This document shows positions 1 to 64,000 of a stretch of 64,000 nucleotides of DNA, in pieces; the stretch's first letter is position 1, and every line of letters starts with the position of its first letter. The DNA is taken from positions 124,001 to 188,000 of the forward strand of contig NZ_JBGCCU010000020.1 of the NCBI RefSeq assembly GCF_041261445.1, written 5' to 3'. Source of the DNA: Catenulispora sp. EB89. GTDB lineage: Bacteria; Actinomycetota; Actinomycetes; Streptomycetales; Catenulisporaceae. A program made the translations under genes and the position numbers. The notes under the pieces are model-generated. The model saw only the letters and a list, made by a program, of their open reading frames with translations. It was not told the origin of the DNA and ran no database searches.

Positions 1-2558
1 GCCGCCACCCCGACTTCGGCCGCGGACGCGTATCCGTTCGCTCCCGCGGTCGCCGTCAGTCGTACATAGCGTGCCGAAACCGGTGTGAACTGAACGGATT
101 TCAGCGTGGCGTCCTGCGGCCAGGTCCCCGGCGACGCCGCACTCGTGAAGGTCGCTCCGTCGCTGCTGACCTCGACGGTGTAGCCGGTGATCGTGCCGGT
201 GATGTCGCCGTCCAGCCGCGGCTGGTAGGTCAGTCCCGTAACCGTCTGCACCGATCCAAGGTCGATCGTCAGGGAGATCGGCAGCGGGTCGTGGACCGGG
301 CTGAACTGCGAGTGCCACAGGGTCGTGACCTGGCCGTCCACCGCGTTGCTCGCCGGGTAGCCGTTGTTGGCGCTGGTGGCCGTCGCGGACAGCGCGGAGG
401 TCGGCACGAGGTACGGCCAGGGCCCGCCGGGCTGCGTCGCGACCGGCGCGCCGCAGGCGATCTGCAGACCGCCCCAGTCCGCGCGGTCGTTGTAGGTGCC
501 GTCGCCGCCGTCGCCGACGACCAGGCTGATCACCTTCGCGGACCCCAGGTTCACGGACATGGTCTGGGGCGCGGCGCGGGTCACCAGGCCGCTGTCGTAG
601 AGCTTCGTGCCGTCGCCGTAGACCTGGAAGGTGACGGTCCCGCCGGTGGGGTCGAAGTCGGCCGAGTCGTCGATGCCGACCGTGGCGCTGAGCGTGGTGC
701 AGTTGCCGCCGACGTAGTAGTCGATCGTCGACACGGACGCGGTGCCGACGCCGGTGGGGTACGTGACGCCGTGCATCGTCAGCGGTCCGCCGCCGGCGTC
801 CTCCAGATCGACGCGGGGAACGAGGTATCCGCTGGCCGCGTCGAGCCAGGGGTGGTGGCTCAGCGGGCCGGTGCCGGCGGGTGGCGCTGCGGGTACCTGG
901 ACCTGCGTCGACTCACTGGTACTGAGGGTCTGCAAGGACTTCGGCGCGCCGTAGTTCGAGCTCTGCCAACCGTAGCTCGCGGTCAGCGCCAACTGCTCCG
1001 GGCTCGGCAAGGCACCCGGGGCGGCTGTCACCTGCCAGCTCGCGGCCATCGATTGTCCGCTCTTGAGCTGGCTTGCGGTCACGGAGCCGGTCGGCGTGGC
1101 CGTCCAGCCCGCCGGGACGGCGAGCGTAAGCGACACGTCCTGGACCGGGAGCCGGCCGTTGTCGGTGAACGTGGCCGAGACCGGGAACGAGGCGCCGGGC
1201 GCGACCAGGGGAAGCGCGGCCTGCGCGGTCGGGGTCAGGGTCGCCGGGGACAGCACGGTCGAGGGGGCCATGGTGGCCGGGTCGCCGTGCCGGGACACCC
1301 GCAGCAGCACGACGCCGTGTGGGGCGACGGTCGCGGCGATCGTGCCCGCCGACTCGGTCGTCGTGTGCTGCCACAGGTCGCGCAGGGCATAGGCGCCGGA
1401 TGTCGGGAGGCCGATCTGCGCGGCGGTCGTGGTGATGGTCTGCGGGGTCGTGCCGCGGTTGAGCAGTGCCACCGCGACGTCGCCGCCGGCCAGCGGTTTG
1501 GTCCAGACCTGGGTGTTGGCGGGGTTCGCGGGGTTCGCGGCGCCGGTCAGGACAGTGCCCTGGATGCCCAGCGGGTCCTGGTCCACGGCCAGCACCTCGC
1601 GGTTGGTGAGCATCGCGACGGCGTTGTCCGAGAGCTTGGTGACGTCGCTGCCGATGATCAGCGGGGCCGCGACGATCGACCACATCGAGAACTGCGACCG
1701 CGCCTCGGCGTCGGTCATGCCGAGCTCCGGGCCCAGGTAGTCCGGGTCGTTCCAGTGGCCGGGGCCGGCGGCCTCCGGGTGCGCGGCGTCGGCGTCCAGG
1801 TTGCGGAGGACGTCGGAGTACTGGACGTTGTTCGGGAAGCCGATGTCGGTGTCGGTCCGCCAGGAGTTGCCGGTGCTGGGGCCGAACTTGTAGGAGTCGA
1901 AGGCGGTGCGGCCGGGCGCGGCGCCGGTCTCGGGGATGAACGGGTTGCAGATGTTGAACAGCATCGGGCGATGGCTGCTGTTGTTCAGCAGCGCGTCGCG
2001 GAACTGGCCGTAGACCGTGGCGGGGTCCAGGCCCATCTGCTCGCTGCCGCAGAAGTCGACCTTCACCGCGTCGTAGCCCCAAGCCGCGAACTGGTTGACG
2101 TCCTGCTGGTAGCGGCCGTAGCTGCCCTGGTTGGCGCCGCCGCAGCCGTTGAGGCCGGAGTCGGTGTAGATGCCGGCTTTCAGGCCTCGGGAGTGGATGT
2201 AGTCGGCGACGGCCTGCATGCCGTCAGGCCACTGACTCGCGCTGACGGTGATGTTGCCGGAGGTGTCGCGGGTGCCGTTCCACCAGCCGCCGTCGATCCA
2301 GACGTAGTTGTAGCCGGCGGCTGCGAGACCTTTGGAGACCAGGGCGTCTGCCTCGGCTTTGATCGTCTGCTCAGTGAAGGTCGAGCCGAGGCCGTAGTAG
2401 GTGTTCCAGCCCTGATACGGGGTGCGGGCCAGGTTGTTGATGGGGATCGCGGTTCGGGACGGCGGTCGGGAGGCGGTCGCGCTTGCCCAGGCCGTTCCGC
2501 CTGTGACCAATAGGGCCGCCGATGCGGCCAACGTAGTGAGCTTTGATATCAACCTCAT
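1..2558 (-). CDS. Secreted multidomain GH27 alpha-galactosidase (3' end outside window)
   Basis: Predicted extracellular glycosidase releasing galactose (or a related sugar) from alpha-galactosides. About 852 codons are visible and the frame is open at the left edge. Order: signal peptide about residues 1-28; GH27 barrel about 45-390 with PYQGWNTYYG, the nucleophile segment KVDFCG (D168), the acid/base region SWRTDTDIG (D238 likely) and GHWNDPDYLG; an NPCBM-associated (NEW3) beta domain about 465-560; an NPCBM domain about 590-720; then an F5/8-type C (CBM32-like) domain from about 745 to the edge. ATG 2558 overlaps the permease stop by 4 bp (ATGA), so it is the last gene of the sugar ABC operon. 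Some GH27 enzymes are beta-L-arabinopyranosidases, so substrate is inferred from family and context. Confidence 0.9.
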   Translation of the reverse strand, partial: MRLISKLTTLAASAALLVTGGTAWASATASRPPSRTAIPINNLARTPYQGWNTYYGLGSTFTEQTIKAEADALVSKGLAAAGYNYVWIDGGWWNGTRDTSGNITVSASQWPDGMQAVADYIHSRGLKAGIYTDSGLNGCGGANQGSYGRYQQDVNQFAAWGYDAVKVDFCGSEQMGLDPATVYGQFRDALLNNSSHRPMLFNICNPFIPETGAAPGRTAFDSYKFGPSTGNSWRTDTDIGFPNNVQYSDVLRNLDADAAHPEAAGPGHWNDPDYLGPELGMTDAEARSQFSMWSIVAAPLIIGSDVTKLSDNAVAMLTNREVLAVDQDPLGIQGTVLTGAANPANPANTQVWTKPLAGGDVAVALLNRGTTPQTITTTAAQIGLPTSGAYALRDLWQHTTTESAGTIAATVAPHGVVLLRVSRHGDPATMAPSTVLSPATLTPTAQAALPLVAPGASFPVSATFTDNGRLPVQDVSLTLAVPAGWTATPTGSVTASQLKSGQSMAASWQVTAAPGALPSPEQLALTASYGWQSSNYGAPKSLQTLSTSESTQVQVPAAPPAGTGPLSHHPWLDAASGYLVPRVDLEDAGGGPLTMHGVTYPTGVGTASVSTIDYYVGGNCTTLSATVGIDDSADFDPTGGTVTFQVYGDGTKLYDSGLVTRAAPQTMSVNLGSAKVISLVVGDGGDGTYNDRADWGGLQIACGAPVATQPGGPWPYLVPTSALSATATSANNGYPASNAVDGQVTTLWHSQFSPVHDPLPISLTIDLGSVQTVTGLTYQPRLDGDITGTITGYTVEVSSDGATFTSAASPGTWPQDATLKSVQFTPVSARYVRLTATAGANGYASAAEVGVA

Positions 2559-3601
2559 GCCGGCAACCCCACAGCCCGTTCGCGAGAGCGCCGTTGCTGG
2601 AGCACGACGGCGACGACCAACAGTGCGCCTTGCGCGATGTTCTGCCAGAAGGCGTTGATGCCCTGGACGGTCAGCCCGTTCTGCAGGGCTCCGAGCAGGG
2701 CGACGGCCAGCAGCGTGCCGCCGACGCCGCCCTTGCCGCCCTTGAGCGCGCAGCCGCCGAGCGCGGCGGCCGTGATGGACTGCAACTCCAGCCCCTCGCT
2801 GCCGGAGACCGGCTGCCCGGAGCCGGTGCGCGCGGTCAGCAGGATGCCGGCGACCGCCGCGACGACGCCGGAGAGCGCGTAGACGGCCAGGATGTACTTG
2901 TTGAGGTTGATGCCGGCCAGCCGGGCGGCCGTGTCGTTGCCGCCGATGGCGTAGATGTTGCGGCCGATGTCGGTGTACTTCAGCAGGACGTGGACGGCGG
3001 CGGCGACCGCGAGCAGCAGCCACACCATGACCGGCAGCCCGGCGATCTTGCCCCGACCGAGGAAGACGAAGATGCTGTCGTTGAGCACATAGCCCTGCGC
3101 GCGCCCGTCGGAGACGAGCTGCGCCACGCCCTTGTACGCGGCCAGGCCCGCGAGGGTGGCGATGACGGCGTTGACCCGGCCGTAGACGATGATCGCGCCG
3201 TTGACGACGCCGATCACGGCGCCGATGCCGATAGCCGCGCCGATGCCCGCGAACGCGTTGGACCCGGCGCTGGTGAACACCATGGCGCTGGTGACGGAGG
3301 CCAGGCCGGCCTGCGAGCCGACCGAGATGTCCAGCGCACCGAGGATGATGACCACGGTCTGCACCACGGCCAGCAGCCCGGAGATGGTCACCGCCTCGGC
3401 GATGACCTGGATGTTCTGCCAGCTCAGGTAGTTGGAGTTGAGCGAGCCGAACAGGATGAGGACGAAGGCCAGCGCGGCGATCAGGCCCAGGCTCTGCGCG
3501 CCGGCGCGGGTGACGGCAGCGCGGAGGCGGCTCGCGGGAGTAGCGGCGGCGGGAGGTTCCTCGGCTCGCTGGCCGAGTGTCGAGGGGGAAGTGGTGGTCA
3601 T
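2555..3601 (-). CDS. Sugar ABC transporter permease (RbsC-like)
   Basis: Membrane permease of a CUT2-type sugar importer, 348 aa, usual length. Roughly eight to ten hydrophobic helices lie between residues 35 and 335. The family segment ILGALDISVGS is present, and the C-terminal half carries GGCALKGGKGGVGGT, typical of RbsC/XylH-like proteins. The ATG at 3601 overlaps the upstream ATPase stop by 4 bp and its own stop overlaps the GH27 start by 4 bp, so the three genes are translationally coupled. Only one permease is present, as expected for a homodimeric CUT2 pore. Substrate is inferred as galactose or a galactoside from the neighbours. Confidence 0.93.
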   Translation of the reverse strand: MTTTSPSTLGQRAEEPPAAATPASRLRAAVTRAGAQSLGLIAALAFVLILFGSLNSNYLSWQNIQVIAEAVTISGLLAVVQTVVIILGALDISVGSQAGLASVTSAMVFTSAGSNAFAGIGAAIGIGAVIGVVNGAIIVYGRVNAVIATLAGLAAYKGVAQLVSDGRAQGYVLNDSIFVFLGRGKIAGLPVMVWLLLAVAAAVHVLLKYTDIGRNIYAIGGNDTAARLAGINLNKYILAVYALSGVVAAVAGILLTARTGSGQPVSGSEGLELQSITAAALGGCALKGGKGGVGGTLLAVALLGALQNGLTVQGINAFWQNIAQGALLVVAVVLQQRRSRERAVGLPA

Positions 3602-5412
3602 CGGGGACTGCCTTCCGGGGCGGATCCGGCGGACTCGCGGATCGGCGCGGGGGTGGTGGGGGCGGAGGCGGCTGGGTCGGGCGGCGAGCTGCGATATTCG
3701 GCAAGGTCGCCGGAGCTGTCTTGCCGGCCGGGGCTGCTGCCGCTGGCCGAGGCGCCGGCAGCATCTGCGGTATCGGCGAGGTCAGGCCGCAGACTGCCGG
3801 AACCGCCGGGCGTGCCGGAGTTGCTGTCGCTGGCCGAGGTGCCGGCGGAATCGGGAGCCGAGCCGCCGAGATCATCAGCCATCGCCAACGCGAGGATCTT
3901 CTCCTCCGAGGCCTCGGCCCGCCCCAGCTCCCCGGTGATGCGCCCGTTCTGCATCACCAGGATCCGGTCGGCCAGCCCCAGCACCTCGGGCAGCTCCGAG
4001 GAGATCACCAGGACCGCGGTGCCGGCCGTGGCCAGGTCGGCGATGATCTGGTAGATCTCCGCCTTCGCGCCGACGTCGACGCCGCGGGTCGGCTCGTCCA
4101 GGATCAGCAGCGCCGGTTTGCGCGCCAGCCAGCGGGCCAGGACGACTTTCTGCTGGTTGCCGCCTGACAGGGTTCTGACTTCGGCCTCGATGGAGGGCGC
4201 GCGGACCCGCAGCCGATCGGCGTACTCCTGGGCCAGGGCCTTCTCCGCACGGCGCTTGACGAAGCGCCAGCGACGCAGTCGGTGCAGGCTGACCAGGGTC
4301 GTGTTGTCGCGGATGGTGCGCTGGGCGAACAGTGCCTGCGCTTTGCGTTCCTCGGGGGCCAGGCCGATGCCGGCGCGGATGGCGTCGCGGGGGCCGCGCA
4401 GGCGGAGCGGTTTGCCGTCCATCAGGATCCGGCCGGAGCGGATCGGGATGTCGCCGGCCAGGGCCAGCGCCAGTTCGGAGCGGCCGGCGCCGATCAGGCC
4501 GGCCAGTGCGACGATCTCGCCGGCGTGTACGCGCAGGCTGATGTCGCGGACGTCGTTCGTGGTCAGCTGCGAGACGTCCAGCACCACGCGATCGGTGGCG
4601 GCGTGTTCGCGCACGAACAGCTGCGACAGGTCGCGCCCGACCATCAGCCGCACCAGCGCGGTCTCGTCGACGTCGGCCGCCGGCGCGGCGCCGGCCAGTT
4701 CGCCGTCGCGCAGCACCACGACGCGGTCGGCGAGCTGGAACACCTCCTTCATCCGGTGCGAGACGTAGATGACGGCGATGCCCTGGTCCCGCAGCCGCCG
4801 GATCAGCGCGAACAGCGCCTCGACCTCGTGCTCGGACAAGGACGACGTCGGCTCGTCGAAGGCGATGGCGCGCGCCGGCGTGCTCCCGGTCAGGGCCCGC
4901 ATGATCTCCACGAGCTGCCGTTGGGCCGGGGTGAGCTGCGAGCCGAGCAGGTCCGGGTCCAGCGCTTGGGCGAAGCCCAGGCGCTCCAGGTCGGCGAGCA
5001 CGCGGCGGCGCAGCCCCGCGCGGTCGAAACCGCGCGGGCCGCGGCGTGGCAGCGCTCCGGCGTAGACGTTCTCCGCAACGGAGACGTGCGGGATGATCTC
5101 CGGCTCCTGCGGGATCAGCCGGACGCCCGCGCGGTGCGCGTCCTGCGGCGAGTGCAGGTCCAGGACCTGGCCGTCGAGGGACATCCGGCCCTGGGTCGGA
5201 CGCTGGTCGCCGGTGAGGATGCGCAGCAGCGTCGACTTGCCGGCGCCGTTCTCCCCCATCAGTGCGGTGACCTGGCCGGCCGGGAAGGTGACGGTGACGT
5301 CGTGCAGGGCCCGGACCGGGCCGAAGCGTTTGGAGATCGCCTCGGCCGCGAGTCCGCTCCCAGCACCCTGAGTGCTGGGGCCGTCGGGGCTGTCCACCGG
5401 CCTCAGCTGCAC
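3598..5412 (-). CDS. Sugar ABC transporter double ATPase (RbsA/MglA-like)
   Basis: Cytoplasmic ATPase energising the CUT2 importer. Two tandem ABC modules: the first has Walker A GENGAGKSTLL and Walker B IAFDEPTSSLS; the second has a degenerate Walker A GLIGAGRSELA but a good signature LSGGNQQKVVL and Walker B LLILDEPTRGVD. This asymmetry is normal for RbsA/MglA proteins. At 604 aa it is about 100 residues longer than usual because of a Ser/Gly/Asp/Pro-rich low-complexity tail from about residue 505. The start is GTG 5412, which overlaps the end of the binding-protein gene by 10 bp; the stop overlaps the permease ATG by 4 bp. Confidence 0.93.
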   Translation of the reverse strand: MQLRPVDSPDGPSTQGAGSGLAAEAISKRFGPVRALHDVTVTFPAGQVTALMGENGAGKSTLLRILTGDQRPTQGRMSLDGQVLDLHSPQDAHRAGVRLIPQEPEIIPHVSVAENVYAGALPRRGPRGFDRAGLRRRVLADLERLGFAQALDPDLLGSQLTPAQRQLVEIMRALTGSTPARAIAFDEPTSSLSEHEVEALFALIRRLRDQGIAVIYVSHRMKEVFQLADRVVVLRDGELAGAAPAADVDETALVRLMVGRDLSQLFVREHAATDRVVLDVSQLTTNDVRDISLRVHAGEIVALAGLIGAGRSELALALAGDIPIRSGRILMDGKPLRLRGPRDAIRAGIGLAPEERKAQALFAQRTIRDNTTLVSLHRLRRWRFVKRRAEKALAQEYADRLRVRAPSIEAEVRTLSGGNQQKVVLARWLARKPALLILDEPTRGVDVGAKAEIYQIIADLATAGTAVLVISSELPEVLGLADRILVMQNGRITGELGRAEASEEKILALAMADDLGGSAPDSAGTSASDSNSGTPGGSGSLRPDLADTADAAGASASGSSPGRQDSSGDLAEYRSSPPDPAASAPTTPAPIRESAGSAPEGSPR

Positions 5413-6446
5413 TTCACGCCGGCGGACTGCCAGGTCGTGGCGTCGACCATGGTCGTGGGCGCGTCAGCCTCCTGGGGGAAGGCCTTGCCGTTCTTGAGCT
5501 TGTCGTACATCGTCTGCACGGCCAGCGACCCGATGTCCTTGCCGCTGATGTAGAGCGCCGCCTTCATCCCGGTCGGCTGCGAGCTGCCCCAGTCCTTGCA
5601 CGCCAGGTACGCGCCGAGGCCGACGCCGATCACGTTGTCCGCCGAGACGCCGGCGTTCTGCAGCGCCGTGACACCGCCCTGGACGTTCTCGTCGTTGCAG
5701 CCCCAGATCACCCAGTGCTTCACGCCGGGGTTGGCGGTGATCGTCGCGGCGACCTTGTCCTGCGCACCGGTCGGGGTGTTGTCGGTCGCGACGTCGATGT
5801 TCTGCACGCCGGCGCCCGCACCCGCGGCGAAGCTCGCCTTGGCGGCCTTGACCCGGTCCGTGCACACGGTCACGTCCTGCTTCCACGCCGAGATGGTGCG
5901 CGTGTCGGCGGCGCTCCACCCGGCCTTGGCGTACAGGTCGGCGGCCTTCTTGCCGACGTCGGTGCCCATCTGCGTGCCGCTGAAGCCGACCCGCGGCACC
6001 AGGTTCGCCGTCGGGCAGGACGCGGGGTCCGGGCCGGAGGTGCACACCTGGTCGTCGGAGGTCAGCAGCGGGATGCCGGCGTCCTTGGCCAGCTGCACCA
6101 CCTGCGGGCCGACCGAGGGGTCCGGCGGCACGATGATCAGGCCGCTGCTCTTCTGCGCGACGGCGGCCTGCACGTCGCTGACGGTCTGGTTGGCGTCGTC
6201 CCCGAGGTTCACGACCTTCAGGTCGACCCCGAGCTGGGCGGCCTTGGCCTTGGCCCCGTTCGCCTCGTCGATGAAGTACTGCTGGTCGCCCTGCTTCTGC
6301 AGGTACGTCAGGGTGATCTTGCCGGTGACCGGGGCGCCGGAGGAGGCCGCCGCCGTGGTGGACTTGCCGGTCGAGCAGGCGGTCGCACACAGCGCCACCG
6401 CCACGCCGAGCACTGCGGCCGAGCCGCGGACACGCGCGAGGTTCAT
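5403..6446 (-). CDS. Sugar-binding lipoprotein of the ABC importer
   Basis: Extracytoplasmic solute-binding protein of the periplasmic-binding type I fold (Peripla_BP_4, RbsB/XylF class), 347 aa. The N-terminus has a basic start, a hydrophobic stretch and the lipobox-like ALCATACSTG, so it should be a membrane-anchored lipoprotein cleaved before Cys24. The body shows KITLTYLQKQGDQQYFIDEANGA split over the usual two-lobe pattern, GLIIVPPDP and WGCNDENVQGG. It is first in the leftward operon, with ATG 6446 preceded by GGAGTGAG on the minus strand. The likely ligand is the galactose or galactoside handled by the GH27 and dgo-like genes; this is inferred from context. Confidence 0.92.
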   Translation of the reverse strand: MNLARVRGSAAVLGVAVALCATACSTGKSTTAAASSGAPVTGKITLTYLQKQGDQQYFIDEANGAKAKAAQLGVDLKVVNLGDDANQTVSDVQAAVAQKSSGLIIVPPDPSVGPQVVQLAKDAGIPLLTSDDQVCTSGPDPASCPTANLVPRVGFSGTQMGTDVGKKAADLYAKAGWSAADTRTISAWKQDVTVCTDRVKAAKASFAAGAGAGVQNIDVATDNTPTGAQDKVAATITANPGVKHWVIWGCNDENVQGGVTALQNAGVSADNVIGVGLGAYLACKDWGSSQPTGMKAALYISGKDIGSLAVQTMYDKLKNGKAFPQEADAPTTMVDATTWQSAGVKCS

Positions 6447-6480
6447 GTTCTCACTCCGATGAGGCGAGGAGATGCCTGAT

Positions 6481-6497
6481 GAGCGGAGGCTCCGCTC
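6481..6497. promoter_or_regulatory. 17-bp perfect palindrome in the 5' region of the importer operon
   Basis: GAGCGGA-ggc-TCCGCTC, a 7-bp perfect inverted repeat with a 3-nt loop, lies 35 bp upstream of the binding-protein ATG. It could be an operator or an RNA hairpin in the leftward transcript. No regulator assignment can be made from sequence alone. Confidence 0.4.
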
Positions 6498-6530
6498 GTG
6501 GAGCGAATGTAGGAGCCGCGTCGGCGTGCG

Positions 6531-6567
6531 TCAAGATTATTGCATTATTAATTCTCTTCGGTAGGGT
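6531..6567 (+). promoter_or_regulatory. AT-rich divergent control region and leaderless promoter of the dgo-like operon
   Basis: A strikingly AT-rich patch (6533-6556) contains the direct repeat ATTATT-GC-ATTATT. A -10 box TAGGGT (6562-6567) ends 6 nt before the GTG at 6574, the actinobacterial leaderless arrangement; TTGCAT (6540-6545) is a possible -35 at 16-bp spacing. The AT-rich patch sits over the -35 region and is the best candidate operator for the GntR regulator encoded in the operon. Confidence 0.55.
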
Positions 6568-6573
6568 GGCCTC

Positions 6574-7359
6574 GTGAACGAACAGACCTGTCGCCGCTTC
6601 ACCGACCGGGTCGCCGTGGTCACCGGGGCGGCCGGCGGCATCGGCGCGGCCACCGCGCGGCGCCTGGCCGCCGAGGGTGCGGCGGTGATCGCCGTCGACG
6701 TCGCCGACGACGCGGGCCGCGCGGTGGTCCAGGAGATCAGTACGGCGACGGATACAGCCGAAGCCGGCGGCCGGGCCGAGTACTGGTCCGGGGACGTTGC
6801 CAGCGCCGCCATGTGGGACGCGTTGGCAGAACATGTACACGCTCGTTACAAGCGGCTGGACGTGCTGCACAGCAACGCGTTCCGGGTGGTGGTCAAACCG
6901 GCGCACGAGCTGAGCGAGGCCGAGTGGGACGGACAGCTCGGCGTGAACCTGAAGGCCGCCTGGCTCGGCGTGCGGGCCTTCGCCGGGATGCTCGGGGAGA
7001 ATCAGGGCGCGATCGTGCTCACCTCCTCGGTGCACGCGCTGATCGGCCTGCCCGGCCATCCCGCCTACGCCGCGGCCAAGGGCGCGCTGTGCGCGCTGGG
7101 CCGGCAGCTGGCCGTCGAGTACGGCCCGCGGATCCGGGTCAACACGGTCCTGCCGGGCCCGATCCTGACCGCGGCGTGGGACCGCGTCGACGCCGAGGGC
7201 CGGGCCGCCAGCGTCGCGGAGACCGTCGCAGGACGCTTCGGGCGCCCCGAGGAGGTGGCCGCGGCGGTGGCGTTCCTGGCCTCGGCCGACGCCTCCTTCG
7301 TGACCGGCGCGAACCTGGTCGTGGACGGTGGCTGGTCCGTCGTCAAAGCTTCGTCATGA
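6574..7359 (+). CDS. SDR-family sugar dehydrogenase
   Basis: Short-chain dehydrogenase/reductase, 261 aa, classical length. It has the Rossmann motif TGAAGGIGAATA (about residues 17-28), SNAF in place of the usual NNAG, the active-site Ser in LTSSVHALIG and the catalytic pair in YAAAKGAL, and ends with TGANLVVDGGWS. First gene of the rightward operon with a leaderless GTG. In this context (galactonate dehydratase, KDPGal aldolase, sugar kinase) the likely reaction is NAD(P)-dependent oxidation of D-galactose (or L-arabinose/D-fucose) to the lactone. Substrate is inference; other SDR sugar dehydrogenases look the same. No lactonase gene is visible nearby. Confidence 0.85.
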   Translation: MNEQTCRRFTDRVAVVTGAAGGIGAATARRLAAEGAAVIAVDVADDAGRAVVQEISTATDTAEAGGRAEYWSGDVASAAMWDALAEHVHARYKRLDVLHSNAFRVVVKPAHELSEAEWDGQLGVNLKAAWLGVRAFAGMLGENQGAIVLTSSVHALIGLPGHPAYAAAKGALCALGRQLAVEYGPRIRVNTVLPGPILTAAWDRVDAEGRAASVAETVAGRFGRPEEVAAAVAFLASADASFVTGANLVVDGGWSVVKASS

Positions 7360-7405
7360 CAGCCACCGGCGAAGTGAGTGCCGGGCAGCGGAAGGGTTTC
7401 CCAGT

Positions 7406-8137
7406 ATGAGTGTGCACGTACGCGGCCTGCACGGTCAGGCCGTCGACGTGATCGGCGAGCGGATCGTGCGCGGCGACAACGCCCCCGGCGACCTGCTGTA
7501 CCCCGACCGGATCGAGGCAGAGCTCGGAGTCAGCAAGACCGTGGTGCGCGAGGCGCTGCGCGTCCTGGCCTCCAAGGGCCTCATCGACTCGCGGCAGAAA
7601 CGCGGCACCTTCGTCCGGCCGCGCGCCGACTGGAACCTGCTGGACGCCGACGTGCTGCGCTGGCGCGGGCAAGGGGTCCCGGACGAGGGCTTCCTGGACG
7701 ACCTGGCCGAGGTCCGCGCGATCGTCGAGCCGGCCGGGGCGAGGCTGGCGGCCCGCCGGCGCACCGAGGAGGACCTGGCCGCGCTGGTCGAGGCGATCGA
7801 GCAGATGGAGGCCGCCGACGGCGACGTCCCGGCGACCGTCGAGGCCGACCTGGCCTTCCACCGGGCGCTGCTGGCCGCCGCGCACAACGAGCTGCTCACC
7901 GGGATGGAAGTGGTCATCGAGGCCGGCCTGCGGGTGCGCGACAGCTTCGTGCACGGCGCGGACCACGGAGCCGAGCACGGGGCCGACGACGCCGTCCCGG
8001 CGCACCGCGCGGTGGTCGACGCGATCGCCGCGCGGGACCCCGAGGCGGCGGCGCGCGCCGTCGAGGCACTGCTCGCCAAGGCGGTCACCGACCTGCGGCA
8101 GCTGATCGGCTCACCGGACCGGGAAGAGACCGCATGA
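7406..8137 (+). CDS. GntR/FadR-family transcriptional regulator (FCD domain)
   Basis: DNA-binding repressor-like protein, 243 aa. Winged helix at about residues 10-75 (ELGVSKTVVREALRVLASKGLI, split here as the recognition region), then an FCD all-helical domain with the D..H...H metal/ligand set (DLAFHRALLAAAHNEL and VPAHRAVVDAI). ATG 7406 is preceded by GGAAGGG. The gene lies inside the operon and its TGA overlaps the dehydratase ATG. By analogy to DgoR it probably senses galactonate or KDG-type acids and controls the divergent promoters around 6447-6573. Effector is inferred. Confidence 0.9.
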   Translation: MSVHVRGLHGQAVDVIGERIVRGDNAPGDLLYPDRIEAELGVSKTVVREALRVLASKGLIDSRQKRGTFVRPRADWNLLDADVLRWRGQGVPDEGFLDDLAEVRAIVEPAGARLAARRRTEEDLAALVEAIEQMEAADGDVPATVEADLAFHRALLAAAHNELLTGMEVVIEAGLRVRDSFVHGADHGAEHGADDAVPAHRAVVDAIAARDPEAAARAVEALLAKAVTDLRQLIGSPDREETA

Positions 8138-9279
8138 AGATCACATCGCTGGAGACGTTCCTGGTCGCGCCGCGCTGGCTGTTCCTGCGCATCGGCACCG
8201 ACGAGGGCCTGGCCGGCTGGGGCGAGCCGGTGGTCGAGGGCCGCGCGGAGACGGTCCGCGCGGCCGTGGCCGAGCTGTCCGGGTACCTGCTCGGCGAGGA
8301 CCCGCTGCGGTTGGAGCACCACTGGCAGGTGCTGACCAAGGGCGGTTTCTACCGGGGCGGCCCGGTGCTGTCCTCGGCGGTCGCGGGGATCGACCAGGCG
8401 TTGTGGGACCTGGCCGGGAAGGCCTACGGGGTGCCGGTGCACCAGCTGCTCGGCGGGCCGGTGCGCGAGCGGGCGCGGGTGTACGCGTGGATCGGCGGCG
8501 ACCGGCCGACGCAGGTCGCGGAGCTGGCCCGCGAGCAGGTCGAGGCCGGGTTCACAGCGGTGAAGATGAACGGCTCGGCGCAGATGCGGCACATCGACAC
8601 CCCGGCGCGGACCGAGGAGGTCGTCGCGCGGGTCGCGGCGGTGCGCGAGGCGCTGGGGCCGGATCGGGACGTGGTCGTGGACTTCCACGGCCGGATGTCG
8701 ACGGCGATGTCGCGGCGGCTGCTGCGGATGCTCGAACCCTTACAACCGTTGTTCGTCGAGGAGCCCGTGCTTCCCGAGCACAGCCGGGACCTGCGTTCGC
8801 TGGCCGAGTCCTCGGGCGTGCCGCTGGCGGTCGGCGAGCGGCTGTACTCGCGGTGGGACTTCCGGGACGTGCTGCCCAGCGGCATAGCCGTGGCGCAGCC
8901 CGACGTCTCGCACGCCGGCGGGATCTCCGAACTGCGGCGGATCGCCGCGGCGGCGGAGACGTACGACGTGGCGATGGCTCCGCACTGCCCGCTGGGGCCG
9001 ATCGCGCTGGCGGCGAGCCTGCAGTTGGACTTCGCCACGCCCAACTTCCTGATCCAGGAGCAGAGCCTAGGGTTGCACTACAACAAGGGCAACGAGATGT
9101 TCGACTACTTGCTCGACCCCGAGCCGCTGCGGGTGCGGGACGGCCATATCGCGCGGCTGACCGGGCCGGGGCTCGGGATCGAGATCGACGAGGCCGCGGT
9201 GCGGCGGGCCGACGAGACCGGGCATCGGTGGCGGAATCCGGTGTGGCTGCATGCGGACGGGTCGTTCGCGGAATGGTGA
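8134..9279 (+). CDS. dgoD: D-galactonate dehydratase
   Basis: Enolase-superfamily (MR/MLE) dehydratase converting D-galactonate to 2-keto-3-deoxy-D-galactonate, 381 aa (E. coli DgoD is 382). Metal and acid/base residues are where expected: VVDFHGRM (D and H), LFVEEPVLPEH (E), LAVGERLYSRWDF (E), MAPHCPLGPIALA (H) and LIQEQSLGLHYNKG. The C-terminal signature WRNPVWLHADGSFAEW also matches DgoD. ATG overlaps the gntR stop by 4 bp. This is the most specific enzyme in the operon and anchors the pathway assignment. Confidence 0.93.
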   Translation: MKITSLETFLVAPRWLFLRIGTDEGLAGWGEPVVEGRAETVRAAVAELSGYLLGEDPLRLEHHWQVLTKGGFYRGGPVLSSAVAGIDQALWDLAGKAYGVPVHQLLGGPVRERARVYAWIGGDRPTQVAELAREQVEAGFTAVKMNGSAQMRHIDTPARTEEVVARVAAVREALGPDRDVVVDFHGRMSTAMSRRLLRMLEPLQPLFVEEPVLPEHSRDLRSLAESSGVPLAVGERLYSRWDFRDVLPSGIAVAQPDVSHAGGISELRRIAAAAETYDVAMAPHCPLGPIALAASLQLDFATPNFLIQEQSLGLHYNKGNEMFDYLLDPEPLRVRDGHIARLTGPGLGIEIDEAAVRRADETGHRWRNPVWLHADGSFAEW

Positions 9280-9287
9280 GGATTCCC

Positions 9288-9929
9288 ATGGATCTGACCG
9301 AAATACCGTTTCGGACCCTGGTCATCGTGCGGGGCACGGACCGCGATGCCGCGCTGCGCACGGTGTTGGTGCTGGCCGAGGAAGGGCTGAGCACGGTCGA
9401 GGTGTCCTTGACGACGCCGGATGCCTTGTGGGTGATCGAGCAGGCGCGAGTGGAACTCGGCGCCGAGGCCGACCTCGGGGCCGGGACGGTGGTCACCGCT
9501 GAGGACGCGAGGCGCGCTGCTGACGCGGGCGCTGGGTTTCTGGTGACGCCCGGGCTCGGTGCCGATCTGCGCGACGGACCGGCGACCGGACTGCCGATGT
9601 TCGTCGGCGCTCTGACGCCGAGTGAGGTGATCGCAGCGGGCGAATTCGGTGCTGACGCGGTGAAGCTCTTTCCGGCGTCGGTCGGTGGGCCGCGGTATCT
9701 CAGGGCTTTGCGGGATCCGTTTCCGGGGACGCCGTTCGTGCCGGTGGGCGGGGTCGATCTGGATGCCGCTCGGGAGTATCTGGCTGCGGGGGCGGTGGCG
9801 GTCGGGGTCGGATCGCCGTTGGTCGGCGATGCGGCGAAGGGCGGGGACGTGGCGGAGTTGCGGCGGCGTGCTGCCGCCTGGCGGGTCGGTATGGCCGAGG
9901 CGGTCTCGGCGGTCGGAGGAGAACGGTGA
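9288..9929 (+). CDS. dgoA: 2-dehydro-3-deoxy-6-phosphogalactonate (KDPGal/KDPG) aldolase
   Basis: Class I aldolase cleaving 2-keto-3-deoxy-6-phosphogalactonate to pyruvate and glyceraldehyde-3-phosphate. 213 aa, usual for the KDPG/KDPGal family. Visible: the catalytic Glu in TVEVSL, LGAGTVV, FLVTPG, the Schiff-base Lys in DAVKLFPAS and VPVGGVDLDAAREYLAAG. ATG 9288 has GTGAGGA as ribosome site, 8 bp after the dehydratase stop; longer in-frame alternatives lack this. Sequence cannot separate KDPGal from KDPG specificity; context favours KDPGal. Confidence 0.88.
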   Translation: MDLTEIPFRTLVIVRGTDRDAALRTVLVLAEEGLSTVEVSLTTPDALWVIEQARVELGAEADLGAGTVVTAEDARRAADAGAGFLVTPGLGADLRDGPATGLPMFVGALTPSEVIAAGEFGADAVKLFPASVGGPRYLRALRDPFPGTPFVPVGGVDLDAAREYLAAGAVAVGVGSPLVGDAAKGGDVAELRRRAAAWRVGMAEAVSAVGGER

Positions 9930-10864
9930 TGACGTCTGCGGCCGGGTTGGACGTCCTAACCATCGGCGAGACCATGGGCGCGTTGCGCGCCGCCGGACCC
10001 ATTCGGCTCGGCTCGGCGATGACACTGTCGGCGGCGGGTGCCGAATCGACGGTCGCGATCGGGCTGGCGCGGTTGGGGCATCGTGCCGGGTGGGTCGGCC
10101 GGGTCGGGAACGACGGGGTCGGGGAACTGGTTCTGCGTACGCTTCGTGCTGAAGGCGTCGATATCACCTGTGCACGCGTGGATCGGGACGGTCGGCCGAC
10201 CGGGCTGATGACTCGGGAGCATCGGCTCGGGAACCTGATCCGGGTGGACTACCACCGGGCTGGTTCGGCCGGCTCTGCGCTGGAGCCCGGTGATGTACTG
10301 GCCGCGCTGGATGGTGGGGCGCGGGTGCTGCATCTGACCGGTATCACGCCGGCGCTCGGCCCGAGCGCCGCCGAGACCGTGCTGGTCGCGGCTCGGCGCG
10401 CGCGTGAGCTGGGCGTGACGGTCAGCTTCGATGTCAATTACCGGTCGCGGTTGTGGCCGCCGGAGCGTGCGCGCGAGGTGCTGCTCCCGTTGGCTGAGCT
10501 TGCTGATGTGCTCATTGCTTCCAGCGATGAGCTGCATCTGGTGGCGCCGACGACCGGAGTACTGGGAGGCCGCGAAGTGGTCGTCACGCGAGGCGGCAAC
10601 GGAGCCAGCGTGACCACGGCCGACGGCCGCACCGTGTCAGTGCCCGCACACACGGTGCCGGTGGTCGACGTCGTCGGCGCCGGGGACGCGTTCGTCGCGG
10701 GCTATCTGTCAGGTCTGCTCGACGGGTTGCCCGCCGAGCAGCGGCTGCGCCGCGCTGTCGCCGTCGGCGCGTTCTCCGTCGCCACCGCCGGCGACTGGGA
10801 GGGCTTGCCCACTCGTGCCGACCTCGCTCTGCTCGACGAGCCCGCCGGGACCACCGTGCGGTAG
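9929..10864 (+). CDS. PfkB-family 2-keto-3-deoxy-galactonate/gluconate kinase
   Basis: Ribokinase-fold sugar kinase, 311 aa from ATG 9929 (GGAGGAG at 7 nt; a GTG at 9926 is the alternative). It has the N-terminal GETMGALRAAG, FDVNYRSRLWPPE typical of KDG kinases, IASSDELHL and the C-terminal anion hole/base VVGAGDAFVAGYLSG. It would supply the phosphorylation step between DgoD and DgoA. Enterobacterial dgo operons use an actin-fold DgoK for this step, so this looks like a non-orthologous replacement. Its last 156 bp overlap the convergent MFS gene. Confidence 0.88.
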   Translation: MTSAAGLDVLTIGETMGALRAAGPIRLGSAMTLSAAGAESTVAIGLARLGHRAGWVGRVGNDGVGELVLRTLRAEGVDITCARVDRDGRPTGLMTREHRLGNLIRVDYHRAGSAGSALEPGDVLAALDGGARVLHLTGITPALGPSAAETVLVAARRARELGVTVSFDVNYRSRLWPPERAREVLLPLAELADVLIASSDELHLVAPTTGVLGGREVVVTRGGNGASVTTADGRTVSVPAHTVPVVDVVGAGDAFVAGYLSGLLDGLPAEQRLRRAVAVGAFSVATAGDWEGLPTRADLALLDEPAGTTVR

Positions 10865-12097
10865 GAGCCGTACCGATCTGAACGCCAGCGGGAAGCAGGC
10901 TACGGCGACATAGACGATCCCTGCGACGGTCGCGACGCGGAAGCCGCCGAACGCCGACGCGAGGGGGCCGACGCTGAGCTGACCGACCGGGATCGCGGCG
11001 TAGGAGAGCAGGTCGTCGAAGGAGCACACCCGGGACAGCGCGGTCGGCGGGACGTGCTCCTGGAGCGAGGTGTCCCAGCTGACGCTCGCGACGGCCGAGC
11101 CGAGGCCGGCGACGAAGGCGGCGGCGATCAGGTACGGGGCGTGCAGGCCGGCGCCGAGGACCAGCAGGGGGATGGCGATCAGCACGCTCATGAGCTGGCC
11201 CAGCGCGAGGAAGTAGCGGATGGTCAGCCTGGTCAGGAGCGTGCTCATGACCAGCAGGCCGACGCCTCGGGCGCTGAGGACGAGGCCCCAGGCGGCGGCG
11301 CCGCTGGTCTTCCTGGTCAGTTCCGGGCCGAGGATCTGCCAGGTGCCGGTCTGGACCAGGTTCAGCAGGCAGAAGGTCGCCGAGACGGTCCAGACCCAGC
11401 GGAAGCCGACGAACTGGCGCCAGCCGTCGCGGATGTCGGCCAGGATGCCGGTCTTTCGCTGCGCCTTCTCCGGGCGGCTGGTCAGGGACAACATCCGAAG
11501 GCAGACGGCCGCGAACAGGTAGGTCGCCGCGTCGAAGGCGATGGCGGCGCCGCTGCCGATCGCGACGACGAGGACGCCGGCCAGGCTCGGGCCGAAGATC
11601 TTCGTGGCGTTGCGCAAGGAGCTGAGCAGGGCGTTGGCCCGCTGGATCTGGTGGCGTTCGACGAGCTCGGGGAGGAATCCGCGCAGGGCCGGCGTGGTGA
11701 AGGCGGCGAGGACGCCGTTGAGGAGTTCGAGCAGGGCCACCAGGATCAGCGAGTAGTGGCCGGTGAGCAGGAGCGCGGCGACCGCGGCCTGGGTCAGACC
11801 GGAGCCGAGGTTCGCCCAGACCAGGACGGTGCGGCGGGCGAAGCGGTCGGCGGTCGCGCCGCCGACGAGGAGGAAGACCAGCATCGGGATCATCCGCGAG
11901 GTGAGGACGATACCGAGGTCGCCGGCCCGGTCGTGGGAGGCGTTGAGGACGGCGAAGGCCAGGGCCACCGGGGACATCGAGGTGCCGAGCAGGGAGACGG
12001 TCTGGCCGGTGAAGAAGTAGCGGAAGTCACGGCGATGGAGGAGGCGGTGCGGAGGTTGGGAGTGGGGCTCGGACTGGCCGGCGGGGCTTTCGGGCAT
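10709..12097 (-). CDS. MFS transporter (MFS_3, EntS/macrolide-efflux type)
   Basis: Twelve-helix major facilitator protein, 462 aa. The N-terminus HRRDFRYFFTGQTVSLLG and the loop GGATADRFARRTVLVWANL are typical of actinobacterial MFS_3 exporters. The membrane part ends near residue 410 (CFPLAFRSVRLL); the last 51 residues (Gly/Glu/Gln-rich, ending QPVEQT) are read antisense to the kinase gene and look like an accreted tail. Divergent from the ArsR-like gene with 58 bp between starts, so it is probably the exporter controlled by that regulator. TAGCAT (12128-12133, minus strand) is a plausible -10. Confidence 0.85.
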   Translation of the reverse strand: MPESPAGQSEPHSQPPHRLLHRRDFRYFFTGQTVSLLGTSMSPVALAFAVLNASHDRAGDLGIVLTSRMIPMLVFLLVGGATADRFARRTVLVWANLGSGLTQAAVAALLLTGHYSLILVALLELLNGVLAAFTTPALRGFLPELVERHQIQRANALLSSLRNATKIFGPSLAGVLVVAIGSGAAIAFDAATYLFAAVCLRMLSLTSRPEKAQRKTGILADIRDGWRQFVGFRWVWTVSATFCLLNLVQTGTWQILGPELTRKTSGAAAWGLVLSARGVGLLVMSTLLTRLTIRYFLALGQLMSVLIAIPLLVLGAGLHAPYLIAAAFVAGLGSAVASVSWDTSLQEHVPPTALSRVCSFDDLLSYAAIPVGQLSVGPLASAFGGFRVATVAGIVYVAVACFPLAFRSVRLLPHGGPGGLVEQSEVGTSGQALPVAGGGDGERADGDSAAQPLLGGQPVEQT

Positions 12098-12155
12098 GGC
12101 CGCGAGTGTCCGAGCGCGTGCTGTGGAATGCTAACCCTTCGGATGGAGGCGAAAG

Positions 12156-13130
12156 ATGACGCTCTTGCGCTTGTCGCCGCGTGCCCTGTCCAGGTCGCGC
12201 TTCGCCTTGTCGCCGCTGGCCGAGACGTTCGGCGCGCTGCGGATGCTGACGAATCCGTGCACCGACCCGTGGCTGGCGTCGTGGCACGAGCGGCACGCCG
12301 CGACGTTCCGCGCGCGGGTGGCCTCCGACCGGTTCGCGGCCGGGCTGGTGCGCCTGCTGGTCACGGCGAGCTGGCTGCCGGACTTCGTCACGCTGCCCCC
12401 GACCGGCGGTATGCGCACGACGCTGGCGCAGGAGCTCGACGCCGTCCGCCGCTTCTCGGACCCGGAGATACGCACGCAGCTCGAGGCGAGCGACCAGCAC
12501 ACCGACATCGCCGGCGGCCTGGACTGGCTGGAGGGCACGGGCTGGGCCGAGCGCTGCGCGCAGCTGCTGGACACGGTCTGGCGCGACCACGTCCGGCCCG
12601 ACTGGCCGCGCCGCCGCGCGCTGCTGGAACGCGAGGTGACGTACCGCGCGGGCCTGGTGGCGGTCTACGGCTGGTCCAACGCGCTGGGCAACATGAACAA
12701 GCGCAGCGAGTGGGTCGGCGAGGACGCGATCCGCTTCAGCCACCGGCCGATGGCCGACCGCGTCGTCGGACCGGAGGGAATGCTCTTCGTCCCGGTCACC
12801 CTCGCCCGCGGCACCTGGCTGTGCGAGGTCCCACCGGACAGCTTCGCCCTGGTGTACCCGGCGCGCGGCGTCGCGGAGCGCGGCGGCGGCCCCGCGGACG
12901 ACCGCGTGCGCGCCCTGGTGCGCCTGATCGGCCCGGTCCGAGCACGGATCCTGCTGGAGCTGAGCCGCCCGGCGACGACCACGGAACTCGCGACGACGCT
13001 GGAGGTCTCGCTGGGCACCGCCGGCGGCCACATCACGGTGCTGCGCGAGGCGGGGCTGATCGAGGGCACGCGGGTGGGGCGGCGGGTCGTCTACCGGCGG
13101 ACGGATGATGGGGATCGGCTCGCGGGCTGA
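12156..13130 (+). CDS. ArsR-like winged-helix regulator with DUF5937-type N-terminal domain
   Basis: 324 aa. The first 235 residues form the DUF5937-like region seen in many actinobacterial ArsR-type regulators (SPLAETFGALRML, VYGWSNALGNMNKRSEWV, VTLARGTWLCEVPP). The winged helix is C-terminal, about 245-315: RILLELSRPATTTELATTL then GHITVLREAGLIEGTRVGRR. ATG 12156 is preceded by GGAGG. Divergent from the MFS gene with a 58-bp gap, so autoregulation together with the exporter is likely. Ligand unknown. Confidence 0.8.
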   Translation: MTLLRLSPRALSRSRFALSPLAETFGALRMLTNPCTDPWLASWHERHAATFRARVASDRFAAGLVRLLVTASWLPDFVTLPPTGGMRTTLAQELDAVRRFSDPEIRTQLEASDQHTDIAGGLDWLEGTGWAERCAQLLDTVWRDHVRPDWPRRRALLEREVTYRAGLVAVYGWSNALGNMNKRSEWVGEDAIRFSHRPMADRVVGPEGMLFVPVTLARGTWLCEVPPDSFALVYPARGVAERGGGPADDRVRALVRLIGPVRARILLELSRPATTTELATTLEVSLGTAGGHITVLREAGLIEGTRVGRRVVYRRTDDGDRLAG

Positions 13131-13314
13131 TGCTCGCGGACCGGTCGTCTCGTGGGGCTGGTCGTCTCGTGGGCTGAGCAGCGCGAGGGTAGAGCGCTGG
13201 ATGGCACTCGACCGGCCACGCGGCGGTGAACGCTCCCCACGTTTCGCACGCACAGCCCGACGGAAGGATCGTCGGTGACGGCGGTGAATCAGGGCCATGA
13301 GGAGGCGCGTCCAG

Positions 13315-14265
13315 GTGGCACCGGCGCGAAGTGAGCCCGGGAGCCGCGCCGACCTCTCTCGTCTCCTCGCCTCCGGCCCGTTTTCCGCCGCGCTGCGGGC
13401 CGCGATCGCCGCGAGCGGCCTGAGCCTGGACCGCATCCAGTACCGCCTTCAGCAGTACGGCACGCCGCTCAGCCTGGCCACGCTCAGCAGCTGGCAGTCG
13501 GGGCGGCGGCAGCCCGAGCGCGCCGCGTCGATCGCGGCGTTGGGGCGGTTGGAGGAGATCGTCAGGGTGTCGCCGGGTGCCCTTGCCGCGCTGGTCGGGC
13601 CGCGGCGGGCGCGGGGGCGGATGGCGTATGCCGAGGCGCCGGATCTGGTGGAGGTCTACCGCGGGTGGGATCCGATCGCCGGGATGCTCAGCGAGTTCGA
13701 CACCGGGTCCGACGACCTGCTCGTGCGCCTGTCGCAGTACGAGCGGCTCACCGTCGGGCCGGACCGGCGGCTGCGCGAGCTCTACTCCCGGGCGCTGGTT
13801 CGGGCCGCCACGAATGATGTGCGCTCCGCCATCGTGATCGACCAGGCCGCCGACGGCAGTGCGCCGGTGATCCGGCCGCTGCGCGGGTGCACGCTCGGCG
13901 CCGTGCGCTCAAGGCCGGAGGCCGGGCTGACCATCGCCGAGCTGCGGCTGCCGCGGCCGCTGAACCGCGGCGAGCTGCTGGTCATGGAGTACGTCGTCGA
14001 GTTCACGCCGCCGTACCCGGGCGACCGCGAGACCAGCCGTCGGCTGCGGCTGCCGATGCGCGAGCACGTCATCGACGTCGAGTTCACCCGGCCCGCGCTG
14101 CCCGCGCGCTGCGTGCAGTTCACGGTTTCCGGGACGGAGGACGCCGATGCCGTCGAGACCGAACGCGTCCTGACGCTGGACGAACGGGACCGGGCCTGCG
14201 CCATGGGCGTCGACCTCGACCCCTGCGTCATCGGGGTGCGCTGGGAGTGGCCCGGGCCGCCGTGA
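13315..14265 (+). CDS. Helix-turn-helix protein with uncharacterised C-terminal domain
   Basis: 316 aa from GTG 13315, which has GAGGAGG (13299-13305) at 9 nt; ATG 13297 in the same frame is the alternative but would place that site inside the gene. Residues about 15-90 form an XRE-like HTH (LSLDRIQYRLQQYGTPLSLATLSSWQ is the helix region). The remaining 220 residues match no family I recognise, with a beta-rich pattern around LNRGELLVMEYVVEFTPPYP. A 19-codon frame from GTG 13275 with AAGGA upstream overlaps the start in another frame. Neighbours give no function. Confidence 0.7.
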   Translation: MAPARSEPGSRADLSRLLASGPFSAALRAAIAASGLSLDRIQYRLQQYGTPLSLATLSSWQSGRRQPERAASIAALGRLEEIVRVSPGALAALVGPRRARGRMAYAEAPDLVEVYRGWDPIAGMLSEFDTGSDDLLVRLSQYERLTVGPDRRLRELYSRALVRAATNDVRSAIVIDQAADGSAPVIRPLRGCTLGAVRSRPEAGLTIAELRLPRPLNRGELLVMEYVVEFTPPYPGDRETSRRLRLPMREHVIDVEFTRPALPARCVQFTVSGTEDADAVETERVLTLDERDRACAMGVDLDPCVIGVRWEWPGPP

Positions 14266-14282
14266 CGGGGACGCGGCCCGGG
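14251..14282 (+). terminator. Hairpin across the stop of the HTH gene
   Basis: CCCGGGCCGC pairs with GCGGCCCGGG (10 bp, 12-nt loop holding the TGA). It sits between two convergent genes and can serve both; no T-run, as is usual in actinomycetes. Confidence 0.55.
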
Positions 14283-14345
14283 CACCGGGGCGAGAGAGGA
14301 AAGCCGAGGGAGGGAAGGGGAGCCCGAGGGAGGAAAAAGCAGAGG

Positions 14346-15110
14346 TCAGGAACTCAGCCAGCTGATGCTGAAGCTCCCGTTCGACAACGGCGAGTTCTGC
14401 GTCAGCGGCGTGTTCCCGCGCTCGATGTCGGTGGAGTTGACCGTCCCGGCCTGGTCCAGGGGCTGGCCGTTGGCGACGAGGTTGGTGAACGTGACCGACC
14501 CGAACGGCGCCACCGGCCCGATGCCGTTCCCCAGGTCCTCCACGATCGCCTCGGCCGAGCCGAGCTGGTCGTCACCGGTCTCGTTGAACGTCTTCGACCA
14601 GCCCTGCGTCGTGTCGCTCTCGGTCAGCGTCCACGAGCTGCCGCTCACCGACACCGAAGCGGTGATCTGGTCGCCGGCGTTGACGGTCTCGGTGAAGTAG
14701 ATCGAGTCCGCCGGATACATCTCCACCCACGGGTAGTAGCCGGCCACCCCGCCCTGGCAGTCCTGGTCGAAGCCGATCTGCTCGACCGTGCTGGTGCCGT
14801 AGCCGTCGATGCCGATCCACGGCGAGACCGAGCTGTCCGGGACCGACGAGCAGTCCAGCGTCGGCACCGTCCACGAGCCGCTGATCGAGGTGAACTGGTT
14901 GCCGGTGTCCGCGTACCCGCCCCAGATCTGGTCGTCGTGCACCTTGTGGTTGCCCGGCCGCGCGTGGTTGTAGTGCGGGAAGGTGGCGGGGGCCTTGGTG
15001 TGCGAGGCATGCGAGGCGGCCGAGGCGGGGCCGGCCAGCGTCACGGCGAGAAGCACCGAGCTGCCGGCGGCGAGGCATGCCAAGCCGACCCGGTATCCGG
15101 ATATTGCCAT
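14346..15110 (-). CDS. Secreted G1-family (eqolisin-like, A4) glutamic peptidase
   Basis: Predicted secreted acid endopeptidase, 254 aa. Signal peptide about 1-31 (hydrophobic run ending GPASAASH). The catalytic domain shows ISGSWTVPTLDC, WIGIDGYG, the Gln of VEQIGFDQD (Q111), YYPWVEMYPA and the Glu-bearing segment AEAIVEDLGNG (about 186-195), followed by FGSVTFTN: the order and spacing of the Gln/Glu dyad family best known from acidophilic fungi. Start is ATG 15110 with AAAGGAAC upstream. Single-gene unit. Confidence 0.82.
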   Translation of the reverse strand: MAISGYRVGLACLAAGSSVLLAVTLAGPASAASHASHTKAPATFPHYNHARPGNHKVHDDQIWGGYADTGNQFTSISGSWTVPTLDCSSVPDSSVSPWIGIDGYGTSTVEQIGFDQDCQGGVAGYYPWVEMYPADSIYFTETVNAGDQITASVSVSGSSWTLTESDTTQGWSKTFNETGDDQLGSAEAIVEDLGNGIGPVAPFGSVTFTNLVANGQPLDQAGTVNSTDIERGNTPLTQNSPLSNGSFSISWLSS

Positions 15111-15440
15111 AATGTTCCTTTCACGTGGGGGTGGCGCCCATCGCAGCAGGCTTATAAGGGAGAGTGGCCGAATACCCTGCCGCTGGAAACCAAGGGAGGG
15201 TAAAGCGCGTGATGTCGGCACGTTGACGTTTTCACGCTGAAAAGGGGCCGCTCCATGACCGTCCAGCACGACTTCCCCCTGAAGCGTCGTGCGGGCCCGG
15301 CAACGTGGATTTCACGCCAAATCCCGCCCGATCCCACCAGCCCGCCGAACCCCACGCGCACCAGCATCGTGTCGGTCGTGCCAGGGCGCCGTCCGCGTCG
15401 GACGGCGCAGCGGCAACTGACGATCGGAAGGATCGGCACG
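15111..15440. promoter_or_regulatory. 330-bp divergent intergenic region
   Basis: Separates the G1 peptidase from the propeller gene. It holds a TTTTCA-cgc-TGAAAA palindrome (15229-15243) beside TTGACG, a possible operator/promoter, and a strong hairpin GCGCCGTCCG-cgt-CGGACGGCGC (15386-15408) about 20 nt before the SD GGAAGGA of the propeller gene, possibly an attenuator. Open frames here have no family signature. Confidence 0.45.
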
Positions 15441-16604
15441 ATGAGAAGACCAGGTGCCCTCGCAGCGACCGTGGCGGGGTTCAGCGCCGCCGCGGTGCTC
15501 GTCATGAGCCCCATGACGGCGCAGGCGGCAGGAGCCGACACGACCTTCACCCCGATACCGCCGGTGAACTCCGGCACGATGCAGCTGATGTCCATCTCCC
15601 CGAAATCGGCTTCTGACGCCTGGGCCGTCGGCGTCGACTACCTGAACGCGAACACGGTCATCGCCACGCGGGCCGAGCACTGGAACGGCACCGCGTGGAA
15701 GGTCACGCCGACGCCCAGCCCGACCGGAAACGTCGACATCCTCAACGGTGTCGCGAACATCTCGCCCTCCGATGCCTGGGCGGCCGGCTACAGCCAGAAC
15801 ACCGCCGGGACCTACTCGGCGCTGCTGGAGCAGTGGAACGGCACGCGCTGGGCCACCGCGCCCGGCGGCAAGGCGGCCGCCAGCAGCCAGGAGACCCTGA
15901 ACGTGGTCGCCGCGACGTCCCCGAACGACGTCTGGGCGGCCGGCGAGCACTTCGACTCCTCGGTCGGCGGGTTCGTGGGCCTGATCGAGCACTTCGACGG
16001 CACGGCGTGGAGCATCGTGCCGAACCCCGACTCCTACACCTCCAACGGGATCCAGCACAGCGTCCCGTCGTGGAACGCGATCGTCGCGAACTCGGCCTCG
16101 GACGTGTGGGTGGCGTCCAACTCGGGGTCGCAGACGGCGGTCGTCGAGCACTGGGACGGCACGGCGTGGAGCGTGATCCCGACGCCGCAGTTCACGGTGC
16201 TCAACGGCGTCAGCGTCAACGAGGTGGCGGTCGACGGGCTCGCGGCCACCTCGGCGAACGACGTCTGGGCGGTCGGCACGATCACCGGCTTCGGCCGGCA
16301 CGCGCCGCGCGAGCAGCTCCTGGAGCACTGGAACGGCACCGCCTGGAGCGTGGTGTCCTCGCCGTCCGGCACCGCGACGCCGCAGGGCCTGTCCAGCGTC
16401 GCCGCGCTGTCGCCGACCGACGCCTGGGCGCTCGGGTTCCAGCCCGGCACCGCCAATCCGGCGCTCCAGCACTGGGACGGGACCGCATGGAGCAACGTCG
16501 CGGTCCCCAGCCTGAGCGGGGCCCTGACCGAGCTCGCCGCGGCGCCGACCAGCACCCTGATAGCGCTGGGCAACACGCAGGCTTTCCTCAGCACCAACGG
16601 GTGA
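15441..16604 (+). CDS. Secreted beta-propeller-like repeat protein
   Basis: 387 aa, function unknown. Signal peptide about 1-30 ending MTAQAAGA. The mature protein is made of about six blocks of 50-60 residues, each with a DAWAVG-type strand followed by LEHWNGTAWSVV or a variant (EHWNGTAWKVTPTPSP, EQWNGTRWATAP, EHFDGTAWSIVP, EHWDGTAWSVIPTP, EHWNGTAWSVVSSP, QHWDGTAWSNVAVP). This is the kelch/PQQ-like propeller pattern common in secreted actinomycete proteins. ATG 15441 has GGAAGGA upstream. No catalytic motif seen; ligand binding is the likeliest role. Confidence 0.8.
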   Translation: MRRPGALAATVAGFSAAAVLVMSPMTAQAAGADTTFTPIPPVNSGTMQLMSISPKSASDAWAVGVDYLNANTVIATRAEHWNGTAWKVTPTPSPTGNVDILNGVANISPSDAWAAGYSQNTAGTYSALLEQWNGTRWATAPGGKAAASSQETLNVVAATSPNDVWAAGEHFDSSVGGFVGLIEHFDGTAWSIVPNPDSYTSNGIQHSVPSWNAIVANSASDVWVASNSGSQTAVVEHWDGTAWSVIPTPQFTVLNGVSVNEVAVDGLAATSANDVWAVGTITGFGRHAPREQLLEHWNGTAWSVVSSPSGTATPQGLSSVAALSPTDAWALGFQPGTANPALQHWDGTAWSNVAVPSLSGALTELAAAPTSTLIALGNTQAFLSTNG

Positions 16605-16648
16605 GCGACGGGTGAGCAACGGGTGAGCCGGAGTTGATCGGCTGACAG

Positions 16649-16689
16649 CCGTGCTCCCGCCGGCGTGTTCCGCGTCGGCGGGAGCACGG
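16649..16689 (+). terminator. 14-bp stem hairpin after the propeller gene
   Basis: CCGTGCTCCCGCCG pairs perfectly with CGGCGGGAGCACGG around a 13-nt loop, 45 nt after the stop. Three CGGGTGAGC repeats lie between the stop and the hairpin. Confidence 0.75.
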
Positions 16690-16714
16690 TCAAGCGGTTG
16701 TCAGCGGCTTCGTC

Positions 16715-16720
16715 TACCGT
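16715..16720 (+). promoter_or_regulatory. Leaderless -10 box TACCGT
   Basis: TACCGT is 7 nt before the GTG at 16728 of the AAA ATPase, which has no ribosome site, so a leaderless transcript is predicted. It also fixes the start codon. Confidence 0.6.
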
Positions 16721-16727
16721 CGAAGCC

Positions 16728-17909
16728 GTGATCACCACGCTGGCCGTCGAGAACTACCGCTCGCTGCGCGACCTGTGCATCCCGGTCGGCCCGCTGACCG
16801 TCGTCACCGGCGCGAACGGCAGCGGGAAGTCCAGCCTGTACCGGGCCGTGCGGCTGCTGGCCGACGTCTCGCGCAACGGGGCCGTGGCGGCGCTGGCGCG
16901 CGAAGGGGGCCTGCGCTCCACGCTGTGGGCCGGGCCGGAGCGGGGCACGAAGCCCGGGCAGCGGGCGCAGGGCACGGTGCGCAGCGTGCCGGTCGGGCTG
17001 CGGCTGGGCTTCGGCGGCGACGAGTTCGGCTACGCGATCGACCTCGGGCTGCCGATACCCAGCGGCGAGCCGGAGGCGGCGAAGTTCAACCTGGACCCGG
17101 CGATCAAGACCGAGGCGGTGTGGAGCGGTCCGGTGCTGCGCCCGGCGACCTCGCTGATCGAGCGGCACAACGACGTCGTCAAGATCCGCGGCGCGGACGG
17201 CAGATGGGCGCCGAAGCCGTACCCGATCCAGCAGTTCGACAGCATGCTCAGCGAGTTCGCCGACCCCGAGGCGGCCCCGGAACTGTTCCGGGTCCGCGAC
17301 CGCATCCGCTCATGGCGCTTCTACGACCACTTCCGCACCGACGCCGACGCCCCGGCGCGCGCCCCGCAGATCGGCACCCGCACCCCGGTGCTGGCGCACG
17401 ACGGCTCCGACCTGGCCGCCGCGCTGCAGACCATCGTGGCCACCGGCCGCCGCGCGGAGCTGGACGAGGCGATCGACGGCGCGTTCCCGGGCAGCCGCCT
17501 GGAGGTGCAGGTCGAGGCGGACGGCCGTTTCTCGCTCCAGCTGTGGCAGAACGGCCTGCTGCGCCCCCTCGGCGCCCCGGAGCTGTCCGACGGCACCTTG
17601 CGGTACCTGCTGCTGGCCGCCGCACTGCTGAGCCCGCGCCCGGCGGACCTGCTGGTGTTCAACGAGCCGGAGACCAGCCTGCACCCGGACCTGCTGGCAC
17701 CGCTGGGGGCGCTGATCGCGGCGGTGTCGGAGCGGAGCCAGATCATCGTGGTCTCGCACGCCGACGGCCTGATCCGGGCCATCGGCCGCGCGGCTTCGGA
17801 GCTGCGGCGGGATGTGGGGCTGGTCGAGCTGGAGAAGGTGAACGGGGAGACGGTGCTGCCGGGGCAGGGTCTGTTGGATTCGCCGCTGTGGTTCTGGCCG
17901 AAGCGGTGA
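16728..17909 (+). CDS. RecF/SMC-like AAA ATPase (AAA_21 type)
   Basis: 393 aa. Opens directly with TTLAVENYRSLRDLCIPVGPL, then Walker A TGANGSGKSSLYRA (about 24-37) and, near the C-terminus, ELSDGTLRYLLLAAALL (signature), Walker B LLVFNEPETSLHPDL and the His switch IIVVSHADGLI. This is the ABC/OLD-type ATPase head with a short insert and no TOPRIM or HNH nuclease. Such stand-alone ATPases occur both as housekeeping proteins and as parts of defence systems; no partner gene is adjacent, so no function is assigned. Start set by the leaderless -10 box. Confidence 0.82.
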   Translation: MITTLAVENYRSLRDLCIPVGPLTVVTGANGSGKSSLYRAVRLLADVSRNGAVAALAREGGLRSTLWAGPERGTKPGQRAQGTVRSVPVGLRLGFGGDEFGYAIDLGLPIPSGEPEAAKFNLDPAIKTEAVWSGPVLRPATSLIERHNDVVKIRGADGRWAPKPYPIQQFDSMLSEFADPEAAPELFRVRDRIRSWRFYDHFRTDADAPARAPQIGTRTPVLAHDGSDLAAALQTIVATGRRAELDEAIDGAFPGSRLEVQVEADGRFSLQLWQNGLLRPLGAPELSDGTLRYLLLAAALLSPRPADLLVFNEPETSLHPDLLAPLGALIAAVSERSQIIVVSHADGLIRAIGRAASELRRDVGLVELEKVNGETVLPGQGLLDSPLWFWPKR

Positions 17910-17918
17910 ACGGGCCGC

Positions 17919-19385
17919 TCAGACTTCAGCAAGCTCCTCCGCCGCGACCGCTTCCGGATCCTGCGCTTCGGCGGCGGCGCGTCCCGGCAGCAGCAGGCAC
18001 AGCGGCACCGCCGCGGCCGTGAACGCGGCGGCCCACCAGAAGGCGTCGCCGAATCCCGCGGCCCGAGCGGACACGGTGTGGGCACCGGCGGTGGCACGCT
18101 GCAGGATCATGACGAGCACCGCAGTACCCACCGACCCGCCGACCTGCTGCGCGACGCGGCTGATGCTGGACGCGGCAGGGATCTGGTCACGCCGCAACCC
18201 GACATAGGCGCCGCCCATCAGCGCGATCATGGCGGCACCGAGCCCCAGGCCGCGGATGAACAGGACGGCCATCAGCACCGTGTTGCTGGTCGTGGCGGTG
18301 ACGAAGCCGAACGGGACGGTGGACGCGAAGGTGACGGCGAAAGCGGCGACGGCGATCGGCCGCGCCCCGAACCGGTCCATGTACCGCCCGGCCAGCGACC
18401 GGGAAAGCAGCGTGCCGAGGCCCTGCGGGATCAGCAGCAGCGCCGCCCCGAGGGCCGACTCGCCGCGAACCTGCTGCCAGTACAGCGGCATCAGCAGCAT
18501 CGCGCCGTAGAGCGCGGCGCCGGCCAGGAGCAGCAGCGCCGAGGACGAGGCCAGCGACCGGTGCCGGAACAGCCGAATGTCGAGCAGGGCGTCCGCGCCG
18601 CGCCGCAGGGCCCAGGCGACGTACCCGGCCAGCAGCACCACCCCGATCGACAGCGGCAGCCCGGCCTTGGCACTGGCCAGCCCGCCGGAACCGCCGAGCT
18701 GTGTCAGGCCGTAGATGACCGCGGCGACCCCGGGCGAGAGCAGCGCCATGCCGACGGCGTCCAGACGCGGACGCGTCCCGGGACGGGGTCCGTCGTGCGG
18801 CAGGTTGCGCCAGGCGAGGTATCCGCCGACGACGCAGAAGGGGACGTTGAACAGGAAGATCCACCGCCAGTCCCCCAGGTGCAGGATGACACCGCCGAGC
18901 ACCGGTCCGATGACCGGCCCCAGCGCGGTGGGCACGGTGATCAGCGACATGATCCTGCCGATGGTGCGACCGCCGGCGGCCTGCATGATCAGCGTGGCCA
19001 TCAGCACCATCATCACGCCGCCGCCGACACCCTGGACCACGCGGAACGCGATCAGGCTCGGCGCGTTCCACGCCGCCGCGCACAGCATCGAGCCGGCGAA
19101 GAACAGGCCGAGCGCGAGGATCCACAGCCGTCGGCCGCCCAGCACCGCCTGGGCCCAACCGACGGCCGGCATCGTCGCGGACAGCGCGAGCAGATAGGCC
19201 GTGGTCACCCATTGCACGGTGGCCAGCGAGGTGTGCAGCTGCCCGGCGAGGCTGTCGATCGCGACGCTCATGATCGTGGTGTCGAAGATGACGGCGAGCG
19301 CCCCGACGATCAGCGTGAAGATCAGGCGCCGCAGGGCGGGGTCGATGCGGTCCGGCACGGGCGGCCGGGCAGGGGTGGCGCTCAT
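17919..19385 (-). CDS. DHA2-family (EmrB/QacA) drug exporter, MFS
   Basis: Fourteen-helix multidrug antiporter, 488 aa. FDTTIMSVAIDSLAGQL gives the D1-type motif, then WVTTAYLLALSATMPAVGW, RVVQGVGGGVMM and GPVIGPVLGGVILH (motif C of drug/H+ antiporters). ATG 19385 is preceded by AAGGAGCC. Divergent from tetR across a 94-bp region with two palindromes; the predicted -10 is TAGTCT (19427-19432, minus strand) with one operator just downstream. Substrate unknown. Confidence 0.92.
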   Translation of the reverse strand: MSATPARPPVPDRIDPALRRLIFTLIVGALAVIFDTTIMSVAIDSLAGQLHTSLATVQWVTTAYLLALSATMPAVGWAQAVLGGRRLWILALGLFFAGSMLCAAAWNAPSLIAFRVVQGVGGGVMMVLMATLIMQAAGGRTIGRIMSLITVPTALGPVIGPVLGGVILHLGDWRWIFLFNVPFCVVGGYLAWRNLPHDGPRPGTRPRLDAVGMALLSPGVAAVIYGLTQLGGSGGLASAKAGLPLSIGVVLLAGYVAWALRRGADALLDIRLFRHRSLASSSALLLLAGAALYGAMLLMPLYWQQVRGESALGAALLLIPQGLGTLLSRSLAGRYMDRFGARPIAVAAFAVTFASTVPFGFVTATTSNTVLMAVLFIRGLGLGAAMIALMGGAYVGLRRDQIPAASSISRVAQQVGGSVGTAVLVMILQRATAGAHTVSARAAGFGDAFWWAAAFTAAAVPLCLLLPGRAAAEAQDPEAVAAEELAEV

Positions 19386-19396
19386 CGGTGGCTCCT

Positions 19397-19418
19397 TAAG
19401 ATACAGCGATCTATCTTA
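19397..19418. promoter_or_regulatory. TetR operator 1 (exporter side)
   Basis: TAAGATA-N8-TATCTTA, perfect 7-bp arms, 22 bp in total. It lies between the predicted exporter -10 (TAGTCT) and the ribosome site, a position expected for repression. Confidence 0.75.
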
Positions 19419-19443
19419 CGGAGCTCAGACTAAGCCGCTACGA

Positions 19444-19465
19444 TTAGATACGCAACTCTATCTAA
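19444..19465. promoter_or_regulatory. TetR operator 2 (regulator side)
   Basis: TTAGATA-N8-TATCTAA, perfect 7-bp arms, same spacing as operator 1 and 47 bp from it centre to centre. It begins at the end of the predicted tetR -10 TACGAT (19439-19444) and ends 14 bp before the tetR ATG, so autorepression is predicted. Confidence 0.75.
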
Positions 19466-19479
19466 ACGAGGGAGCCACG

Positions 19480-20049
19480 ATGCCGGAGCGCCGCCGCGGA
19501 GCCACCCTGGAGAACGCGCTGCTCGACGCGGCCTGGGAAGAACTCACCGCCGTCGGCTACGCGCGCTTCACCATGGACGCCGTGGTCAAGCGGGCCGGCA
19601 CCAGCCCGCCGGTCCTCTACCGCCGCTGGCCCGACCGCGACGCCCTGGTCCGCGCGACCCTCACCCGCGTCCTGCAGAAGAACATCCTGGTGGCCCCCGA
19701 CACCGGCAGCCTCCGCGAGGACGTCCTGACGCTCCTGCGCGAGATCAACGCCACCAGCGTCGAGCTCGTCACCGCGATGAGCAGCTACTTCGCCGGCTAC
19801 CACAAGGAGACCGGAGCCGGGACCGGCGACCTGCGCGACCCCGCCGCGACCGGCCGGAAGCAGGCCGTCGACGCGATCTTCGAGCGCGCCGTCGAGCGCG
19901 GCGAGGTCAAGGCCGACCGCCTCACCGAGCGCGTCCGGACGCTGCCGTTCGACCTGCTGCGGCACGAGTTGCTGACGACCTACTCCCCCGCGCCCGACGA
20001 CGTCCTGGAGGAGATCGTCGACACGATCTTCCTGCCTTTGGTGCGGTGA
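19480..20049 (+). CDS. TetR-family repressor of the divergent DHA2 exporter
   Basis: 189 aa. HTH at about residues 10-55 (FTMDAVVKRAGTSPPVLYRR); the rest is the ligand-binding half of a TetR_C-type protein. ATG 19480 with GAGGGAGCC upstream; longer in-frame reading upstream runs through the operators and is rejected. The two palindromes at 19397-19418 and 19444-19465 are the obvious binding sites. Confidence 0.92.
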   Translation: MPERRRGATLENALLDAAWEELTAVGYARFTMDAVVKRAGTSPPVLYRRWPDRDALVRATLTRVLQKNILVAPDTGSLREDVLTLLREINATSVELVTAMSSYFAGYHKETGAGTGDLRDPAATGRKQAVDAIFERAVERGEVKADRLTERVRTLPFDLLRHELLTTYSPAPDDVLEEIVDTIFLPLVR

Positions 20050-20056
20050 GCTCTGG

Positions 20057-21322
20057 TCAGGAGGAGCGCGGAAGCACCTTCCCTACCGTGACCGGAAGCG
20101 CGGCGAGCGATCGCTGCCGGTGGCTCGACCGCCAGACCAGTTCCTCCGACGGCGCGGCCAGGGCCAGGTCGGGGAGTCGGGTCAGCAGCGTGTGTAGTGC
20201 GATGCGTACTTCGAGGCGGGCCAGCGGCGCGCCGAGGCAGTAGTGCACTCCGTGGCCGAAGGTGACGTGACCCGCGTACGTCCCCGGACTCCCGGCGGCT
20301 TGCGGATCGCGATTCGCGGAGCTGACCGACAGCAGAACGGTGTCACCGGCCGGAATCAGGACGCCGTCGCCGAGCGCCACGTCCTCAGTCGGAAAGCGGC
20401 GGATCGCGGTGGTCCCCGGCTGGTCGCGCCGCAGTACCTCCTCGACCAGCGTGGTCATGCCCGGGGTGTGCGGGTCCGGTTCGGCGCGCACCGCGTCGGC
20501 GGCGGCGGGGTCGGTGAGGAGGCGGGCCACGGCTGCGCTGATCACGTGCACCGAGTTCTCGTAGCCCGCGAACAGGATCAGGAAGGCGAGCGAGAGCAGT
20601 TCGTCCTCGGAGAGGCGGTCGGCGCCGTCGCGGGCCGCGATCATGGCCGAGAGCAGGTCGTCGGCCGGTTCGTCGCGCTTGGCGGCGAGCAGGCCGGACA
20701 GCAGGCTGATGATGCCGCGCATGGTTCCGGCCACCTGCTCCGGGCCGTACTCGCCGGGGGCGAGCAGGACCTGGGTGTGGCCGCGCAGCGTCGCGCCCTG
20801 CTCGCCGGGGACGCCCAGCAGGTCGCAGATCACTGCGATGGGGAGCGGTGCGGCGTAGGCGCTGACGAGGTCCGCCACGCCGGAGCCCGCATCAGCACCA
20901 GCATCAGCACCTGCGACATCACCATCACCAGCGGCCAGCGCATCGATGAGCGCGTCCGCCTGCCCCTGAATCCGCTCGCGAAGCCCCTCCACCCGCCGCG
21001 CGGTGAACGCCGAGGACACCAGCCGCCGTAGCCGCGCGTGGTCCTCGCCGTCCAGGTTCAGCAGGTTCGCCTCCAGCGCCGGCGGCAGCCCGAACCCCTC
21101 GTAACCGGCCTGTGAGGCCTTCTTGTTCAGCGCCAGCCGCGGGTCGGCGAGCAGATTCCGCACGTCCTCATACCGGCTCACCACCCAGATCCGCTCCCCG
21201 CCCGCGAGCCGCGCGCAGTGCACGCCCCCGGGCTCGGCGTGCAGCCGCTCGGCCACCGCCTCGTGGTCGGCGCCGAGAACGGGAACGAGCGCGCGGGCGA
21301 TGTCCGCGTCTTTGACGGTCAC
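20057..21322 (-). CDS. Cytochrome P450 monooxygenase (CYP107-like)
   Basis: Heme-thiolate monooxygenase, 421 aa, soluble bacterial class. Heme loop FGHGVHYCLGAPLAR with the axial Cys near residue 362; EVLRRDQPGTTAIRR includes the K-helix region; the I-helix reads LILFAGYENSVHV, with Asn where many P450s have the oxygen-activating Thr, a variant seen in CYP107-like enzymes. GTG 21322 has GGAG upstream. No ferredoxin gene is adjacent. The DMT gene upstream on the same strand (74-bp gap) may be co-transcribed. Substrate unknown. Confidence 0.92.
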   Translation of the reverse strand: MTVKDADIARALVPVLGADHEAVAERLHAEPGGVHCARLAGGERIWVVSRYEDVRNLLADPRLALNKKASQAGYEGFGLPPALEANLLNLDGEDHARLRRLVSSAFTARRVEGLRERIQGQADALIDALAAGDGDVAGADAGADAGSGVADLVSAYAAPLPIAVICDLLGVPGEQGATLRGHTQVLLAPGEYGPEQVAGTMRGIISLLSGLLAAKRDEPADDLLSAMIAARDGADRLSEDELLSLAFLILFAGYENSVHVISAAVARLLTDPAAADAVRAEPDPHTPGMTTLVEEVLRRDQPGTTAIRRFPTEDVALGDGVLIPAGDTVLLSVSSANRDPQAAGSPGTYAGHVTFGHGVHYCLGAPLARLEVRIALHTLLTRLPDLALAAPSEELVWRSSHRQRSLAALPVTVGKVLPRSS

Positions 21323-21396
21323 GAGGGAACTCCATCTTGCGCACGGCGGTAAAGACCGGATCAGCCTAGTGGATCAGGACTCTGGCCAGACCGCTG

Positions 21397-22245
21397 TCAC
21401 GCCTGCACCAGCGACGACCTGCTCAGGATCACGATCCCGGCGATCGCCAACGCCCCGGCCGCCGCCTGGCCGACCAGCGCCCACGACGTGGCCAGCGGCT
21501 CCCGGAACACGACGGCCCCCATCAGCACCGATCCGACCGGCTCCACGGTGTCGATGACCGGCAGGCTGATCGCCAGCGAACCGGCCTGGTAGGAACTCTG
21601 GACGAGGAGCAGTCCGGTGACGCCGACGGCGATCAGCGCGTACGGCTCCCAGTGCCCCAACGTATCCCAGCCGTCGTTGCGGAACAGGTCGGCCGTGCTC
21701 TTGGTCAGCGCGTCGAGCAACGCCAGCAGCATCCCGGCCGCCGCCGCGTACAAGGCGGTCCGGGCCTTGCCGGACGTCCGGAACCCCACCGCGAGCAGCG
21801 AGGCCACCACCGCCACGACGGCGATCAGCACCAGCGTCCAGTCCGCCAGCCCCGGCACGGCCGTCCCCGTCACGGACGGCAACGCCACCAGGAACGCGGC
21901 CATGCCGCCGGCGGTGCACGCCGCGCCGGCCATCTCGGCGCGCGTGAGCCGGCGACCGCGGCGCCAGGCGAGCAGCGGCAGCGCGAACAGCAGGTCGGTC
22001 GACGCCAGCGGCATCACCAGCACCAGCGGGCCGAACGCGAGCGCCACGCCTTGGATGCCGAAGGAGGCGACGTCCAGCGCCGCGCCGGCGAGCCATACCC
22101 GACGCCGGAGCAAGGACACGATGAGACTCGGGTGCAAGGATCGCGTCTCGGGGACGGACGCGGCGGCGGACTGCTGGAGCACGGCGGCGACCGCGAAGGC
22201 CAGGGCGGCCAAGAGCGCTGCCGTCACTGCCACCGCAATCGTCAC
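21397..22245 (-). CDS. DMT-superfamily (EamA/NIPA-like) membrane transporter
   Basis: 282 aa, nine to ten hydrophobic helices, with the two-repeat EamA layout: first repeat AALLAALAFAVAAVLQQSAA, second ending VIDTVEPVGSVLMGAVVFREPLA. GTG 22245. Substrate cannot be told; this subgroup is annotated variously as EamA or magnesium-transporter-like. Divergent from the phosphoesterase gene (47 bp between starts). Confidence 0.82.
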   Translation of the reverse strand: MTIAVAVTAALLAALAFAVAAVLQQSAAASVPETRSLHPSLIVSLLRRRVWLAGAALDVASFGIQGVALAFGPLVLVMPLASTDLLFALPLLAWRRGRRLTRAEMAGAACTAGGMAAFLVALPSVTGTAVPGLADWTLVLIAVVAVVASLLAVGFRTSGKARTALYAAAAGMLLALLDALTKSTADLFRNDGWDTLGHWEPYALIAVGVTGLLLVQSSYQAGSLAISLPVIDTVEPVGSVLMGAVVFREPLATSWALVGQAAAGALAIAGIVILSRSSLVQA

Positions 22246-22292
22246 ATGTCATAGCATGACGGAACAAAGACGACTCGCCACGGGAGACACGC

Positions 22293-22793
22293 GTGCGCCT
22301 GCTGCTGACCACGGACACCCACCTCCCGACCCGTGCCAAGGCGCTGCCCGCGCCGCTGCTCGACGCGCTGGACGAGGCCGACGTCGTGTTCCACGCCGGG
22401 GACTGGGTCGACACCGCCACCCTCGACCTGTTCCAGGAACGCTCGAAGCGGCTGGTCGCGGTCTACGGGAACAACGACGGCCCGGCCTTGCAGGAGCGGC
22501 TTCCGTTGGTGGCGCGGGTCGAGCTGGCGTCGTGCCGGTTCGCCGTGGTGCACGAGACCGGTCCGGCGCAGGGACGTGAGCAGCGGTGCGCGGCGCAGTT
22601 CCCTGACACCGACGTCCTGGTGTTCGGGCACAGCCACATCCCGTGGGACAGTCAGGCACCCGGCGGCCTGCGCCTGCTGAACCCCGGCTCGCCGACCGAC
22701 CGGCGTCGGCAGCCTTTTGCGACGTTCATGACCGCCGCCGTGGAGGACGGCCGGCTCAGCGATGTGCGCCTGCACGACCTGCCGCCTCGCTAA
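22293..22793 (+). CDS. YfcE/MJ0936-type metallophosphoesterase
   Basis: Small calcineurin-like phosphodiesterase, 166 aa. All five motifs are present: TTDTHLP, FHAGDWVD, YGNND, VVHE and FGHSHIPW, followed by NPGSPTDRR. GTG 22293 has GGGAG upstream. Expected to bind two metals and hydrolyse phosphodiesters; substrate unknown. Its stop overlaps the convergent AraC gene by 4 bp. Confidence 0.88.
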   Translation: MRLLLTTDTHLPTRAKALPAPLLDALDEADVVFHAGDWVDTATLDLFQERSKRLVAVYGNNDGPALQERLPLVARVELASCRFAVVHETGPAQGREQRCAAQFPDTDVLVFGHSHIPWDSQAPGGLRLLNPGSPTDRRRQPFATFMTAAVEDGRLSDVRLHDLPPR

Positions 22794-23773
22794 GGAAGGT
22801 GCTTGGTACCGCCGCGGGCCCGAAGAGCGGCCGGGGACAGGCCCCAATGCCGTTGGAACGACTCGGTGAAGTGGCGGCGGTCGAGGTAGCCGCAGGAGCG
22901 GGCGATCGCGGCGATGGGGGTGTCGTGGTGGCCGGGGTCGCAGAGCAGCTGCGCGGCGGCCTCCAGCCGGCACCGGGCCAGGTAGGCGTGCACGGTGCAC
23001 CCGGCGAACTCGCGGAACAGCCGCGCCGCGTGCCGCTCGCTCAGGTGCACCTGGGCGGCGACCTCGCGGATGCGCACCGGGCGGTGGTAGTTGTCGCGCA
23101 GGTAGCGGATCATCGTCGTCACGGTCGGGGCGCCGGGGGCCGCGGGAGCGAGCCGGGCGGGGTGGCGCGGCAGGCTGTGGGACGACGGGTCGCTGAGGGC
23201 GCGGGCCGCGGCCAGGACGAGCGCTGAGGCGAGGGAGCTGATCATCTCCGCGCTGCCGGGTCCGGGGTCGGACGCTTCGCGGGCGAGCAGCAGCAGAATG
23301 CGGGGAACAGGACCGTCGGCGGCCACTGCGATGCGGTCGTCGCCGGTGGTGAAGGCCTCCATGAGATCGGCGGCGTCGCGGTCGTCCTCGGCGGTCGGGC
23401 CAGCAGCGGCCCCAGCTTTCGCACCGGCCGCGTCCTGGAGCACGGCCCACGACCAGAACACGATGCCCATCGGATCGTCGTCGGAGGCCACGATGTCGTG
23501 GACGTCGCCGGGCCGGGCCAGGAACAGCTCTCCCGGGCCGATCGCGTGGTCGACACCGCCGACGCGGAACGTGCCACGCCCCGCGTAGGTGTAGCAGAGC
23601 TCGTAGCAGGAGTGGACGTGGGGGAAGTTGCGCCACGGCTCGGGGGCGTAGAAGCCCCAGTCGACGAACTCGATCCGGCGGCCGGCGAGTCGGACGCCGA
23701 CCCGCTCGGCTCGCAGCCGGCGCAGGGCCGCGCCCGAAAGGCGCAGCCCGTCCGCCGTGGCGTCGGCAGTCAC
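22790..23773 (-). CDS. AraC-family regulator with cupin sensor domain
   Basis: 327 aa. Residues about 35-110 form the AraC_binding cupin (FPHVHSCYELCYTYAGRGTF, GPGELFLARPGDVHDI). The double HTH is C-terminal (VRIREVAAQVHLSERHAARL, then IAAIARSCGYLDRRHFTESF). GTG 23773 overlaps the stop of the PhyH gene by 3 bp (GTGA), so the two are translationally coupled and the regulator probably controls this operon. Effector unknown. Confidence 0.9.
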   Translation of the reverse strand: MTADATADGLRLSGAALRRLRAERVGVRLAGRRIEFVDWGFYAPEPWRNFPHVHSCYELCYTYAGRGTFRVGGVDHAIGPGELFLARPGDVHDIVASDDDPMGIVFWSWAVLQDAAGAKAGAAAGPTAEDDRDAADLMEAFTTGDDRIAVAADGPVPRILLLLAREASDPGPGSAEMISSLASALVLAAARALSDPSSHSLPRHPARLAPAAPGAPTVTTMIRYLRDNYHRPVRIREVAAQVHLSERHAARLFREFAGCTVHAYLARCRLEAAAQLLCDPGHHDTPIAAIARSCGYLDRRHFTESFQRHWGLSPAALRARGGTKHLP

Positions 23774-24582
23774 GGCCGGCGCGCCGTGGGATCCACGCCG
23801 CGCAGGATCATGCCCTGCCCGAGCGACCACTGGTGGTCGTCGGTGGTCGGCCGGTCCTCCGGGTCCCGGTACTGCACCAGCCACGTGACGCGTTCCTGGT
23901 CGGAGGTGTTGAGCCCGGAGCCGTGCACCGTGAGGTAGGTGAAGAACAGCACGTCACCGGCCTCCGCCGGGCACGGCACCGCATCGTCCAGCCGCCACTG
24001 GTCCGGCGCCAAGTGCCAGCTGCCGTCTTCGATGTGCTCCAGCGGGCCGTTGTGGTGGCTGCCCGGCACGACGCGGACGCAGCCGCGCTCCTCCTCGGCG
24101 TCGGTGAAGTGGAAGATCGCGGCGGCGACGGTGTCCTTCGCGTGCGGGAAGAAGGGGTGGTCCTGGTGCATGGGGAACGGAGAGCCGTTCTCCGGCGGCT
24201 TGACGAACATCTTGGTGTGGTGGAGCTGGAGGTTGGGGCTGCCGTTCAGCGCCGCGGCGGTGTCGGTGAAGCGGCGGTCGACGAGCAGCCTGGCGAAGGC
24301 GGCGGAGTGGAACTGGGTGTCGTGGCAGTGCCGCAGCCGGGTGGCGGCGGCGCCGGCGGCCTCGCGGGCGCTCCCCCACGTCGGGTCGTCGGTCTCGTTG
24401 AGGCGCCCCAGGAGGCCGTGGCACTCCTCGCGCATCGCGGCGGCCTCGTCGCCGTCGAGGAGACCCTTGACCAGGAGGTAGCCGTTCTCGCGGTAGAAAC
24501 GGACATCGGCGTCGGTGATCGGGTACCGCGCGGCGGCGGGAGCGGCGGTTTCGGTGACGGTCTGCATGTGCTGTTCGGCCAT
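23770..24582 (-). CDS. Phytanoyl-CoA dioxygenase (PhyH)-family Fe(II)/2-oxoglutarate oxygenase
   Basis: Non-heme iron hydroxylase, 270 aa. Iron facial triad visible: FPMHQDHPFFP (HxD) and YLTVHGSGLNTS (distal His), with the 2-oxoglutarate-binding Arg in QERVTW. ITDADVRFYRENGYLLVKGLL is the usual N-terminus. ATG 24582 is placed by a leaderless -10 box TACCTT (24589-24594, minus strand) 6 nt upstream. Paired with a coupled AraC sensor, it likely hydroxylates a small metabolite or secondary product; ectoine-hydroxylase-like roles are possible but unsupported. Confidence 0.88.
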   Translation of the reverse strand: MAEQHMQTVTETAAPAAARYPITDADVRFYRENGYLLVKGLLDGDEAAAMREECHGLLGRLNETDDPTWGSAREAAGAAATRLRHCHDTQFHSAAFARLLVDRRFTDTAAALNGSPNLQLHHTKMFVKPPENGSPFPMHQDHPFFPHAKDTVAAAIFHFTDAEEERGCVRVVPGSHHNGPLEHIEDGSWHLAPDQWRLDDAVPCPAEAGDVLFFTYLTVHGSGLNTSDQERVTWLVQYRDPEDRPTTDDHQWSLGQGMILRGVDPTARRP

Positions 24583-24588
24583 GTCTCG

Positions 24589-24594
24589 AAGGTA
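24589..24594 (-). promoter_or_regulatory. Leaderless -10 box TACCTT
   Basis: Six nt before the PhyH ATG on the minus strand, with no ribosome site between. Confidence 0.55.
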
Positions 24595-24803
24595 GGCGGG
24601 GCTCTGGCGCTTGCAGAGCGGCCCGACGGTCACGGAGGTGGGGAATCCGGACAGGCTACGCCCTCGGCTGAGCGCGGTCAGATCAGCCCGAGGACACCGG
24701 CTCCACATCAGTCCACACCACTCCACGCCAATCCGCGATACCCTCTCAGTCGCTCCACCCTACGCAGAAGGTTGACTCCGTCGGGCTGAGAGGGACACCG
24801 CCC

Positions 24804-27764
24804 ATGTCACGCACACGTTCAGGCCCCCTGAGGAGACGGGTACTCGTCTCCGTACTCACCACTCTCACACTCGCGACCGCGACGGTCCCGGCCGCCACGG
24901 CCGACTCGTCGCAGAACCCCGCGACGCCGTCCACCGCCACACCCGCCGCCTCGTCCGCCTCGTCCGCCTCGGCCACCACGGCCACCACGGCCACCACGGC
25001 CACCGCGGCGACGCTGACCCGGGCCTTCGCGGCCGGACGGCACGTCGGCGGCGACGCGATCGCCGGCATCCGCGCCGGCACCCTGCACACCGGCACCGCG
25101 GACGGCCAGTCCTGGGCCGTCGCCGCCTTCGACGCTGCCGACTCGGCCACGCCGGAGCAGGCCGTCGCCCTGCAGGACGCCAACACCGGCGTCTTCGTCC
25201 AGACCGGGAGCAGCTGGCGGCTGGTCAGCACCGGGCTGTACGGCTGCGCGACCGGCCTGCCGGCGGCGCTGAAGACCGCCTGGAACATCTCCGCGCCGGG
25301 CGTGTGCTCGGGCTCCGCGCCGGCCGAGAAGGCCGCGGCCGCCAAGGCGCGGGCGGCCAAGCCCGCCGCCGCCACGGACGCGACGCCGCTCGGCCAGAAG
25401 ATCGCGGACATCGCGCTCAGCCAGGTCGGAGTCCAGACCGATCCCCCGGTGCCGAACTTCAACACCATCGACTGCGACCCGTACAGCACCCTGGTCGCGG
25501 GCTTCTCGTCCAACAGCGACGGCTGCGGCTACAACTCCACGTTCAACGTCCGGAACCAGAACGAGACCTGGTGCGCGGACTTCGCGAAGTGGGTGTGGCA
25601 GCAGGCCGGCGTCACCGCGGACATGAACACGCTCAACGCCGGCGCGGTCTCGTTCCACACCTGGGCCGTGCACCAGGGGCAGAACCCGCAGGCGGACACC
25701 GGCACGCCGGAGCCGGGCGACGCGGTGCTCTTCTACCGCCCCGGCCGCCTGCCCAACGGCTTCGCCGACCACGTCGGGCTGATCTCCGGCATCAACGCCG
25801 ACGGCACGATCAACATGGTCAACGGCGACTTCTCCGGCGACGCGGCCGTGGACGTCCAGTACGACCAGAACATCAAGGACCTGGCGGCCTTCGCGGCGAG
25901 TGTGGAGAGCCCGGGCGAGCAGTGGGCCCTGGTGACCCCGCCGACCACCGCGCAGCAGCCGAACCCGGCCGGCGCCATGGACGCCGCGACCGTGGCCGTG
26001 GACGGCGCCACCGCGCAGTTCCACGCCTCCGGCTCGGTGCCCGGCGGCACGATCACCGGCTACTACTGGACCTTCGGCGACACCCGGATGACCAACGAGA
26101 CCGGCGCGGACGTGACGCACGTCTTCAGCGAGCCGGGCACGTACACGGCCACCGTCACGATCACCTCCAGCTTCGGCACCACCACCACGGTGCGCAAGAA
26201 CATCCAGGTGGTCGCGGCCTCGGCGGCCGTCGCGTCGGCACCGACCGACCAGATCTGGTACGACCCGCTGCCGGTGGTGCAGTACACGTTCACCCGGTCG
26301 GCCGGCGGCCTCGCGGTCGACTACTGGAACGGCGGGCAGTGGATCCAGTGGGCCGTCCCGGGAACCCCGGACGCCACCGGTGACATCACGGCCCTGACCT
26401 ACCCGGACGCGGCGAACGCCTCCGTAAACACGGCGCACGCCTTCTACCGCACCGCGAACGGCTCGCTCGCCGAGACCTCGCAGACCGCCGGCGGCTGGCA
26501 GACTCAGGCGCTGCCCGGCACGGCGATCGCCGGCGGGGCGGTCAACGCCACGACGACGGCCGACGGCGGCACCGAGGTCTTCTTCGTCAACAACCACCGA
26601 CAGCTGTCCGCGGACGTGCAGTCGGCCTCCGGCTGGAGCACCAAGGTGCTCGACCCGGCGCCGGTCGCGCAGCCCGGCTCGCTGGTTCTCGCCGACACCA
26701 CGAACGGCCCGGTCATCCTCGGGATCGGCCCGGGCGGCCTGGTGACGTCGAGCACCGACATCGGCCCGACCTGGATCACGGTGCCGATGGCGGCCTTCGC
26801 GGCCAAGGGCAGCAGCCTGGCCGCGGCGACAACGGCGGCGGGTACGGCAGAGGTCTTCTACACGGCCCCTGACGGCACCCTCGGCGAGGCCACGCAGAAC
26901 GGGTCCTGGTGGAAGCCGTCCACCCTGCCCGGCTCGCCCACCGCGGCCGGCGGCAAGGCGGCGACGACCTACCTGCTGCCCTCGGTGCTGCCGGCCAACG
27001 TCGGCGACTTCCCGCAGCCTCCCGGCACGCTGACCGAGACCAGCGTCAGCGCGCCGCTGGGCATGGAGGTCTTCTACCTGACGGCGTCCGGCGCACCGGC
27101 GGTCACGTACAACGACGGCACCGGCTGGCAGAGCAAGACCCTGCCGGGCACGGCCGACGGCATCGCGGGCGCGATGGCGTACCAGGTCGACGAGCAGCCC
27201 TCGAACCTGTACCTGACGAACGCGGGCACCCTCAGCGAGGAGACGGCTGGGGCGCGCAGCGGCGACCCGTCCGGCTCCTGGCACGCGGCGCCGGCGCTGC
27301 CGACGGCCCCGGCGAGCTGGGCGAACCAGATCGTCCTGTACGCGGCCGACGCCGCGGACGCGACGACCGCCCAGGCCTCCGCAGCCGCGGCCGGCCTGCC
27401 CGCCCAGCAGGTGACCACCTCGTTCGCGGTGGCGTGGGCGGACACGCTCGACGGCAACTACCTGGTGTACGCGGTGGGCACCCCGGCGGTGCGCGCGCTG
27501 TACAGCAACGTGTGCAACTGGGCGAACCCCTCGGACCTGCCGGGCCCGGGAACGCCGTTCTCCTACGGCGTCGATCCGGTGAACACCCTGGCCCAGGTCG
27601 GCCCCGGCAACTTCATCAACGCCGCGGGCGCCACGGCCGCCGACACCCAGGCGATCACCACCGACCTGGCGTACTACGCACTGCACGGCGCGCTGCCGCC
27701 GGGGGTGACGTCGGTTCCGGCGCAGGTCGGGGCTCCGTACGCGTGCATGGGGAGCCCGAGCTAG
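24804..27764 (+). CDS. Large secreted CHAP-PKD protein with lectin/propeller-like C-terminal half
   Basis: 986 aa. Signal peptide about 1-33 (ending PAATADSS), then an Ala/Thr/Ser tract with TTAT repeats. A CHAP-like cysteine peptidase/amidase domain spans about 195-365, with the Cys of ETWCADFAKW (C257) and the His of FADHVGLIS (H323). PKD domain about 395-470 (ITGYYWTFGD, THVFSEPGTYTATVTI). From about 485 to 870 there are about five WYD/YWNGGQW, VFFVNNHRQLS, VFYTAPDGTLGE, VFYLTASGAP type strands, resembling fucose-lectin/tectonin-like propellers. The last 110 residues match nothing I know. Likely acts on peptidoglycan or another polymer outside the cell. Confidence 0.8.
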   Translation: MSRTRSGPLRRRVLVSVLTTLTLATATVPAATADSSQNPATPSTATPAASSASSASATTATTATTATAATLTRAFAAGRHVGGDAIAGIRAGTLHTGTADGQSWAVAAFDAADSATPEQAVALQDANTGVFVQTGSSWRLVSTGLYGCATGLPAALKTAWNISAPGVCSGSAPAEKAAAAKARAAKPAAATDATPLGQKIADIALSQVGVQTDPPVPNFNTIDCDPYSTLVAGFSSNSDGCGYNSTFNVRNQNETWCADFAKWVWQQAGVTADMNTLNAGAVSFHTWAVHQGQNPQADTGTPEPGDAVLFYRPGRLPNGFADHVGLISGINADGTINMVNGDFSGDAAVDVQYDQNIKDLAAFAASVESPGEQWALVTPPTTAQQPNPAGAMDAATVAVDGATAQFHASGSVPGGTITGYYWTFGDTRMTNETGADVTHVFSEPGTYTATVTITSSFGTTTTVRKNIQVVAASAAVASAPTDQIWYDPLPVVQYTFTRSAGGLAVDYWNGGQWIQWAVPGTPDATGDITALTYPDAANASVNTAHAFYRTANGSLAETSQTAGGWQTQALPGTAIAGGAVNATTTADGGTEVFFVNNHRQLSADVQSASGWSTKVLDPAPVAQPGSLVLADTTNGPVILGIGPGGLVTSSTDIGPTWITVPMAAFAAKGSSLAAATTAAGTAEVFYTAPDGTLGEATQNGSWWKPSTLPGSPTAAGGKAATTYLLPSVLPANVGDFPQPPGTLTETSVSAPLGMEVFYLTASGAPAVTYNDGTGWQSKTLPGTADGIAGAMAYQVDEQPSNLYLTNAGTLSEETAGARSGDPSGSWHAAPALPTAPASWANQIVLYAADAADATTAQASAAAAGLPAQQVTTSFAVAWADTLDGNYLVYAVGTPAVRALYSNVCNWANPSDLPGPGTPFSYGVDPVNTLAQVGPGNFINAAGATAADTQAITTDLAYYALHGALPPGVTSVPAQVGAPYACMGSPS

Positions 27765-27812
27765 GCCCTGGTACGAGGATCGGTAGCTAACAGCAGGACC
27801 CTGTAACGCCCC

Positions 27813-27843
27813 GGGGCGGCCGCGAGAAGTTCGCGGTCGCCCC
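27813..27843 (+). terminator. 13-bp stem hairpin after the CHAP-PKD gene
   Basis: GGGGCGGCCGCGA pairs with TCGCGGTCGCCCC (one G-T position) around a 5-nt loop, 49 nt after the stop and just before the convergent MFS gene. Confidence 0.7.
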
Positions 27844-27876
27844 GACTCGTTGGCGAACCCGATCGCGGCTCGGGGG

Positions 27877-29370
27877 CTACCGCGCAGACTCCCGGCCGGG
27901 GAGAAACCGCACCGTCAGCAAAGCCCCGGCGAAAGCCACCCCCGCGCCGATCCAGGCAGCGGTCTGCGTCCCGTCCAGGAACGAGGCCCGAGCGGTCGCG
28001 GCGAAGTCGGCGCCGAGCGGGCCGCCGACACGGTCCGCGGCTTCGATCGCGCCGCTGATCGATTCGGTGGCGACCTTGCGGAGCTCAGCCGGGAGGGATC
28101 GGGCGGCCGTGGTCAGGCCGGCGGCAAAGCCGGCCGCGTAGACGCTGCCCATGATCGCGACACCGAGGGTGCCGCCGAGTTCGATCGAGGTCTCGTCGAC
28201 CGCCGCGGCGGAGCCGGCCTGGTCCTCCGAGACCGAGCTCATGATCGACTCGCTGGCGGCGATGCCCGCGGCTACGAGGCCCAGGGTCAGCACGCCGAGG
28301 CCGGTCAGGACCAGCGGTTCGTTGTTGCGCCAGCCGACCGTGGAGAACACCAGCATGCCGAGGGTGGTCACGGCCAGGCCGCCGGCGACGACGTCGCGGG
28401 TGCCGAACCGGTGGACGAGCGGTTCGGCCGCCGCCGCGGACAGGCCCGCGGCCACCGCCATCGGGGTCAGCCGCAGCGCCGAGCCGACCGGGCTGTGGCC
28501 CTGGACCGTCTGCATGTACAGCGTCAGCAGGAAGGCGGTACCCATGAGCGCGAAGTACGCGATCGTCACCGCCATGCTCGCCGCCCAGAAGCGCGGGTTG
28601 TGGAACAGCGTCAGGTCGAGCATCGGGTACGCGGTCCGGCGCTCCCACCACAGGAACAGCACGAAGCCCGCCGCGCCGCCGGCGAGCGTCCCCAGCGTGC
28701 GCGCGCTGAGCCAGCCCGCGTGCGGAGCCTGGATCACCGCGTAGACCAGCGCGGTGGTCGAGGCCGCGCCCAGCACCATGCCCACCGGGTCCAGCGGACG
28801 CCGCCCGGCCGCGCGCGATTCCGGCACCACCAGCGCGACGGCCAGCAGCGAGCCCGCGACCAGCGGCACGTTCATCCAGAACAGCGCCGGCCAGCCCCAG
28901 GCCTCCACCAGCACCCCGCCGGCGATCGGCCCGAGCATCACCCCCGCGCTGACCACGCCGGTCCACACCGCCATCGCCTTGACCATCTCCTCGGGCGGGA
29001 AGACGCTCCGGACGATCGACAGCGTGGCAGGCATGATCATCGCCCCGGCCGCGCCGAGCACCGCGCGCACCGCGATGAGCTGCCACGGCGCGTGGCACAG
29101 GGCGCCGCCCGCCGAGGCCACGCCGTACAGGAGCAGCCCGGCCACCAGCAGCCGCCGACGGCCGAAGCGGTCGGCCAGCGAGCCCATGGTGATCATCAGG
29201 GCGGCGAGCGCCAGGACGTACGTCTCGGTGATCCACTGGAGCTGGCTGGTCGTCGCCCGCATCGCGACGCCGATGCTCGGCAGGCCGATGTTCAGGGCCA
29301 GCGTGCCGATGTTGACCGTGCACAGCGCGACGCTCAGAGCCATGAGAATGTGCCAGCGCCGCGGATGCAT
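27877..29370 (-). CDS. DHA2-family (EmrB/QacA) exporter, MFS
   Basis: 497 aa from ATG 29370; a TTG at 29388 would add six residues. Fourteen helices; NIGTLALNIGLPSIGVAM, WITETYVLALAALMITMGSLADRFGRRR and GPIAGGVLVEAWGWPALFWMN are typical. The loop before the last helix carries an insertion of about 50 residues (ELRKVATESISGAIEAADRV), as in other DHA2 pumps. No regulator gene is adjacent. Substrate unknown. Confidence 0.9.
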   Translation of the reverse strand: MHPRRWHILMALSVALCTVNIGTLALNIGLPSIGVAMRATTSQLQWITETYVLALAALMITMGSLADRFGRRRLLVAGLLLYGVASAGGALCHAPWQLIAVRAVLGAAGAMIMPATLSIVRSVFPPEEMVKAMAVWTGVVSAGVMLGPIAGGVLVEAWGWPALFWMNVPLVAGSLLAVALVVPESRAAGRRPLDPVGMVLGAASTTALVYAVIQAPHAGWLSARTLGTLAGGAAGFVLFLWWERRTAYPMLDLTLFHNPRFWAASMAVTIAYFALMGTAFLLTLYMQTVQGHSPVGSALRLTPMAVAAGLSAAAAEPLVHRFGTRDVVAGGLAVTTLGMLVFSTVGWRNNEPLVLTGLGVLTLGLVAAGIAASESIMSSVSEDQAGSAAAVDETSIELGGTLGVAIMGSVYAAGFAAGLTTAARSLPAELRKVATESISGAIEAADRVGGPLGADFAATARASFLDGTQTAAWIGAGVAFAGALLTVRFLPGRESAR

Positions 29371-29554
29371 GCGACCAGTCTTGATCAAGGACGGCGACTA
29401 CGCCAACCAGGTTGCCGCGCGCGACGGTGGCCGGGGCGGTCACGGGGTCGGTCGCCGCGCCGGTCGCGCACGGGTCGCCGCGCCGGTCGCCGCCCCGAAC
29501 CGGTAGGTGCTATTTCAGACGCGCCCGACGCACCACGCCGGGCATCATGGGCTG

Positions 29555-30085
29555 ATGTCCCACTCCGCCGCGGCCGATCTCCTCGCCGTGCTCGACCCCC
29601 TCGACTACCCGACCCGCGCGCGCCGCCTCGCCACCGAGGCCGCCCGGCTCAGCGCCGATCCCGCCGCGTTGGACGCCGTCCTCGACGCGTTCGCAGCCGG
29701 CGGCGCCTACGAACGCGAGCTCGGCCTGAAGACGGCCATGGCCGCGCACCGGTCGGACCGGGTGATCGCCGCGCTGCACGACCCGCTGCACCGCATCAGG
29801 GCCCTGGCCCTGTACGCGTGCGTCGCGCGCCCCGACGCCGAGGCCGACGCGGCGATCCTGGCCACCGTCGACGACGCCTCCCCGCACTGGCGCCGCACCC
29901 TGATCCGCCTGGTCGGCACCGCCAAGCGGACCGACCTGGCCGACCGGCTCGCCGAGTCCTCCCGCGACCGGCTCGGCGACACCGACACCGCCAAGCTGCT
30001 GCCGGTGTGCTCGGCGAAGGTCGCCGAGCGGCTGCCGACGTTGGCGCGTCGGTCGGGATGGCACGCCCATGCTTACGGTAGTTGA
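29555..30085 (+). pseudogene. HEAT-repeat protein, truncated at its C-terminus
   Basis: Codes for 176 residues beginning LLAVLDPLDYPTRARRLATE and continuing with helical repeats (ELGLKTAMAAHRSD, DPLHRIRALALYACVARPDAEA), the start of a family of large actinobacterial HEAT-repeat proteins normally many hundreds of residues long. Homology stops near residue 170 (SGWHAHA), a few bases before the ATG of the IS256-type transposase remnant, so the gene is interrupted. A possible C-terminal piece lies at 31884-32060. Function of the intact family is unknown to me. Confidence 0.72.
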
Positions 30086-31195
30086 TGCCGACAGGATGAC
30101 GCCGAACGGTTCGTTGATCGACGAGATCGTCCGGGAGGGGGCGCGGCGGATGCTGGCCGCCGCATTGGAAGCCGAGGTGAACGCCTACCTGGCCGAGCTG
30201 GCCGAAGTCCGCGCTGAGCATGGCCGGCGACTGGTGGTGCGCGACGGCCACGACACCGAGCGCACCATGACCACCAGTGCCGGCGGGTGCGGGTCAAGGC
30301 CCCGCGGGTGAACGACCAGCGGGTTGATGAGGCCACCGGGGAGCGCACGCGGTTCGCCTCGGCGATATTGCCGCCCTGGGCCCGGAAGACCCCGAAGATG
30401 CCGAGGTGCTGCCGCTGCTGTATCTGCACGGCCTGTCCACCGGCGACTTCGCCCCGGCCCTGGAGCAGTTCCTCGGCTCGACCCCAGGCCTATCGGCGGC
30501 CACGGTCACCCGGCTCACGGCCCAGTGGACCGATGACCACTAGGTGTTCCAGACCCGCGATCTGTCGAAGACCGACTCGTCTACGTGTGGGCCGACAGCG
30601 TCCATCTGAAGGTCCGCCTGGACGAGGCGAAGGCCCGCGTGCTGGTTCTCATAAGTGTCCGCGCCGACGGCAGCAAAGAGCTGATAGCCATGGACTCCGG
30701 CTACCGGGAGTCCGGCGAGTCGTGGGCGAGCTTGCTGCGCGATGCCAAACGGCGCGGGATGCGCGCACCGATCCTCGCAGTCGGCGACGGCGCGCTCGGG
30801 TGCTGGAAGGCGTTGCGGCAGGTGTTTCCCGACACCCGCGAACAGAGGTGCTGGGTCCACAAGACCGCCAACGTTTTTGGACAGTCTTCCCAAGTCCGCG
30901 CAGCCGGCGGCGAAGGCAGCGATCGCCGACATCTACAACGCCGAAGACCAGGAACACGCCGCCACGGCGATCCGGGCCTTCGACAAGCAGTACTCGGCGA
31001 AGTTCCCAAGGCCGTGGCGAAGATCGTCGACAACGAGGACGTGCTGCTGGCGTTCTAAGACTTCCCGGCCGAGCACTGGGTTCACCTGCGCACCACGAAC
31101 CCGATCGAGTCCGCCTTCTCCACCGTCAGGTTGCGGACGAAGGTCACCTGTGGCGCCGGATCCCGGGCCGCCGCATGATGGCGGAGTCCCTGTTC
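30062..31195. mobile_element. IS256-family element remnant inserted in a HEAT-repeat gene
   Basis: Approximate limits only: left boundary where HEAT homology ends, right boundary where transposase homology ends. Both terminal repeats appear lost, consistent with an old insertion followed by deletion. Confidence 0.6.
30069..31178 (+). pseudogene. Decayed IS256-family (mutator) transposase
   Basis: The family sequence can be followed end to end through three frames: SLIDEIVREGARRMLAAALE, KAPRVNDQRVDEATGER, EVLPLLYLHGLSTGDFAPAL, WADSVHLKV (first Asp), AVGDGALGCW (second Asp), PKSAQPAAKAAIADIYNAED and HLRTTNPIESAF (Glu). About five frameshifts (near 30285, 30398, 30572, 30877, 31005) and in-frame stops at 30541 and 31056 break it, and the last 45 or so residues are missing. 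All three DDE residues survive, so the decay is mutational rather than a specialised truncation. No terminal inverted repeats or target duplication could be recognised. Confidence 0.88.
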
Positions 31196-31210
31196 AGGCA
31201 AGTGGACCGA

Positions 31211-31216
31211 TACCCT
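31211..31216 (+). promoter_or_regulatory. Leaderless -10 box TACCCT
   Basis: Six nt before GTG 31223. It starts right after the transposase remnant, so the small ORF has its own promoter. Confidence 0.5.
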
Positions 31217-31222
31217 GCCGGA

Positions 31223-31594
31223 GTGGATCACCCCGCCCAGCAGTACTACAACCCGCATCTCACCGCTGCCGAGGAACGCACCCTGCTGCGGCGGAACTAC
31301 CTGCTGCTCATGACCGGACAAGCCGCGCTGGGGCTGATCGGACCGGACATCCTCGGCATCGCCGTCGAGCCGCGACCGGACGCCGTCGGTCTCCACTTCG
31401 CCGTCGCCGACCGCACGCCCGAGGTGGAAGAAGACACCCAGCACATCACCGACGACCTCGAGGTGTTCCTCGGCGGCGGACCCGACCAGCGCTCGCGCAT
31501 CCTCACCCAGATCCACGTCGGCCGACCCGACACGGCCTGGCCCGGACGCGCCCACGCCCTGCTCTACATCGCGAAACTGCCCGAAGCCGAGTGA
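31223..31594 (+). CDS. Small uncharacterised intact protein beside the IS remnant
   Basis: 123 aa, soluble, acidic; I do not recognise the family. Notable segments are RRNYLLLMTGQAALGLIGPD, LHFAVADRTPEVEEDTQHI and VFLGGGPDQRS, with the tail HALLYIAKLPEAE. The pattern (helix, then a beta sheet with an acidic helix between) resembles small conserved actinobacterial hypotheticals. GTG 31223 is set by the leaderless -10 box. It is 4 bp from the next small ORF, so they form a pair. Unlike the flanking pseudogenes it carries no disruption. Confidence 0.6.
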   Translation: MDHPAQQYYNPHLTAAEERTLLRRNYLLLMTGQAALGLIGPDILGIAVEPRPDAVGLHFAVADRTPEVEEDTQHITDDLEVFLGGGPDQRSRILTQIHVGRPDTAWPGRAHALLYIAKLPEAE

Positions 31595-31598
31595 TGCC

Positions 31599-31883
31599 AT
31601 GACAGACGACGACGGATACGGCCACCTCCTTCCGCTGGTCCAGGCCCTCGCGGCGGCTGGGAACCGGCTGCTACTGGACCCTCAGTCCACGGCAGCGTTC
31701 CGGCCGTCCCAAGGCGGCTACTACTGCTCGATGTCCGGCCCACTCCGCTTCGACGCAATCCGGGATCTTCCACGCCGCGCCGAGGTCCATCTCGACGAGA
31801 CGAACGACAACATCTTCTGCCGACACTGCTGGACAGGCATCTACGGAGCGCGTTACCGGCCGAGCTTCATCCACAAGTCTTGA
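31599..31883 (+). CDS. Small uncharacterised protein, second of the pair
   Basis: 94 aa, soluble, no known family. It has GYGHLLPLVQALAAAGNRLL, a central GGYYCSMSGPLRFDAI and a Cys pair FCRHCW. Four bp separate it from the upstream ORF, so co-expression is expected. Its end abuts the possible HEAT C-terminal fragment. Whether the pair was brought by the mobile element or belongs to an older insertion is unclear. Confidence 0.5.
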   Translation: MTDDDGYGHLLPLVQALAAAGNRLLLDPQSTAAFRPSQGGYYCSMSGPLRFDAIRDLPRRAEVHLDETNDNIFCRHCWTGIYGARYRPSFIHKS

Positions 31884-32060
31884 CTATTACTCGATCCGGA
31901 CGCCGGGCTGATCGCCGTGCATCTGGTGGACGCGGTCGGCACTGAACTGCGCTGGCCGACGGGGTGCCGGACGGCTGTCACGGCCCTGCGTCGGCACTCG
32001 GACCCGGCCGTGGTGGAGGCGGCGCTGGACGTGGATGCCGGCGCGGCTGCTGCGGTGTAG
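31884..32060 (+). pseudogene. Possible C-terminal remnant of the HEAT-repeat gene
   Basis: An open frame with no start (preceded directly by a stop) encodes LLDPDAGLIAVHLVDAVG and RRHSDPAVVEAALDVDAG, a HEAT-like helix pair ending at TAG 32060. Position and character suggest it is the tail of the gene broken at 30062; the match is by eye only. Confidence 0.35.
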
Positions 32061-32096
32061 GGCGCCGAAGCGTAGGGCGCCGCGAAAAGCGGGCGA

Positions 32097-32765
32097 TCAG
32101 GCCGGACCCGATCCGCCGACGATCGCGAACGCGTCGGTGATGGACGCGGCGGTGCGGGTCGGCCGCATCGCCGCCTCGCGTGGCGGATCGGGGTCCGGAC
32201 CGTCCTGGGAGATCCAGATGGTCCGGAGTCCGGCGGCCGCGCCCCCGGCCACGTCCTTGTCGAGCCGGTCGCCGACCATCCAGCCGTGCGGTCCCAGGTC
32301 CACGCCGAGTTCGGCGGCCGCGAGCTCGAAGATGCGGCGGTCCGGCTTGCGGTGGCCGGCGGCCTCGGAGTCGACGACCACGTCGACGTGCTCCCGCAGG
32401 CCGACGCTGTCGACCTTGGCCTGCTGTACGAGGGTGGTGCCGTTGGTGACGATGCCGAGCAGCCAGCCGGCCGCGCGCAGCTCCGCCAGGCCGTGCCGTA
32501 CCTGCGGTTCGAGGACGAACTTGCCCGGGTAGACGGCGGCGACGTGCGCCATGAGCTGGTCGTCCGGCGCCGTTATGCCGTAACGCTCGCGGGCATCGGC
32601 GACGAACGCCGGCCAGTTCGTAGCGGCGTCCACGAGCTCGAACACGTCGGAAGCCGCGTCTTCGCGGCCGACTACGTACTCTGCGGCGAAATCCGCGGAC
32701 CAGGCGCGCAGGGCTGACCGAGCGTCCACGAGGGTGTCGTCGAGGTCGAAGAAAGCGAAGCGCAT
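32097..32765 (-). CDS. HAD-superfamily hydrolase (phosphatase-like)
   Basis: 222 aa. Motif I FFDLDDTLVD at the N-terminus, motif II IVTNGTT, motif III Lys in HRKPDRRIF and motif IV WMVGDRLDKDVAGG, with a helical C1 cap. Expected to dephosphorylate a small metabolite. ATG 32765 is fixed by a leaderless -10 box (TATGAT, 32772-32777) that overlaps the intergenic gap after tetR. Confidence 0.9.
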   Translation of the reverse strand: MRFAFFDLDDTLVDARSALRAWSADFAAEYVVGREDAASDVFELVDAATNWPAFVADARERYGITAPDDQLMAHVAAVYPGKFVLEPQVRHGLAELRAAGWLLGIVTNGTTLVQQAKVDSVGLREHVDVVVDSEAAGHRKPDRRIFELAAAELGVDLGPHGWMVGDRLDKDVAGGAAAGLRTIWISQDGPDPDPPREAAMRPTRTAASITDAFAIVGGSGPA

Positions 32766-32771
32766 GCGGTG

Positions 32772-32777
32772 ATCATA
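32772..32777 (-). promoter_or_regulatory. Leaderless -10 box TATGAT
   Basis: Six nt before the HAD hydrolase ATG on the minus strand. Confidence 0.6.
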
Positions 32778-32788
32778 CGGATGGCGAT

Positions 32789-33376
32789 TCAGTGCAGAGA
32801 CGTAGAGATGGCGAGCATCGCGTTGATGGCCGCGCGGACCTGCTCGGCAGCAGCCTCGGGCGTGGAGGCGTCGAGCTTGCCGTCAAGGTGCAGAAACGCG
32901 AGCCCGTGCACCAGTGCCCATACAGCCGTGGAGAGTGGACCGGGGTCTGCGGCGGGGAAGACGGTGTGGACGATGGCCTGCAAGTACTCCGACACGGCGG
33001 CCACCGCGGCGACCCGCTCCTCGCTGGTGGGGTCGCAGGGTTCTGCGAACATGGCGCGGAACAGGGCCGGGCGTTCCAGGGCGAAGCGGACGTAGGCGAC
33101 GGCGAGTTCGACGAGGTCCTGCGGCGTCGCCGGCGCCGGGTTCGCCGCGAGCAGCTGTGCGCCGAGTTCGCGGTAGCCCTCGGCGGCGACGGCGGAGACG
33201 AGCTGCTCGCGCACGGCGAAGTGCCGGTAAGGGGCCGTCGCGGACACGCCGGCGCGGCGCGCCACCGCCCGCAGCGACAGGCTGGCGCTGCCGTCCTCCT
33301 CCAGCAGCTCCCGCGCGGCGCGCACGCAGGCGGCGCGCAGGTCGCCGTGGTGGTAGGGGACCTCGGCGCGTGACAT
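32789..33376 (-). CDS. TetR-family repressor (WHG/TetR_C_13 type)
   Basis: 195 aa. HTH about 12-58 (LSLRAVARRAGVSATAPYRHF), then a ligand domain with ALVHGLAFLHLDGKL typical of the WHG group. ATG 33376 with AGAGG upstream. Divergent from a quinone oxidoreductase gene, with a large paired operator between them, so it probably represses itself and that enzyme in the absence of an electrophile or quinone. Ligand is inferred. Confidence 0.92.
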   Translation of the reverse strand: MSRAEVPYHHGDLRAACVRAARELLEEDGSASLSLRAVARRAGVSATAPYRHFAVREQLVSAVAAEGYRELGAQLLAANPAPATPQDLVELAVAYVRFALERPALFRAMFAEPCDPTSEERVAAVAAVSEYLQAIVHTVFPAADPGPLSTAVWALVHGLAFLHLDGKLDASTPEAAAEQVRAAINAMLAISTSLH

Positions 33377-33390
33377 GAGACACCTCTTCC

Positions 33391-33438
33391 ATGTTTGCAG
33401 TGCTCACATTGATTGGCTAATGTAAGCACTGCAAACAT
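33391..33438. promoter_or_regulatory. Paired TetR operators forming a 48-bp inverted repeat
   Basis: The outer arms ATGTTTGCAGTGCT and AGCACTGCAAACAT are perfect 14-bp complements; ACATT/AATGT continues the symmetry, leaving an 8-bp centre. Each arm is itself a 19-bp pseudo-palindrome (ATGT...GCAGTGC...ACAT; 33391-33409 and 33420-33438), so two repressor dimers can bind 29 bp apart. The right site covers the -35 position of the predicted oxidoreductase -10 TACCCT (33441-33446). Confidence 0.75.
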
Positions 33439-33468
33439 CATACCCTTCGCCCCCCGATCGGAACAGTC

Positions 33469-34428
33469 GTGAAAGCAGTAGTGATCAAGGAATTCGGCGG
33501 CCCGGAGATGCTGGAATGGACCGAGGTCGACGACCCGGCGCCGGCCGCCGGCGAGGTCGTCATCGACGTCTCCGCCAGCGCCCTGAACCGCGCCGACGTG
33601 ATGCAGCGCTACGGGCTGTACCCGCTGCCGCCGGGGACCTCGCCGTATCCGGGGCTGGAGGTGTCGGGCCGGATCGGCGCGGTCGGCGACGGCGTCACCG
33701 GCTGGGAGGTGGGCCAGGAGGTCTGCGCGCTGCTGACCGGCGGCGGTTACGCCCAGAAGGTCGCCGTTCCCGCCGGGCAGGTGCTGACCGTGCCGCGCGG
33801 CGTCAGCTTGACCGAGGCCGCGGCACTGCCGGAGGCGACCGCGACGGTGTGGTCCAACCTGGTGCTGACCGCCGGGTTGCAGGCCGGCGAGGCGCTGCTG
33901 GTCCACGGCGGCGGCGGGGGCATCGGGACGACGGCGGTCCAGATCGGCAAGGCGCTGGGGGCCCGGGTCGTCACCACGGTCGGCGGCCCCGAGAAGGCGG
34001 CACTGGCCCGGGAGCTGGGCGCCGACCAGGCGATCGACTACCGCACCGAGGACTTCGCCGAGCACGGACCCTACGACGTCATCCTCGACGTCATCGGCGG
34101 GGCGTACCTCGACCGCAACGTCCGCTCACTCGCCGCCGACGGACGGCTGATCGTCATCGGCCTCCAGGACGGCCTGGAGGCGTCGCTCAACCTCACCGAG
34201 CTGCTGTACAAGCGGCTGTCGGTGATCGGCACGACGCTGCGCAGCCGGTCCAAGGAGCAGAAGGCCGAGATCATCGCCGACGTGCAGAAGCACGTGTGGC
34301 CGATGATCGAGAACGGCGCCGTGAAGGTGGTCGTCGACCGGACGCTGCCGATGTCCGAGGCCGCGGAGGCACACCGGCTGATGGAGGCCGGCGGGCACAC
34401 GGGGAAGATCATCCTGGTCAACGGCTGA
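33469..34428 (+). CDS. NAD(P)H:quinone oxidoreductase (QOR/PIG3-like MDR)
   Basis: Zinc-free medium-chain reductase, 319 aa. GroES-like half with LNRADVMQRYGLYPLPPG, nucleotide-binding half with LLVHGGGGGIGTTAVQIGKA and VVTTVGG, then ALARELGADQAIDYR. GTG 33469; only GGAA is visible upstream, so initiation may be weak. Expected to reduce quinones or other activated alkenes with NADPH. Divergent from and presumably controlled by the TetR protein. Confidence 0.92.
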   Translation: MKAVVIKEFGGPEMLEWTEVDDPAPAAGEVVIDVSASALNRADVMQRYGLYPLPPGTSPYPGLEVSGRIGAVGDGVTGWEVGQEVCALLTGGGYAQKVAVPAGQVLTVPRGVSLTEAAALPEATATVWSNLVLTAGLQAGEALLVHGGGGGIGTTAVQIGKALGARVVTTVGGPEKAALARELGADQAIDYRTEDFAEHGPYDVILDVIGGAYLDRNVRSLAADGRLIVIGLQDGLEASLNLTELLYKRLSVIGTTLRSRSKEQKAEIIADVQKHVWPMIENGAVKVVVDRTLPMSEAAEAHRLMEAGGHTGKIILVNG

Positions 34429-34473
34429 CGGTACCGTGGTCCGTCAGACGGCAGGCGAGGCGGGGAGGTGGCT

Positions 34474-37400
34474 GTGTCAGCTCGCGACGATGCGCTCCAA
34501 CAGCTCCAGCGACGGCTTCAAGACGCCCGGTCAGCGCCTGCGCGGATCCTCGACGCGGAGGCGCTGCGGGCGGCACAGGCTCTGCAGACGGCGACGGGGC
34601 CCTATCCGGACGCCACTGCGACCATCGCACTCGGGCGGTATCGGTGGGCGTGCGCGAATGCCATCGGGGCCGGACGCGCGCCGGACGGTCGGAGCGCCGA
34701 AGGTGAGGTGGCCGAGGCGGTGCGGATGTTCTCGCGCATGCATGGGCTCGTGGCGGGAGTCGTGCCGCAGGAGTTGCGGGAGAGGGTCCTCGTGCACCTC
34801 CAGAGGGATCCCGTTCCGGCCGCTGACCCGCTCGGGCTTGCCGCGCGGGCCACGGCCCTGATCACCGAGTCCGAGCGCAGCGCCGATACGCAGCCACTTC
34901 TGGACGCGCTCGCGTTAGTGGAGGCGGCGCTAAAGGTGGTCCCGTCCGGGCATCCGGATCGCTATCTGCACGCGGGGCTCGGCTCCGACATCAACAAGGC
35001 ACTCTATGCGCGCACGTATACGCTGACGTACCTCGATGAGGCGATCCGGTACGTGCGCGAAGTACTCAGAGAGATTCCGCTTACGCACGTCTCCTATGCG
35101 GTCTATCTCACCGTGCTCGGTTCGCTGCTGCGATCGCGCTTTCAGGCCACGAACGACATGAGCGCTCTGGAGGAGTCCCTAAAGACGTGCCGGGAGGCGG
35201 TAGCTATAACTCCGCGCGATGATGCCGGGCGCGCAGAGCGGATCAACATCCTGGCCAGGGTTCTGAAGTTCATGTACATATCCACCGACGAGCAGTCGTA
35301 TATGGACGAGAGACTGACACTCCTTAAAGAGTCTGTCTCCGTGTCGCCGCCGGGCCACCCGAACAGGGCAACGAGTGTCGCCGCTCTGGGTGACGCCCTG
35401 GCTGAGATGGCGGAAGCGACCGGTGATGTGGATCGGTTGGATGAGGCTCTTGAGTATCTGCGCGAGGCCGTCGATACAGACGTGCAGAGCCGGAGAGGAG
35501 GCGTTCGAGCCGATTCCCCGTACCTCTATCGGCTCGGCACGTTTCTCCGTGTGCGGTACGACCTGACCCGCGACTTCCACGCGCTTGAGGAGTCCATCGA
35601 GACCCTTCGTATAGCGATTGCCGCGAAGCGGCCCGACCAGGGCGCTCCCCACGTCGAGCTCGATGAGCTCGCGGCGTCGTTGCACGCCCTCTACGAACGC
35701 ACCGAAGAGCTCAGCGTTCTGGAGGAGTCGGTACGCATCAGCCGACAGGTGTTGGCGATGACGCCGCCGGGGCTGCTCAATCGCCCGCGCTACCTCAGCA
35801 CTCTCGCGCGCCGGCTCAGGCAGCTCTATCTGTGCACCAAGGACGTGCGCGTATTGGACGAAGCGATCGAGACCGCCCAGGAGGCGGTCGACACCGGGAC
35901 CGAGCCGATCGCGTACGGACACCGGCTGGCGATCCTCGGCAGCCTGTACCGCGTGCGTTACCTGCACAGCAGAGATGAGAGTGAGCTCGTTAAGGCGGTC
36001 TCCATACTGCGGGAAAGCGTGGCGGCCATCCCGGCGGACCATCCCGTGCGCCAGGAGTGCATCGGCGAGCTCGGGCTGACGCTTCAAGGGCTCTCCATGG
36101 CCCGGTCCGATAGCGAACTTCTCAGGGAGGCTCGGGGCTACAGCCAGGAGATTGCCGACTCCACCATGGTGCCGCTGGATATGCGCGTACAGAGCTACAT
36201 GCATCTGGCCTCCATCTCCGAACGTCTTGAAGACGGAGAGGCCGCTCTTGCGGCCATCGAGCGGGCCGTGGAGTTGGCGGAGGTTCTGACCCTGGACGGG
36301 GTCACGGAAGCCGACCGTGCGCATCGTCTGGGAGAGCTCGTGGATCTGCCCGGGCAGGCGGCGAGCGCCGCGCTGTCGGCGGGGCAGCCGTCGCGGGCTG
36401 TGGAGTTGCTGGAACGCACGCGTGGTGTGCTCGCGGCCGACACGCTGAACCAGCGCAGCGGTGAGTTGGAGCGGCTGCGGACGGCGGCGCCGGGGTGGGC
36501 GGCGGATTTGGCTCGGGTGCGTACGCAGTTGAGTTCGCCGAAGCTTGCGCGGGCGGCGTATCGAGAGCTTGGAGCACTACTCGATCGAATCAGAGGGGTT
36601 CCGGGGTTCGAGGGCTTTCAGCGTCCGCCGCGGATCGAGCAGCTTTCGCGGCTCGCGAGGAGTGGGCCGGTCGTGATGATCAGCGCTGGGTTGTTCCGCT
36701 CTGACGCGCTGGTCCTGACCGGCGATGGCAACGGCGACGGTCCTGGCCGCAGCGCCCCTGTGGAGCTGGTTCGGCTCCCGGATCTCGATCGCGTGGAGGC
36801 GGCCAGGCAGGCGGAGCGGCTTGCCGGGGCCGGCCGTGCGGCGCTGCGGCGCGATCTGTCCCCCGAGAAGCATCGACAGGTTCGGGACGAGGTGGTCGAC
36901 GTCCTGGAGTGGTTGTGGGAGGTCGCGGCGGCGCCTGTGCTGGATCACCTCGGCTTCACCGGTACGCCGCCGGAGGGACAGGAGTGGCCGCGGCTGTGGT
37001 GGTGCCCGGCGCATGTGCTGTCCTTCCTGCCGTTCCACGCCGCCGGCCGGTACCGGTCGGCTTCCGGTGGCGATCGCGAGCAGGGGTCGGCGCCGTCGTC
37101 GCCGTCGCCATCACCGTCGCCCGCGCTGTCCGTCCTGGACCGCGTCGTGTCGTCGTACACGACGACGATCGGCGCGCTCGCCCAGCGGGAGCGGCCCCGG
37201 CGCAGCATTCCGGCGACGCTGATCGTCCCGGTGCCCGACACGCCCGGCGCGCGGCTGCCCGGCGTCGTCACCGAGACGCAGGCACTGCTGCGGATGGTCC
37301 CGGACGCCAGGCCGCTGCTGCGGCCGTCGCGGGCCGGCGTGCTCGACGCGCTGCCCGGCTACCAGATCGCGCACTTCGCGTGCCACGGCCACGCGGACCG

Positions 37401-37800
37401 GACCGATCCGGCGCGCAGCCACCTCATCCTGACCGACCACGACGTCGCGCCGCTGACCCTGGACGACGTCAGCCACCTGAATCTGACCGCTGATCTGGCC
37501 TACCTGTCGGCCTGCGACACCGGGATCGCGCCGGTGCGGCTGTCCGACCAGTTCCTGCACTTCACCGGGGCGTTCCAGCTCGCCGGCTACCGGCACGTGA
37601 TCGGCACGCTGTGGTCGGTCGACGACCAGGTCGCCGCCGACCTGGCGACCGCCTTCTACGATCGCCTGACCAGCGGCGGAACGCTTCCGCCACGGACCGA
37701 TACGAGTGCCCGCGCGCTGCACGACGCGATCCGTGCCCTTCGCGCCCGGTACCCGGACGACCCGGCGTTGTGGGCGGCGCACACGCACACCGGGGCCTAG
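34474..37800 (+). CDS. TPR-repeat CHAT-domain (caspase-like) protein
   Basis: 1108 aa from GTG 34474 (GGGGAGG at 5 nt; GTG 34468 in frame is the alternative). Residues about 120-640 are an alpha-solenoid of TPR-like units of about 45 residues (LDEAIRYVREVLREIPLTH, LEESLKTCREAVAITPR, LEESIETLRIAIAAKRP). The CHAT protease domain is at about 730-1105, with catalytic His in HFACHGHADRT (H971) and Cys in YLSACDTGIAP (C1014), then AGYRHVIGTLWSVDD. Both catalytic residues are intact. CHAT proteins are caspase relatives used in regulated proteolysis, including in CRISPR and other defence modules; no partner is next to it. Confidence 0.85.
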   Translation: MSARDDALQQLQRRLQDARSAPARILDAEALRAAQALQTATGPYPDATATIALGRYRWACANAIGAGRAPDGRSAEGEVAEAVRMFSRMHGLVAGVVPQELRERVLVHLQRDPVPAADPLGLAARATALITESERSADTQPLLDALALVEAALKVVPSGHPDRYLHAGLGSDINKALYARTYTLTYLDEAIRYVREVLREIPLTHVSYAVYLTVLGSLLRSRFQATNDMSALEESLKTCREAVAITPRDDAGRAERINILARVLKFMYISTDEQSYMDERLTLLKESVSVSPPGHPNRATSVAALGDALAEMAEATGDVDRLDEALEYLREAVDTDVQSRRGGVRADSPYLYRLGTFLRVRYDLTRDFHALEESIETLRIAIAAKRPDQGAPHVELDELAASLHALYERTEELSVLEESVRISRQVLAMTPPGLLNRPRYLSTLARRLRQLYLCTKDVRVLDEAIETAQEAVDTGTEPIAYGHRLAILGSLYRVRYLHSRDESELVKAVSILRESVAAIPADHPVRQECIGELGLTLQGLSMARSDSELLREARGYSQEIADSTMVPLDMRVQSYMHLASISERLEDGEAALAAIERAVELAEVLTLDGVTEADRAHRLGELVDLPGQAASAALSAGQPSRAVELLERTRGVLAADTLNQRSGELERLRTAAPGWAADLARVRTQLSSPKLARAAYRELGALLDRIRGVPGFEGFQRPPRIEQLSRLARSGPVVMISAGLFRSDALVLTGDGNGDGPGRSAPVELVRLPDLDRVEAARQAERLAGAGRAALRRDLSPEKHRQVRDEVVDVLEWLWEVAAAPVLDHLGFTGTPPEGQEWPRLWWCPAHVLSFLPFHAAGRYRSASGGDREQGSAPSSPSPSPSPALSVLDRVVSSYTTTIGALAQRERPRRSIPATLIVPVPDTPGARLPGVVTETQALLRMVPDARPLLRPSRAGVLDALPGYQIAHFACHGHADRTDPARSHLILTDHDVAPLTLDDVSHLNLTADLAYLSACDTGIAPVRLSDQFLHFTGAFQLAGYRHVIGTLWSVDDQVAADLATAFYDRLTSGGTLPPRTDTSARALHDAIRALRARYPDDPALWAAHTHTGA

Positions 37801-37819
37801 TGGTCAGCCGCCCGACCGC

Positions 37820-38383
37820 CTAGCCGGCCTTGGGCATAAAAGGATCCAACAACGCCTCGACCTCCGACAGGAAGTGAGTGTCGCCCATCGGTCCCATGGT
37901 TCGGGTCGGCTCCAGGTGGGAACCCACGGTCACGTCCACGCCGAAGCACACGATCGCGGCGTCGGCGGTGTCCGGAGCGTTCTTCGAGTCCCGGAAGTCC
38001 AGTTCGTAGGCCGGCCCCATCGAGGATGTGCACGGAACCGCGATGTTCTGGTCGGGTGCCACCGGCAGAGCGCTGATCATCGCGGCCAGCCGGGCGATGA
38101 CCTTCTTGTCCGTGACGTCGTAGGTCAGCGAATAGGGACCGGCGGTACGTGTGCTCTGAACGGGCACGTTGTAGTTCTGGACGACCCTCAGGTACGCGGT
38201 CGCCGGCACGGGGGCGGGACCGCTGGTTCCTTTGCTGCCGGCACTGCTCGTACTGCTCGTACTGCCTGTGCTGCTCGTATTGCCGGCACTGCCGGTCGGC
38301 GACGCAGCGGCTGCGGAACACCCTGCAACGGTCAGGGCGACTCCGAATGCGACTATCCATTGGGTTGAACCTCGGCGCATCAT
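37820..38383 (-). CDS. Small lipoprotein, function unknown
   Basis: 187 aa. Lipobox VAGCSAAA gives a lipidated Cys at about 22, then a Ser/Thr/Gly linker of about 35 residues and a globular part with three Cys (AVPCTSSMG, AAIVCFGVD). ATG 38383 (or 38380). It lies downstream of the sigma/anti-sigma-like pair on the same strand with a 105-bp gap, so it may belong to the same regulon. Confidence 0.65.
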   Translation of the reverse strand: MMRRGSTQWIVAFGVALTVAGCSAAAASPTGSAGNTSSTGSTSSTSSAGSKGTSGPAPVPATAYLRVVQNYNVPVQSTRTAGPYSLTYDVTDKKVIARLAAMISALPVAPDQNIAVPCTSSMGPAYELDFRDSKNAPDTADAAIVCFGVDVTVGSHLEPTRTMGPMGDTHFLSEVEALLDPFMPKAG

Positions 38384-38488
38384 GCCACCTTGGACGCGCG
38401 CTGTGCGCCGCGCGTTCCCTTGGTTCCTTGTAGGGAAAACAGGTAGGGCCCGGCGGCTGCCGCCGCCGGGCCCCGTCTCAGTTGCCTG

Positions 38489-39412
38489 TCACGTGCCTCC
38501 GCCGGGCGGTGGCACGCTCGTCGCCCCGGGAAACGGCGTGCCGAGCGGGATGTCGGTGTACGGCGGCGCCCCATGAGGCGGGGCGGTCGGCTGGCTGGTA
38601 GGCGGCGGACCCGTGGTATCGCCGCTGAAGGAGGTGGCGACCAGTGCGCCGCTGCTGTCGTAGACGTCGATCCGGAAGGTGTTCCACGACGTCGTCCCCG
38701 ACGGTCGCAGCACATAGAGGCCGCACCAGCCGTGGCTCCCGTTCACCTTGACCACGGTGGCCGGATAGACCTTGCCGTCGACGGTCATGGCGGCCGCCAC
38801 GATGTCCTTGTCGCCGACGTACATGCCGGTGACGAGCCGATCGGAGATGCCGCCGCCGACGAAGTCGGAGCCCCAGGTGTTGGAGCCGCCGTACTGCATC
38901 GTCAGGCCGCCCTCGTAGGTCCACCAGGACATCGAGCTGGTGCCGTAGCTGAGGTAGAAGCCCTTGGCGAGGGTGACGGGGCCGGGATCGACGTGTTGGA
39001 CGATCGAGGAGACCGGCAGCCTGGTCGTGGTCGGCGACGACGGGGATGTCGGGGTGGTGGGGGTCGTGGGGGCGGTCGGGGTGGTCGGCTCGGGCGACGA
39101 CGACGTGCCGCCCGACGTCTTCCCCAGGGCCTTCGTCGGCGTCGTGGCGGTCGGGTGGACGCCCGGGGCGGCCCCCGAGCTCGAGCCCGAGCCGACGTCG
39201 TGGGCCGGGGCCGGCGAGGACGGCGCGAACCGCGCCACGGCGCCCGCGACGGCCAGCACCCCGACCGCGCTCAGGGCGCCGGCGCCGATCCGCGTGCGCC
39301 TCTTCTGCCGCCGCCCCTCGGCGGCGGACCGGGCGACCAGGTCGCCGAGCGGCGGGCGCGTCGCCTCCAGTTCCGCGGTGATGCGCTCGCGCATCGAGTC
39401 TTCCGGAATCAT
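38489..39412 (-). CDS. Single-span membrane protein, likely partner of the SigE-type sigma factor
   Basis: 307 aa. A short cytoplasmic region (MRERITAELEATRPPLGDLV) is followed by one TM segment (about 42-62), a Pro/Thr-rich spacer (about 85-130) and an extracellular beta-rich domain ending in a Pro/Gly tail. It follows the sigma gene by 32 bp. The layout is that of membrane proteins paired with SigE-family sigma factors, though no zinc-finger anti-sigma motif (HxxxCxxC) is present. An anti-sigma role is inferred from position and topology. Confidence 0.65.
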   Translation of the reverse strand: MIPEDSMRERITAELEATRPPLGDLVARSAAEGRRQKRRTRIGAGALSAVGVLAVAGAVARFAPSSPAPAHDVGSGSSSGAAPGVHPTATTPTKALGKTSGGTSSSPEPTTPTAPTTPTTPTSPSSPTTTRLPVSSIVQHVDPGPVTLAKGFYLSYGTSSMSWWTYEGGLTMQYGGSNTWGSDFVGGGISDRLVTGMYVGDKDIVAAAMTVDGKVYPATVVKVNGSHGWCGLYVLRPSGTTSWNTFRIDVYDSSGALVATSFSGDTTGPPPTSQPTAPPHGAPPYTDIPLGTPFPGATSVPPPGGGT

Positions 39413-39444
39413 CGTTCCTCGCTCCGTGAAGTGGTTTCAGGCCG

Positions 39445-39957
39445 TCAGACCAGGAGGAAGTCGAGCTCGGCCAACGCGCTGTCGTCCCGCAGGACCTCGC
39501 GCAGTTCGGCCAGCGCCCGCTGGGTCAGCGTCTTGACCGCGCTGCCGGAAAGCCCCATCGCCGCGGCCGTGGCCTCGACGCTCTGGTCCTCCCAGAAACG
39601 CAGCACCAACACCGCCCGGCGGTTGATCGGCAGCCGCGCCAACGCCGCCAGCAGCGTCACCCGAAGCGCGGGATCGCCGCCCACCGGCGCGGCACCCTCC
39701 GGCACGTCGGCCATGGGCCGCTCCGTCGAGCGCTTCGGCCGCCGCGAGTCCAGGAACGTGCGCAGCATGACCTGGCGCGCGTAGGCGTCGATACTCTCGC
39801 TGCGCTCGACCCGTTTCCAGGCCCGGTACAGCTTCACGAACGTGGCCTGCGTCAGGTCCTGCGCGGCGTGCCAGTCTCCGCACAGCAGGTATGCCGTGTC
39901 ACGGAGGCGCTGGGCACGAGCGACGGCATAGGCGGTGAACTCCGTGTCGACGCTCAA
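39445..39957 (-). CDS. SigE-family ECF RNA polymerase sigma factor
   Basis: 170 aa from TTG 39957, which has GGGGAGG at 6 nt; longer reading from 40092 has no family support. Sigma region 2: RDTAYLLCGDWHAAQDLTQ and TFVKLYRAWKRV; region 4: LPINRRAVLVLRFWEDQSVE and GLSGSAVKTLTQRALAEL. This is the short group common in actinomycetes (CGDWHxAQDLxQ). It is followed by a membrane protein gene. Its target promoters are unknown. Confidence 0.9.
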   Translation of the reverse strand: MSVDTEFTAYAVARAQRLRDTAYLLCGDWHAAQDLTQATFVKLYRAWKRVERSESIDAYARQVMLRTFLDSRRPKRSTERPMADVPEGAAPVGGDPALRVTLLAALARLPINRRAVLVLRFWEDQSVEATAAAMGLSGSAVKTLTQRALAELREVLRDDSALAELDFLLV

Positions 39958-40246
39958 GCCTGTCCTCCCCGTGGTCGTCCGGTGGGGATGCCCGCCGCGG
40001 ACCGGCATCCCCTCTCGGTGTAGTAGACGACGGTTCGGGGGTGGGAGGTCTCGGCGGGGATTTATCAGGCATAGCGGGTGGCGCGCCGTCACATTCCAAG
40101 ATCATTGGCGCGTATCCGTCAGGATTCTCCGTTGACTTACTTCCGATCATGTCACCGAGCTAGGATTCAACATGATTCAACACATCGTTCCGAGCAAACA
40201 CGCCCGGAACGATGGCGGCATTCTGGCGCGGGGACTTGGAGGACAG
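39958..40246. promoter_or_regulatory. Divergent region between sigma factor and C39-like peptidase genes
   Basis: Holds a -10-like TAGGAT (40161-40166) 5 nt before ATG 40172 and the tandem GATTCAACAT-GATTCAACA (40164-40182). TTGACT at 40131 is too far for a normal -35. No conserved ORF seen. Confidence 0.4.
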
Positions 40247-41665
40247 ATGTCAGCGAACTCTCCATCGGATCGACAGGACGCGGGCGGTTCGGTGAGCAGG
40301 CGGGTGGTACTCACCGGCGGGGCCGTCGTCGGCGCGGCGGTAGTGGGGGCATTGGGGATCACGGGAGCCGGGACGGCGGCAGCAGCGACCACCGCTGCGG
40401 CAAAGAACACCGCTACAGCAACGGACACAGACCAGGCACGGGTCCGGTTCGACCGGTGGACCACGCATGCTGACTTCCAGTGCGGGACGTCCGACGGCGT
40501 GCTGCAGCTGCCCGGGCCGCGGTTGGGCGTCGTCATCGCGGAGGCAGTGGGGACCACGTCGTATACCGACCCTTATTTGAACACCACCACGGAGTACGAG
40601 TACGCGACCTGGACCTCCCCGTTGCGTCGGCTGGACTTCGGCGCCACGCAGCTGACCGCGCACTGGAACGCGGACACGCCGAAGGGCACGTTCCTGAAGG
40701 TGGAGCTCCTGGCCACGATGGAGGACGGCCACGTCGACACCTGGGTGATGGGGATCTGGGCATTCGACGACAGCGAGCTCAACCGCACCTCCGTCAACGG
40801 CCAGAGCAACACCTACGGCGAGGTCGACACCGACACCTGGAGCAGCGAAACCGGGCACTCGATGAGCGCCTACCAGCTGCGCCTGACCCTGTTGCGCCAC
40901 CCCGGTTCGCCGGTGACGCCGCGGGTCTGGCAGATCGGCGCGGCCGCGTCCGACGTCCCCACGCGGACCACGGTGCCGGCCAGCACGCCTGGACCGGCGA
41001 CCGGGGTCACGTTGCCGGTCAAGCCGTACGCGCAGTACGTGCACGACGGGCAGTACCCGGTGTACGGCGGCGGCGGTGAGGCGTGGTGCAGCCCGACGTC
41101 GACGGAGATGGTGGTCGAGTACTGGGGCAAGAAGCCCACGGCCGATCAGCTGTCCTGGATCGATCCGAGCTATGCCGACCCGGCGGTGGACCAGGCGGCT
41201 CGGTACAGCTACGACTACGGGTATCAGGGCACTGGGAACTGGCCGTTCACCTGTGCGTACGCGGCGTCGTACGGCTTGGACGCGATGGTCGTGCGGCTGA
41301 ACTCGATGACCGAGCTGGAAGTGCTGATCGCGGCCGGGTTCCCGATCGTGACCGCGCAGTCGTTCACCTTGGCGGAGAACGGCCGCTACGCGAGCAACGG
41401 GCACCTGTGGCTCGTCATCGGCTTCACCGACACCGGCGACGTGATCGTGAACGACCCGGCCGCCCAGACCGACGCCGGGGTGTACACGGTGTATCCGCGC
41501 CGGACGTTCGAGAACGTGTGGCTGCGGACCAACTTCACGAAGGCCGACGGGAAGCCCGGGTACAGCTCCGGCGGCGTCGCGTACCTGATCAAGCCGCACG
41601 ACAAGGGGCTGCCGGACGTCGTCGATCCGCGCAACCCCAGCTGGCCTTCCGATAGCTGGGGCTGA
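40247..41665 (+). CDS. Tat-exported peptidase C39-like protein
   Basis: 472 aa from ATG 40247 (GGAGGA at 4 nt). ATG 40172 in frame, 5 nt after TAGGAT, would give a 497-aa leaderless product. Tat signal SRRVVLTGGAVVGAA then AGTAAAA. A beta-rich region (about 65-245) precedes a Peptidase_C39_2 domain (about 260-460) with Cys in GEAWCSPTSTEMV (C281) and His in NGHLWLVIGFTD (H386), then IVNDPAAQ. Such proteins are found in many actinomycetes as secreted cysteine peptidases of unknown substrate. A strong terminator follows. Confidence 0.85.
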   Translation: MSANSPSDRQDAGGSVSRRVVLTGGAVVGAAVVGALGITGAGTAAAATTAAAKNTATATDTDQARVRFDRWTTHADFQCGTSDGVLQLPGPRLGVVIAEAVGTTSYTDPYLNTTTEYEYATWTSPLRRLDFGATQLTAHWNADTPKGTFLKVELLATMEDGHVDTWVMGIWAFDDSELNRTSVNGQSNTYGEVDTDTWSSETGHSMSAYQLRLTLLRHPGSPVTPRVWQIGAAASDVPTRTTVPASTPGPATGVTLPVKPYAQYVHDGQYPVYGGGGEAWCSPTSTEMVVEYWGKKPTADQLSWIDPSYADPAVDQAARYSYDYGYQGTGNWPFTCAYAASYGLDAMVVRLNSMTELEVLIAAGFPIVTAQSFTLAENGRYASNGHLWLVIGFTDTGDVIVNDPAAQTDAGVYTVYPRRTFENVWLRTNFTKADGKPGYSSGGVAYLIKPHDKGLPDVVDPRNPSWPSDSWG

Positions 41666-41695
41666 GAGCTGATCCCCTGGGGATGAGCGCTGATC

Positions 41696-41728
41696 GAGGC
41701 CTCCCGCGCCGGCCGCGCGGGAGGCCTC
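41696..41728 (+). terminator. Perfect 14-bp stem hairpin after the C39-like gene
   Basis: GAGGCCTCCCGCGC and GCGCGGGAGGCCTC pair perfectly around a 5-nt loop, 31 nt after the stop. There is no T-run. Confidence 0.85.
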
Positions 41729-41809
41729 AGTCGTCGGCACTGCCGACGTGACCATCGCCACCTCCGCCCCGCCGACCGCTGCGAACAGCCCCCCGAACCC
41801 CTGGCCCAG

Positions 41810-41815
41810 TAGGCT
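41810..41815 (+). promoter_or_regulatory. -10 box TAGGCT of the uORF/PAC2 unit
   Basis: Six nt before GTG 41822. The same TAGGCTTGA string is found before the DUF3090 gene (49615-49620) and the phosphoesterase gene (53589-53594). Confidence 0.6.
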
Positions 41816-41821
41816 TGAGAC

Positions 41822-41992
41822 GTGCACTGCCTTTTGGATGACCACCTGCGGCCCAACCGCAAAGCGGTGCGACGACGGCTCGAGGGGGCGACCATGCTGA
41901 CCAGAGAAGACCTCAACCCGGACACCACGCGGGATGCCGGCCCTGGCGGCTCGAACGACAGGTTCGCACAAGGCGAAAGGCCAGGTCGATGA
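41822..41992 (+). CDS. Candidate leaderless upstream ORF (56 codons) coupled to the PAC2 gene
   Basis: GTG 41822 follows TAGGCT by 6 nt and the frame runs without a stop to TGA 41990-41992, which overlaps the PAC2 ATG (ATGA). The peptide starts VHCLLDDHLRPNRKAVRRRL, is basic in the first half and polar in the second; no family known. Codon use is poorer than in neighbouring genes (AGA, AGG, CTT, CAA), which argues for a regulatory leader or a non-conserved 5' region rather than an enzyme. Either way the mRNA must begin near 41822. Confidence 0.45.
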   Translation: MHCLLDDHLRPNRKAVRRRLEGATMLTREDLNPDTTRDAGPGGSNDRFAQGERPGR

Positions 41993-42897
41993 TCGAATTC
42001 AGTGGCGATGTGCCCGGCCTGGTGGATCCGGTGGCGATCTGCGCGTTCGAGGGGTGGAACGACGCCGGGGAGGCGGCTTCCAACGCGGTGAAGCACCTGG
42101 CCGAGGCCTATGCCGGGGGCGGGCGGGTGTTCGCGGCGTTGGACGGGGAGGACTACTACGACTACCAGGTGCATCGGCCGATAGTGGCTTCGGTGGAGGA
42201 TCGGCGGCAGGTGGTCTGGCCGACGACGCGGTTCTCCGTCGTGCGGGCGCCGGCGCGGCTGCTGCCCGGGGACGCTCATGAGGAGCCGCGGGATCTGGTG
42301 CTGGTGCACGGTGTGGAGCCGAACATGCGCTGGCGGTCGTTCTGCGAGGAGATCCTGGGGCTGGCGCGGGATCTGGGGGTGGGGCAGGTCATCACGCTGG
42401 GCGCGTACCTGGCCGACGTGCCGCACACCCGGGCCACGCCGGTGACCGGGACCAGCTCGGACGAGGCGTACCAGGCGTTGTTCGACGTGGAGCCGCCGAC
42501 GTACGAGGGCCCGGTGGGGATCACCGGGGTGTTCCAGGAGGCGTGCCACTTCGCGGGCATCCCGCTGATGTCGTTCTGGGCCGCGGTGCCGCACTACGTG
42601 GCGCATCCGCCGGTGCCGAAGGCGACGTTGGCGCTGCTGCGGCGGCTGGAAGACGTGCTCGACCTGTCGGTGCCGACCAAGCGGCTGGCCGAGGAGGCGC
42701 AGTCATGGGAGGCCGGCGTGGACGAGCTGGCGGAGAACGACGCCGAGGTCGGGGAGTACGTGCGGACGTTGGAGGAGCAGCGGGACAACGAGGACGCCGC
42801 CGATCTGCCGGAAGCCAGCGGCGAGGCGATCGCGCGGGAGTTCGAGCGGTATCTGCGACGGCAGGAGCGGCGGCGGGGGTCGTCGGAGGAGGGGTAG
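41989..42897 (+). CDS. PAC2-family protein
   Basis: 302 aa. PAC2 (proteasome assembly chaperone-like) core about 10-215: VAICAFEGWNDAGEAASNAV, LVLVHGVEPNMRWRSFCEEI, ITLGAYLADVPHTRATPVTG and GITGVFQEACHFAGIPLMSFW. C-terminal helical region is acidic (VGEYVRTLEEQRDNED). ATG overlaps the stop of the short upstream ORF. Close relatives are widespread in actinobacteria near mshC, as here; one Streptomyces relative (ParJ) has, to my knowledge, been tied to ParA, but no role is assigned here. Confidence 0.85.
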   Translation: MIEFSGDVPGLVDPVAICAFEGWNDAGEAASNAVKHLAEAYAGGGRVFAALDGEDYYDYQVHRPIVASVEDRRQVVWPTTRFSVVRAPARLLPGDAHEEPRDLVLVHGVEPNMRWRSFCEEILGLARDLGVGQVITLGAYLADVPHTRATPVTGTSSDEAYQALFDVEPPTYEGPVGITGVFQEACHFAGIPLMSFWAAVPHYVAHPPVPKATLALLRRLEDVLDLSVPTKRLAEEAQSWEAGVDELAENDAEVGEYVRTLEEQRDNEDAADLPEASGEAIAREFERYLRRQERRRGSSEEG

Positions 42898-42999
42898 GGC
42901 CTGTTCGGCGGCCAGCGGGAAACCGAGCTGGGGCCGCCGGGCTGCTGGGCTGAAAGACCGCTGGACTGATGGACTGCTGGACTGAAGGCCGTGCGCGCT

Positions 43000-43075
43000 G
43001 CGGCCGGCTCGCGAGGGATCCGGAACGTTCGGAACGTTCGAATCATCCGGATCGTTCGGATCGCGAGCCGGCCGC
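43000..43075. terminator. Bidirectional terminator-like inverted repeat with repetitive 46-nt loop
   Basis: GCGGCCGGCTCGCGA and TCGCGAGCCGGCCGC are perfect 15-bp complements flanking a 46-nt loop made of CGGAACGTT and CCGGATCGTT repeats. It lies between the convergent PAC2 and HxlR genes. Just upstream (42960-42986) are tandem GGACTG repeats. Confidence 0.65.
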
Positions 43076-43098
43076 GGCACGCTTTCGTCTGAGGTACC

Positions 43099-43971
43099 TC
43101 AGAATCCTGCGATGAGGCGCAGCGCCTCGTCGACGGAGGCCGCCGGGTCCGGGACGGGGTAAAGCGTGCCGCGGATGGTGCGCGACGCGTCGACGATGAG
43201 CGTCGCGCGCTTGAGGCGGTCGGCGCCGGCGGCCCGGAACGTGGGCAGGCGGAGGGCGGCGGCGAGATCGAGCGCCTGGTCGGACAGCAGCGGGAACGGC
43301 AGGTTCTCCGCTTCGGCGAACCGGGCCAGTTGCTCGGGACGCTGCGTGCAGACCCCGATGACGGCGGCGTCGGCCGCGACGAAGTCCGGCAGGCGGTCGC
43401 GGAAGGTGCGGGCTTCGAGCGTGCAGCCGGGGCCGCCGGGGACGTCGGACCAGCCGGGAGCCAGGCCGGGCTCGACGGACGGCGAGCCGGGGAAGGTGTA
43501 CAGGACCGTCCACTTGGCGCCGGCGGACACCGGATCGGTCGGCGTGCCGTCGCCGGCCGGGAGTGTCAGCGCCGGAATACCGGCGCCGACCAGCGCCCGG
43601 ACCCGGCGCGCCTCGGCGGAGGCGGGTTCGGAGGTGCCGGTGAGTGTCCCGTCGCCCATCACGTGTTGCGCACCCCAGTTCTGCAGCGCGATCAGCACCG
43701 GGAGCAGCCCGCGCCCGGCGTCGGTGAGGTGGTACTCGAAGCGCGGCGGGCGATCAGAGTACTGACGCCGCTCCAGGACGCCGCGCTCGACGAGCATCGC
43801 CAGCCGCTCGGTGAGCACCTTGCGGCTGACGCCGAGCTCGTCGGCGAGGTCGGAGAAGCGGGTGACGCCGCCGGCGACATCGCGCACGACGAGGAGCGTC
43901 CACCAGTCGCCGACGACGTCGAGCGCCTGCGCGATGGAGCAGTCGGTGTCCGCGATGCGGGTGTACTTCAC
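43099..43971 (-). CDS. HxlR regulator fused to a 1-Cys peroxiredoxin-like domain
   Basis: 290 aa. Residues about 10-105 are a HxlR/MarR-like winged helix with the conserved Cys (DTDCSIAQALDVVGDWWTLL). Residues about 130-290 are an AhpC/TSA-PrxQ-like thioredoxin fold: WTVLYTFPG, the peroxidatic-type Cys in GGPGCTLEARTF, AAVIGVCTQRPEQL, LPFPLLSDQ and a Prx-like tail. The resolving Cys position of PrxQ is Arg here. A redox-responsive regulator is the natural reading. GTG 43971 is leaderless: TATACT (43978-43983, minus strand) ends 6 nt upstream. Divergent from an MFS exporter. Confidence 0.88.
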   Translation of the reverse strand: MKYTRIADTDCSIAQALDVVGDWWTLLVVRDVAGGVTRFSDLADELGVSRKVLTERLAMLVERGVLERRQYSDRPPRFEYHLTDAGRGLLPVLIALQNWGAQHVMGDGTLTGTSEPASAEARRVRALVGAGIPALTLPAGDGTPTDPVSAGAKWTVLYTFPGSPSVEPGLAPGWSDVPGGPGCTLEARTFRDRLPDFVAADAAVIGVCTQRPEQLARFAEAENLPFPLLSDQALDLAAALRLPTFRAAGADRLKRATLIVDASRTIRGTLYPVPDPAASVDEALRLIAGF

Positions 43972-43977
43972 GGGGCC

Positions 43978-44024
43978 AGTATAGTCGATTCACAATGGGA
44001 ACTCAGTCAGTTCACAATGGGAAC
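43978..44024. promoter_or_regulatory. Overlapping divergent -10 boxes and duplicated HxlR operator
   Basis: TATACT on the minus strand (43983-43978, for hxlR) and TATAGT on the plus strand (43980-43985, for the MFS gene) overlap by 4 bp. Two copies of TTCACAATGGGAAC (43989-44002 and 44011-44024) follow at 22-bp spacing, about two helical turns; the second copy is the dyad GTTC-N7-GAAC. They cover the MFS transcription start and the hxlR -35 region. Confidence 0.75.
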
Positions 44025-44045
44025 CAACTCTGGGGAGGGGCACAC

Positions 44046-45572
44046 GTGAGCGCCGACGCGCAGACGGACAGCGAGAACAGCACACGGTCTGCCATCACAC
44101 AGCCGGCCAGCGCACAGCCAGATGGCACGGCCCCGCCGCCGGACAGGGCACACGCAGGCGACACGGCCGCAGCACCGCAGGCCAGCGCGCCACCGGATCA
44201 CGCGAGCGCCGCACCGCAGGCCAACACCCCACCGGATCGCGCAAGCGCCGCACCGCCGCGCAGCACCCCACCGGATCACGCGAGCGCCGCACCGCAGGTC
44301 AGCGCCCCACCGGATCACGCGAGCGCCGCACCGCCGCCCAGCGCGCCACCGGACGCCACCCGCTCCTGGTTCTGGCGCTACTTCGCGGGCTCGACGGTCA
44401 GCCGCGTCGGCACCGCCGTGACCACCGTCGCGCTGCCGCTGACGGCGTTGGCGGCGGCGCACGCGACCAGCTTCGAGGTCGGCGCCGTCGCCGCGGCGGG
44501 ATACGCGGCGTGGGCTGTCGTGGGGTTGCCTGCGGGGGTGCTCGTCGGGCGGCTGCCGTTGCGGGGGACGCAGGTGGCGATGGATCTGGTGCGGGCGCTC
44601 GCTTTGGCTTCGGTGCCGTTGGCGTGGTGGTTCGGTTCGGTGACGGTGACGCAGTTGGTGGTGGTCGCGCTGGTCGTGGGGGTGGCGTCGGTGATCTTCG
44701 ACGTCGGGAACGCCACGATGCTGCCGTTCCTCGTGGACAAGGAGGAGCTCACTGCGCGCAACAGCCTCACCTCGGGGGCCGAGGCGGTGACGACGCTCGC
44801 CGGGCCGTCGTTGGGCGGGGCTTTGGTGCAGGCGGTCGGGGCGGCGGTCGCCATCGTCGTGGACGTCGTCAGTTACCTGATATCAGCGCTCTTGCTGTGG
44901 AACGTGCCGCGGCCGCCGAAGGTCGTCGCCGATCCGGGTGCGGTCCGGGTGACTGTGCGCGCCTCGATTCGGGAGGGTTGGCACTTCCTCATCCGCGAGC
45001 CCGTTCAGCGGGCGAATCTGTGGATCGCGACGTCCATGAACTTCATCTGCGGCGCGTTGATGGCGCTCACGCCGCTGTTCCTGGTGCGCACGCTCGGGTT
45101 GGGTGCCGCGTGGGTCGGGGCGATGATGGCGGCGGAGGGGTTGGGGAGTCTGCTCGGGGCCTCGCTGACGCCGCGGCTGACGCGGCGGATCGGGACCGGG
45201 CGGGCGCTGCTCCTCGCGTCATTGGCGCTGCCGTTCGGCTACGCGTTGATGCCGTTGGCCGGACACGGCTGGGCCGCGGGGGTGTTCGCGCTCGGGAACG
45301 CCGCGTTCGCCGGGACGGTCGTCGTGGCCAGCATCGTCACGCGCACCTACCGGCAGATCGCGACGCCGACCGCGTTGCTGCCGCGGGTGATGGCGACGGT
45401 GCGCTTCGTCTCCTGGGGCGTGATCCCGGTCGGCGCGCTGGCCGCCGGGACCGTCGCGTCCTGGTACGGGCCGCGCGCGGCGTTGTGGTGGACCGCCGCC
45501 GCGACTCTCGCCGTGCCGGCGGTGGTGCTGACCAGTCCGATCCGCGCGCGGCGAGACATCGCTGAGGGGTGA
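44046..45572 (+). CDS. MFS exporter with a repetitive proline-rich N-terminal tail
   Basis: 508 aa from GTG 44046 (GGGGAGGGG upstream). The first 105 residues are a cytoplasmic, disordered Pro/Ala tail with four 13-residue repeats of the SAPPDHASAAPQ type. Twelve helices follow (MFS_3 class): WFWRYFAGSTVSRVGTAVTT, FDVGNATMLPFLV, AGPSLGGALVQAVGAAVAI. It is divergent from the HxlR-peroxiredoxin gene and presumably its target. Substrate unknown; export of a redox-active or electrophilic compound is inferred. Confidence 0.85.
   Translation: MSADAQTDSENSTRSAITQPASAQPDGTAPPPDRAHAGDTAAAPQASAPPDHASAAPQANTPPDRASAAPPRSTPPDHASAAPQVSAPPDHASAAPPPSAPPDATRSWFWRYFAGSTVSRVGTAVTTVALPLTALAAAHATSFEVGAVAAAGYAAWAVVGLPAGVLVGRLPLRGTQVAMDLVRALALASVPLAWWFGSVTVTQLVVVALVVGVASVIFDVGNATMLPFLVDKEELTARNSLTSGAEAVTTLAGPSLGGALVQAVGAAVAIVVDVVSYLISALLLWNVPRPPKVVADPGAVRVTVRASIREGWHFLIREPVQRANLWIATSMNFICGALMALTPLFLVRTLGLGAAWVGAMMAAEGLGSLLGASLTPRLTRRIGTGRALLLASLALPFGYALMPLAGHGWAAGVFALGNAAFAGTVVVASIVTRTYRQIATPTALLPRVMATVRFVSWGVIPVGALAAGTVASWYGPRAALWWTAAATLAVPAVVLTSPIRARRDIAEG
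44181..44336 (+). repeat. Four 39-bp tandem repeats inside the MFS gene
   Basis: Units start at 44181, 44220, 44259 and 44298 and each encodes 13 residues (A/V/R-S/N-A/T-PPD-H/R-ASAAP-Q/P); a partial fifth follows. Copy number is likely to vary between strains. Confidence 0.8.
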
Positions 45573-45594
45573 GGGGAGCCCGAAGGCAAACTGC

Positions 45595-46908
45595 TTAGAG
45601 CGCTACGCCGAGCAGCGCGTCGGTGATCCGGCTGATCTGGCCCGGCGCTGCCATGTTCCGCTCGGCCGAAGCCGAAGCGGAAGCCGACGTGGAAGCCGAA
45701 GCCGACGTGGAATCCGCAGCGTCCGCGGCCTCCTGCCGGGCCACCCACCCGTCGATCACCGCCAGCACCCCCGGCGTGTCGAGGTCGTCGGCGATCCGCT
45801 CGCGCACCGCGGCGAGCACGTCGTCGGCCGGCACGCCGTCCGGCCGCGACACCGCCGCGCGCCAGCGCGCCAGGCGCACCTCGGCGGCGGCCAGGTCGGC
45901 GTCGGTCCACTCCCAGTCGGTGCGGTAGTGGTGCGCCAGCAGTGCCAGGCGGATCGCCATCGGGTCGACGCCGGCGTGCCGGAGCTTGGAGACCAGGACC
46001 AGGTTGCCCTTGGACTTCGACATCTTCTCGCCGTCCAGGCCGACCATGCCGGAATGCACGTAGGTGTGCGCGTAGGGCCGCTCGCCGGTGACCACCTGCG
46101 CCTCCGAGGCGCCCATCTCGTGGTGCGGGAAGGCCAGGTCGCTGCCGCCGCCCTGCAGGTCGATGCCCATGCCCAGGTGCTCCAGGGCGATCGCGGCGCA
46201 CTCGATGTGCCAGCCGGGGCGGCCCGGCTTCAGGCCGGCGGCGCGCGCCGCCTCGCCGGGCTCCCAGGACGGCTCGCCCTCGCGTTCGGCCTGCCAGAGC
46301 AGACAGTCCAGGGCGTTCTTCTTGCCGGGACGGCCCGGGTCGCCGCCGCGCTCGCCGAAGGTGGTGAGCATCTCGGGGGTGTCCAGGTGGGCCACGGAAC
46401 CGAAGGCGGGGTCGGCGTGGACCGAGAAGTAGATGTCGCCGTCGACGTCGTAGGCGGCGCCGCGCTCCAGCAGCTTCACGACCAGGTCCACGACCAGCGG
46501 GATGGACTCCACCGCGCCGACGTAGTGCTGCGGCGGCAGGATGCGCAGCGCGGTCATGTCCTCGCGGAACAGGGCGGTCTCGGACTCGGCCAGGCGGACC
46601 CAGTCCTGGCCGGTGGCCAGGGCGCGCTCCAGCAGCGGGTCGTCGACGTCGGTGACGTTCTGCACGTAGGACACCGGGTGCCCGGCGTCCAGCCACGCCC
46701 GCTGGATCAGGTCGAAGGCCAGGTAGGTGTTGGCGTGTCCCATGTGGGTCGCGTCATAGGGCGTGATGCCGCACACGTAGATGCGGGCCGCCTCGCCGGG
46801 GGCCGCCGCCGGCGTGGGCACCAGGCCCTGCGCGGCGGTGTCGTGGAGCCGGACGGCAGAGCCGTGACCGGGCAGGTCAGGAACCTCGGGGGCGGGCCAT
46901 GCGTGCAT
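45595..46908 (-). CDS. mshC: L-cysteine:1D-myo-inositol 2-amino-2-deoxy-alpha-D-glucopyranoside ligase
   Basis: Mycothiol biosynthesis: ATP-dependent joining of cysteine to GlcN-Ins. 437 aa, somewhat longer than the usual 410-415. Class I synthetase-like core with [20 protein letters not shown] (HIGH motif and zinc Cys), [32 protein letters not shown] (zinc site), [15 protein letters not shown] and [12 protein letters not shown] (KMSKS). [12 protein letters not shown] distinguishes MshC from CysS. The extra length is a Ser/Ala repeat tract ([14 protein letters not shown]) near the C-terminus. ATG 46908 is leaderless: TAGGAT ends 7 nt upstream. Confidence 0.96.
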
Positions 46909-46915
46909 GCGGATG

Positions 46916-46921
46916 ATCCTA
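46916..46921 (-). promoter_or_regulatory. Leaderless -10 box TAGGAT of mshC
   Basis: Seven nt before the mshC ATG on the minus strand, no ribosome site between. Confidence 0.65.
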
Positions 46922-47087
46922 TCGGGATCGGCGCGGACGGTGCCGGGTGCGGGTGCGGACGGCGGCACGGAGCCGCAGCCTGCCGCCCTCGGGCAGGGCA
47001 GGCACCAGGGGCAACGGAGCGAAGGGTGGCGTTTGTTCCAGAGGCGGCGGGAGGTCGAGGGACGGACTCGGGGCGTCTCAGCGCGTC

Positions 47088-48044
47088 TCAGCCAACGGTC
47101 TCGCCGGTCTCGCCGGCTCCGCCGGGTCCGACCGTCCCCCGGGTCCAGGCGGTCAGCAGCGGCCGGTATCCGCACCGGCTCCAGAACGGCACGGACAGCG
47201 GATTCGTGGCCGTGTAGTGCAGCAGGACCGCGCCGATGCCCTCGGCGTCGAGCTCGGCGTGGACGTGGCGGACCAGCGCGCTCCCGACGCCGCCGCCCCG
47301 CTCCCCCGCCGTGACGGCTCCGCAGTTCAGGTATGCGGCCGGAGCGACGCGGATCAGGTGCGCGGCCCAGCTGGCGTTCTCCGGCGGCTGGACCACGATC
47401 AGCCCGACCGCCGCCCCGTCCCGCTCGGCGATCCAGGCCCGCTTCTCCTCGCCGCCGACGGCCTGCGCGACCTGCTCGGCCAGGCCGGACGGGGTGGAGG
47501 GCCGGATCGCGACGTAACCGAACTGCGCGTCCCAGCGCAGTTGCTCGAGCCACAGCCGGGTCACGGCTTCAGTGTCCCGGGGCTTGGCGCGCCGGACCAC
47601 GACGCCGGAGCCGGTGTTCCCGGGGAACGACGGCCCGGGTATCGGCTGCCCGGCGAGCCGCACCGCGAGGATCGCCTGCGGCGTGAATCCACGCTCGACC
47701 AAGGCCCGCGACATCTCAGTGTCGCGCGAGGGCCAGGTGATGGTGGCGATGCTGTCCGGGCCCGGCCGGAACTCGTCCTGCTCGGCCCACAGATCCAACA
47801 GCTCGGCGAACGCGCCGGGTCCGTCGACCTTCGGCACCAGCTTGCTCTCGTGGGCCGCGAAGAAGGTGTAGCCCCAGGTGTCCGGATCGCTGTCCACGTT
47901 CCGCACCAGCGCCACGCCGCCGGGGCAGCTCAGTGCCGTATCCCGTTTCCCGGGCGGGGGAAGCGGTTCCGACCGCGCCAACAACGGATCGAATGCCGCA
48001 CGCCGCGCCTGATGTGCCGCGAGCAATTCCGGAGTCTGCTCCAC
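47088..48044 (-). CDS. GNAT-family N-acetyltransferase (two GNAT-like halves)
   Basis: 318 aa from GTG 48044, preceded by GGGAGGGAGGAG. The C-terminal half (about 165-310) is a standard GNAT fold with acetyl-CoA loop [15 protein letters not shown]; the N-terminal half looks like a degenerate second GNAT. MshD, the last mycothiol enzyme, is also a double GNAT, and mshC lies next door, but the sequence does not show clear MshD features, so no specific substrate is assigned. The open frame continues upstream to 48800 only as an antisense shadow of the next gene. Confidence 0.82.
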
Positions 48045-48133
48045 CAAACTCCTCCCTCCCAAGCCGCCAGACACACTAGCGGCCCGCTCGGTTCGGAAGC
48101 AGCGATTCGGAAGCAGCGGCACAGAAGCAGCGG

Positions 48134-48997
48134 TCAGAAAGGCGGCCAGGGCACCGGGCGCCGACGCCCCTCGGGCCCCGGTATCCGGTCGGTCTCCAGC
48201 AGTTCCCTGATGCGCCCCCGGGTCGCGGCGACCTCCTCGGCGTCCAGCAGCCCGGCCAGCCGGCCGCCGAGGCCGCCGGACTCGACGTCCCGGTCCAGCT
48301 TCACCAGCACCTCGCGGACCTCCTCGCCCAGCGGCTCGCTGCTGAAGCCCCACAGCAGGGTGCGCAGTTTGTCGTCGACGTTGAAGGTCAGCCCGTGGTC
48401 GATGCCGTACACGTGCTCCGGCTCGGCGATCCCGACCAGCAGGTGCCCGCCCTTGCGGTCGGCGTTGTTCACCACCGCGTCGAAGGCCGCGATGCGGCGC
48501 AGGCGCTCGTCGGCCTTGTGCGCCAGCACCGCCGGGCGGCCGTCGCCGAGCTCCACCGACAACACCGGGCGCCACTGGGCCGCGGCCTCGTCGGCCGGGT
48601 CGACGTCGAAGTCCTCCGGCAGCAGCGCGAGCAGGTCGTGCTCGTCCTCGTCCGGGGTGTCGATCCACAGCTGGCACATGCCCGGGCCCCAGGGGCCCTC
48701 GCGCATCACCGTCGGCGGCACGATGCGCCAGCCCGTGGCCTGCGACAGCTCGTAGGCGGCGACCTCGCGGGCGGCCAGCGTGCCGTTGGGGAAGTCCCAC
48801 AGCGGGCGCTCGCCGGCCACCGGCTTGTGCACGCAGGTCAGGCTGACGCCGTCCAGGGCCACCGTGCCGTAGAGCGTGGCGTTGGAGGCGTTGGTGAGCC
48901 GGCCGGTGATGGCCAGCTCGCCGCTCGTCAGGACCTGCCGCACCCCGGCCGGATCCAGGTCCTGCTCGGCCGCGGCGTCCGCTCCGGGGGTGCTCAA
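48134..48997 (-). CDS. SCO1664-family protein (PI3/4-kinase-like fold)
   Basis: 287 aa, actinobacterial conserved family of unknown function. The core looks like a PI4K-II/HipA-like kinase: N-terminal NATLYGTVALDG and VHKPVAGERPLWDFP (possible nucleotide Lys), EVAAYELSQATGW, then a catalytic-loop-like FDAVVNNADRKGGHLL and a metal-loop-like YGIDHGLTFN. TTG 48997 overlaps the DUF3090 stop by 4 bp (TTGA), so the genes are coupled. The kinase-like reading is by motif; enzymatic activity is not established to my knowledge. Confidence 0.82.
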   Translation of the reverse strand: MSTPGADAAAEQDLDPAGVRQVLTSGELAITGRLTNASNATLYGTVALDGVSLTCVHKPVAGERPLWDFPNGTLAAREVAAYELSQATGWRIVPPTVMREGPWGPGMCQLWIDTPDEDEHDLLALLPEDFDVDPADEAAAQWRPVLSVELGDGRPAVLAHKADERLRRIAAFDAVVNNADRKGGHLLVGIAEPEHVYGIDHGLTFNVDDKLRTLLWGFSSEPLGEEVREVLVKLDRDVESGGLGGRLAGLLDAEEVAATRGRIRELLETDRIPGPEGRRRPVPWPPF

Positions 48998-49560
48998 GCC
49001 GCGCGCCGCCGGTAGCCGTTGGAGCGCGGACAGACGTGACCCTCGGGGTCCAGCGGCAGCGAGCAGAAGGGGCACGGCGGCCGGCCGGCCGAGACCACGG
49101 CCTTCGCGCGGGAGGTGAACGCCCGCGCCTGCGCGCCGGTGAGCCGGACCACCATGGTCGGCGGGCCGTCGGCCTCCATGTCGCCCAGCGGCGGCTCGCC
49201 CTCGCCCTCCATCGGCGCCATGGCCTCGATCACCACCCGCTGGGTCTCGCCGTCCCAGGCCAGCGCCAGGGCCGCGACCCGGAACTCCTCGAAGACCGGC
49301 TGTTCCAGGGGCTTGTCGTCGGCCAGCTCCAACGGCGCGATCGCCGGGACCGGGGCGGCCCCGCCGGAGCGGCGCACGACCTCGTCCAGCAGGTCGTCCA
49401 GCCGCTCGGCCAACGCCTCGACCTGCTCCTTCTCCAGCGCCACGGAGGTGATCCGGCCGCCGGAGGCCGCCTGCAGGTAGAAGGTGCGGTGCCCGGGGAG
49501 TCCGACGGTGCCGGCGACGAACCGTTCCGGGGGGTCGTAGACGAAGAGTTCCCGTGACAC
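48994..49560 (-). CDS. DUF3090-family protein with C-terminal zinc-ribbon-like motif
   Basis: 188 aa. Starts VSRELFVYDPPERFVAGTVG, includes TFYLQAASGGRITSVALEKEQ and MVVRLTGAQARAFTSRA, and ends with the Cys cluster PPCPFCSLPLDPEGHVCPRS, likely a zinc site. GTG 49560 is preceded by GGAGG, with TAGGCT (49615-49620, minus strand) as -10 of the trio promoter. Family function unknown; it always seems to travel with the SCO1664-like and histidine-phosphatase genes. Confidence 0.9.
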   Translation of the reverse strand: MSRELFVYDPPERFVAGTVGLPGHRTFYLQAASGGRITSVALEKEQVEALAERLDDLLDEVVRRSGGAAPVPAIAPLELADDKPLEQPVFEEFRVAALALAWDGETQRVVIEAMAPMEGEGEPPLGDMEADGPPTMVVRLTGAQARAFTSRAKAVVSAGRPPCPFCSLPLDPEGHVCPRSNGYRRRAA

Positions 49561-49614
49561 CGTGTTTCCTCCTACAAGCTTCGCGCTCAGGCCCTCTCGT
49601 GGGCCCCGCAATCA

Positions 49615-49620
49615 AGCCTA
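49615..49620 (-). promoter_or_regulatory. -10 box TAGGCT upstream of the DUF3090 operon
   Basis: TAGGCTTGA on the minus strand, overlapping the end of the phosphatase gene region; predicts a leader of about 50 nt before GTG 49560. Confidence 0.5.
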
Positions 49621-49625
49621 TGCGT

Positions 49626-50336
49626 TCATGCGTTGTCGGCGCCCGCGCCGCCCCCCACTGCGGCGTCCGCGTCCGCTGTAGGCGAACGCTCGGGGGCCGG
49701 CTTGTAGGGCGCCGGGTCGCCGCCGACGTCGTTCAGGCGCACGACGAACGGCCGCATCTCGGTGTAGCGCACGGCGGTGACCGAGCACGGATCGCAGGTG
49801 ATGCGCTGGAACTGGTCCAGGTGCAGGCCCAGGGCGTCGGCGGCCAAGGCCTTGATGACGTCGCCGTGCGAGAACACCGCCCACACCGCCTCCGGTCCGT
49901 GTTCGGCCGCTATCAGGGTGTTCCATTCCCGCACCGCGGCCGCCGCACGCGCGGACATGTCGGCCATCGACTCGCCCTCGGGCCCGGGGAAGCGCGCGGC
50001 GGAAGGATGCCCCTGCACGACCTTCCACAGCGGTTCCTTGGCCAACTCGGCCAGCGGCCGGCCGGTCCAGTCGCCGTAGCGGCACTCGCCGATCCGCTCG
50101 TCCAGGTGCACCGGCACGCTCTCGCGGCCGGCCAGCACGATGTCGGAGGTCTGCCGGCAGCGCTCGAGCGGGGAGCTCACCACGGCCGACAGCGGCACCT
50201 CGGCCAGCCGCTTGGCCAGCTCGCCGGCTTGCTGTTCGCCGCGCTCGTCCAGGCGCACACCCTTGGTCCAGCCGGCGAGGACGCCGGAGCTGTTGGCCGT
50301 GGTGCGGCCGTGGCGGATCAGGAGTACCAGGGTCAC
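49626..50336 (-). CDS. MSMEG_4193-family histidine phosphatase (phosphoglycerate-mutase-like)
   Basis: 236 aa from GTG 50336, fixed by a leaderless -10 box (TAGGGT, 50344-50349). RHG motif LLIRHGRTTANSSGVLAGWT near the N-terminus, SSPLERCRQTSDI, IGECRYGDWTG and the second His in AVFSHGDVIKALAAD. Ends with a poorly conserved Pro/Ala tail. Most such proteins are phosphatases, not mutases. Together with the kinase-like SCO1664 protein it suggests a phosphorylation/dephosphorylation pair acting on an unknown substrate. Confidence 0.9.
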   Translation of the reverse strand: MTLVLLIRHGRTTANSSGVLAGWTKGVRLDERGEQQAGELAKRLAEVPLSAVVSSPLERCRQTSDIVLAGRESVPVHLDERIGECRYGDWTGRPLAELAKEPLWKVVQGHPSAARFPGPEGESMADMSARAAAAVREWNTLIAAEHGPEAVWAVFSHGDVIKALAADALGLHLDQFQRITCDPCSVTAVRYTEMRPFVVRLNDVGGDPAPYKPAPERSPTADADAAVGGGAGADNA

Positions 50337-50343
50337 AGGGCTC

Positions 50344-50349
50344 ACCCTA
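50344..50349 (-). promoter_or_regulatory. Leaderless -10 box TAGGGT
   Basis: Seven nt before the phosphatase GTG at 50336 on the minus strand. Confidence 0.65.
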
Positions 50350-50369
50350 CGACCTGAGCCGCCTCGGCG

Positions 50370-50486
50370 GCGGATCGGATTCGCGCCGTGAGGCCGGACC
50401 GGATCGGCGCCACGCGGCCGGACGGGATCGCGCCGACCGCCGACCGCCGGACCGGATTCCGCCTGGCCGCCGGAGCGGATTCCGCC
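50370..50486. repeat. Five imperfect direct repeats in a divergent promoter region
   Basis: Copies of GCCGGANCGGATNNCGCC begin at 50370, 50393, 50417, 50446 and 50469, 23-29 bp apart, between the phosphatase and corA promoters. They could be a multi-site operator or simple low-complexity expansion. Confidence 0.5.
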
Positions 50487-50504
50487 GCGCCGCCCGGCCT
50501 GCGG

Positions 50505-50510
50505 GATAAT
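50505..50510 (+). promoter_or_regulatory. Leaderless -10 box GATAAT of the CorA gene
   Basis: Seven nt before ATG 50518; five of six bases match TATAAT. Confidence 0.55.
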
Positions 50511-50517
50511 CGCCCGC

Positions 50518-51498
50518 ATGATCGTCGACTGTGCCACCTACCAGAACGGCCGCCGCGTGGCCGCGCCCGAGGACCTCTCGGACGCGCTGGAACAGGCCAG
50601 GAGCTGCGGGGATCCCGGGGCGTTCCTGTGGCTGGGGCTGTTCGAGCCGGAGCCGGACGAGTTCGACCTGGTGGCGCGCGAGTTCGGACTGCATCCGCTG
50701 GCCGTGGAGGACGCGGTCAGCGCGCACCAGCGGCCCAAGCTGGAGCACTACAAGGGCTCGACGTTCCTGGTGTTCAAGACGCTGCTGGAGTCCGATCCGC
50801 ACCATCCGCTGCAGCTCGGCGAGATCTCGGTGTTCCTCGGCGAGAACTTCATCGTCACCGTCCGGCACGGCGCGGCCAACCCGCTGTCGGGGGTGCGGCA
50901 CCGGGTCGAGGCCGAGCCGGAGCTGCTGCAGCTCGGGCCCAGCGCGGTGCTGTACGCGGTCGCGGACCTGATCGTCGACTCCTACAGCGGCTACGCGCAG
51001 CTGATGCAGGACTCGATCGACGAGCTGGAGACCGAGGTCTTCTCCCCCGTCCGCGGCGACTACGGCGGCCCGATCTACGCGCTCAAGCGCAACGCGATCG
51101 TGTTCGCGCGCGCCGTGCTGCCGCTGGTGATGCCGACGAAGGCGCTGGTCGCCGGGGAGGAGGACTGGATCGCGAAGGAGACCCAGCCGTACTTCCGGGA
51201 CGTCGCCGACCACGTGCTGCGCGCCACGGACGGCGCGCGGGAGTGGAACGAGCTGCTGGACCACATGCTGGAGGCGGACCGGTCGCGGGTGTCGGTGCAG
51301 CAGAACGACGACATGCGGCGGATCTCCGCGTGGGCGGCGATTCTGGCGGTGCCGACGGCGATCGCCGGGATCTACGGGATGAACTTCGACGACATGCCGG
51401 AGCTGCACTACCACTACTCGTACTACGTGGTGCTGGGGATCATGGCCACGGCGTGCGTGGTGCTGTACGTGCTGTTGAAGCGGGCGAAGTGGCTGTGA
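50518..51498 (+). CDS. corA: CorA-family Mg2+/Co2+ channel
   Basis: Pentameric divalent-cation channel, 326 aa. Cytoplasmic funnel domain (about 1-265; FGLHPLAVEDAVSAHQRPKL, VFLGENFIVTVRHG) and two C-terminal helices with the selectivity motif YGMNFDDMPEL after the first. Ends in the basic LLKRAKWL. ATG 50518 is leaderless. Its TGA overlaps the next gene's GTG by 3 bp, giving a two-gene operon with the methyltransferase. The DMPEL loop rather than MPEL-preceded variants is usual for the family. Confidence 0.95.
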   Translation: MIVDCATYQNGRRVAAPEDLSDALEQARSCGDPGAFLWLGLFEPEPDEFDLVAREFGLHPLAVEDAVSAHQRPKLEHYKGSTFLVFKTLLESDPHHPLQLGEISVFLGENFIVTVRHGAANPLSGVRHRVEAEPELLQLGPSAVLYAVADLIVDSYSGYAQLMQDSIDELETEVFSPVRGDYGGPIYALKRNAIVFARAVLPLVMPTKALVAGEEDWIAKETQPYFRDVADHVLRATDGAREWNELLDHMLEADRSRVSVQQNDDMRRISAWAAILAVPTAIAGIYGMNFDDMPELHYHYSYYVVLGIMATACVVLYVLLKRAKWL

Positions 51499-52706
51499 GC
51501 GAGGTGCCGGTGCCGCCCGGCGAGCTGGAGCTGACGCGGTTCCCGGAGGACGCGCGGGAGCGGCTGCGGGCTTGGGACGCGGCGGACGAGTACCTGCTGC
51601 GGCACCTCGACGACGGATCGGAGCGCGCGGGCCTGCTCGGCCGGGTCGTGGTGCTCGGCGACCGGTGGGGCGCGCTCACCACGTCGCTGGCGCTGACCGG
51701 GGCGCACGTGACGCAGATCTCTGATTCGTTCCTCGGGCAGCAGGCCACGGCCGCGAACCTGGCGCGCAACGGGCATTCGCTGCCGGAGGTGGTGCTGGCT
51801 TCGAGCGCGGAGGATTTCGGCGCGGAGTTCGGCGCGGGGGACGGCGCGGAGGTCCCGGCGCCGATCGACGTGCTGCTGGTGCGGGTGCCGAAGTCGTTGG
51901 CGCTGCTGGAGGACCAGCTGTGGCGGTTGCGGCCGTTCGTCGGGCCGGGGACGCGGATCGTGGGCACCGGGATGGTCGCCGAGATCCATACGTCGACGCT
52001 TCAGGCTTTTGAACGGATTCTGGGGCCGACGCGAACGTCTTTGGCGGTGCGCAAGGCGCGGCTGATCTTCTGCGAGCCGGATCCGGCGTTGCCGCGCGGA
52101 GAGAACCCTTGGCCGCTGACGTATCAGCTTCCTGATGGCATCGGGGTCGCGAGCGGGCGTTCCGTGGTGAACTACCCGGGGACGTTCTCGGCCGACCATC
52201 TGGACATCGGGACACGGTTGTTCCTCCAGCATCTGCCGAACCGGTCCGATGCAGGCCGGTCCGATGCGGCGCGGATCGTGGATCTGGGGTGTGGCAACGG
52301 GGTCGTGGGATTGGCGGCGGCGCTGGCGAGCCCGAAAGCGAGCGTGACGTTCGTCGACGAGTCGTACCAGGCGTTGGCTTCGGCGCGCGCCACGTTCGAG
52401 GCATCGTTCCCGCCGGGCACGCACGAGGCGGAGTTCCGGGCCGGCGACGGGATGGACGGCTTCGAGCCGGACAGCGTGGATCTGGTGCTGAACAACCCGC
52501 CGTTCCACAGCCACCAGGCCACGACCGATGCGACCGCGTGGCGGATGTTCACCGGATCGCGGGCGGCGCTGCGGCGCGGCGGGGAGCTGTGGGTGGTGGG
52601 CAACCGGCACCTGGGCTACCACCTGAAACTGAAGCGGTTGTTCGGGAACTGCGAGGTCGTGGGGAGCAATCCGAAGTTCGTGGTGCTGCGGGCCGTGCGT
52701 CGGTGA
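51495..52706 (+). CDS. RlmG/RsmC-like class I methyltransferase
   Basis: 403 aa, two tandem Rossmann-type halves as in 23S/16S rRNA guanine-N2 methyltransferases. The N-terminal half is a non-catalytic duplicate; the C-terminal half has the SAM motif IVDLGCGNGVVGLAAAL and the base-flipping NPPF in LVLNNPPFHSH, then WRMFTGSRAALRRGGELWVV and GNRHLGYH. Closest to RlmG (m2G1835 of 23S rRNA). GTG 51495 overlaps the corA stop. The rRNA target is inferred from the family. Confidence 0.88.
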   Translation: MSEVPVPPGELELTRFPEDARERLRAWDAADEYLLRHLDDGSERAGLLGRVVVLGDRWGALTTSLALTGAHVTQISDSFLGQQATAANLARNGHSLPEVVLASSAEDFGAEFGAGDGAEVPAPIDVLLVRVPKSLALLEDQLWRLRPFVGPGTRIVGTGMVAEIHTSTLQAFERILGPTRTSLAVRKARLIFCEPDPALPRGENPWPLTYQLPDGIGVASGRSVVNYPGTFSADHLDIGTRLFLQHLPNRSDAGRSDAARIVDLGCGNGVVGLAAALASPKASVTFVDESYQALASARATFEASFPPGTHEAEFRAGDGMDGFEPDSVDLVLNNPPFHSHQATTDATAWRMFTGSRAALRRGGELWVVGNRHLGYHLKLKRLFGNCEVVGSNPKFVVLRAVRR

Positions 52707-52740
52707 GCAGGCTCCCCAGTCGACCTCAGTCCACCAACAC

Positions 52741-53544
52741 TCAATCCACCAACACCGCCTGCTCGGCCTCGGCGATGATCTCCTCCGGCGTCGGCGGCTT
52801 GAGCAGCAGCTCCGCGATCCGCGCCTGCCCCGGGTCGCCGGCCGCCTCGATCGCGGCCACCGACTCGCGCACGTCGTAGCGGGTGGTGCGCAGCTGCACG
52901 TCGGGGCCGAGGAGCGCCCAGTAGGCCAGGCCCGGCTCGTCGCGGTGGTACGGCAGGCCGACGCTGCCGGGGTTGATGCTGCGGCGGGTGCCGACGAAGC
53001 GGTCGAACTGCAGGTGGGTGTGCCCGGTGACCAGCACGTCCTCCTCGATGCCGGCGGTCATCTCGGCGAAGCGCTCGGCCGGGGTGCCGGGGGTCACGGC
53101 CTCGTTGTCGCTGCGCGGGGAACCGTGGCAGAAGCGCACCGGGCCCAGGCCGCGGACATCCACGACCACGCTGAACGGGAACGAGCCGACGAACGCCAGC
53201 GATCCGGTGCCGTGCCGGGCCGGGACCCACTCCTGGCGCGGGTTGGCCGGGGTGTAGGCGCCGGTGGCGATCTGCCGGACGTAGCGCTCGCTGTTGCCGC
53301 GCACGCAGACCGCCCGGCGGCCCAGGCTCTTGACGATCGCGACCGCGCCGTCGGGGTCGACGCCCCAGGTCAGGTCGCCGTTGAAGACCACCAGATCGGC
53401 GGCGGCGACATCGGGCTCGGCGAGCACCGCGCGCAGCGCGGGGAGGTTGGCGTGCACGTCGGACAGCACCGCCACCCGCTCCACCGGCCCGTACCGCTTG
53501 GCCTGGCCCTCCCACGACGCGGGACCGTAGAACTCGAGGGACAT
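52741..53544 (-). CDS. Calcineurin-like metallophosphoesterase
   Basis: 267 aa from ATG 53544, preceded by GGGGAGG at 6 nt. Motifs VAVLSDVHANLPAL, VVFNGDLTWG, VCVRGNSER, FCHGSPRS and VTGHTHLQFDRFV are all present, so two-metal phosphodiesterase/phosphatase activity is expected. Substrate unknown. A -10 box TAGGCT (53589-53594, minus strand) predicts a 38-nt leader, so it has its own promoter within the end of the HAD gene. Confidence 0.9.
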   Translation of the reverse strand: MSLEFYGPASWEGQAKRYGPVERVAVLSDVHANLPALRAVLAEPDVAAADLVVFNGDLTWGVDPDGAVAIVKSLGRRAVCVRGNSERYVRQIATGAYTPANPRQEWVPARHGTGSLAFVGSFPFSVVVDVRGLGPVRFCHGSPRSDNEAVTPGTPAERFAEMTAGIEEDVLVTGHTHLQFDRFVGTRRSINPGSVGLPYHRDEPGLAYWALLGPDVQLRTTRYDVRESVAAIEAAGDPGQARIAELLLKPPTPEEIIAEAEQAVLVD

Positions 53545-53591
53545 CTTGGTCCTCCCCGGGACGGCGAATCGGCTGTTTCCGGGATTCAAGC

Positions 53592-54368
53592 CTAATCGCG
53601 GTCCTGATGGTGGGCGAGAAGTGACCGAGCACTGAGACCGGGGGCGTCGATCACGCTGATCAGCTCGGTGAAGGAGGCGATCTCCGGGCCCGGCCAGTCG
53701 TCCTCGCGGTCGTGCGCGCTGTTGCCGTGCCAGTCCGCGGCCCGCAGCATCACCGGCGTCATGCCGACGGCGGCGGCGCCGGTGAGCTCGCGCGAGCCGC
53801 CGTCACCGACGTAGAGGCAGTCGGCGGGAGCCACGCCGAGGCGGTCGCAGACCAGGTGGAAGAAGGCCGGGTTCGGCTTCTTCAGGCCCTCGTCGCAGGA
53901 GAACACGGCGGTGTCGAAGTAGCCGGCGACGGCCAGGCGCGGCCACGCGACCGGCAGCTCCGGGGTGCAGTCGCTGAGCAGGCCGAGGCGGTAGCCGCGG
54001 GTCTTGAGGACGCGCAGGGCCTCGGGCGCGTCGTCACGGAAGACGAACAGCCCGTTCTGGGCCCTCACCCGGGCCTCGCACGCCTCGGCGAGAGCGCTGT
54101 CGGACGGCTCGATCCCGCAGCGCCGGGCCAGGGCGCGGAAGGTCTCCGACAGGTCGCCGAGAGCTCCGGTGGCGCGTTCGACGAAGGAGTCGGACAGCGT
54201 CTCGCGCCACTGCTCCACGGGGAGCCCGAGCGGTGCGGCGCTGGCCGCCGCGGCCTGGAACCAAACCTCGTCGGAGGCGCTGTGGGTGAGCGTGCCGAAG
54301 AAGTCGATGACGACCGCGGCGAAAGGGGGTGGCGAGGTGGGCTCCATCGCCGCAGGCTTTGTCTCCAT
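53592..54368 (-). CDS. HAD-superfamily hydrolase (haloacid-dehalogenase-like motif I)
   Basis: 258 aa. Motif I reads VVIDFFGTLT: the nucleophile Asp is present, but the second Asp (acid/base in phosphatases) is Phe, as in L-2-haloacid dehalogenases, so it may not be a phosphatase. Motif II LLSDCTPE, motif III LKKPNPAFF, motif IV LYVGDGGSRELTGA. ATG 54368 is set by a leaderless -10 box TAGATT (54375-54380, minus strand) with 6 nt between. Confidence 0.88.
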   Translation of the reverse strand: METKPAAMEPTSPPPFAAVVIDFFGTLTHSASDEVWFQAAAASAAPLGLPVEQWRETLSDSFVERATGALGDLSETFRALARRCGIEPSDSALAEACEARVRAQNGLFVFRDDAPEALRVLKTRGYRLGLLSDCTPELPVAWPRLAVAGYFDTAVFSCDEGLKKPNPAFFHLVCDRLGVAPADCLYVGDGGSRELTGAAAVGMTPVMLRAADWHGNSAHDREDDWPGPEIASFTELISVIDAPGLSARSLLAHHQDRD

Positions 54369-54374
54369 CACCAC

Positions 54375-54380
54375 AATCTA
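54375..54380 (-). promoter_or_regulatory. Leaderless -10 box TAGATT
   Basis: Six nt before the HAD-hydrolase ATG on the minus strand; the intervening bases are GTGGTG, so GTG starts are also possible. Confidence 0.55.
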
Positions 54381-54430
54381 GGCCCGGCGCAGGAGGCCTG
54401 GCGCGGGAGGCCGGAGCAGAACGACCCGGG

Positions 54431-55348
54431 CTAAGAAGCGGTGGCGTGGCCGGTGGGCTCTGCCGCCGGCGATCGCGTCGCGGCCCAGCTGGCGAGCAGT
54501 TTGAGCCGGTCTTCGGACGCGCTGCCGGGTTCGGCGGTGTAGGTGATCAGGGTGTGCACGGCCTGGCGGGACAGCGACAGCGGCAGGTCCAGGGACTGGA
54601 AGGTCAGTTCCAGGTGGCCGACGTCGGGGTGCTGGAGCTGCTTGACGCCGTCGTGCCGGATCAGGACGTCGTGCGCGGCCCACAGGCCGCGGAACTCGGG
54701 GCTGAGGGTGCACAGCTCACCGACGAGTTCGCGCAGCGCCCGGTCGTGCGGCTCGCGCCCGGCCTCGGCGCGCAGCAGGGCGGCGGTGGCGTCGCCGGCG
54801 GCGTCCCAGTCGACGAAGAAGTCGCGCGCGCCGGGGTCGAGGAAGATGAAGCGGGCGATGTTGGGGCGGCCGCGACGGTCGACGGTGGCGCTGTCGTACA
54901 TCGGCGCGTGCAGGGCTCCGGCCAGGGGGTTGCCGGCGACGACGTCCGTGCGGCCGTTGCGGACGAACGCCGAGGACATCGTCATGGCGTCGAGCAGCCA
55001 CTGGACGCGGGGCGGGACCTCGACGTCGCGGCGGCGCGACGGCGTGCGGCGCTTCGGCCGCGACGACCGGGCCAGGTCGAACAGGTGGGTGCGTTCGTCG
55101 TCGTCCAGCCGCAGGGCGCGCGCGACCGCGTCCAGGACGTCTTCGGACACGCCGCCGATGTGCCCCTTCTCCAGCCGCGTGTACCACTCCGTGCTCACTC
55201 CGGCCAGGACGGCGACCTCCTCGCGCCGCAGCCCGGCGACCCGGCGCCGGGTGCCGGCCGGCAGCCCGGCCTGCGCCGGGGTGATCTTGGCGCGCCGGCT
55301 GGCGAGGAAGTCCCGGATCTCGCCGCGGTTTCCTGGCTGCTGGTCCAT
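54431..55348 (-). CDS. XRE-family regulator with MmyB-like ligand domain
   Basis: 305 aa. XRE helix-turn-helix about 10-80 (AGLRREEVAVLAGVSTEWYT, LEKGHIGGVSEDVLDAVARA). C-terminal MmyB-like domain about 105-290 with PRVQWLLDAMTMSSAFVRNG and NIARFIFLDPGARDFFVDW. ATG 55348 is leaderless (TACCGT 7 nt upstream). Divergent from an aldo/keto reductase, a pairing very common in actinomycetes; the inverted repeat at 55380-55403 is the likely operator. Some MmyB proteins bind fatty acids; ligand here unknown. Confidence 0.9.
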   Translation of the reverse strand: MDQQPGNRGEIRDFLASRRAKITPAQAGLPAGTRRRVAGLRREEVAVLAGVSTEWYTRLEKGHIGGVSEDVLDAVARALRLDDDERTHLFDLARSSRPKRRTPSRRRDVEVPPRVQWLLDAMTMSSAFVRNGRTDVVAGNPLAGALHAPMYDSATVDRRGRPNIARFIFLDPGARDFFVDWDAAGDATAALLRAEAGREPHDRALRELVGELCTLSPEFRGLWAAHDVLIRHDGVKQLQHPDVGHLELTFQSLDLPLSLSRQAVHTLITYTAEPGSASEDRLKLLASWAATRSPAAEPTGHATAS

Positions 55349-55355
55349 GGCATTC

Positions 55356-55361
55356 ACGGTA
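55356..55361 (-). promoter_or_regulatory. Leaderless -10 box TACCGT of the MmyB-like gene
   Basis: Seven nt before ATG 55348 on the minus strand. Confidence 0.6.
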
Positions 55362-55379
55362 GCCGCTGGTCACGGCGCG

Positions 55380-55403
55380 AGGGGGGTTGAGCTCGTACCC
55401 CCT
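55380..55403. promoter_or_regulatory. Inverted repeat between MmyB-like regulator and aldo/keto reductase
   Basis: AGGGGGGTT and GTACCCCCT form an inverted repeat (arms AGGGGG(G)T / ACCCCCT) immediately followed by TATAAA. It lies in the only shared control region, so it is the best operator candidate. Confidence 0.6.
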
Positions 55404-55479
55404 ATAAAGGCGACCTTCTCCGGTGGCGGCGATCAGGGTCTGCTGGAGATCGAACGTAGAACCAATGGAGGTAGGAGAC

Positions 55480-56433
55480 ATGACGAGCAAGACGCTGACC
55501 GCGCCGGCCGCGGCGCTGGGCACCTGGGCCTGGGGAGACAGCGGCGAGGCGGGCGACGGCTACTTCGGCAGCCGGCTGACCGCGTCCGGCCTGCGCGAGG
55601 TCGTCGACAAGGCGCAATCGAACGGGTTCACCCTGTGGGACACCGCGGCCGTCTACGGCATGGGGCACTCGGAGACGGTCCTGGCTCAGGCGCTGAAGGG
55701 CTACGACCGCAGCGAGTACCAGCTGTCGACGAAGTTCACCCCGCAGATCGCCGGGGACGGCGACGATCCGGTCGCGGACATGCTGGAGCAGAGCCTGGAC
55801 CGGCTGGGCACGGACTACGTGGATCTGTACTGGATCCACAACCCCGCCGATGTGGCACGGTGGACACCGCTGCTGATTCCGTTGCTGCGCAGCGGCAGGA
55901 TCAGGCATGTCGGCGTCTCGAACCACAACCTGAAGGAGATCGCTCTCGCCGATCAGATCCTCGGCGAGGCCGGCTTCCGTGTCGAGGCGGTCCAGAACCA
56001 CTTCAGCCTTCTGTACCGGAGCTCCGAGCGTGCGGGCATTCTTGAGCACTGCCGCGAGCACGACGTGTGGTTCTTTGCCTACATGGTCCTCGAACAAGGG
56101 GCGCTGACCGGCAGGTACAGCGCGTCCCGTCCGCTGCCGGAGGGCAGCAGCCGGGCGGCCGTGTACAACGGCATCCTGCCCCAGCTCCAGGCCCTGACGG
56201 ACCGGATGGGAGCGATCGGCGAAGGTCGGGGCGCGTCCGCCGCCGACGTCGCCACCGCCTGGGCCATCGCCAAGGGGAGCACCCCGATCATCGGGGTCAC
56301 GAAGGCGGATCACCTCGACGGGCTGGTCCGTGCTCAGGGCCTCGCGCTCGCCGCCGAGGAGATCGCGGAGTTGGAGGCGCTGGCGGACGCCACTGACGTC
56401 GACACGCGCGGGAGTTGGGAGCACGACATGTAG
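55480..56433 (+). CDS. Aldo/keto reductase
   Basis: NADPH-dependent reductase, 317 aa, TIM barrel. Catalytic tetrad visible: Asp and Tyr in LWDTAAVYGMGHSE, Lys in LSTKFTPQ and His in LYWIHNPAD. GVSNHNL, AVQNHFSLL and the cofactor segment IIGVTKADHL complete the fold. ATG 55480 has GGAGG upstream; longer reading from 55423 lacks a ribosome site. Likely target of the divergent MmyB-like regulator. Substrate unknown; carbonyl detoxification is plausible. Confidence 0.9.
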   Translation: MTSKTLTAPAAALGTWAWGDSGEAGDGYFGSRLTASGLREVVDKAQSNGFTLWDTAAVYGMGHSETVLAQALKGYDRSEYQLSTKFTPQIAGDGDDPVADMLEQSLDRLGTDYVDLYWIHNPADVARWTPLLIPLLRSGRIRHVGVSNHNLKEIALADQILGEAGFRVEAVQNHFSLLYRSSERAGILEHCREHDVWFFAYMVLEQGALTGRYSASRPLPEGSSRAAVYNGILPQLQALTDRMGAIGEGRGASAADVATAWAIAKGSTPIIGVTKADHLDGLVRAQGLALAAEEIAELEALADATDVDTRGSWEHDM

Positions 56434-56657
56434 CGGCAGCCGTCTAGCAGCAGCCGTCAAGCAGTAGCCGTCGGCGGACCGGCTACCGCGGCGCTGCACC
56501 GGCCCGTAGCAAGCGCGCGGCGAGCCCGTGCTGGGCCCCGGCGAGCGTGCGCGAAGCTGGCGCTGGGCCCGTGCTGGGCCGGCGCTGGGCCCCGGCGAGC
56601 GTGCGCCAAGCTGGCGCTGGGCGCTGGGCCCGCGCCGCGCTCCCGCCGAGCCGGCGC
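56434..56657. repeat. GC-rich intergenic region with tandem and direct repeats
   Basis: Between convergent genes. Three CAGCCGTC-type units (56435-56475) are followed by two 39-bp copies of a GCTGGGCCCCGGCGAGC-led unit (56530-56568 and 56584-56622, one mismatch, 54-bp period). No conserved ORF; may contribute to termination. Confidence 0.55.
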
Positions 56658-57278
56658 CTAGAAAGGCCGCTGCGGCCAGGGCGCGTCGGCCGGCCGCAGG
56701 TCGTCCAGGGCGTTCGTGGTGATCGCGGTGGTCAGCGCCAGCACGCCGGCCACAGTAAGCGGGTTGTGCAGCTCCCCGGCCAGGATCAGCTTGGTCACCT
56801 CGGAGCGGTCGGCCCACACGACGGCCATGTCGGCCTCCTCGTGCTCGCGCGCGAACTGCTCGCCGTCGGCCTCGCGCACGCCGCGCGCCAGGTAGACGCG
56901 GATCGCCTCGTCCGAGCCGCCGGGGGTGGTGAACAGGTCGACCAGCACGCGCCAGTCCTCGGCCTGCTGGTGCGTCTCCTCGTACAGCTCGCGCTGCGCC
57001 GCCTCCAGCGGGTTCTCGCCGGGGTGGTCCAGCAGCCCGGCGGGCAGCTCCCACAGCCGCCAGCCGACCGGGTGCCGGTACTGGCGCACCAGCAGCACGC
57101 GGTCCGCCTCGTCCAGCGCCACGACGCCGACCGCGCCGGGGTGCACGACGTAGTCGCGCTCGGCGACCTTGCCGTCCACCATCTCCACGGTGTCGGTCCG
57201 GATGGAGATCACATGCCCCCGGAACTTCTCCTCGGAGGCCAGGACCGGCCACTTCTCCGGTTCGTCGCGGATCTCCAT
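56658..57278 (-). CDS. NUDIX hydrolase (ADP-ribose pyrophosphatase-like)
   Basis: 206 aa. NUDIX box intact, beginning GLLDHPGENP and ending REL-YEET-HQ (G x5 E x7 REUxEExGU pattern). The N-terminal region (FRGHVISIRTDTVEM, DYVVHPGAVGVVALD) matches ADP-ribose pyrophosphatases. ATG 57278 has AGGAG at 4 nt; ATG 57323 in frame would add 15 residues, and TAGGCT (57335-57340, minus strand) is the -10. Conserved next to pyrG in actinomycetes, as here. Confidence 0.9.
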   Translation of the reverse strand: MEIRDEPEKWPVLASEEKFRGHVISIRTDTVEMVDGKVAERDYVVHPGAVGVVALDEADRVLLVRQYRHPVGWRLWELPAGLLDHPGENPLEAAQRELYEETHQQAEDWRVLVDLFTTPGGSDEAIRVYLARGVREADGEQFAREHEEADMAVVWADRSEVTKLILAGELHNPLTVAGVLALTTAITTNALDDLRPADAPWPQRPF

Positions 57279-57426
57279 CACGCTCCTGGGGCTGTGTGTG
57301 TCGCGGATTCGATGAGTGGACATCGATGATCGCCAGCCTATCGCGACGGCCCGTTCGGGGGCGGCGGGGACGACGAACGCCCCGGCGCGAACGCCGGGGC
57401 GCGGTGTCGTGCTCCCTGCCCGCGCC

Positions 57427-59357
<1,931 letters not shown>

Positions 59358-60365
59358 TCATGATCGGTTTGCCGCATACGCGGCGAGCACCGCGGACAGT
59401 TCTTCCTCAGGGCTCGGCCACAGCGCGTCCCAGTCGGGCTTGGGCGGCGCCGGGGACGCGGAGGTGTCCAGGAGGGCCCGGGACAGCGCCTCGGGGTCCC
59501 CGGGCCGGATCAGCGGCAGAAAACCCGCGGTGACCTCCGCGACGCCGCCGACGTCGGTCGCGATCACCCTCGGCACGCCGGCCCGCAGCGCCTCCTGCAA
59601 CGCCAGCGGCCGGGCCTCCCAGGTGCTGCACATCACGAACATGTCGGCGGCCCGCAACAAATCGGCGATATCGGCGCGGTGGCCGAGCAGCGCGACCGGG
59701 AGCTCGTGCGCGTCGATGATGGACTGGAGCACGGAGCGCTGCCGCCCCTCGCCCGCGATGGCGACCGGCGGTACGCCCGCGGCGCCGAATCGCTCCCGGA
59801 TTATTATCAATGCTTTGAGAAGGGTGTCATAGTCCTTCTGCGGGGCCAGCCGGCCGACGGCCAGGACCAGGCGGCGCTCGTCGTCGGCGGCCAGGCCGAG
59901 TTCGCGGCGGAGCGCGCCGCGCACCTCCGGCGTGGGCAGCGTCGGCGCGGGCAGGGCGGGGGCCACGACCGGGCCGAAGGAGGCGTTCTTCGCGCCGTCC
60001 CTGGTCGCGGTGGCGACCAGGTCGTGCGAGGCGGCCAGGACGGCGTCGGCGCGTTGCGCGATCAGCCGCAGCAGCATCTCCCCGGCGCGGTTGGAAGGCG
60101 CGTTGTGCAGGGTCACCACGGTGCGCTTGCGGGTCGCCAGACACGCCGCGGCGCCGGCGCGCAGGCCGTGCGCGTGGACCACGTCGGCCTGCGCCTGGCG
60201 GGCCGCGTGCCGGATCGCGGGTATCGCGCCGGTGCCGGTGGCGACCAGGGTGCGGACGTCGTGGCCGACCTCGCGCAGGGCCCGGGTGAGGCTGTCGACG
60301 TGGACGCCGATGCCGCCGGTGCTCTCGGGGCGGACCAGCAGGATCCGCAGGGCGTGCGTGCTCAT
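59358..60365 (-). CDS. GT4-family glycosyltransferase
   Basis: 335 aa, GT-B fold. N-terminal LLVRPESTGGIGVHVDSLTR, acceptor-side HAHGLRAGAA, C-terminal donor site AVGRLAPQKDYDTLLKAL and the retaining-enzyme E-x7-E in STWEARPLALQEALRAG. ATG 60365 overlaps the murJ stop by 4 bp, so it is coupled to the cell-wall operon. Sugar donor and acceptor unknown; a lipid-linked or envelope glycan is inferred from context. Confidence 0.92.
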   Translation of the reverse strand: MSTHALRILLVRPESTGGIGVHVDSLTRALREVGHDVRTLVATGTGAIPAIRHAARQAQADVVHAHGLRAGAAACLATRKRTVVTLHNAPSNRAGEMLLRLIAQRADAVLAASHDLVATATRDGAKNASFGPVVAPALPAPTLPTPEVRGALRRELGLAADDERRLVLAVGRLAPQKDYDTLLKALIIIRERFGAAGVPPVAIAGEGRQRSVLQSIIDAHELPVALLGHRADIADLLRAADMFVMCSTWEARPLALQEALRAGVPRVIATDVGGVAEVTAGFLPLIRPGDPEALSRALLDTSASPAPPKPDWDALWPSPEEELSAVLAAYAANRS

Positions 60366-62251
60366 TGCGGGGACCTCCGGCCGCGCCGGTTCCGGTATCG
60401 GTACCCGTACTCGATGGGTGCGCGCAGCCACTTGCCGCACTCGGTGTCGGGCAGCAGCCGCTTGGCCGCGACGACGGCGACGCCGACGAACAGCGCGATG
60501 GTCAGCAGCGCGGTCGTCGCGCCGATCAGCATCGCCCGCAGCGGGCCGGTGGCGCCGGGCAGCGCGGCGAGCAGCATCCCGATCGGTGCGGCGACGGCCG
60601 CGGCCAACGCCGCGACCAGCCCGGCACGCCCGACGCCGGCCAGCGCGTCGCGCCCGACGCCGCGGCGGACGGCGGCGAGCAGCGCGGCGCCGGCCACGGT
60701 CATGCCCAGGATGTTGCCCAGGCCCAGCGCGATGACCGCGTCCTCGCCGGGCATCAGTTCGACCAGCGTCAGGTCGGCGGCCAGCACGGTGAACCAGCCG
60801 GCGCAGACCGCGGTGGCGGCGGCGCGGCCCCGGCCGCAGGCGTAGAGCGCGCGGCTGAGGTGGGCCAGCAGGCCGTAGCCGATCAGGCCGGGGGCGAAGG
60901 CGGTCAGGCCCTGGCCCATCATCTCGACGGTGACGCTGCCGCCGGTGCCGTGGCGCGCGGTGAGGAACAGCCGGGCCGTGGGCCACGCGGCGGCGGCCAG
61001 GACCGAGGCGCCGGCCGCGGAGAAGATCACGACGGCCTGGGTGGTGGCGGCGACGCCGTGCGCGTAGCCGCGGCGGTCCCCGGCCGCCCACTTGGCGGAC
61101 AGGTCCGTGAAGGCGCTGGTCGCGACCGGGACCGCGAGGACCGCGTACGGGAGCGAGTAGACGGCCCAGACCAGGTTGAAGACGGTGAGGGTGCCGGTGG
61201 AGGCGTGGCCGGCGTTGGAGAGCAGGACGATGGTCAGGACCGCGAGCTGCTGCGCGATCAGGGTCGCGACGCCGGCGACGCCCAGGGAGCGGGCCTTGCG
61301 GGCGACGCCTTCGGGGAAGCGGAACGTCGGGCGCAGGTTCAACTTCGCGCGGCGCACGGCTGGCAGCAGCGACAGGACCAGGATCAGGACGCCCGCGGAC
61401 GTGCCGAGCGCCAGGACGAGCTCGGGGAGGCGGCGCAGGTCGCGCAGGTGCGCGCCGCGTCCGCGGTCCAGGAAGGCGAAGACCGTGTAGGAGGCGATGA
61501 CGACCAGGCTGGACAGCAGCGGGGCCAGGGCCGGGGCCAGGAAGCGGCGGTCGGCCTGCAGGGTCGCGCCGAGGACGACCGCGGCGCCGTAGAGCGGGAT
61601 CTGCGGGAGGAAGAAGATCAGGAAGCGGCTGATCTGGTCCGTGTAGTAGGGGCCGTGGCCGCTGCCGAGGATGTGGCCCATCGGACCGGCCAGCGCGACG
61701 CCGGTCGCCGACAGCGGGATGAGGATGGCCAGCGTCCAGGTCAGCAGGGCCGAGACGATGCGGGAGGCGCGGGCCCGGTCGGCCGGGCCGTCGCCGCCGG
61801 TGAGCGGGCCGGCCAGGAGCGGGACGGCGACGCCGGCCAGGGCGCCGCCGGCGGTGATCTCGAAGACGATGTTGGGGAGCTGGTTCGCGGAGTTGTAGGC
61901 GTCGGCCAGGGAGCCGGCGCCGACGGTGTGGGAGAAGACGAGCCAGCGGCCGAAGCCGACGACGCGGGAGGCGACGGTCGCTATGGCGATGAGGACGGCG
62001 GCACCGAGGAGGGTGTTCGCTCGGCGCGGGAGGCGGACGGCGCGCGGGCTTGGGGGGCTTTGAGGATCCGGGGTGTTCTGAGGGCTCGGGGGGCTCGCGG
62101 CGTTCCGAGAGCTCGCGGGGTTCTGAGAGCTCGCGGGGTTCTGAAGGCTCGCGGGGCTCGGGTCCGCGTGCTGCTGCGGCACCGAGGACTCGGCGGCGGC
62201 TTTCGGCGCGACCACCTCGGCCTGGTCGTGATCGATCTGGACGTCAGCCAT
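60362..62251 (-). CDS. murJ: MurJ/MviN-family lipid II flippase
   Basis: Predicted peptidoglycan-precursor flippase, 629 aa, 14 helices. A cytoplasmic Pro/Ser/Gln-rich N-terminal tail (about 1-75, with repeats of the NPASSQ type encoded by 18-bp DNA repeats at 62085-62160) precedes the MOP-fold core: VASRVVGFGRWLVFSHTVGA, ANQLPNIVFEITAGGALAG, YGAAVVLGATLQADRRFLAP, VPVATSAFTDLS. Start ATG 62251 overlaps the WecA-like gene by 8 bp. Actinobacteria usually carry more than one MviN-like protein; this one has no C-terminal pseudokinase. Confidence 0.9.
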   Translation of the reverse strand: MADVQIDHDQAEVVAPKAAAESSVPQQHADPSPASLQNPASSQNPASSRNAASPPSPQNTPDPQSPPSPRAVRLPRRANTLLGAAVLIAIATVASRVVGFGRWLVFSHTVGAGSLADAYNSANQLPNIVFEITAGGALAGVAVPLLAGPLTGGDGPADRARASRIVSALLTWTLAILIPLSATGVALAGPMGHILGSGHGPYYTDQISRFLIFFLPQIPLYGAAVVLGATLQADRRFLAPALAPLLSSLVVIASYTVFAFLDRGRGAHLRDLRRLPELVLALGTSAGVLILVLSLLPAVRRAKLNLRPTFRFPEGVARKARSLGVAGVATLIAQQLAVLTIVLLSNAGHASTGTLTVFNLVWAVYSLPYAVLAVPVATSAFTDLSAKWAAGDRRGYAHGVAATTQAVVIFSAAGASVLAAAAWPTARLFLTARHGTGGSVTVEMMGQGLTAFAPGLIGYGLLAHLSRALYACGRGRAAATAVCAGWFTVLAADLTLVELMPGEDAVIALGLGNILGMTVAGAALLAAVRRGVGRDALAGVGRAGLVAALAAAVAAPIGMLLAALPGATGPLRAMLIGATTALLTIALFVGVAVVAAKRLLPDTECGKWLRAPIEYGYRYRNRRGRRSPQ

Positions 62252-63410
62252 CCGCGGTCTCGCTCCGCTTCGGGATCCGGCCCCACTCGTCGAGCGCGCG
62301 CAGGGGCGGCGTCGCGGCGATGACCTTGGTGAAGCTGACCTTCTCGCTGGCCGCGGTGAGCGCGACGAGGCCGGCGGCCAGGACGACGAGGCCGGGACGC
62401 GAGGCGCGTGCGGCCGCCGCGACACCGAGTGCGGCACCGAGTGCGTTGGCCCCGCAGTCGCCGAGCATGGCCTGCTCGCCGAGGTCTTCAGGGAGAAGCG
62501 CTGCGGCGGCACCGAGTGCCGCCGCCGTGAGGAGCCCAGAGCTCGATCTACCTGTGAAGACCTCGCGCAGGAGGCCGCCGCCCGCGCCGATGACCGCGGC
62601 TTTGGTGGCGCGTCCGGGGCGCAGGTCGAAGAGGTTCACGACGTTGGCCGCCCCCGCGACGACGAGGCCGGCCAGCACACGGTCGAGCGGATCGCGGCGG
62701 ACGACGGCGCCGGCGGCCAGACCGGTGGCGCCGATGCCGAGGATCTTGACGGCGCCGGTGGTGACCTCGCCGTGCGCCAGCGCGCTGAGATGGCCGCGGA
62801 AGCCCTTGGCCGCGCCGCGTTCGTTGAGGTCGTCGTAGAGCCCGACGGCGCCGGCACCGAGTGCCGCACCGCAGCCGGCGAGCCGCACCGAGGCGGGCAC
62901 ACCGGGGACGAGGAGGGACGCCGCGGCGATGCCGAGAGCGACGGCGGGGCCTTCGAGCAGGGTGACTTCGCGGCCGCGGTTGTTCTTGCGGACCCAGCGC
63001 TCCCGGCCACCGGGAGGCCGTGCGTTCAGCAGGCGATAGGCACCGCGCGCCACGCCCCCGCCGACCGCGGCGGCCGCCACGACACCGCCGACACCAACCA
63101 CCTGCTCGACGCTACCTCGTGCGCGGAGGCGGATCGCCGAACGACTCGCGTCGGAGGATCCTTGCCGAGGGCGGAGTTCCAGGACCGTGATCGCCGCTCT
63201 CAACCGGTCCGCGGCCGCAGCCGGCGTGTTCGCGCCGATCGCCGAACGACTCGCGTCGGAGGATCCTCGCCGAGGGCGGAGTTCCAGGACGGTGATCGCC
63301 GCTCTCAACCGGTCCGCGGCCGCAGTCGGCGTGTTCGCGCCGCTGATCAGCTTCGCCAGCCGGTCCCCCGGCCCGCCGTCCGATGCCCCTGCCGCCCGAT
63401 TCCCACTCAC
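62244..63410 (-). CDS. WecA-like (GT4-fold membrane) protein of the murJ operon
   Basis: 388 aa from GTG 63410 (GGAGGGG at 7 nt; ATG 63428 in frame is the alternative). Hydrophobic throughout from about 115. Family landmarks are degenerate but present: LYDDLNERGAAKGFRGHLSAL (DD pair and KGFxGH), VVNLFDLRPGR and MLGDCGANALGAALG (GDxG). These match prenyl-phosphate GlcNAc-1-P transferases such as WecA; activity and sugar are uncertain. The first 95 residues contain a 35-residue tandem duplication. Conserved beside murJ in actinomycetes. Confidence 0.8.
   Translation of the reverse strand: MSGNRAAGASDGGPGDRLAKLISGANTPTAAADRLRAAITVLELRPRRGSSDASRSAIGANTPAAAADRLRAAITVLELRPRQGSSDASRSAIRLRARGSVEQVVGVGGVVAAAAVGGGVARGAYRLLNARPPGGRERWVRKNNRGREVTLLEGPAVALGIAAASLLVPGVPASVRLAGCGAALGAGAVGLYDDLNERGAAKGFRGHLSALAHGEVTTGAVKILGIGATGLAAGAVVRRDPLDRVLAGLVVAGAANVVNLFDLRPGRATKAAVIGAGGGLLREVFTGRSSSGLLTAAALGAAAALLPEDLGEQAMLGDCGANALGAALGVAAAARASRPGLVVLAAGLVALTAASEKVSFTKVIAATPPLRALDEWGRIPKRSETADG
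63132..63341 (-). repeat. 105-bp tandem duplication in the WecA-like gene
   Basis: Copies 63132-63236 and 63237-63341 differ at only three positions and keep frame (35 codons). The encoded unit contains ADRLRAAITVLELRPR. Recent, strain-variable duplication likely. Confidence 0.85.
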
Positions 63411-63446
63411 CCGAAATCCCCTCCGCATACCGGCCCGCCACCGGCC

Positions 63447-64000
63447 TCAGTGCAGGTCCGGCAGCGGCCCGTCGGCCGTCCCGGTGAGTCCGTAGTGCCC
63501 GGTCTTGCCGCCGGCGGCCTCGGCGAGGGCGAACACCGTGATGATGCGGCCCGAGGGCTGGTCGGCGGTGTCCGCGGTCGACACGTTCTTCGACACCCAG
63601 CCGTCCTTCAGCGCCGCGGCCAGCAGCCCCGGGCTCGCCGCCGAGGACGCCGGGCCGGCCAGGACCGCGCCCAGCGAGCGGCCGCCGCCGGTCAGGTCCT
63701 TCAGGAAGCCGAGGTACAGCGCGTCGGCGGCGTCGTTGCCCGCGGAGCCCGAGGACGGGGCCGGCGGGGCCAGCACCACCACCAGGTCCGCCGAGGTCGC
63801 GCTGGCCGCCTTCACGTCGACGAACCCCGCGTCGCTGTAGGCGGTCAGCACGTCCTGGGACGCCTGGTCCGTGATCTTCTGCTCGCCGATGCCGGAGGAG
63901 TTCGCCGGTATGCGGTGTACCACCGCGCCGGCGATGTCGGCCATGGCGACCACCGGGGCCGGCGTGCCGGACGTCGCGGAGGCCGACGGGGTCGGCAGCT
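63447..64000 (-). CDS. SteB/MctB-like (copper transporter family) protein, N-terminus outside window
   Basis: The frame is open at the right edge; about 184 C-terminal codons are visible. Extracytoplasmic-looking domain with AGAVVHRIPANSSGIGEQKI, DLVVVLAPPAPSSG and the ending RIITVFALAEAAGGKTGHYG, the pattern of SteB/MctB proteins encoded between steA and cell-envelope genes in actinobacteria. The name copper transporter comes from mycobacterial MctB; in corynebacteria the relative is part of a divisome pair. It heads the visible leftward envelope operon. The expected upstream partner (SteA) is beyond the window. Confidence 0.75.
   Translation of the reverse strand, partial: LPTPSASATSGTPAPVVAMADIAGAVVHRIPANSSGIGEQKITDQASQDVLTAYSDAGFVDVKAASATSADLVVVLAPPAPSSGSAGNDAADALYLGFLKDLTGGGRSLGAVLAGPASSAASPGLLAAALKDGWVSKNVSTADTADQPSGRIITVFALAEAAGGKTGHYGLTGTADGPLPDLH

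Follow-up and report, generated by a model that had tools for sequence, protein, structure and literature searches.

A kinase-like protein, a DUF3090 protein and a histidine phosphatase encoded side by side in Catenulispora: a candidate phosphorylation cassette with a possible inositol-lipid substrate

The DNA analysed here, called the window, is a stretch of 64,000 nt of Catenulispora sp. EB89 (NZ_JBGCCU010000020.1, positions 124,001-188,000, forward strand); all positions are relative to it. Three adjacent genes on its minus strand code for a histidine phosphatase (H), a DUF3090 protein (D) and a kinase-like protein (K) (Table 1). H lies 65 nt upstream of D, and K and D overlap by 4 nt, which confirms the coupled or closely spaced arrangement described at this place in an earlier note on the window. 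The motifs NNADRKGGHLL, IDHGLTFN and RHG and the Cys cluster quoted there are all present in the window proteins. As read from the sequence, K starts with a TTG, whose TTGA shares 4 nt with the stop of D, and D starts with a GTG with a GGAGG ahead of it. The start codon of H is also GTG.

Table 1. The three genes and their neighbours in the window
Gene	Product	Position	Strand	Basis
H	MSMEG_4193-family branch-1 histidine phosphatase, 236 aa, RHG	49626..50336	-	TIGR03848, PF00300
D	DUF3090 protein, 188 aa, PUR/Whirly-like fold, C-terminal CxxC..HxC	48994..49560	-	TIGR03847, PF11290
K	SCO1664-family kinase-like protein, 287 aa	48134..48997	-	TIGR03843, AF2 model
GNAT ORF	GNAT acetyltransferase-like, between K and mshC, outside the trio	47088..48047	-	PF00583 3.1e-9
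mshC	Mycothiol cysteine ligase (neighbour; start approximate)	45595..46890	-	TIGR03447 597.1 bits
CorA	CorA-like metal transporter, divergent, 181 nt from H	50518..51498	+	PF01544 6.2e-58; TIGR00383 just below cut-off
PAC2	PAC2-family protein (neighbour in class Actinomycetes)	41989..42897	+	PF09754 2.8e-61

The three proteins were compared with the NCBIfam models. K scored 316.9 bits against TIGR03843 (curated cut-off 172.4), D 240.9 bits against TIGR03847 (117.25) and H 310.4 bits against TIGR03848 (203.85), which is 1.5 to 2.1 times the cut-offs. D also matched PF11290 (DUF3090; 223.9, cut-off 27) and H the Pfam family His_Phos_1. Since all three exceed the NCBIfam cut-offs, the trio of the window is an ordinary representative of an already catalogued gene set, with no difference from these families. 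The NCBIfam labels read 'hypoth_equivalog', 'conserved hypothetical protein' and 'putative phosphomutase', and the function in these names is putative. The earlier note had proposed an undescribed circuit; the gene set itself is catalogued, given the three existing models and a 2013 review that names the link of SCO1664 to mshC (PMC4255298).

The window K had no Pfam match at E 0.001. PF00454 was found in 20 of 21 K members at E values up to 1 (best 2.2e-8); for alignment member 1 it stayed below the gathering score (22.6 against 27.1). When the alignment profile of K was run against the PDB, PI4K2B was found at E 2e-4. The AF2 model (pLDDT 93, pTM 0.91) was then compared with known structures. 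The nine top VIA structural rows were all type II PI4K with Z 17.1-18.4, headed by 8a5x (Z 18.4, rmsd 4.2, 233 aligned, residues 14-277), and the best Foldseek match was PI4KIIalpha (4hnd, E 1.1e-6). Fam20 (Z 15.5), CtkA (13.8) and HipA (11.4), which by fold belong to the same kinase superfamily, followed with lower matches.

The residues K51, E71, D166, N171, D173, R174, K175, H178 and D193 were identical in 123/123 K rows (120 of them different; L154 duplicates the L080 stretch), so K is unlike a decaying pseudokinase. With PI4K2A and PI4K2B, K has in common the fold, the NxDR catalytic loop and the IDxG metal loop, at 18-20% identity. It differs in that the metal-binding Asn of the DRxxxN loop is a His in 123/123 rows, a departure from PI4K-II, and in that a Lys lies 2 residues past the catalytic Asp in every one of these rows, which is a protein-kinase trait. 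Animal PI4K-II carries a Cys palmitoylation cluster; the two Cys of the window K do not form a CC pair, and hence it does not have this cluster. For the modelled K, these results support a kinase fold of PI4K-II type whose catalytic residues are conserved, in line with the PI4K-like loops of the earlier note, and the lipid kinase activity is putative.

For D, the sequence search of the PDB gave nothing significant (best E 0.23). The AF2 model (pLDDT 90) has the duplicated beta-sheet and helix of the PUR/Whirly fold. The top five rows of its structural comparison were all Pur-alpha (Z 9.2-9.7; the next row 6.8), with a moderate match to 8cht (Z 9.7, 112 aligned, rmsd 3.2), and Foldseek matched a PUR-type fold at E 3.3e-3. 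D shares this fold with PUR domain (Pur-alpha, Bpur) and Whirly proteins at 10-13% identity and differs from them in being acidic (median pI 4.6) and in usually having a C-terminal Cys cluster. The acidic pI would argue against the binding of single-stranded nucleic acid. The window D carries the cluster as CPFC...HVC, and to this extent the earlier description as a zinc protein fits this genome. Family-wide the cluster is not kept: CxxC was missing in 11 of 117 D rows and spaced differently in 4 more, while another row is a stretch read in the wrong frame. Because of the 11 rows, the PUR/Whirly fold characterises D better than the term zinc protein does.

These features also bear on the possibility that K is a protein kinase like Fam20, CtkA or HipA acting on one or a few proteins, with H as the cognate phosphatase and D as an adaptor presenting the substrate. 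The next structural relatives of K, the Lys beyond the catalytic Asp and the nature of D, an acidic protein with a macromolecule-binding type of fold whose gene overlaps that of K, all favour this. However, type II PI4K beats every protein kinase across nearly the whole K model, and the loci scanned showed no target gene that constantly accompanies the cassette. Nor did a toxin-antitoxin partner gene recur beside K, in contrast to HipA. We regard the protein-kinase explanation as a serious but still improbable one.

In H, the residues R8, H9, R59, E84 and H157 were each kept in 103-105 of 106 rows, which include five further stretches (L153-L157), and identify a branch-1 histidine phosphatase. 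The motif was RHG in 64 rows, the window among them, and RHA in 41. Rv2135c, which from the gene order is presumably the mycobacterial orthologue of H, is a branch-1 acid phosphatase with RHA. Five mycobacterium-like loci (L001, L002, L004, L010 and L066) have an H with RHx at 7-9, Glu82 and His153, matching the positions given for Rv2135c in PMC3866925; residue 57 is Leu in these loci and Arg in the numbering of that paper. Rv2135c has been characterised as an acid phosphatase and had no mutase activity, unlike the phosphomutase of the TIGR03848 family name; it was also reported from membrane fractions (PMC3866925). Seven compounds, all other than inositol compounds, are listed there, of which 4 were weakly hydrolysed and 3 were not. 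A phosphatase had been predicted for H, in agreement with this activity of the presumed orthologue, and the statement that the genes are of unknown function has to be qualified accordingly. H was also considered as a CobC/alpha-ribazole phosphatase, which was rejected at a score of 112.2 against a cut-off of 162.9.

K and H could instead act on a small metabolite, such as a sugar phosphate, a polyprenyl phosphate or a cofactor that is repaired or recycled by H or K. The weakly hydrolysed compounds of Rv2135c include fructose-6-P, PEP and glycerol-1-P, and its gene is reported to adjoin an undecaprenyl-pyrophosphate phosphatase gene in several Actinomycetales (PMC3866925). Of the 55 loci scanned upstream here, 2 had BacA as the neighbour on that side. 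The low CobC score and the rarity of UppP-type neighbours in the loci scanned speak against a metabolite, and we consider this explanation rather unlikely.

The distribution of the genes was first analysed in 197 actinobacterial genomes. K and D were both found in 81, and each of them in 82, an overlap beyond chance. G163 was counted on D alone among the 82 trio genomes, and G165, whose K is marginal (E 9e-4), was counted among the 115 trio-less ones. TIGR03848 was over its cut-off in 62/197 genomes, regardless of adjacency. With 115 of the 197 genomes lacking the trio and many Chloroflexota having it, the set is not simply, as had been claimed, present across one phylum. The proposed co-occurrence check itself came out positive, because co-occurrence extends far beyond the lineage of the window. 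The 48 Chloroflexota-type genomes comprise 46 Chloroflexota, Aquidulcis among them, one Bacillota MAG and one unassigned bacterium. Since many Chloroflexota genomes are MAGs, absences there are soft.

Gene order was compared in 80 loci, the best 80 matches of a scan started from a first sequence outside Actinomycetes. Simple scripts, not a gene finder, called the ORFs in part of the order and neighbour comparisons, those of the 41 loci below included. The order H-D-K and the strand recur across lineages, Chloroflexota included. In 15 of these 80 loci H was missing beside K-D where there was room for it. The genomes of 14 of the 15 were examined with an HMM built from the trio H proteins, which gave 222-288 bits for trio members in the sample scored. 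An orthologue-like H was found elsewhere in 4 of them (G209, G213, G215 and G239; G209 and G213 were counted at 204-205 bits), and G214 has a probable orthologue elsewhere that is cut by the contig end. The other 9 had weaker paralogues only, or none. At the loci where H is missing, no common gene replacing it was seen. C. glutamicum has K and H over the cut-off and no D, and G008 has an additional H-K pair without D. Since H and D are each missing in some genomes or loci, only K is constant.

These gaps would be expected if the three genes were a relic of an old gene order, with K, D and H in unrelated housekeeping jobs. H is absent from its place in the 15 loci, at least 4 of whose genomes encode it elsewhere, and D is sometimes missing too. 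However, the order persists where the flanking genes have changed, which neutral conservation of gene order explains poorly. A relic therefore appears improbable to us.

Next, the flanking genes were compared. Of 18 genomes sampled in class Actinomycetes, 17 had mshC no more than 1.7 kb away from K, and it was a neighbour only in that class. The neighbourhood had been described as the same in other actinobacteria, which is too broad: mshC as a neighbour is confined to this class, in the window the GNAT ORF lies between it and K, and the CorA gene of the window belonged to none of the neighbour clusters of at least 4 among 41 loci. The PAC2-family gene recurred in 6 of the 41, the window included, and no clustered neighbour was common to the lineages other than class Actinomycetes. 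Any one Pfam family occurred in at most 4 of the 75 ORFs scanned downstream (a set that omits the Actinomycetes rows L066-L070) and at most 3 of the 55 scanned upstream, and no lipid gene recurred beside the cassette in these ORFs. A cluster of 4 loci (L109, L112, L121 and L124) has an inositol-monophosphatase-family gene just past K on the opposite strand; these loci are too few, and their lineages probably related, for this to be given weight.

The link to mshC raises the question of whether the cassette serves mycothiol synthesis, with H as the phosphatase of the MshA2 step and K or D regulating MshC. In favour are the 17 of 18 genomes above and the 2013 review, which calls the linkage of SCO1664 to mshC invariable (PMC4255298). 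Yet in the actinobacterial set 42 of 82 trio genomes had neither an MshC over the cut-off nor an MshC-like match of at least 368 bits, and the link is limited to one class in which the regional gene order is stable. On the former count an MshA2 or mycothiol role was rejected as the general one, and we hold a mycothiol function to be very unlikely. For annotators, an adjacent mshC alone is no reason to assign the cassette to mycothiol.

A part in the Pup-proteasome system was considered in the same way, with Pup also serving as a control. Among the 197 actinobacterial genomes 80 had both the trio and Pup, 2 the trio only, 5 Pup only and 110 neither (phi 0.93), and in class Actinomycetes, where 14 genomes carry both on a single contig, 12 of these had pup at a distance of 18-35 kb from K. 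Pup was found, however, in 0 of the 48 K-bearing Chloroflexota-type genomes, which refutes a Pup-proteasome role as a general rule. The agreement in actinobacteria is most simply explained by shared ancestry, and a Pup function of the cassette is highly improbable.

The association with inositol lipids was examined with two markers. Ino1 was scored by PF01658 (137/197 genomes); PF07994 (44/197) was dropped because it is insensitive to the actinobacterial type of Ino1. Ino1 was present in 79/82 trio genomes versus 58/115 trio-less actinobacterial genomes, and was not found in 17/47 K-bearing Chloroflexota-type genomes. PIP synthase was searched for in 80 hand-picked genomes (48 Chloroflexota-type, 19 trio actinobacteria and 13 trio-less, the last enriched for carriers of Ino1 or Pup), and 0 of the 80 reached the curated cut-off. 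At a line of 95 bits, set after seeing a gap in the scores, a PIP-synthase-like match was present in 62/67 trio genomes (43/48 Chloroflexota-type and 19/19 actinobacterial) and in 18/20 trio genomes where Ino1 was not found. Since 9 of the 13 trio-less genomes also had such a match, the association is weak, and the co-occurrence of PIP synthase with the trio is suggestive only. Pup, inositol synthesis and mycothiol are thus all links within one phylum or class that loosen or fail in others.

In mycobacteria PI is made via PI-phosphate, whose phosphatase was described as yet unidentified in 2019 (PMC6506517). As this route needs a PI-phosphate phosphatase, H could be that enzyme in some lineages; it is not a universal one, because 9 of the 13 trio-less genomes also have a PIP-synthase-like gene.

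We propose that H-D-K may be a self-contained cassette for reversible phosphorylation, for which the recurrence of order and strand without a recurring neighbour speaks. K, a member of the PI4K-II/Fam20/HipA superfamily, would be an active kinase that uses ATP to add a phosphate, and H would take this phosphate off. Nothing in the analysis points to AMPylation. D, a small acidic PUR-fold protein usually with a zinc-type Cys cluster, would be the partner or regulator of K, to which it is translationally coupled in the window by the 4-nt overlap. The substrate might be an inositol phospholipid or its headgroup, with K converting PI to PI-phosphate and H reversing the step. That K and H share one substrate, as in the writer-and-eraser circuit of the earlier note, is what we infer. 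On balance we slightly favour K and H as an opposed pair, whatever the substrate. An inositol lipid as this substrate is a tentative assignment, and the whole cassette with an inositol lipid as the likeliest single substrate class is proposed just as tentatively; a protein as the substrate comes close to it in likelihood. That K is a vertically kept housekeeping PI kinase which, together with H, toggles between PI and PI-phosphate in actinobacterial and Chloroflexota membranes under the PUR-fold regulator D, is a doubtful extension. A PI4K-II-fold kinase kept with a phosphatase and a partner in two phyla makes a regulated bacterial cycle of inositol-lipid phosphorylation a testable question.

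Finally, the literature was searched for the mycobacterial genes. The search covered open-access papers, and none of the matches listed was a study of the function of K or D. By gene order, we take MSMEG_4192 to be probably D. In an M. smegmatis Tn-seq study it was mildly over-represented after dibucaine (log2 1.49, p 0.045; PMC10127668), a signal too weak to weigh. A ClpC1 interactome gives MSMEG_4192 as uncharacterised (PMC10433963), and Rv2134c, to which no weight was given here, is tabulated among the BCG mutants that were altered under rifampicin (PMC11329110).

The three genes lie on the minus strand of the window where the earlier note had placed them, in the order H (a branch-1 histidine phosphatase of the MSMEG_4193 family), D (a DUF3090 protein) and K (a kinase-like protein of the SCO1664 family). 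A gap of 65 nt separates H from D, and K starts within a TTGA that overlaps the stop codon of D. A GNAT reading frame lies between K and mshC, and the CorA gene is divergent from H at a spacing of 181 nt. The trio is a genuine and widespread cassette whose three families are already catalogued. This analysis adds that the cassette extends into Chloroflexota with its gene order unchanged, that no neighbour was found to persist from lineage to lineage, that the metal site in K has an invariant His, that D is predicted to have a PUR/Whirly-like fold, and that links to Pup and to mycothiol do not hold generally.

Genes of the trio in the window
Gene	Positions	Strand	Start	NCBIfam match
H	49626-50336	minus		TIGR03848, score far above curated cut-off
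D	48994-49560	minus	GTG behind GGAGG	TIGR03847, score far above curated cut-off
K	48134-48997	minus	TTG	TIGR03843, score far above curated cut-off

The distribution within the phylum Actinomycetota was analysed in a single set of 197 genomes, also used for MshC. K was found in 82 genomes (79 above cut-off), D in 82 (73 above cut-off) and both together in 81; G165 had a marginal K alone and G163 D alone. H exceeded its strict cut-off in 62 of the 197. In the control genome of C. glutamicum, K and H were above cut-off and no D was found. One actinomycete (G008) has an additional H-K pair without D (L065:8892-10266), with 1 nt between the two genes; the pair adjoins a luciferase-family gene.

Among the GTDB species genomes, at least 593 stretches encode a K relative. 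The best 80 of these were taken as loci, 52 of them grouped as Chloroflexota. Of the 80 loci, 77 have D and 60 have H on the upstream side of K. When H was missing, the contig ended too soon in 5 loci and had room for H in 15. We searched 14 of these 15 genomes for H (L087 was left out): an orthologue-like H was present elsewhere in G209, G213, G215 and G239, G214 had a probable H cut by a contig end, and the remaining nine had weaker paralogues only, or none. At L079:8929-9829, two tandem DUF3090-like matches were observed, one or both of which lack the Cys cluster. In a quick tree of K the Chloroflexota rows clustered, with 5 label changes compared to a shuffled mean of 39.5. This suggests that K was mostly inherited vertically, with a few transfers or misplacements.

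The AF2 model of K (pLDDT 93, pTM 0.91) matched PI4KIIalpha best in Foldseek (E 1.1e-6), followed by Fam20 and further PI4K-II entries. VIA ranked nine PI4K-II entries first (Z 17.1-18.4), before Fam20 (15.5), CtkA (13.8) and HipA (11.4). The K alignment profile agreed with these structure searches, matching PI4K2B at E 2e-4. With E values of up to 1 accepted, PF00454 was detected in 20 of the 21 members; the window K alone had no Pfam match. In 123 rows (120 different), K51, E71, D166, N171, D173, R174, K175, H178 and D193 are invariant, numbered by the trimmed window row. Since the HMM alignment pairs H178 with the final Asn of the PI4K2B sequence DRGNDN, every row of K has a His where PI4K-II has its usual metal-binding Asn. 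From sequence and model, our reading is that K would be an active but distinct kinase family.

The catalytic set of H is kept in 103-105 of 106 rows, with RHG in 64 and RHA in 41. We take Rv2135c to be the presumed H orthologue because of its gene order and because the catalytic positions RHx 7-9, Glu82 and His153 of H in mycobacterium-like loci match those of Rv2135c; residue 57 did not match. Its published characterisation describes a tetrameric acid phosphatase that was reported from membrane fractions, lacks mutase activity and has a Km of about 10 mM for p-nitrophenyl phosphate; PEP, glycerol-1-phosphate and fructose-6-phosphate were poor substrates, and there was no activity towards ADP, 3-phosphoglycerate or glucose-6-phosphate (PMC3866925).

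D was modelled with a pLDDT of 90 and a pTM of 0.80. VIA placed five Pur-alpha rows first (Z 9.2-9.7), a moderate match only, since unmatched models often reach a top Z of 7 to 8; two uncharacterised proteins (6.8, 6.4), Whirly (5.8) and MRP (5.6) followed. In Foldseek no match reached E 0.001; the top one was Pur-alpha, at 3.3e-3. The D proteins are acidic, with a median pI of 4.6. D had been called a zinc protein, and a 2022 survey counts DUF3090 among putative metal-binding proteins (PMC9425974). As 11 of 117 rows contain no CxxC at all and the model is PUR/Whirly-like, a PUR/Whirly-like adaptor, with nucleic-acid binding not assumed, would describe D better than the zinc label.

All 41 long loci have H and K on one strand, with D present in all except L065. 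The neighbours, which the earlier note had likened to those of other actinobacteria, are lineage-specific in these loci: mshC and PAC2 in the Actinomycetes, different genes in other groups. In the class Actinomycetes, 17 of 18 genomes have mshC no further than 1.7 kb from K. Neighbours were likewise lineage-specific in the best 80 loci. In a Pfam scan of the directly adjoining reading frames, any one family occurred in at most 4 of 75 downstream frames and 3 of 55 upstream frames; the downstream set leaves out L066-L070 of the Actinomycetes, in which K is followed by mshC or a CysQ-type gene. The loci L109, L112, L121 and L124 all lack H, and each has, past K and on the other strand, a gene from one and the same cluster; L109:10862-11791 belongs to the inositol-monophosphatase family (PF00459, 7.1e-47), with the motif also in L112 and L121. 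An IMPase/CysQ-type gene (DPLDGTREF motif) is near K on the same strand in L001, L003, L004 and L066, of which L001 and L066 are one genome.

A 2013 review notes the SCO1664-mshC link and suggests a role in a mycothiol network (PMC4255298). MshC was above cut-off in 18 of the 197 actinobacterial genomes, all of class Actinomycetes, and MshC-like matches of at least 368 bits occurred in a further 24. Neither was found in 42 of the 82 trio genomes, which rules out mycothiol as a general explanation. Ino1 (PF01658) was present in 79 of 82 trio genomes versus 58 of 115 others. For a control of phyletic fit we ran Pup: 80 genomes had both, 2 the trio only, 5 Pup only and 110 neither (phi 0.93). In 14 Actinomycetes genomes a single contig carries both pup and K, and in 12 of them the two are 18-35 kb apart. 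Since the control fits far better than Ino1, phyletic fit should not be taken for function.

The second phylum separates the candidates. Pup was found in none of the 48 K-bearing Chloroflexota-type genomes searched and, like mycothiol, drops out as a general explanation. Ino1 was present in 30 of 47 K-bearing Chloroflexota-type genomes. PIP-synthase-like matches of at least 95 bits, none reaching the curated cut-off in the 80 genomes searched, occurred in 43 of 48 Chloroflexota-type genomes (including 15 of 17 where Ino1 was not found), in 19 of 19 actinobacterial trio genomes and in 9 of 13 trio-less ones. In several Chloroflexota genomes this gene adjoins Ino1, which supports its identity. 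In the favoured mechanism K and H would form a writer/eraser pair, with D as a partner of K, and the substrate may be an inositol lipid; a protein is almost as likely a target. For the inositol-lipid reading, gene co-occurrence keeps the link in play and is not proof.

Two other genes of the window were observed. The gene at 43099-43971 (minus strand) fuses an HxlR-type DNA-binding domain (PF01638, 4e-23) to an AhpC/TSA peroxiredoxin domain (PF00578, 3.2e-17), possibly a built-in redox-sensing regulator. At 43995-45572 (plus strand), an MFS transporter carries a long Pro/Ala-rich repeat stretch N-terminal to its membrane domain.
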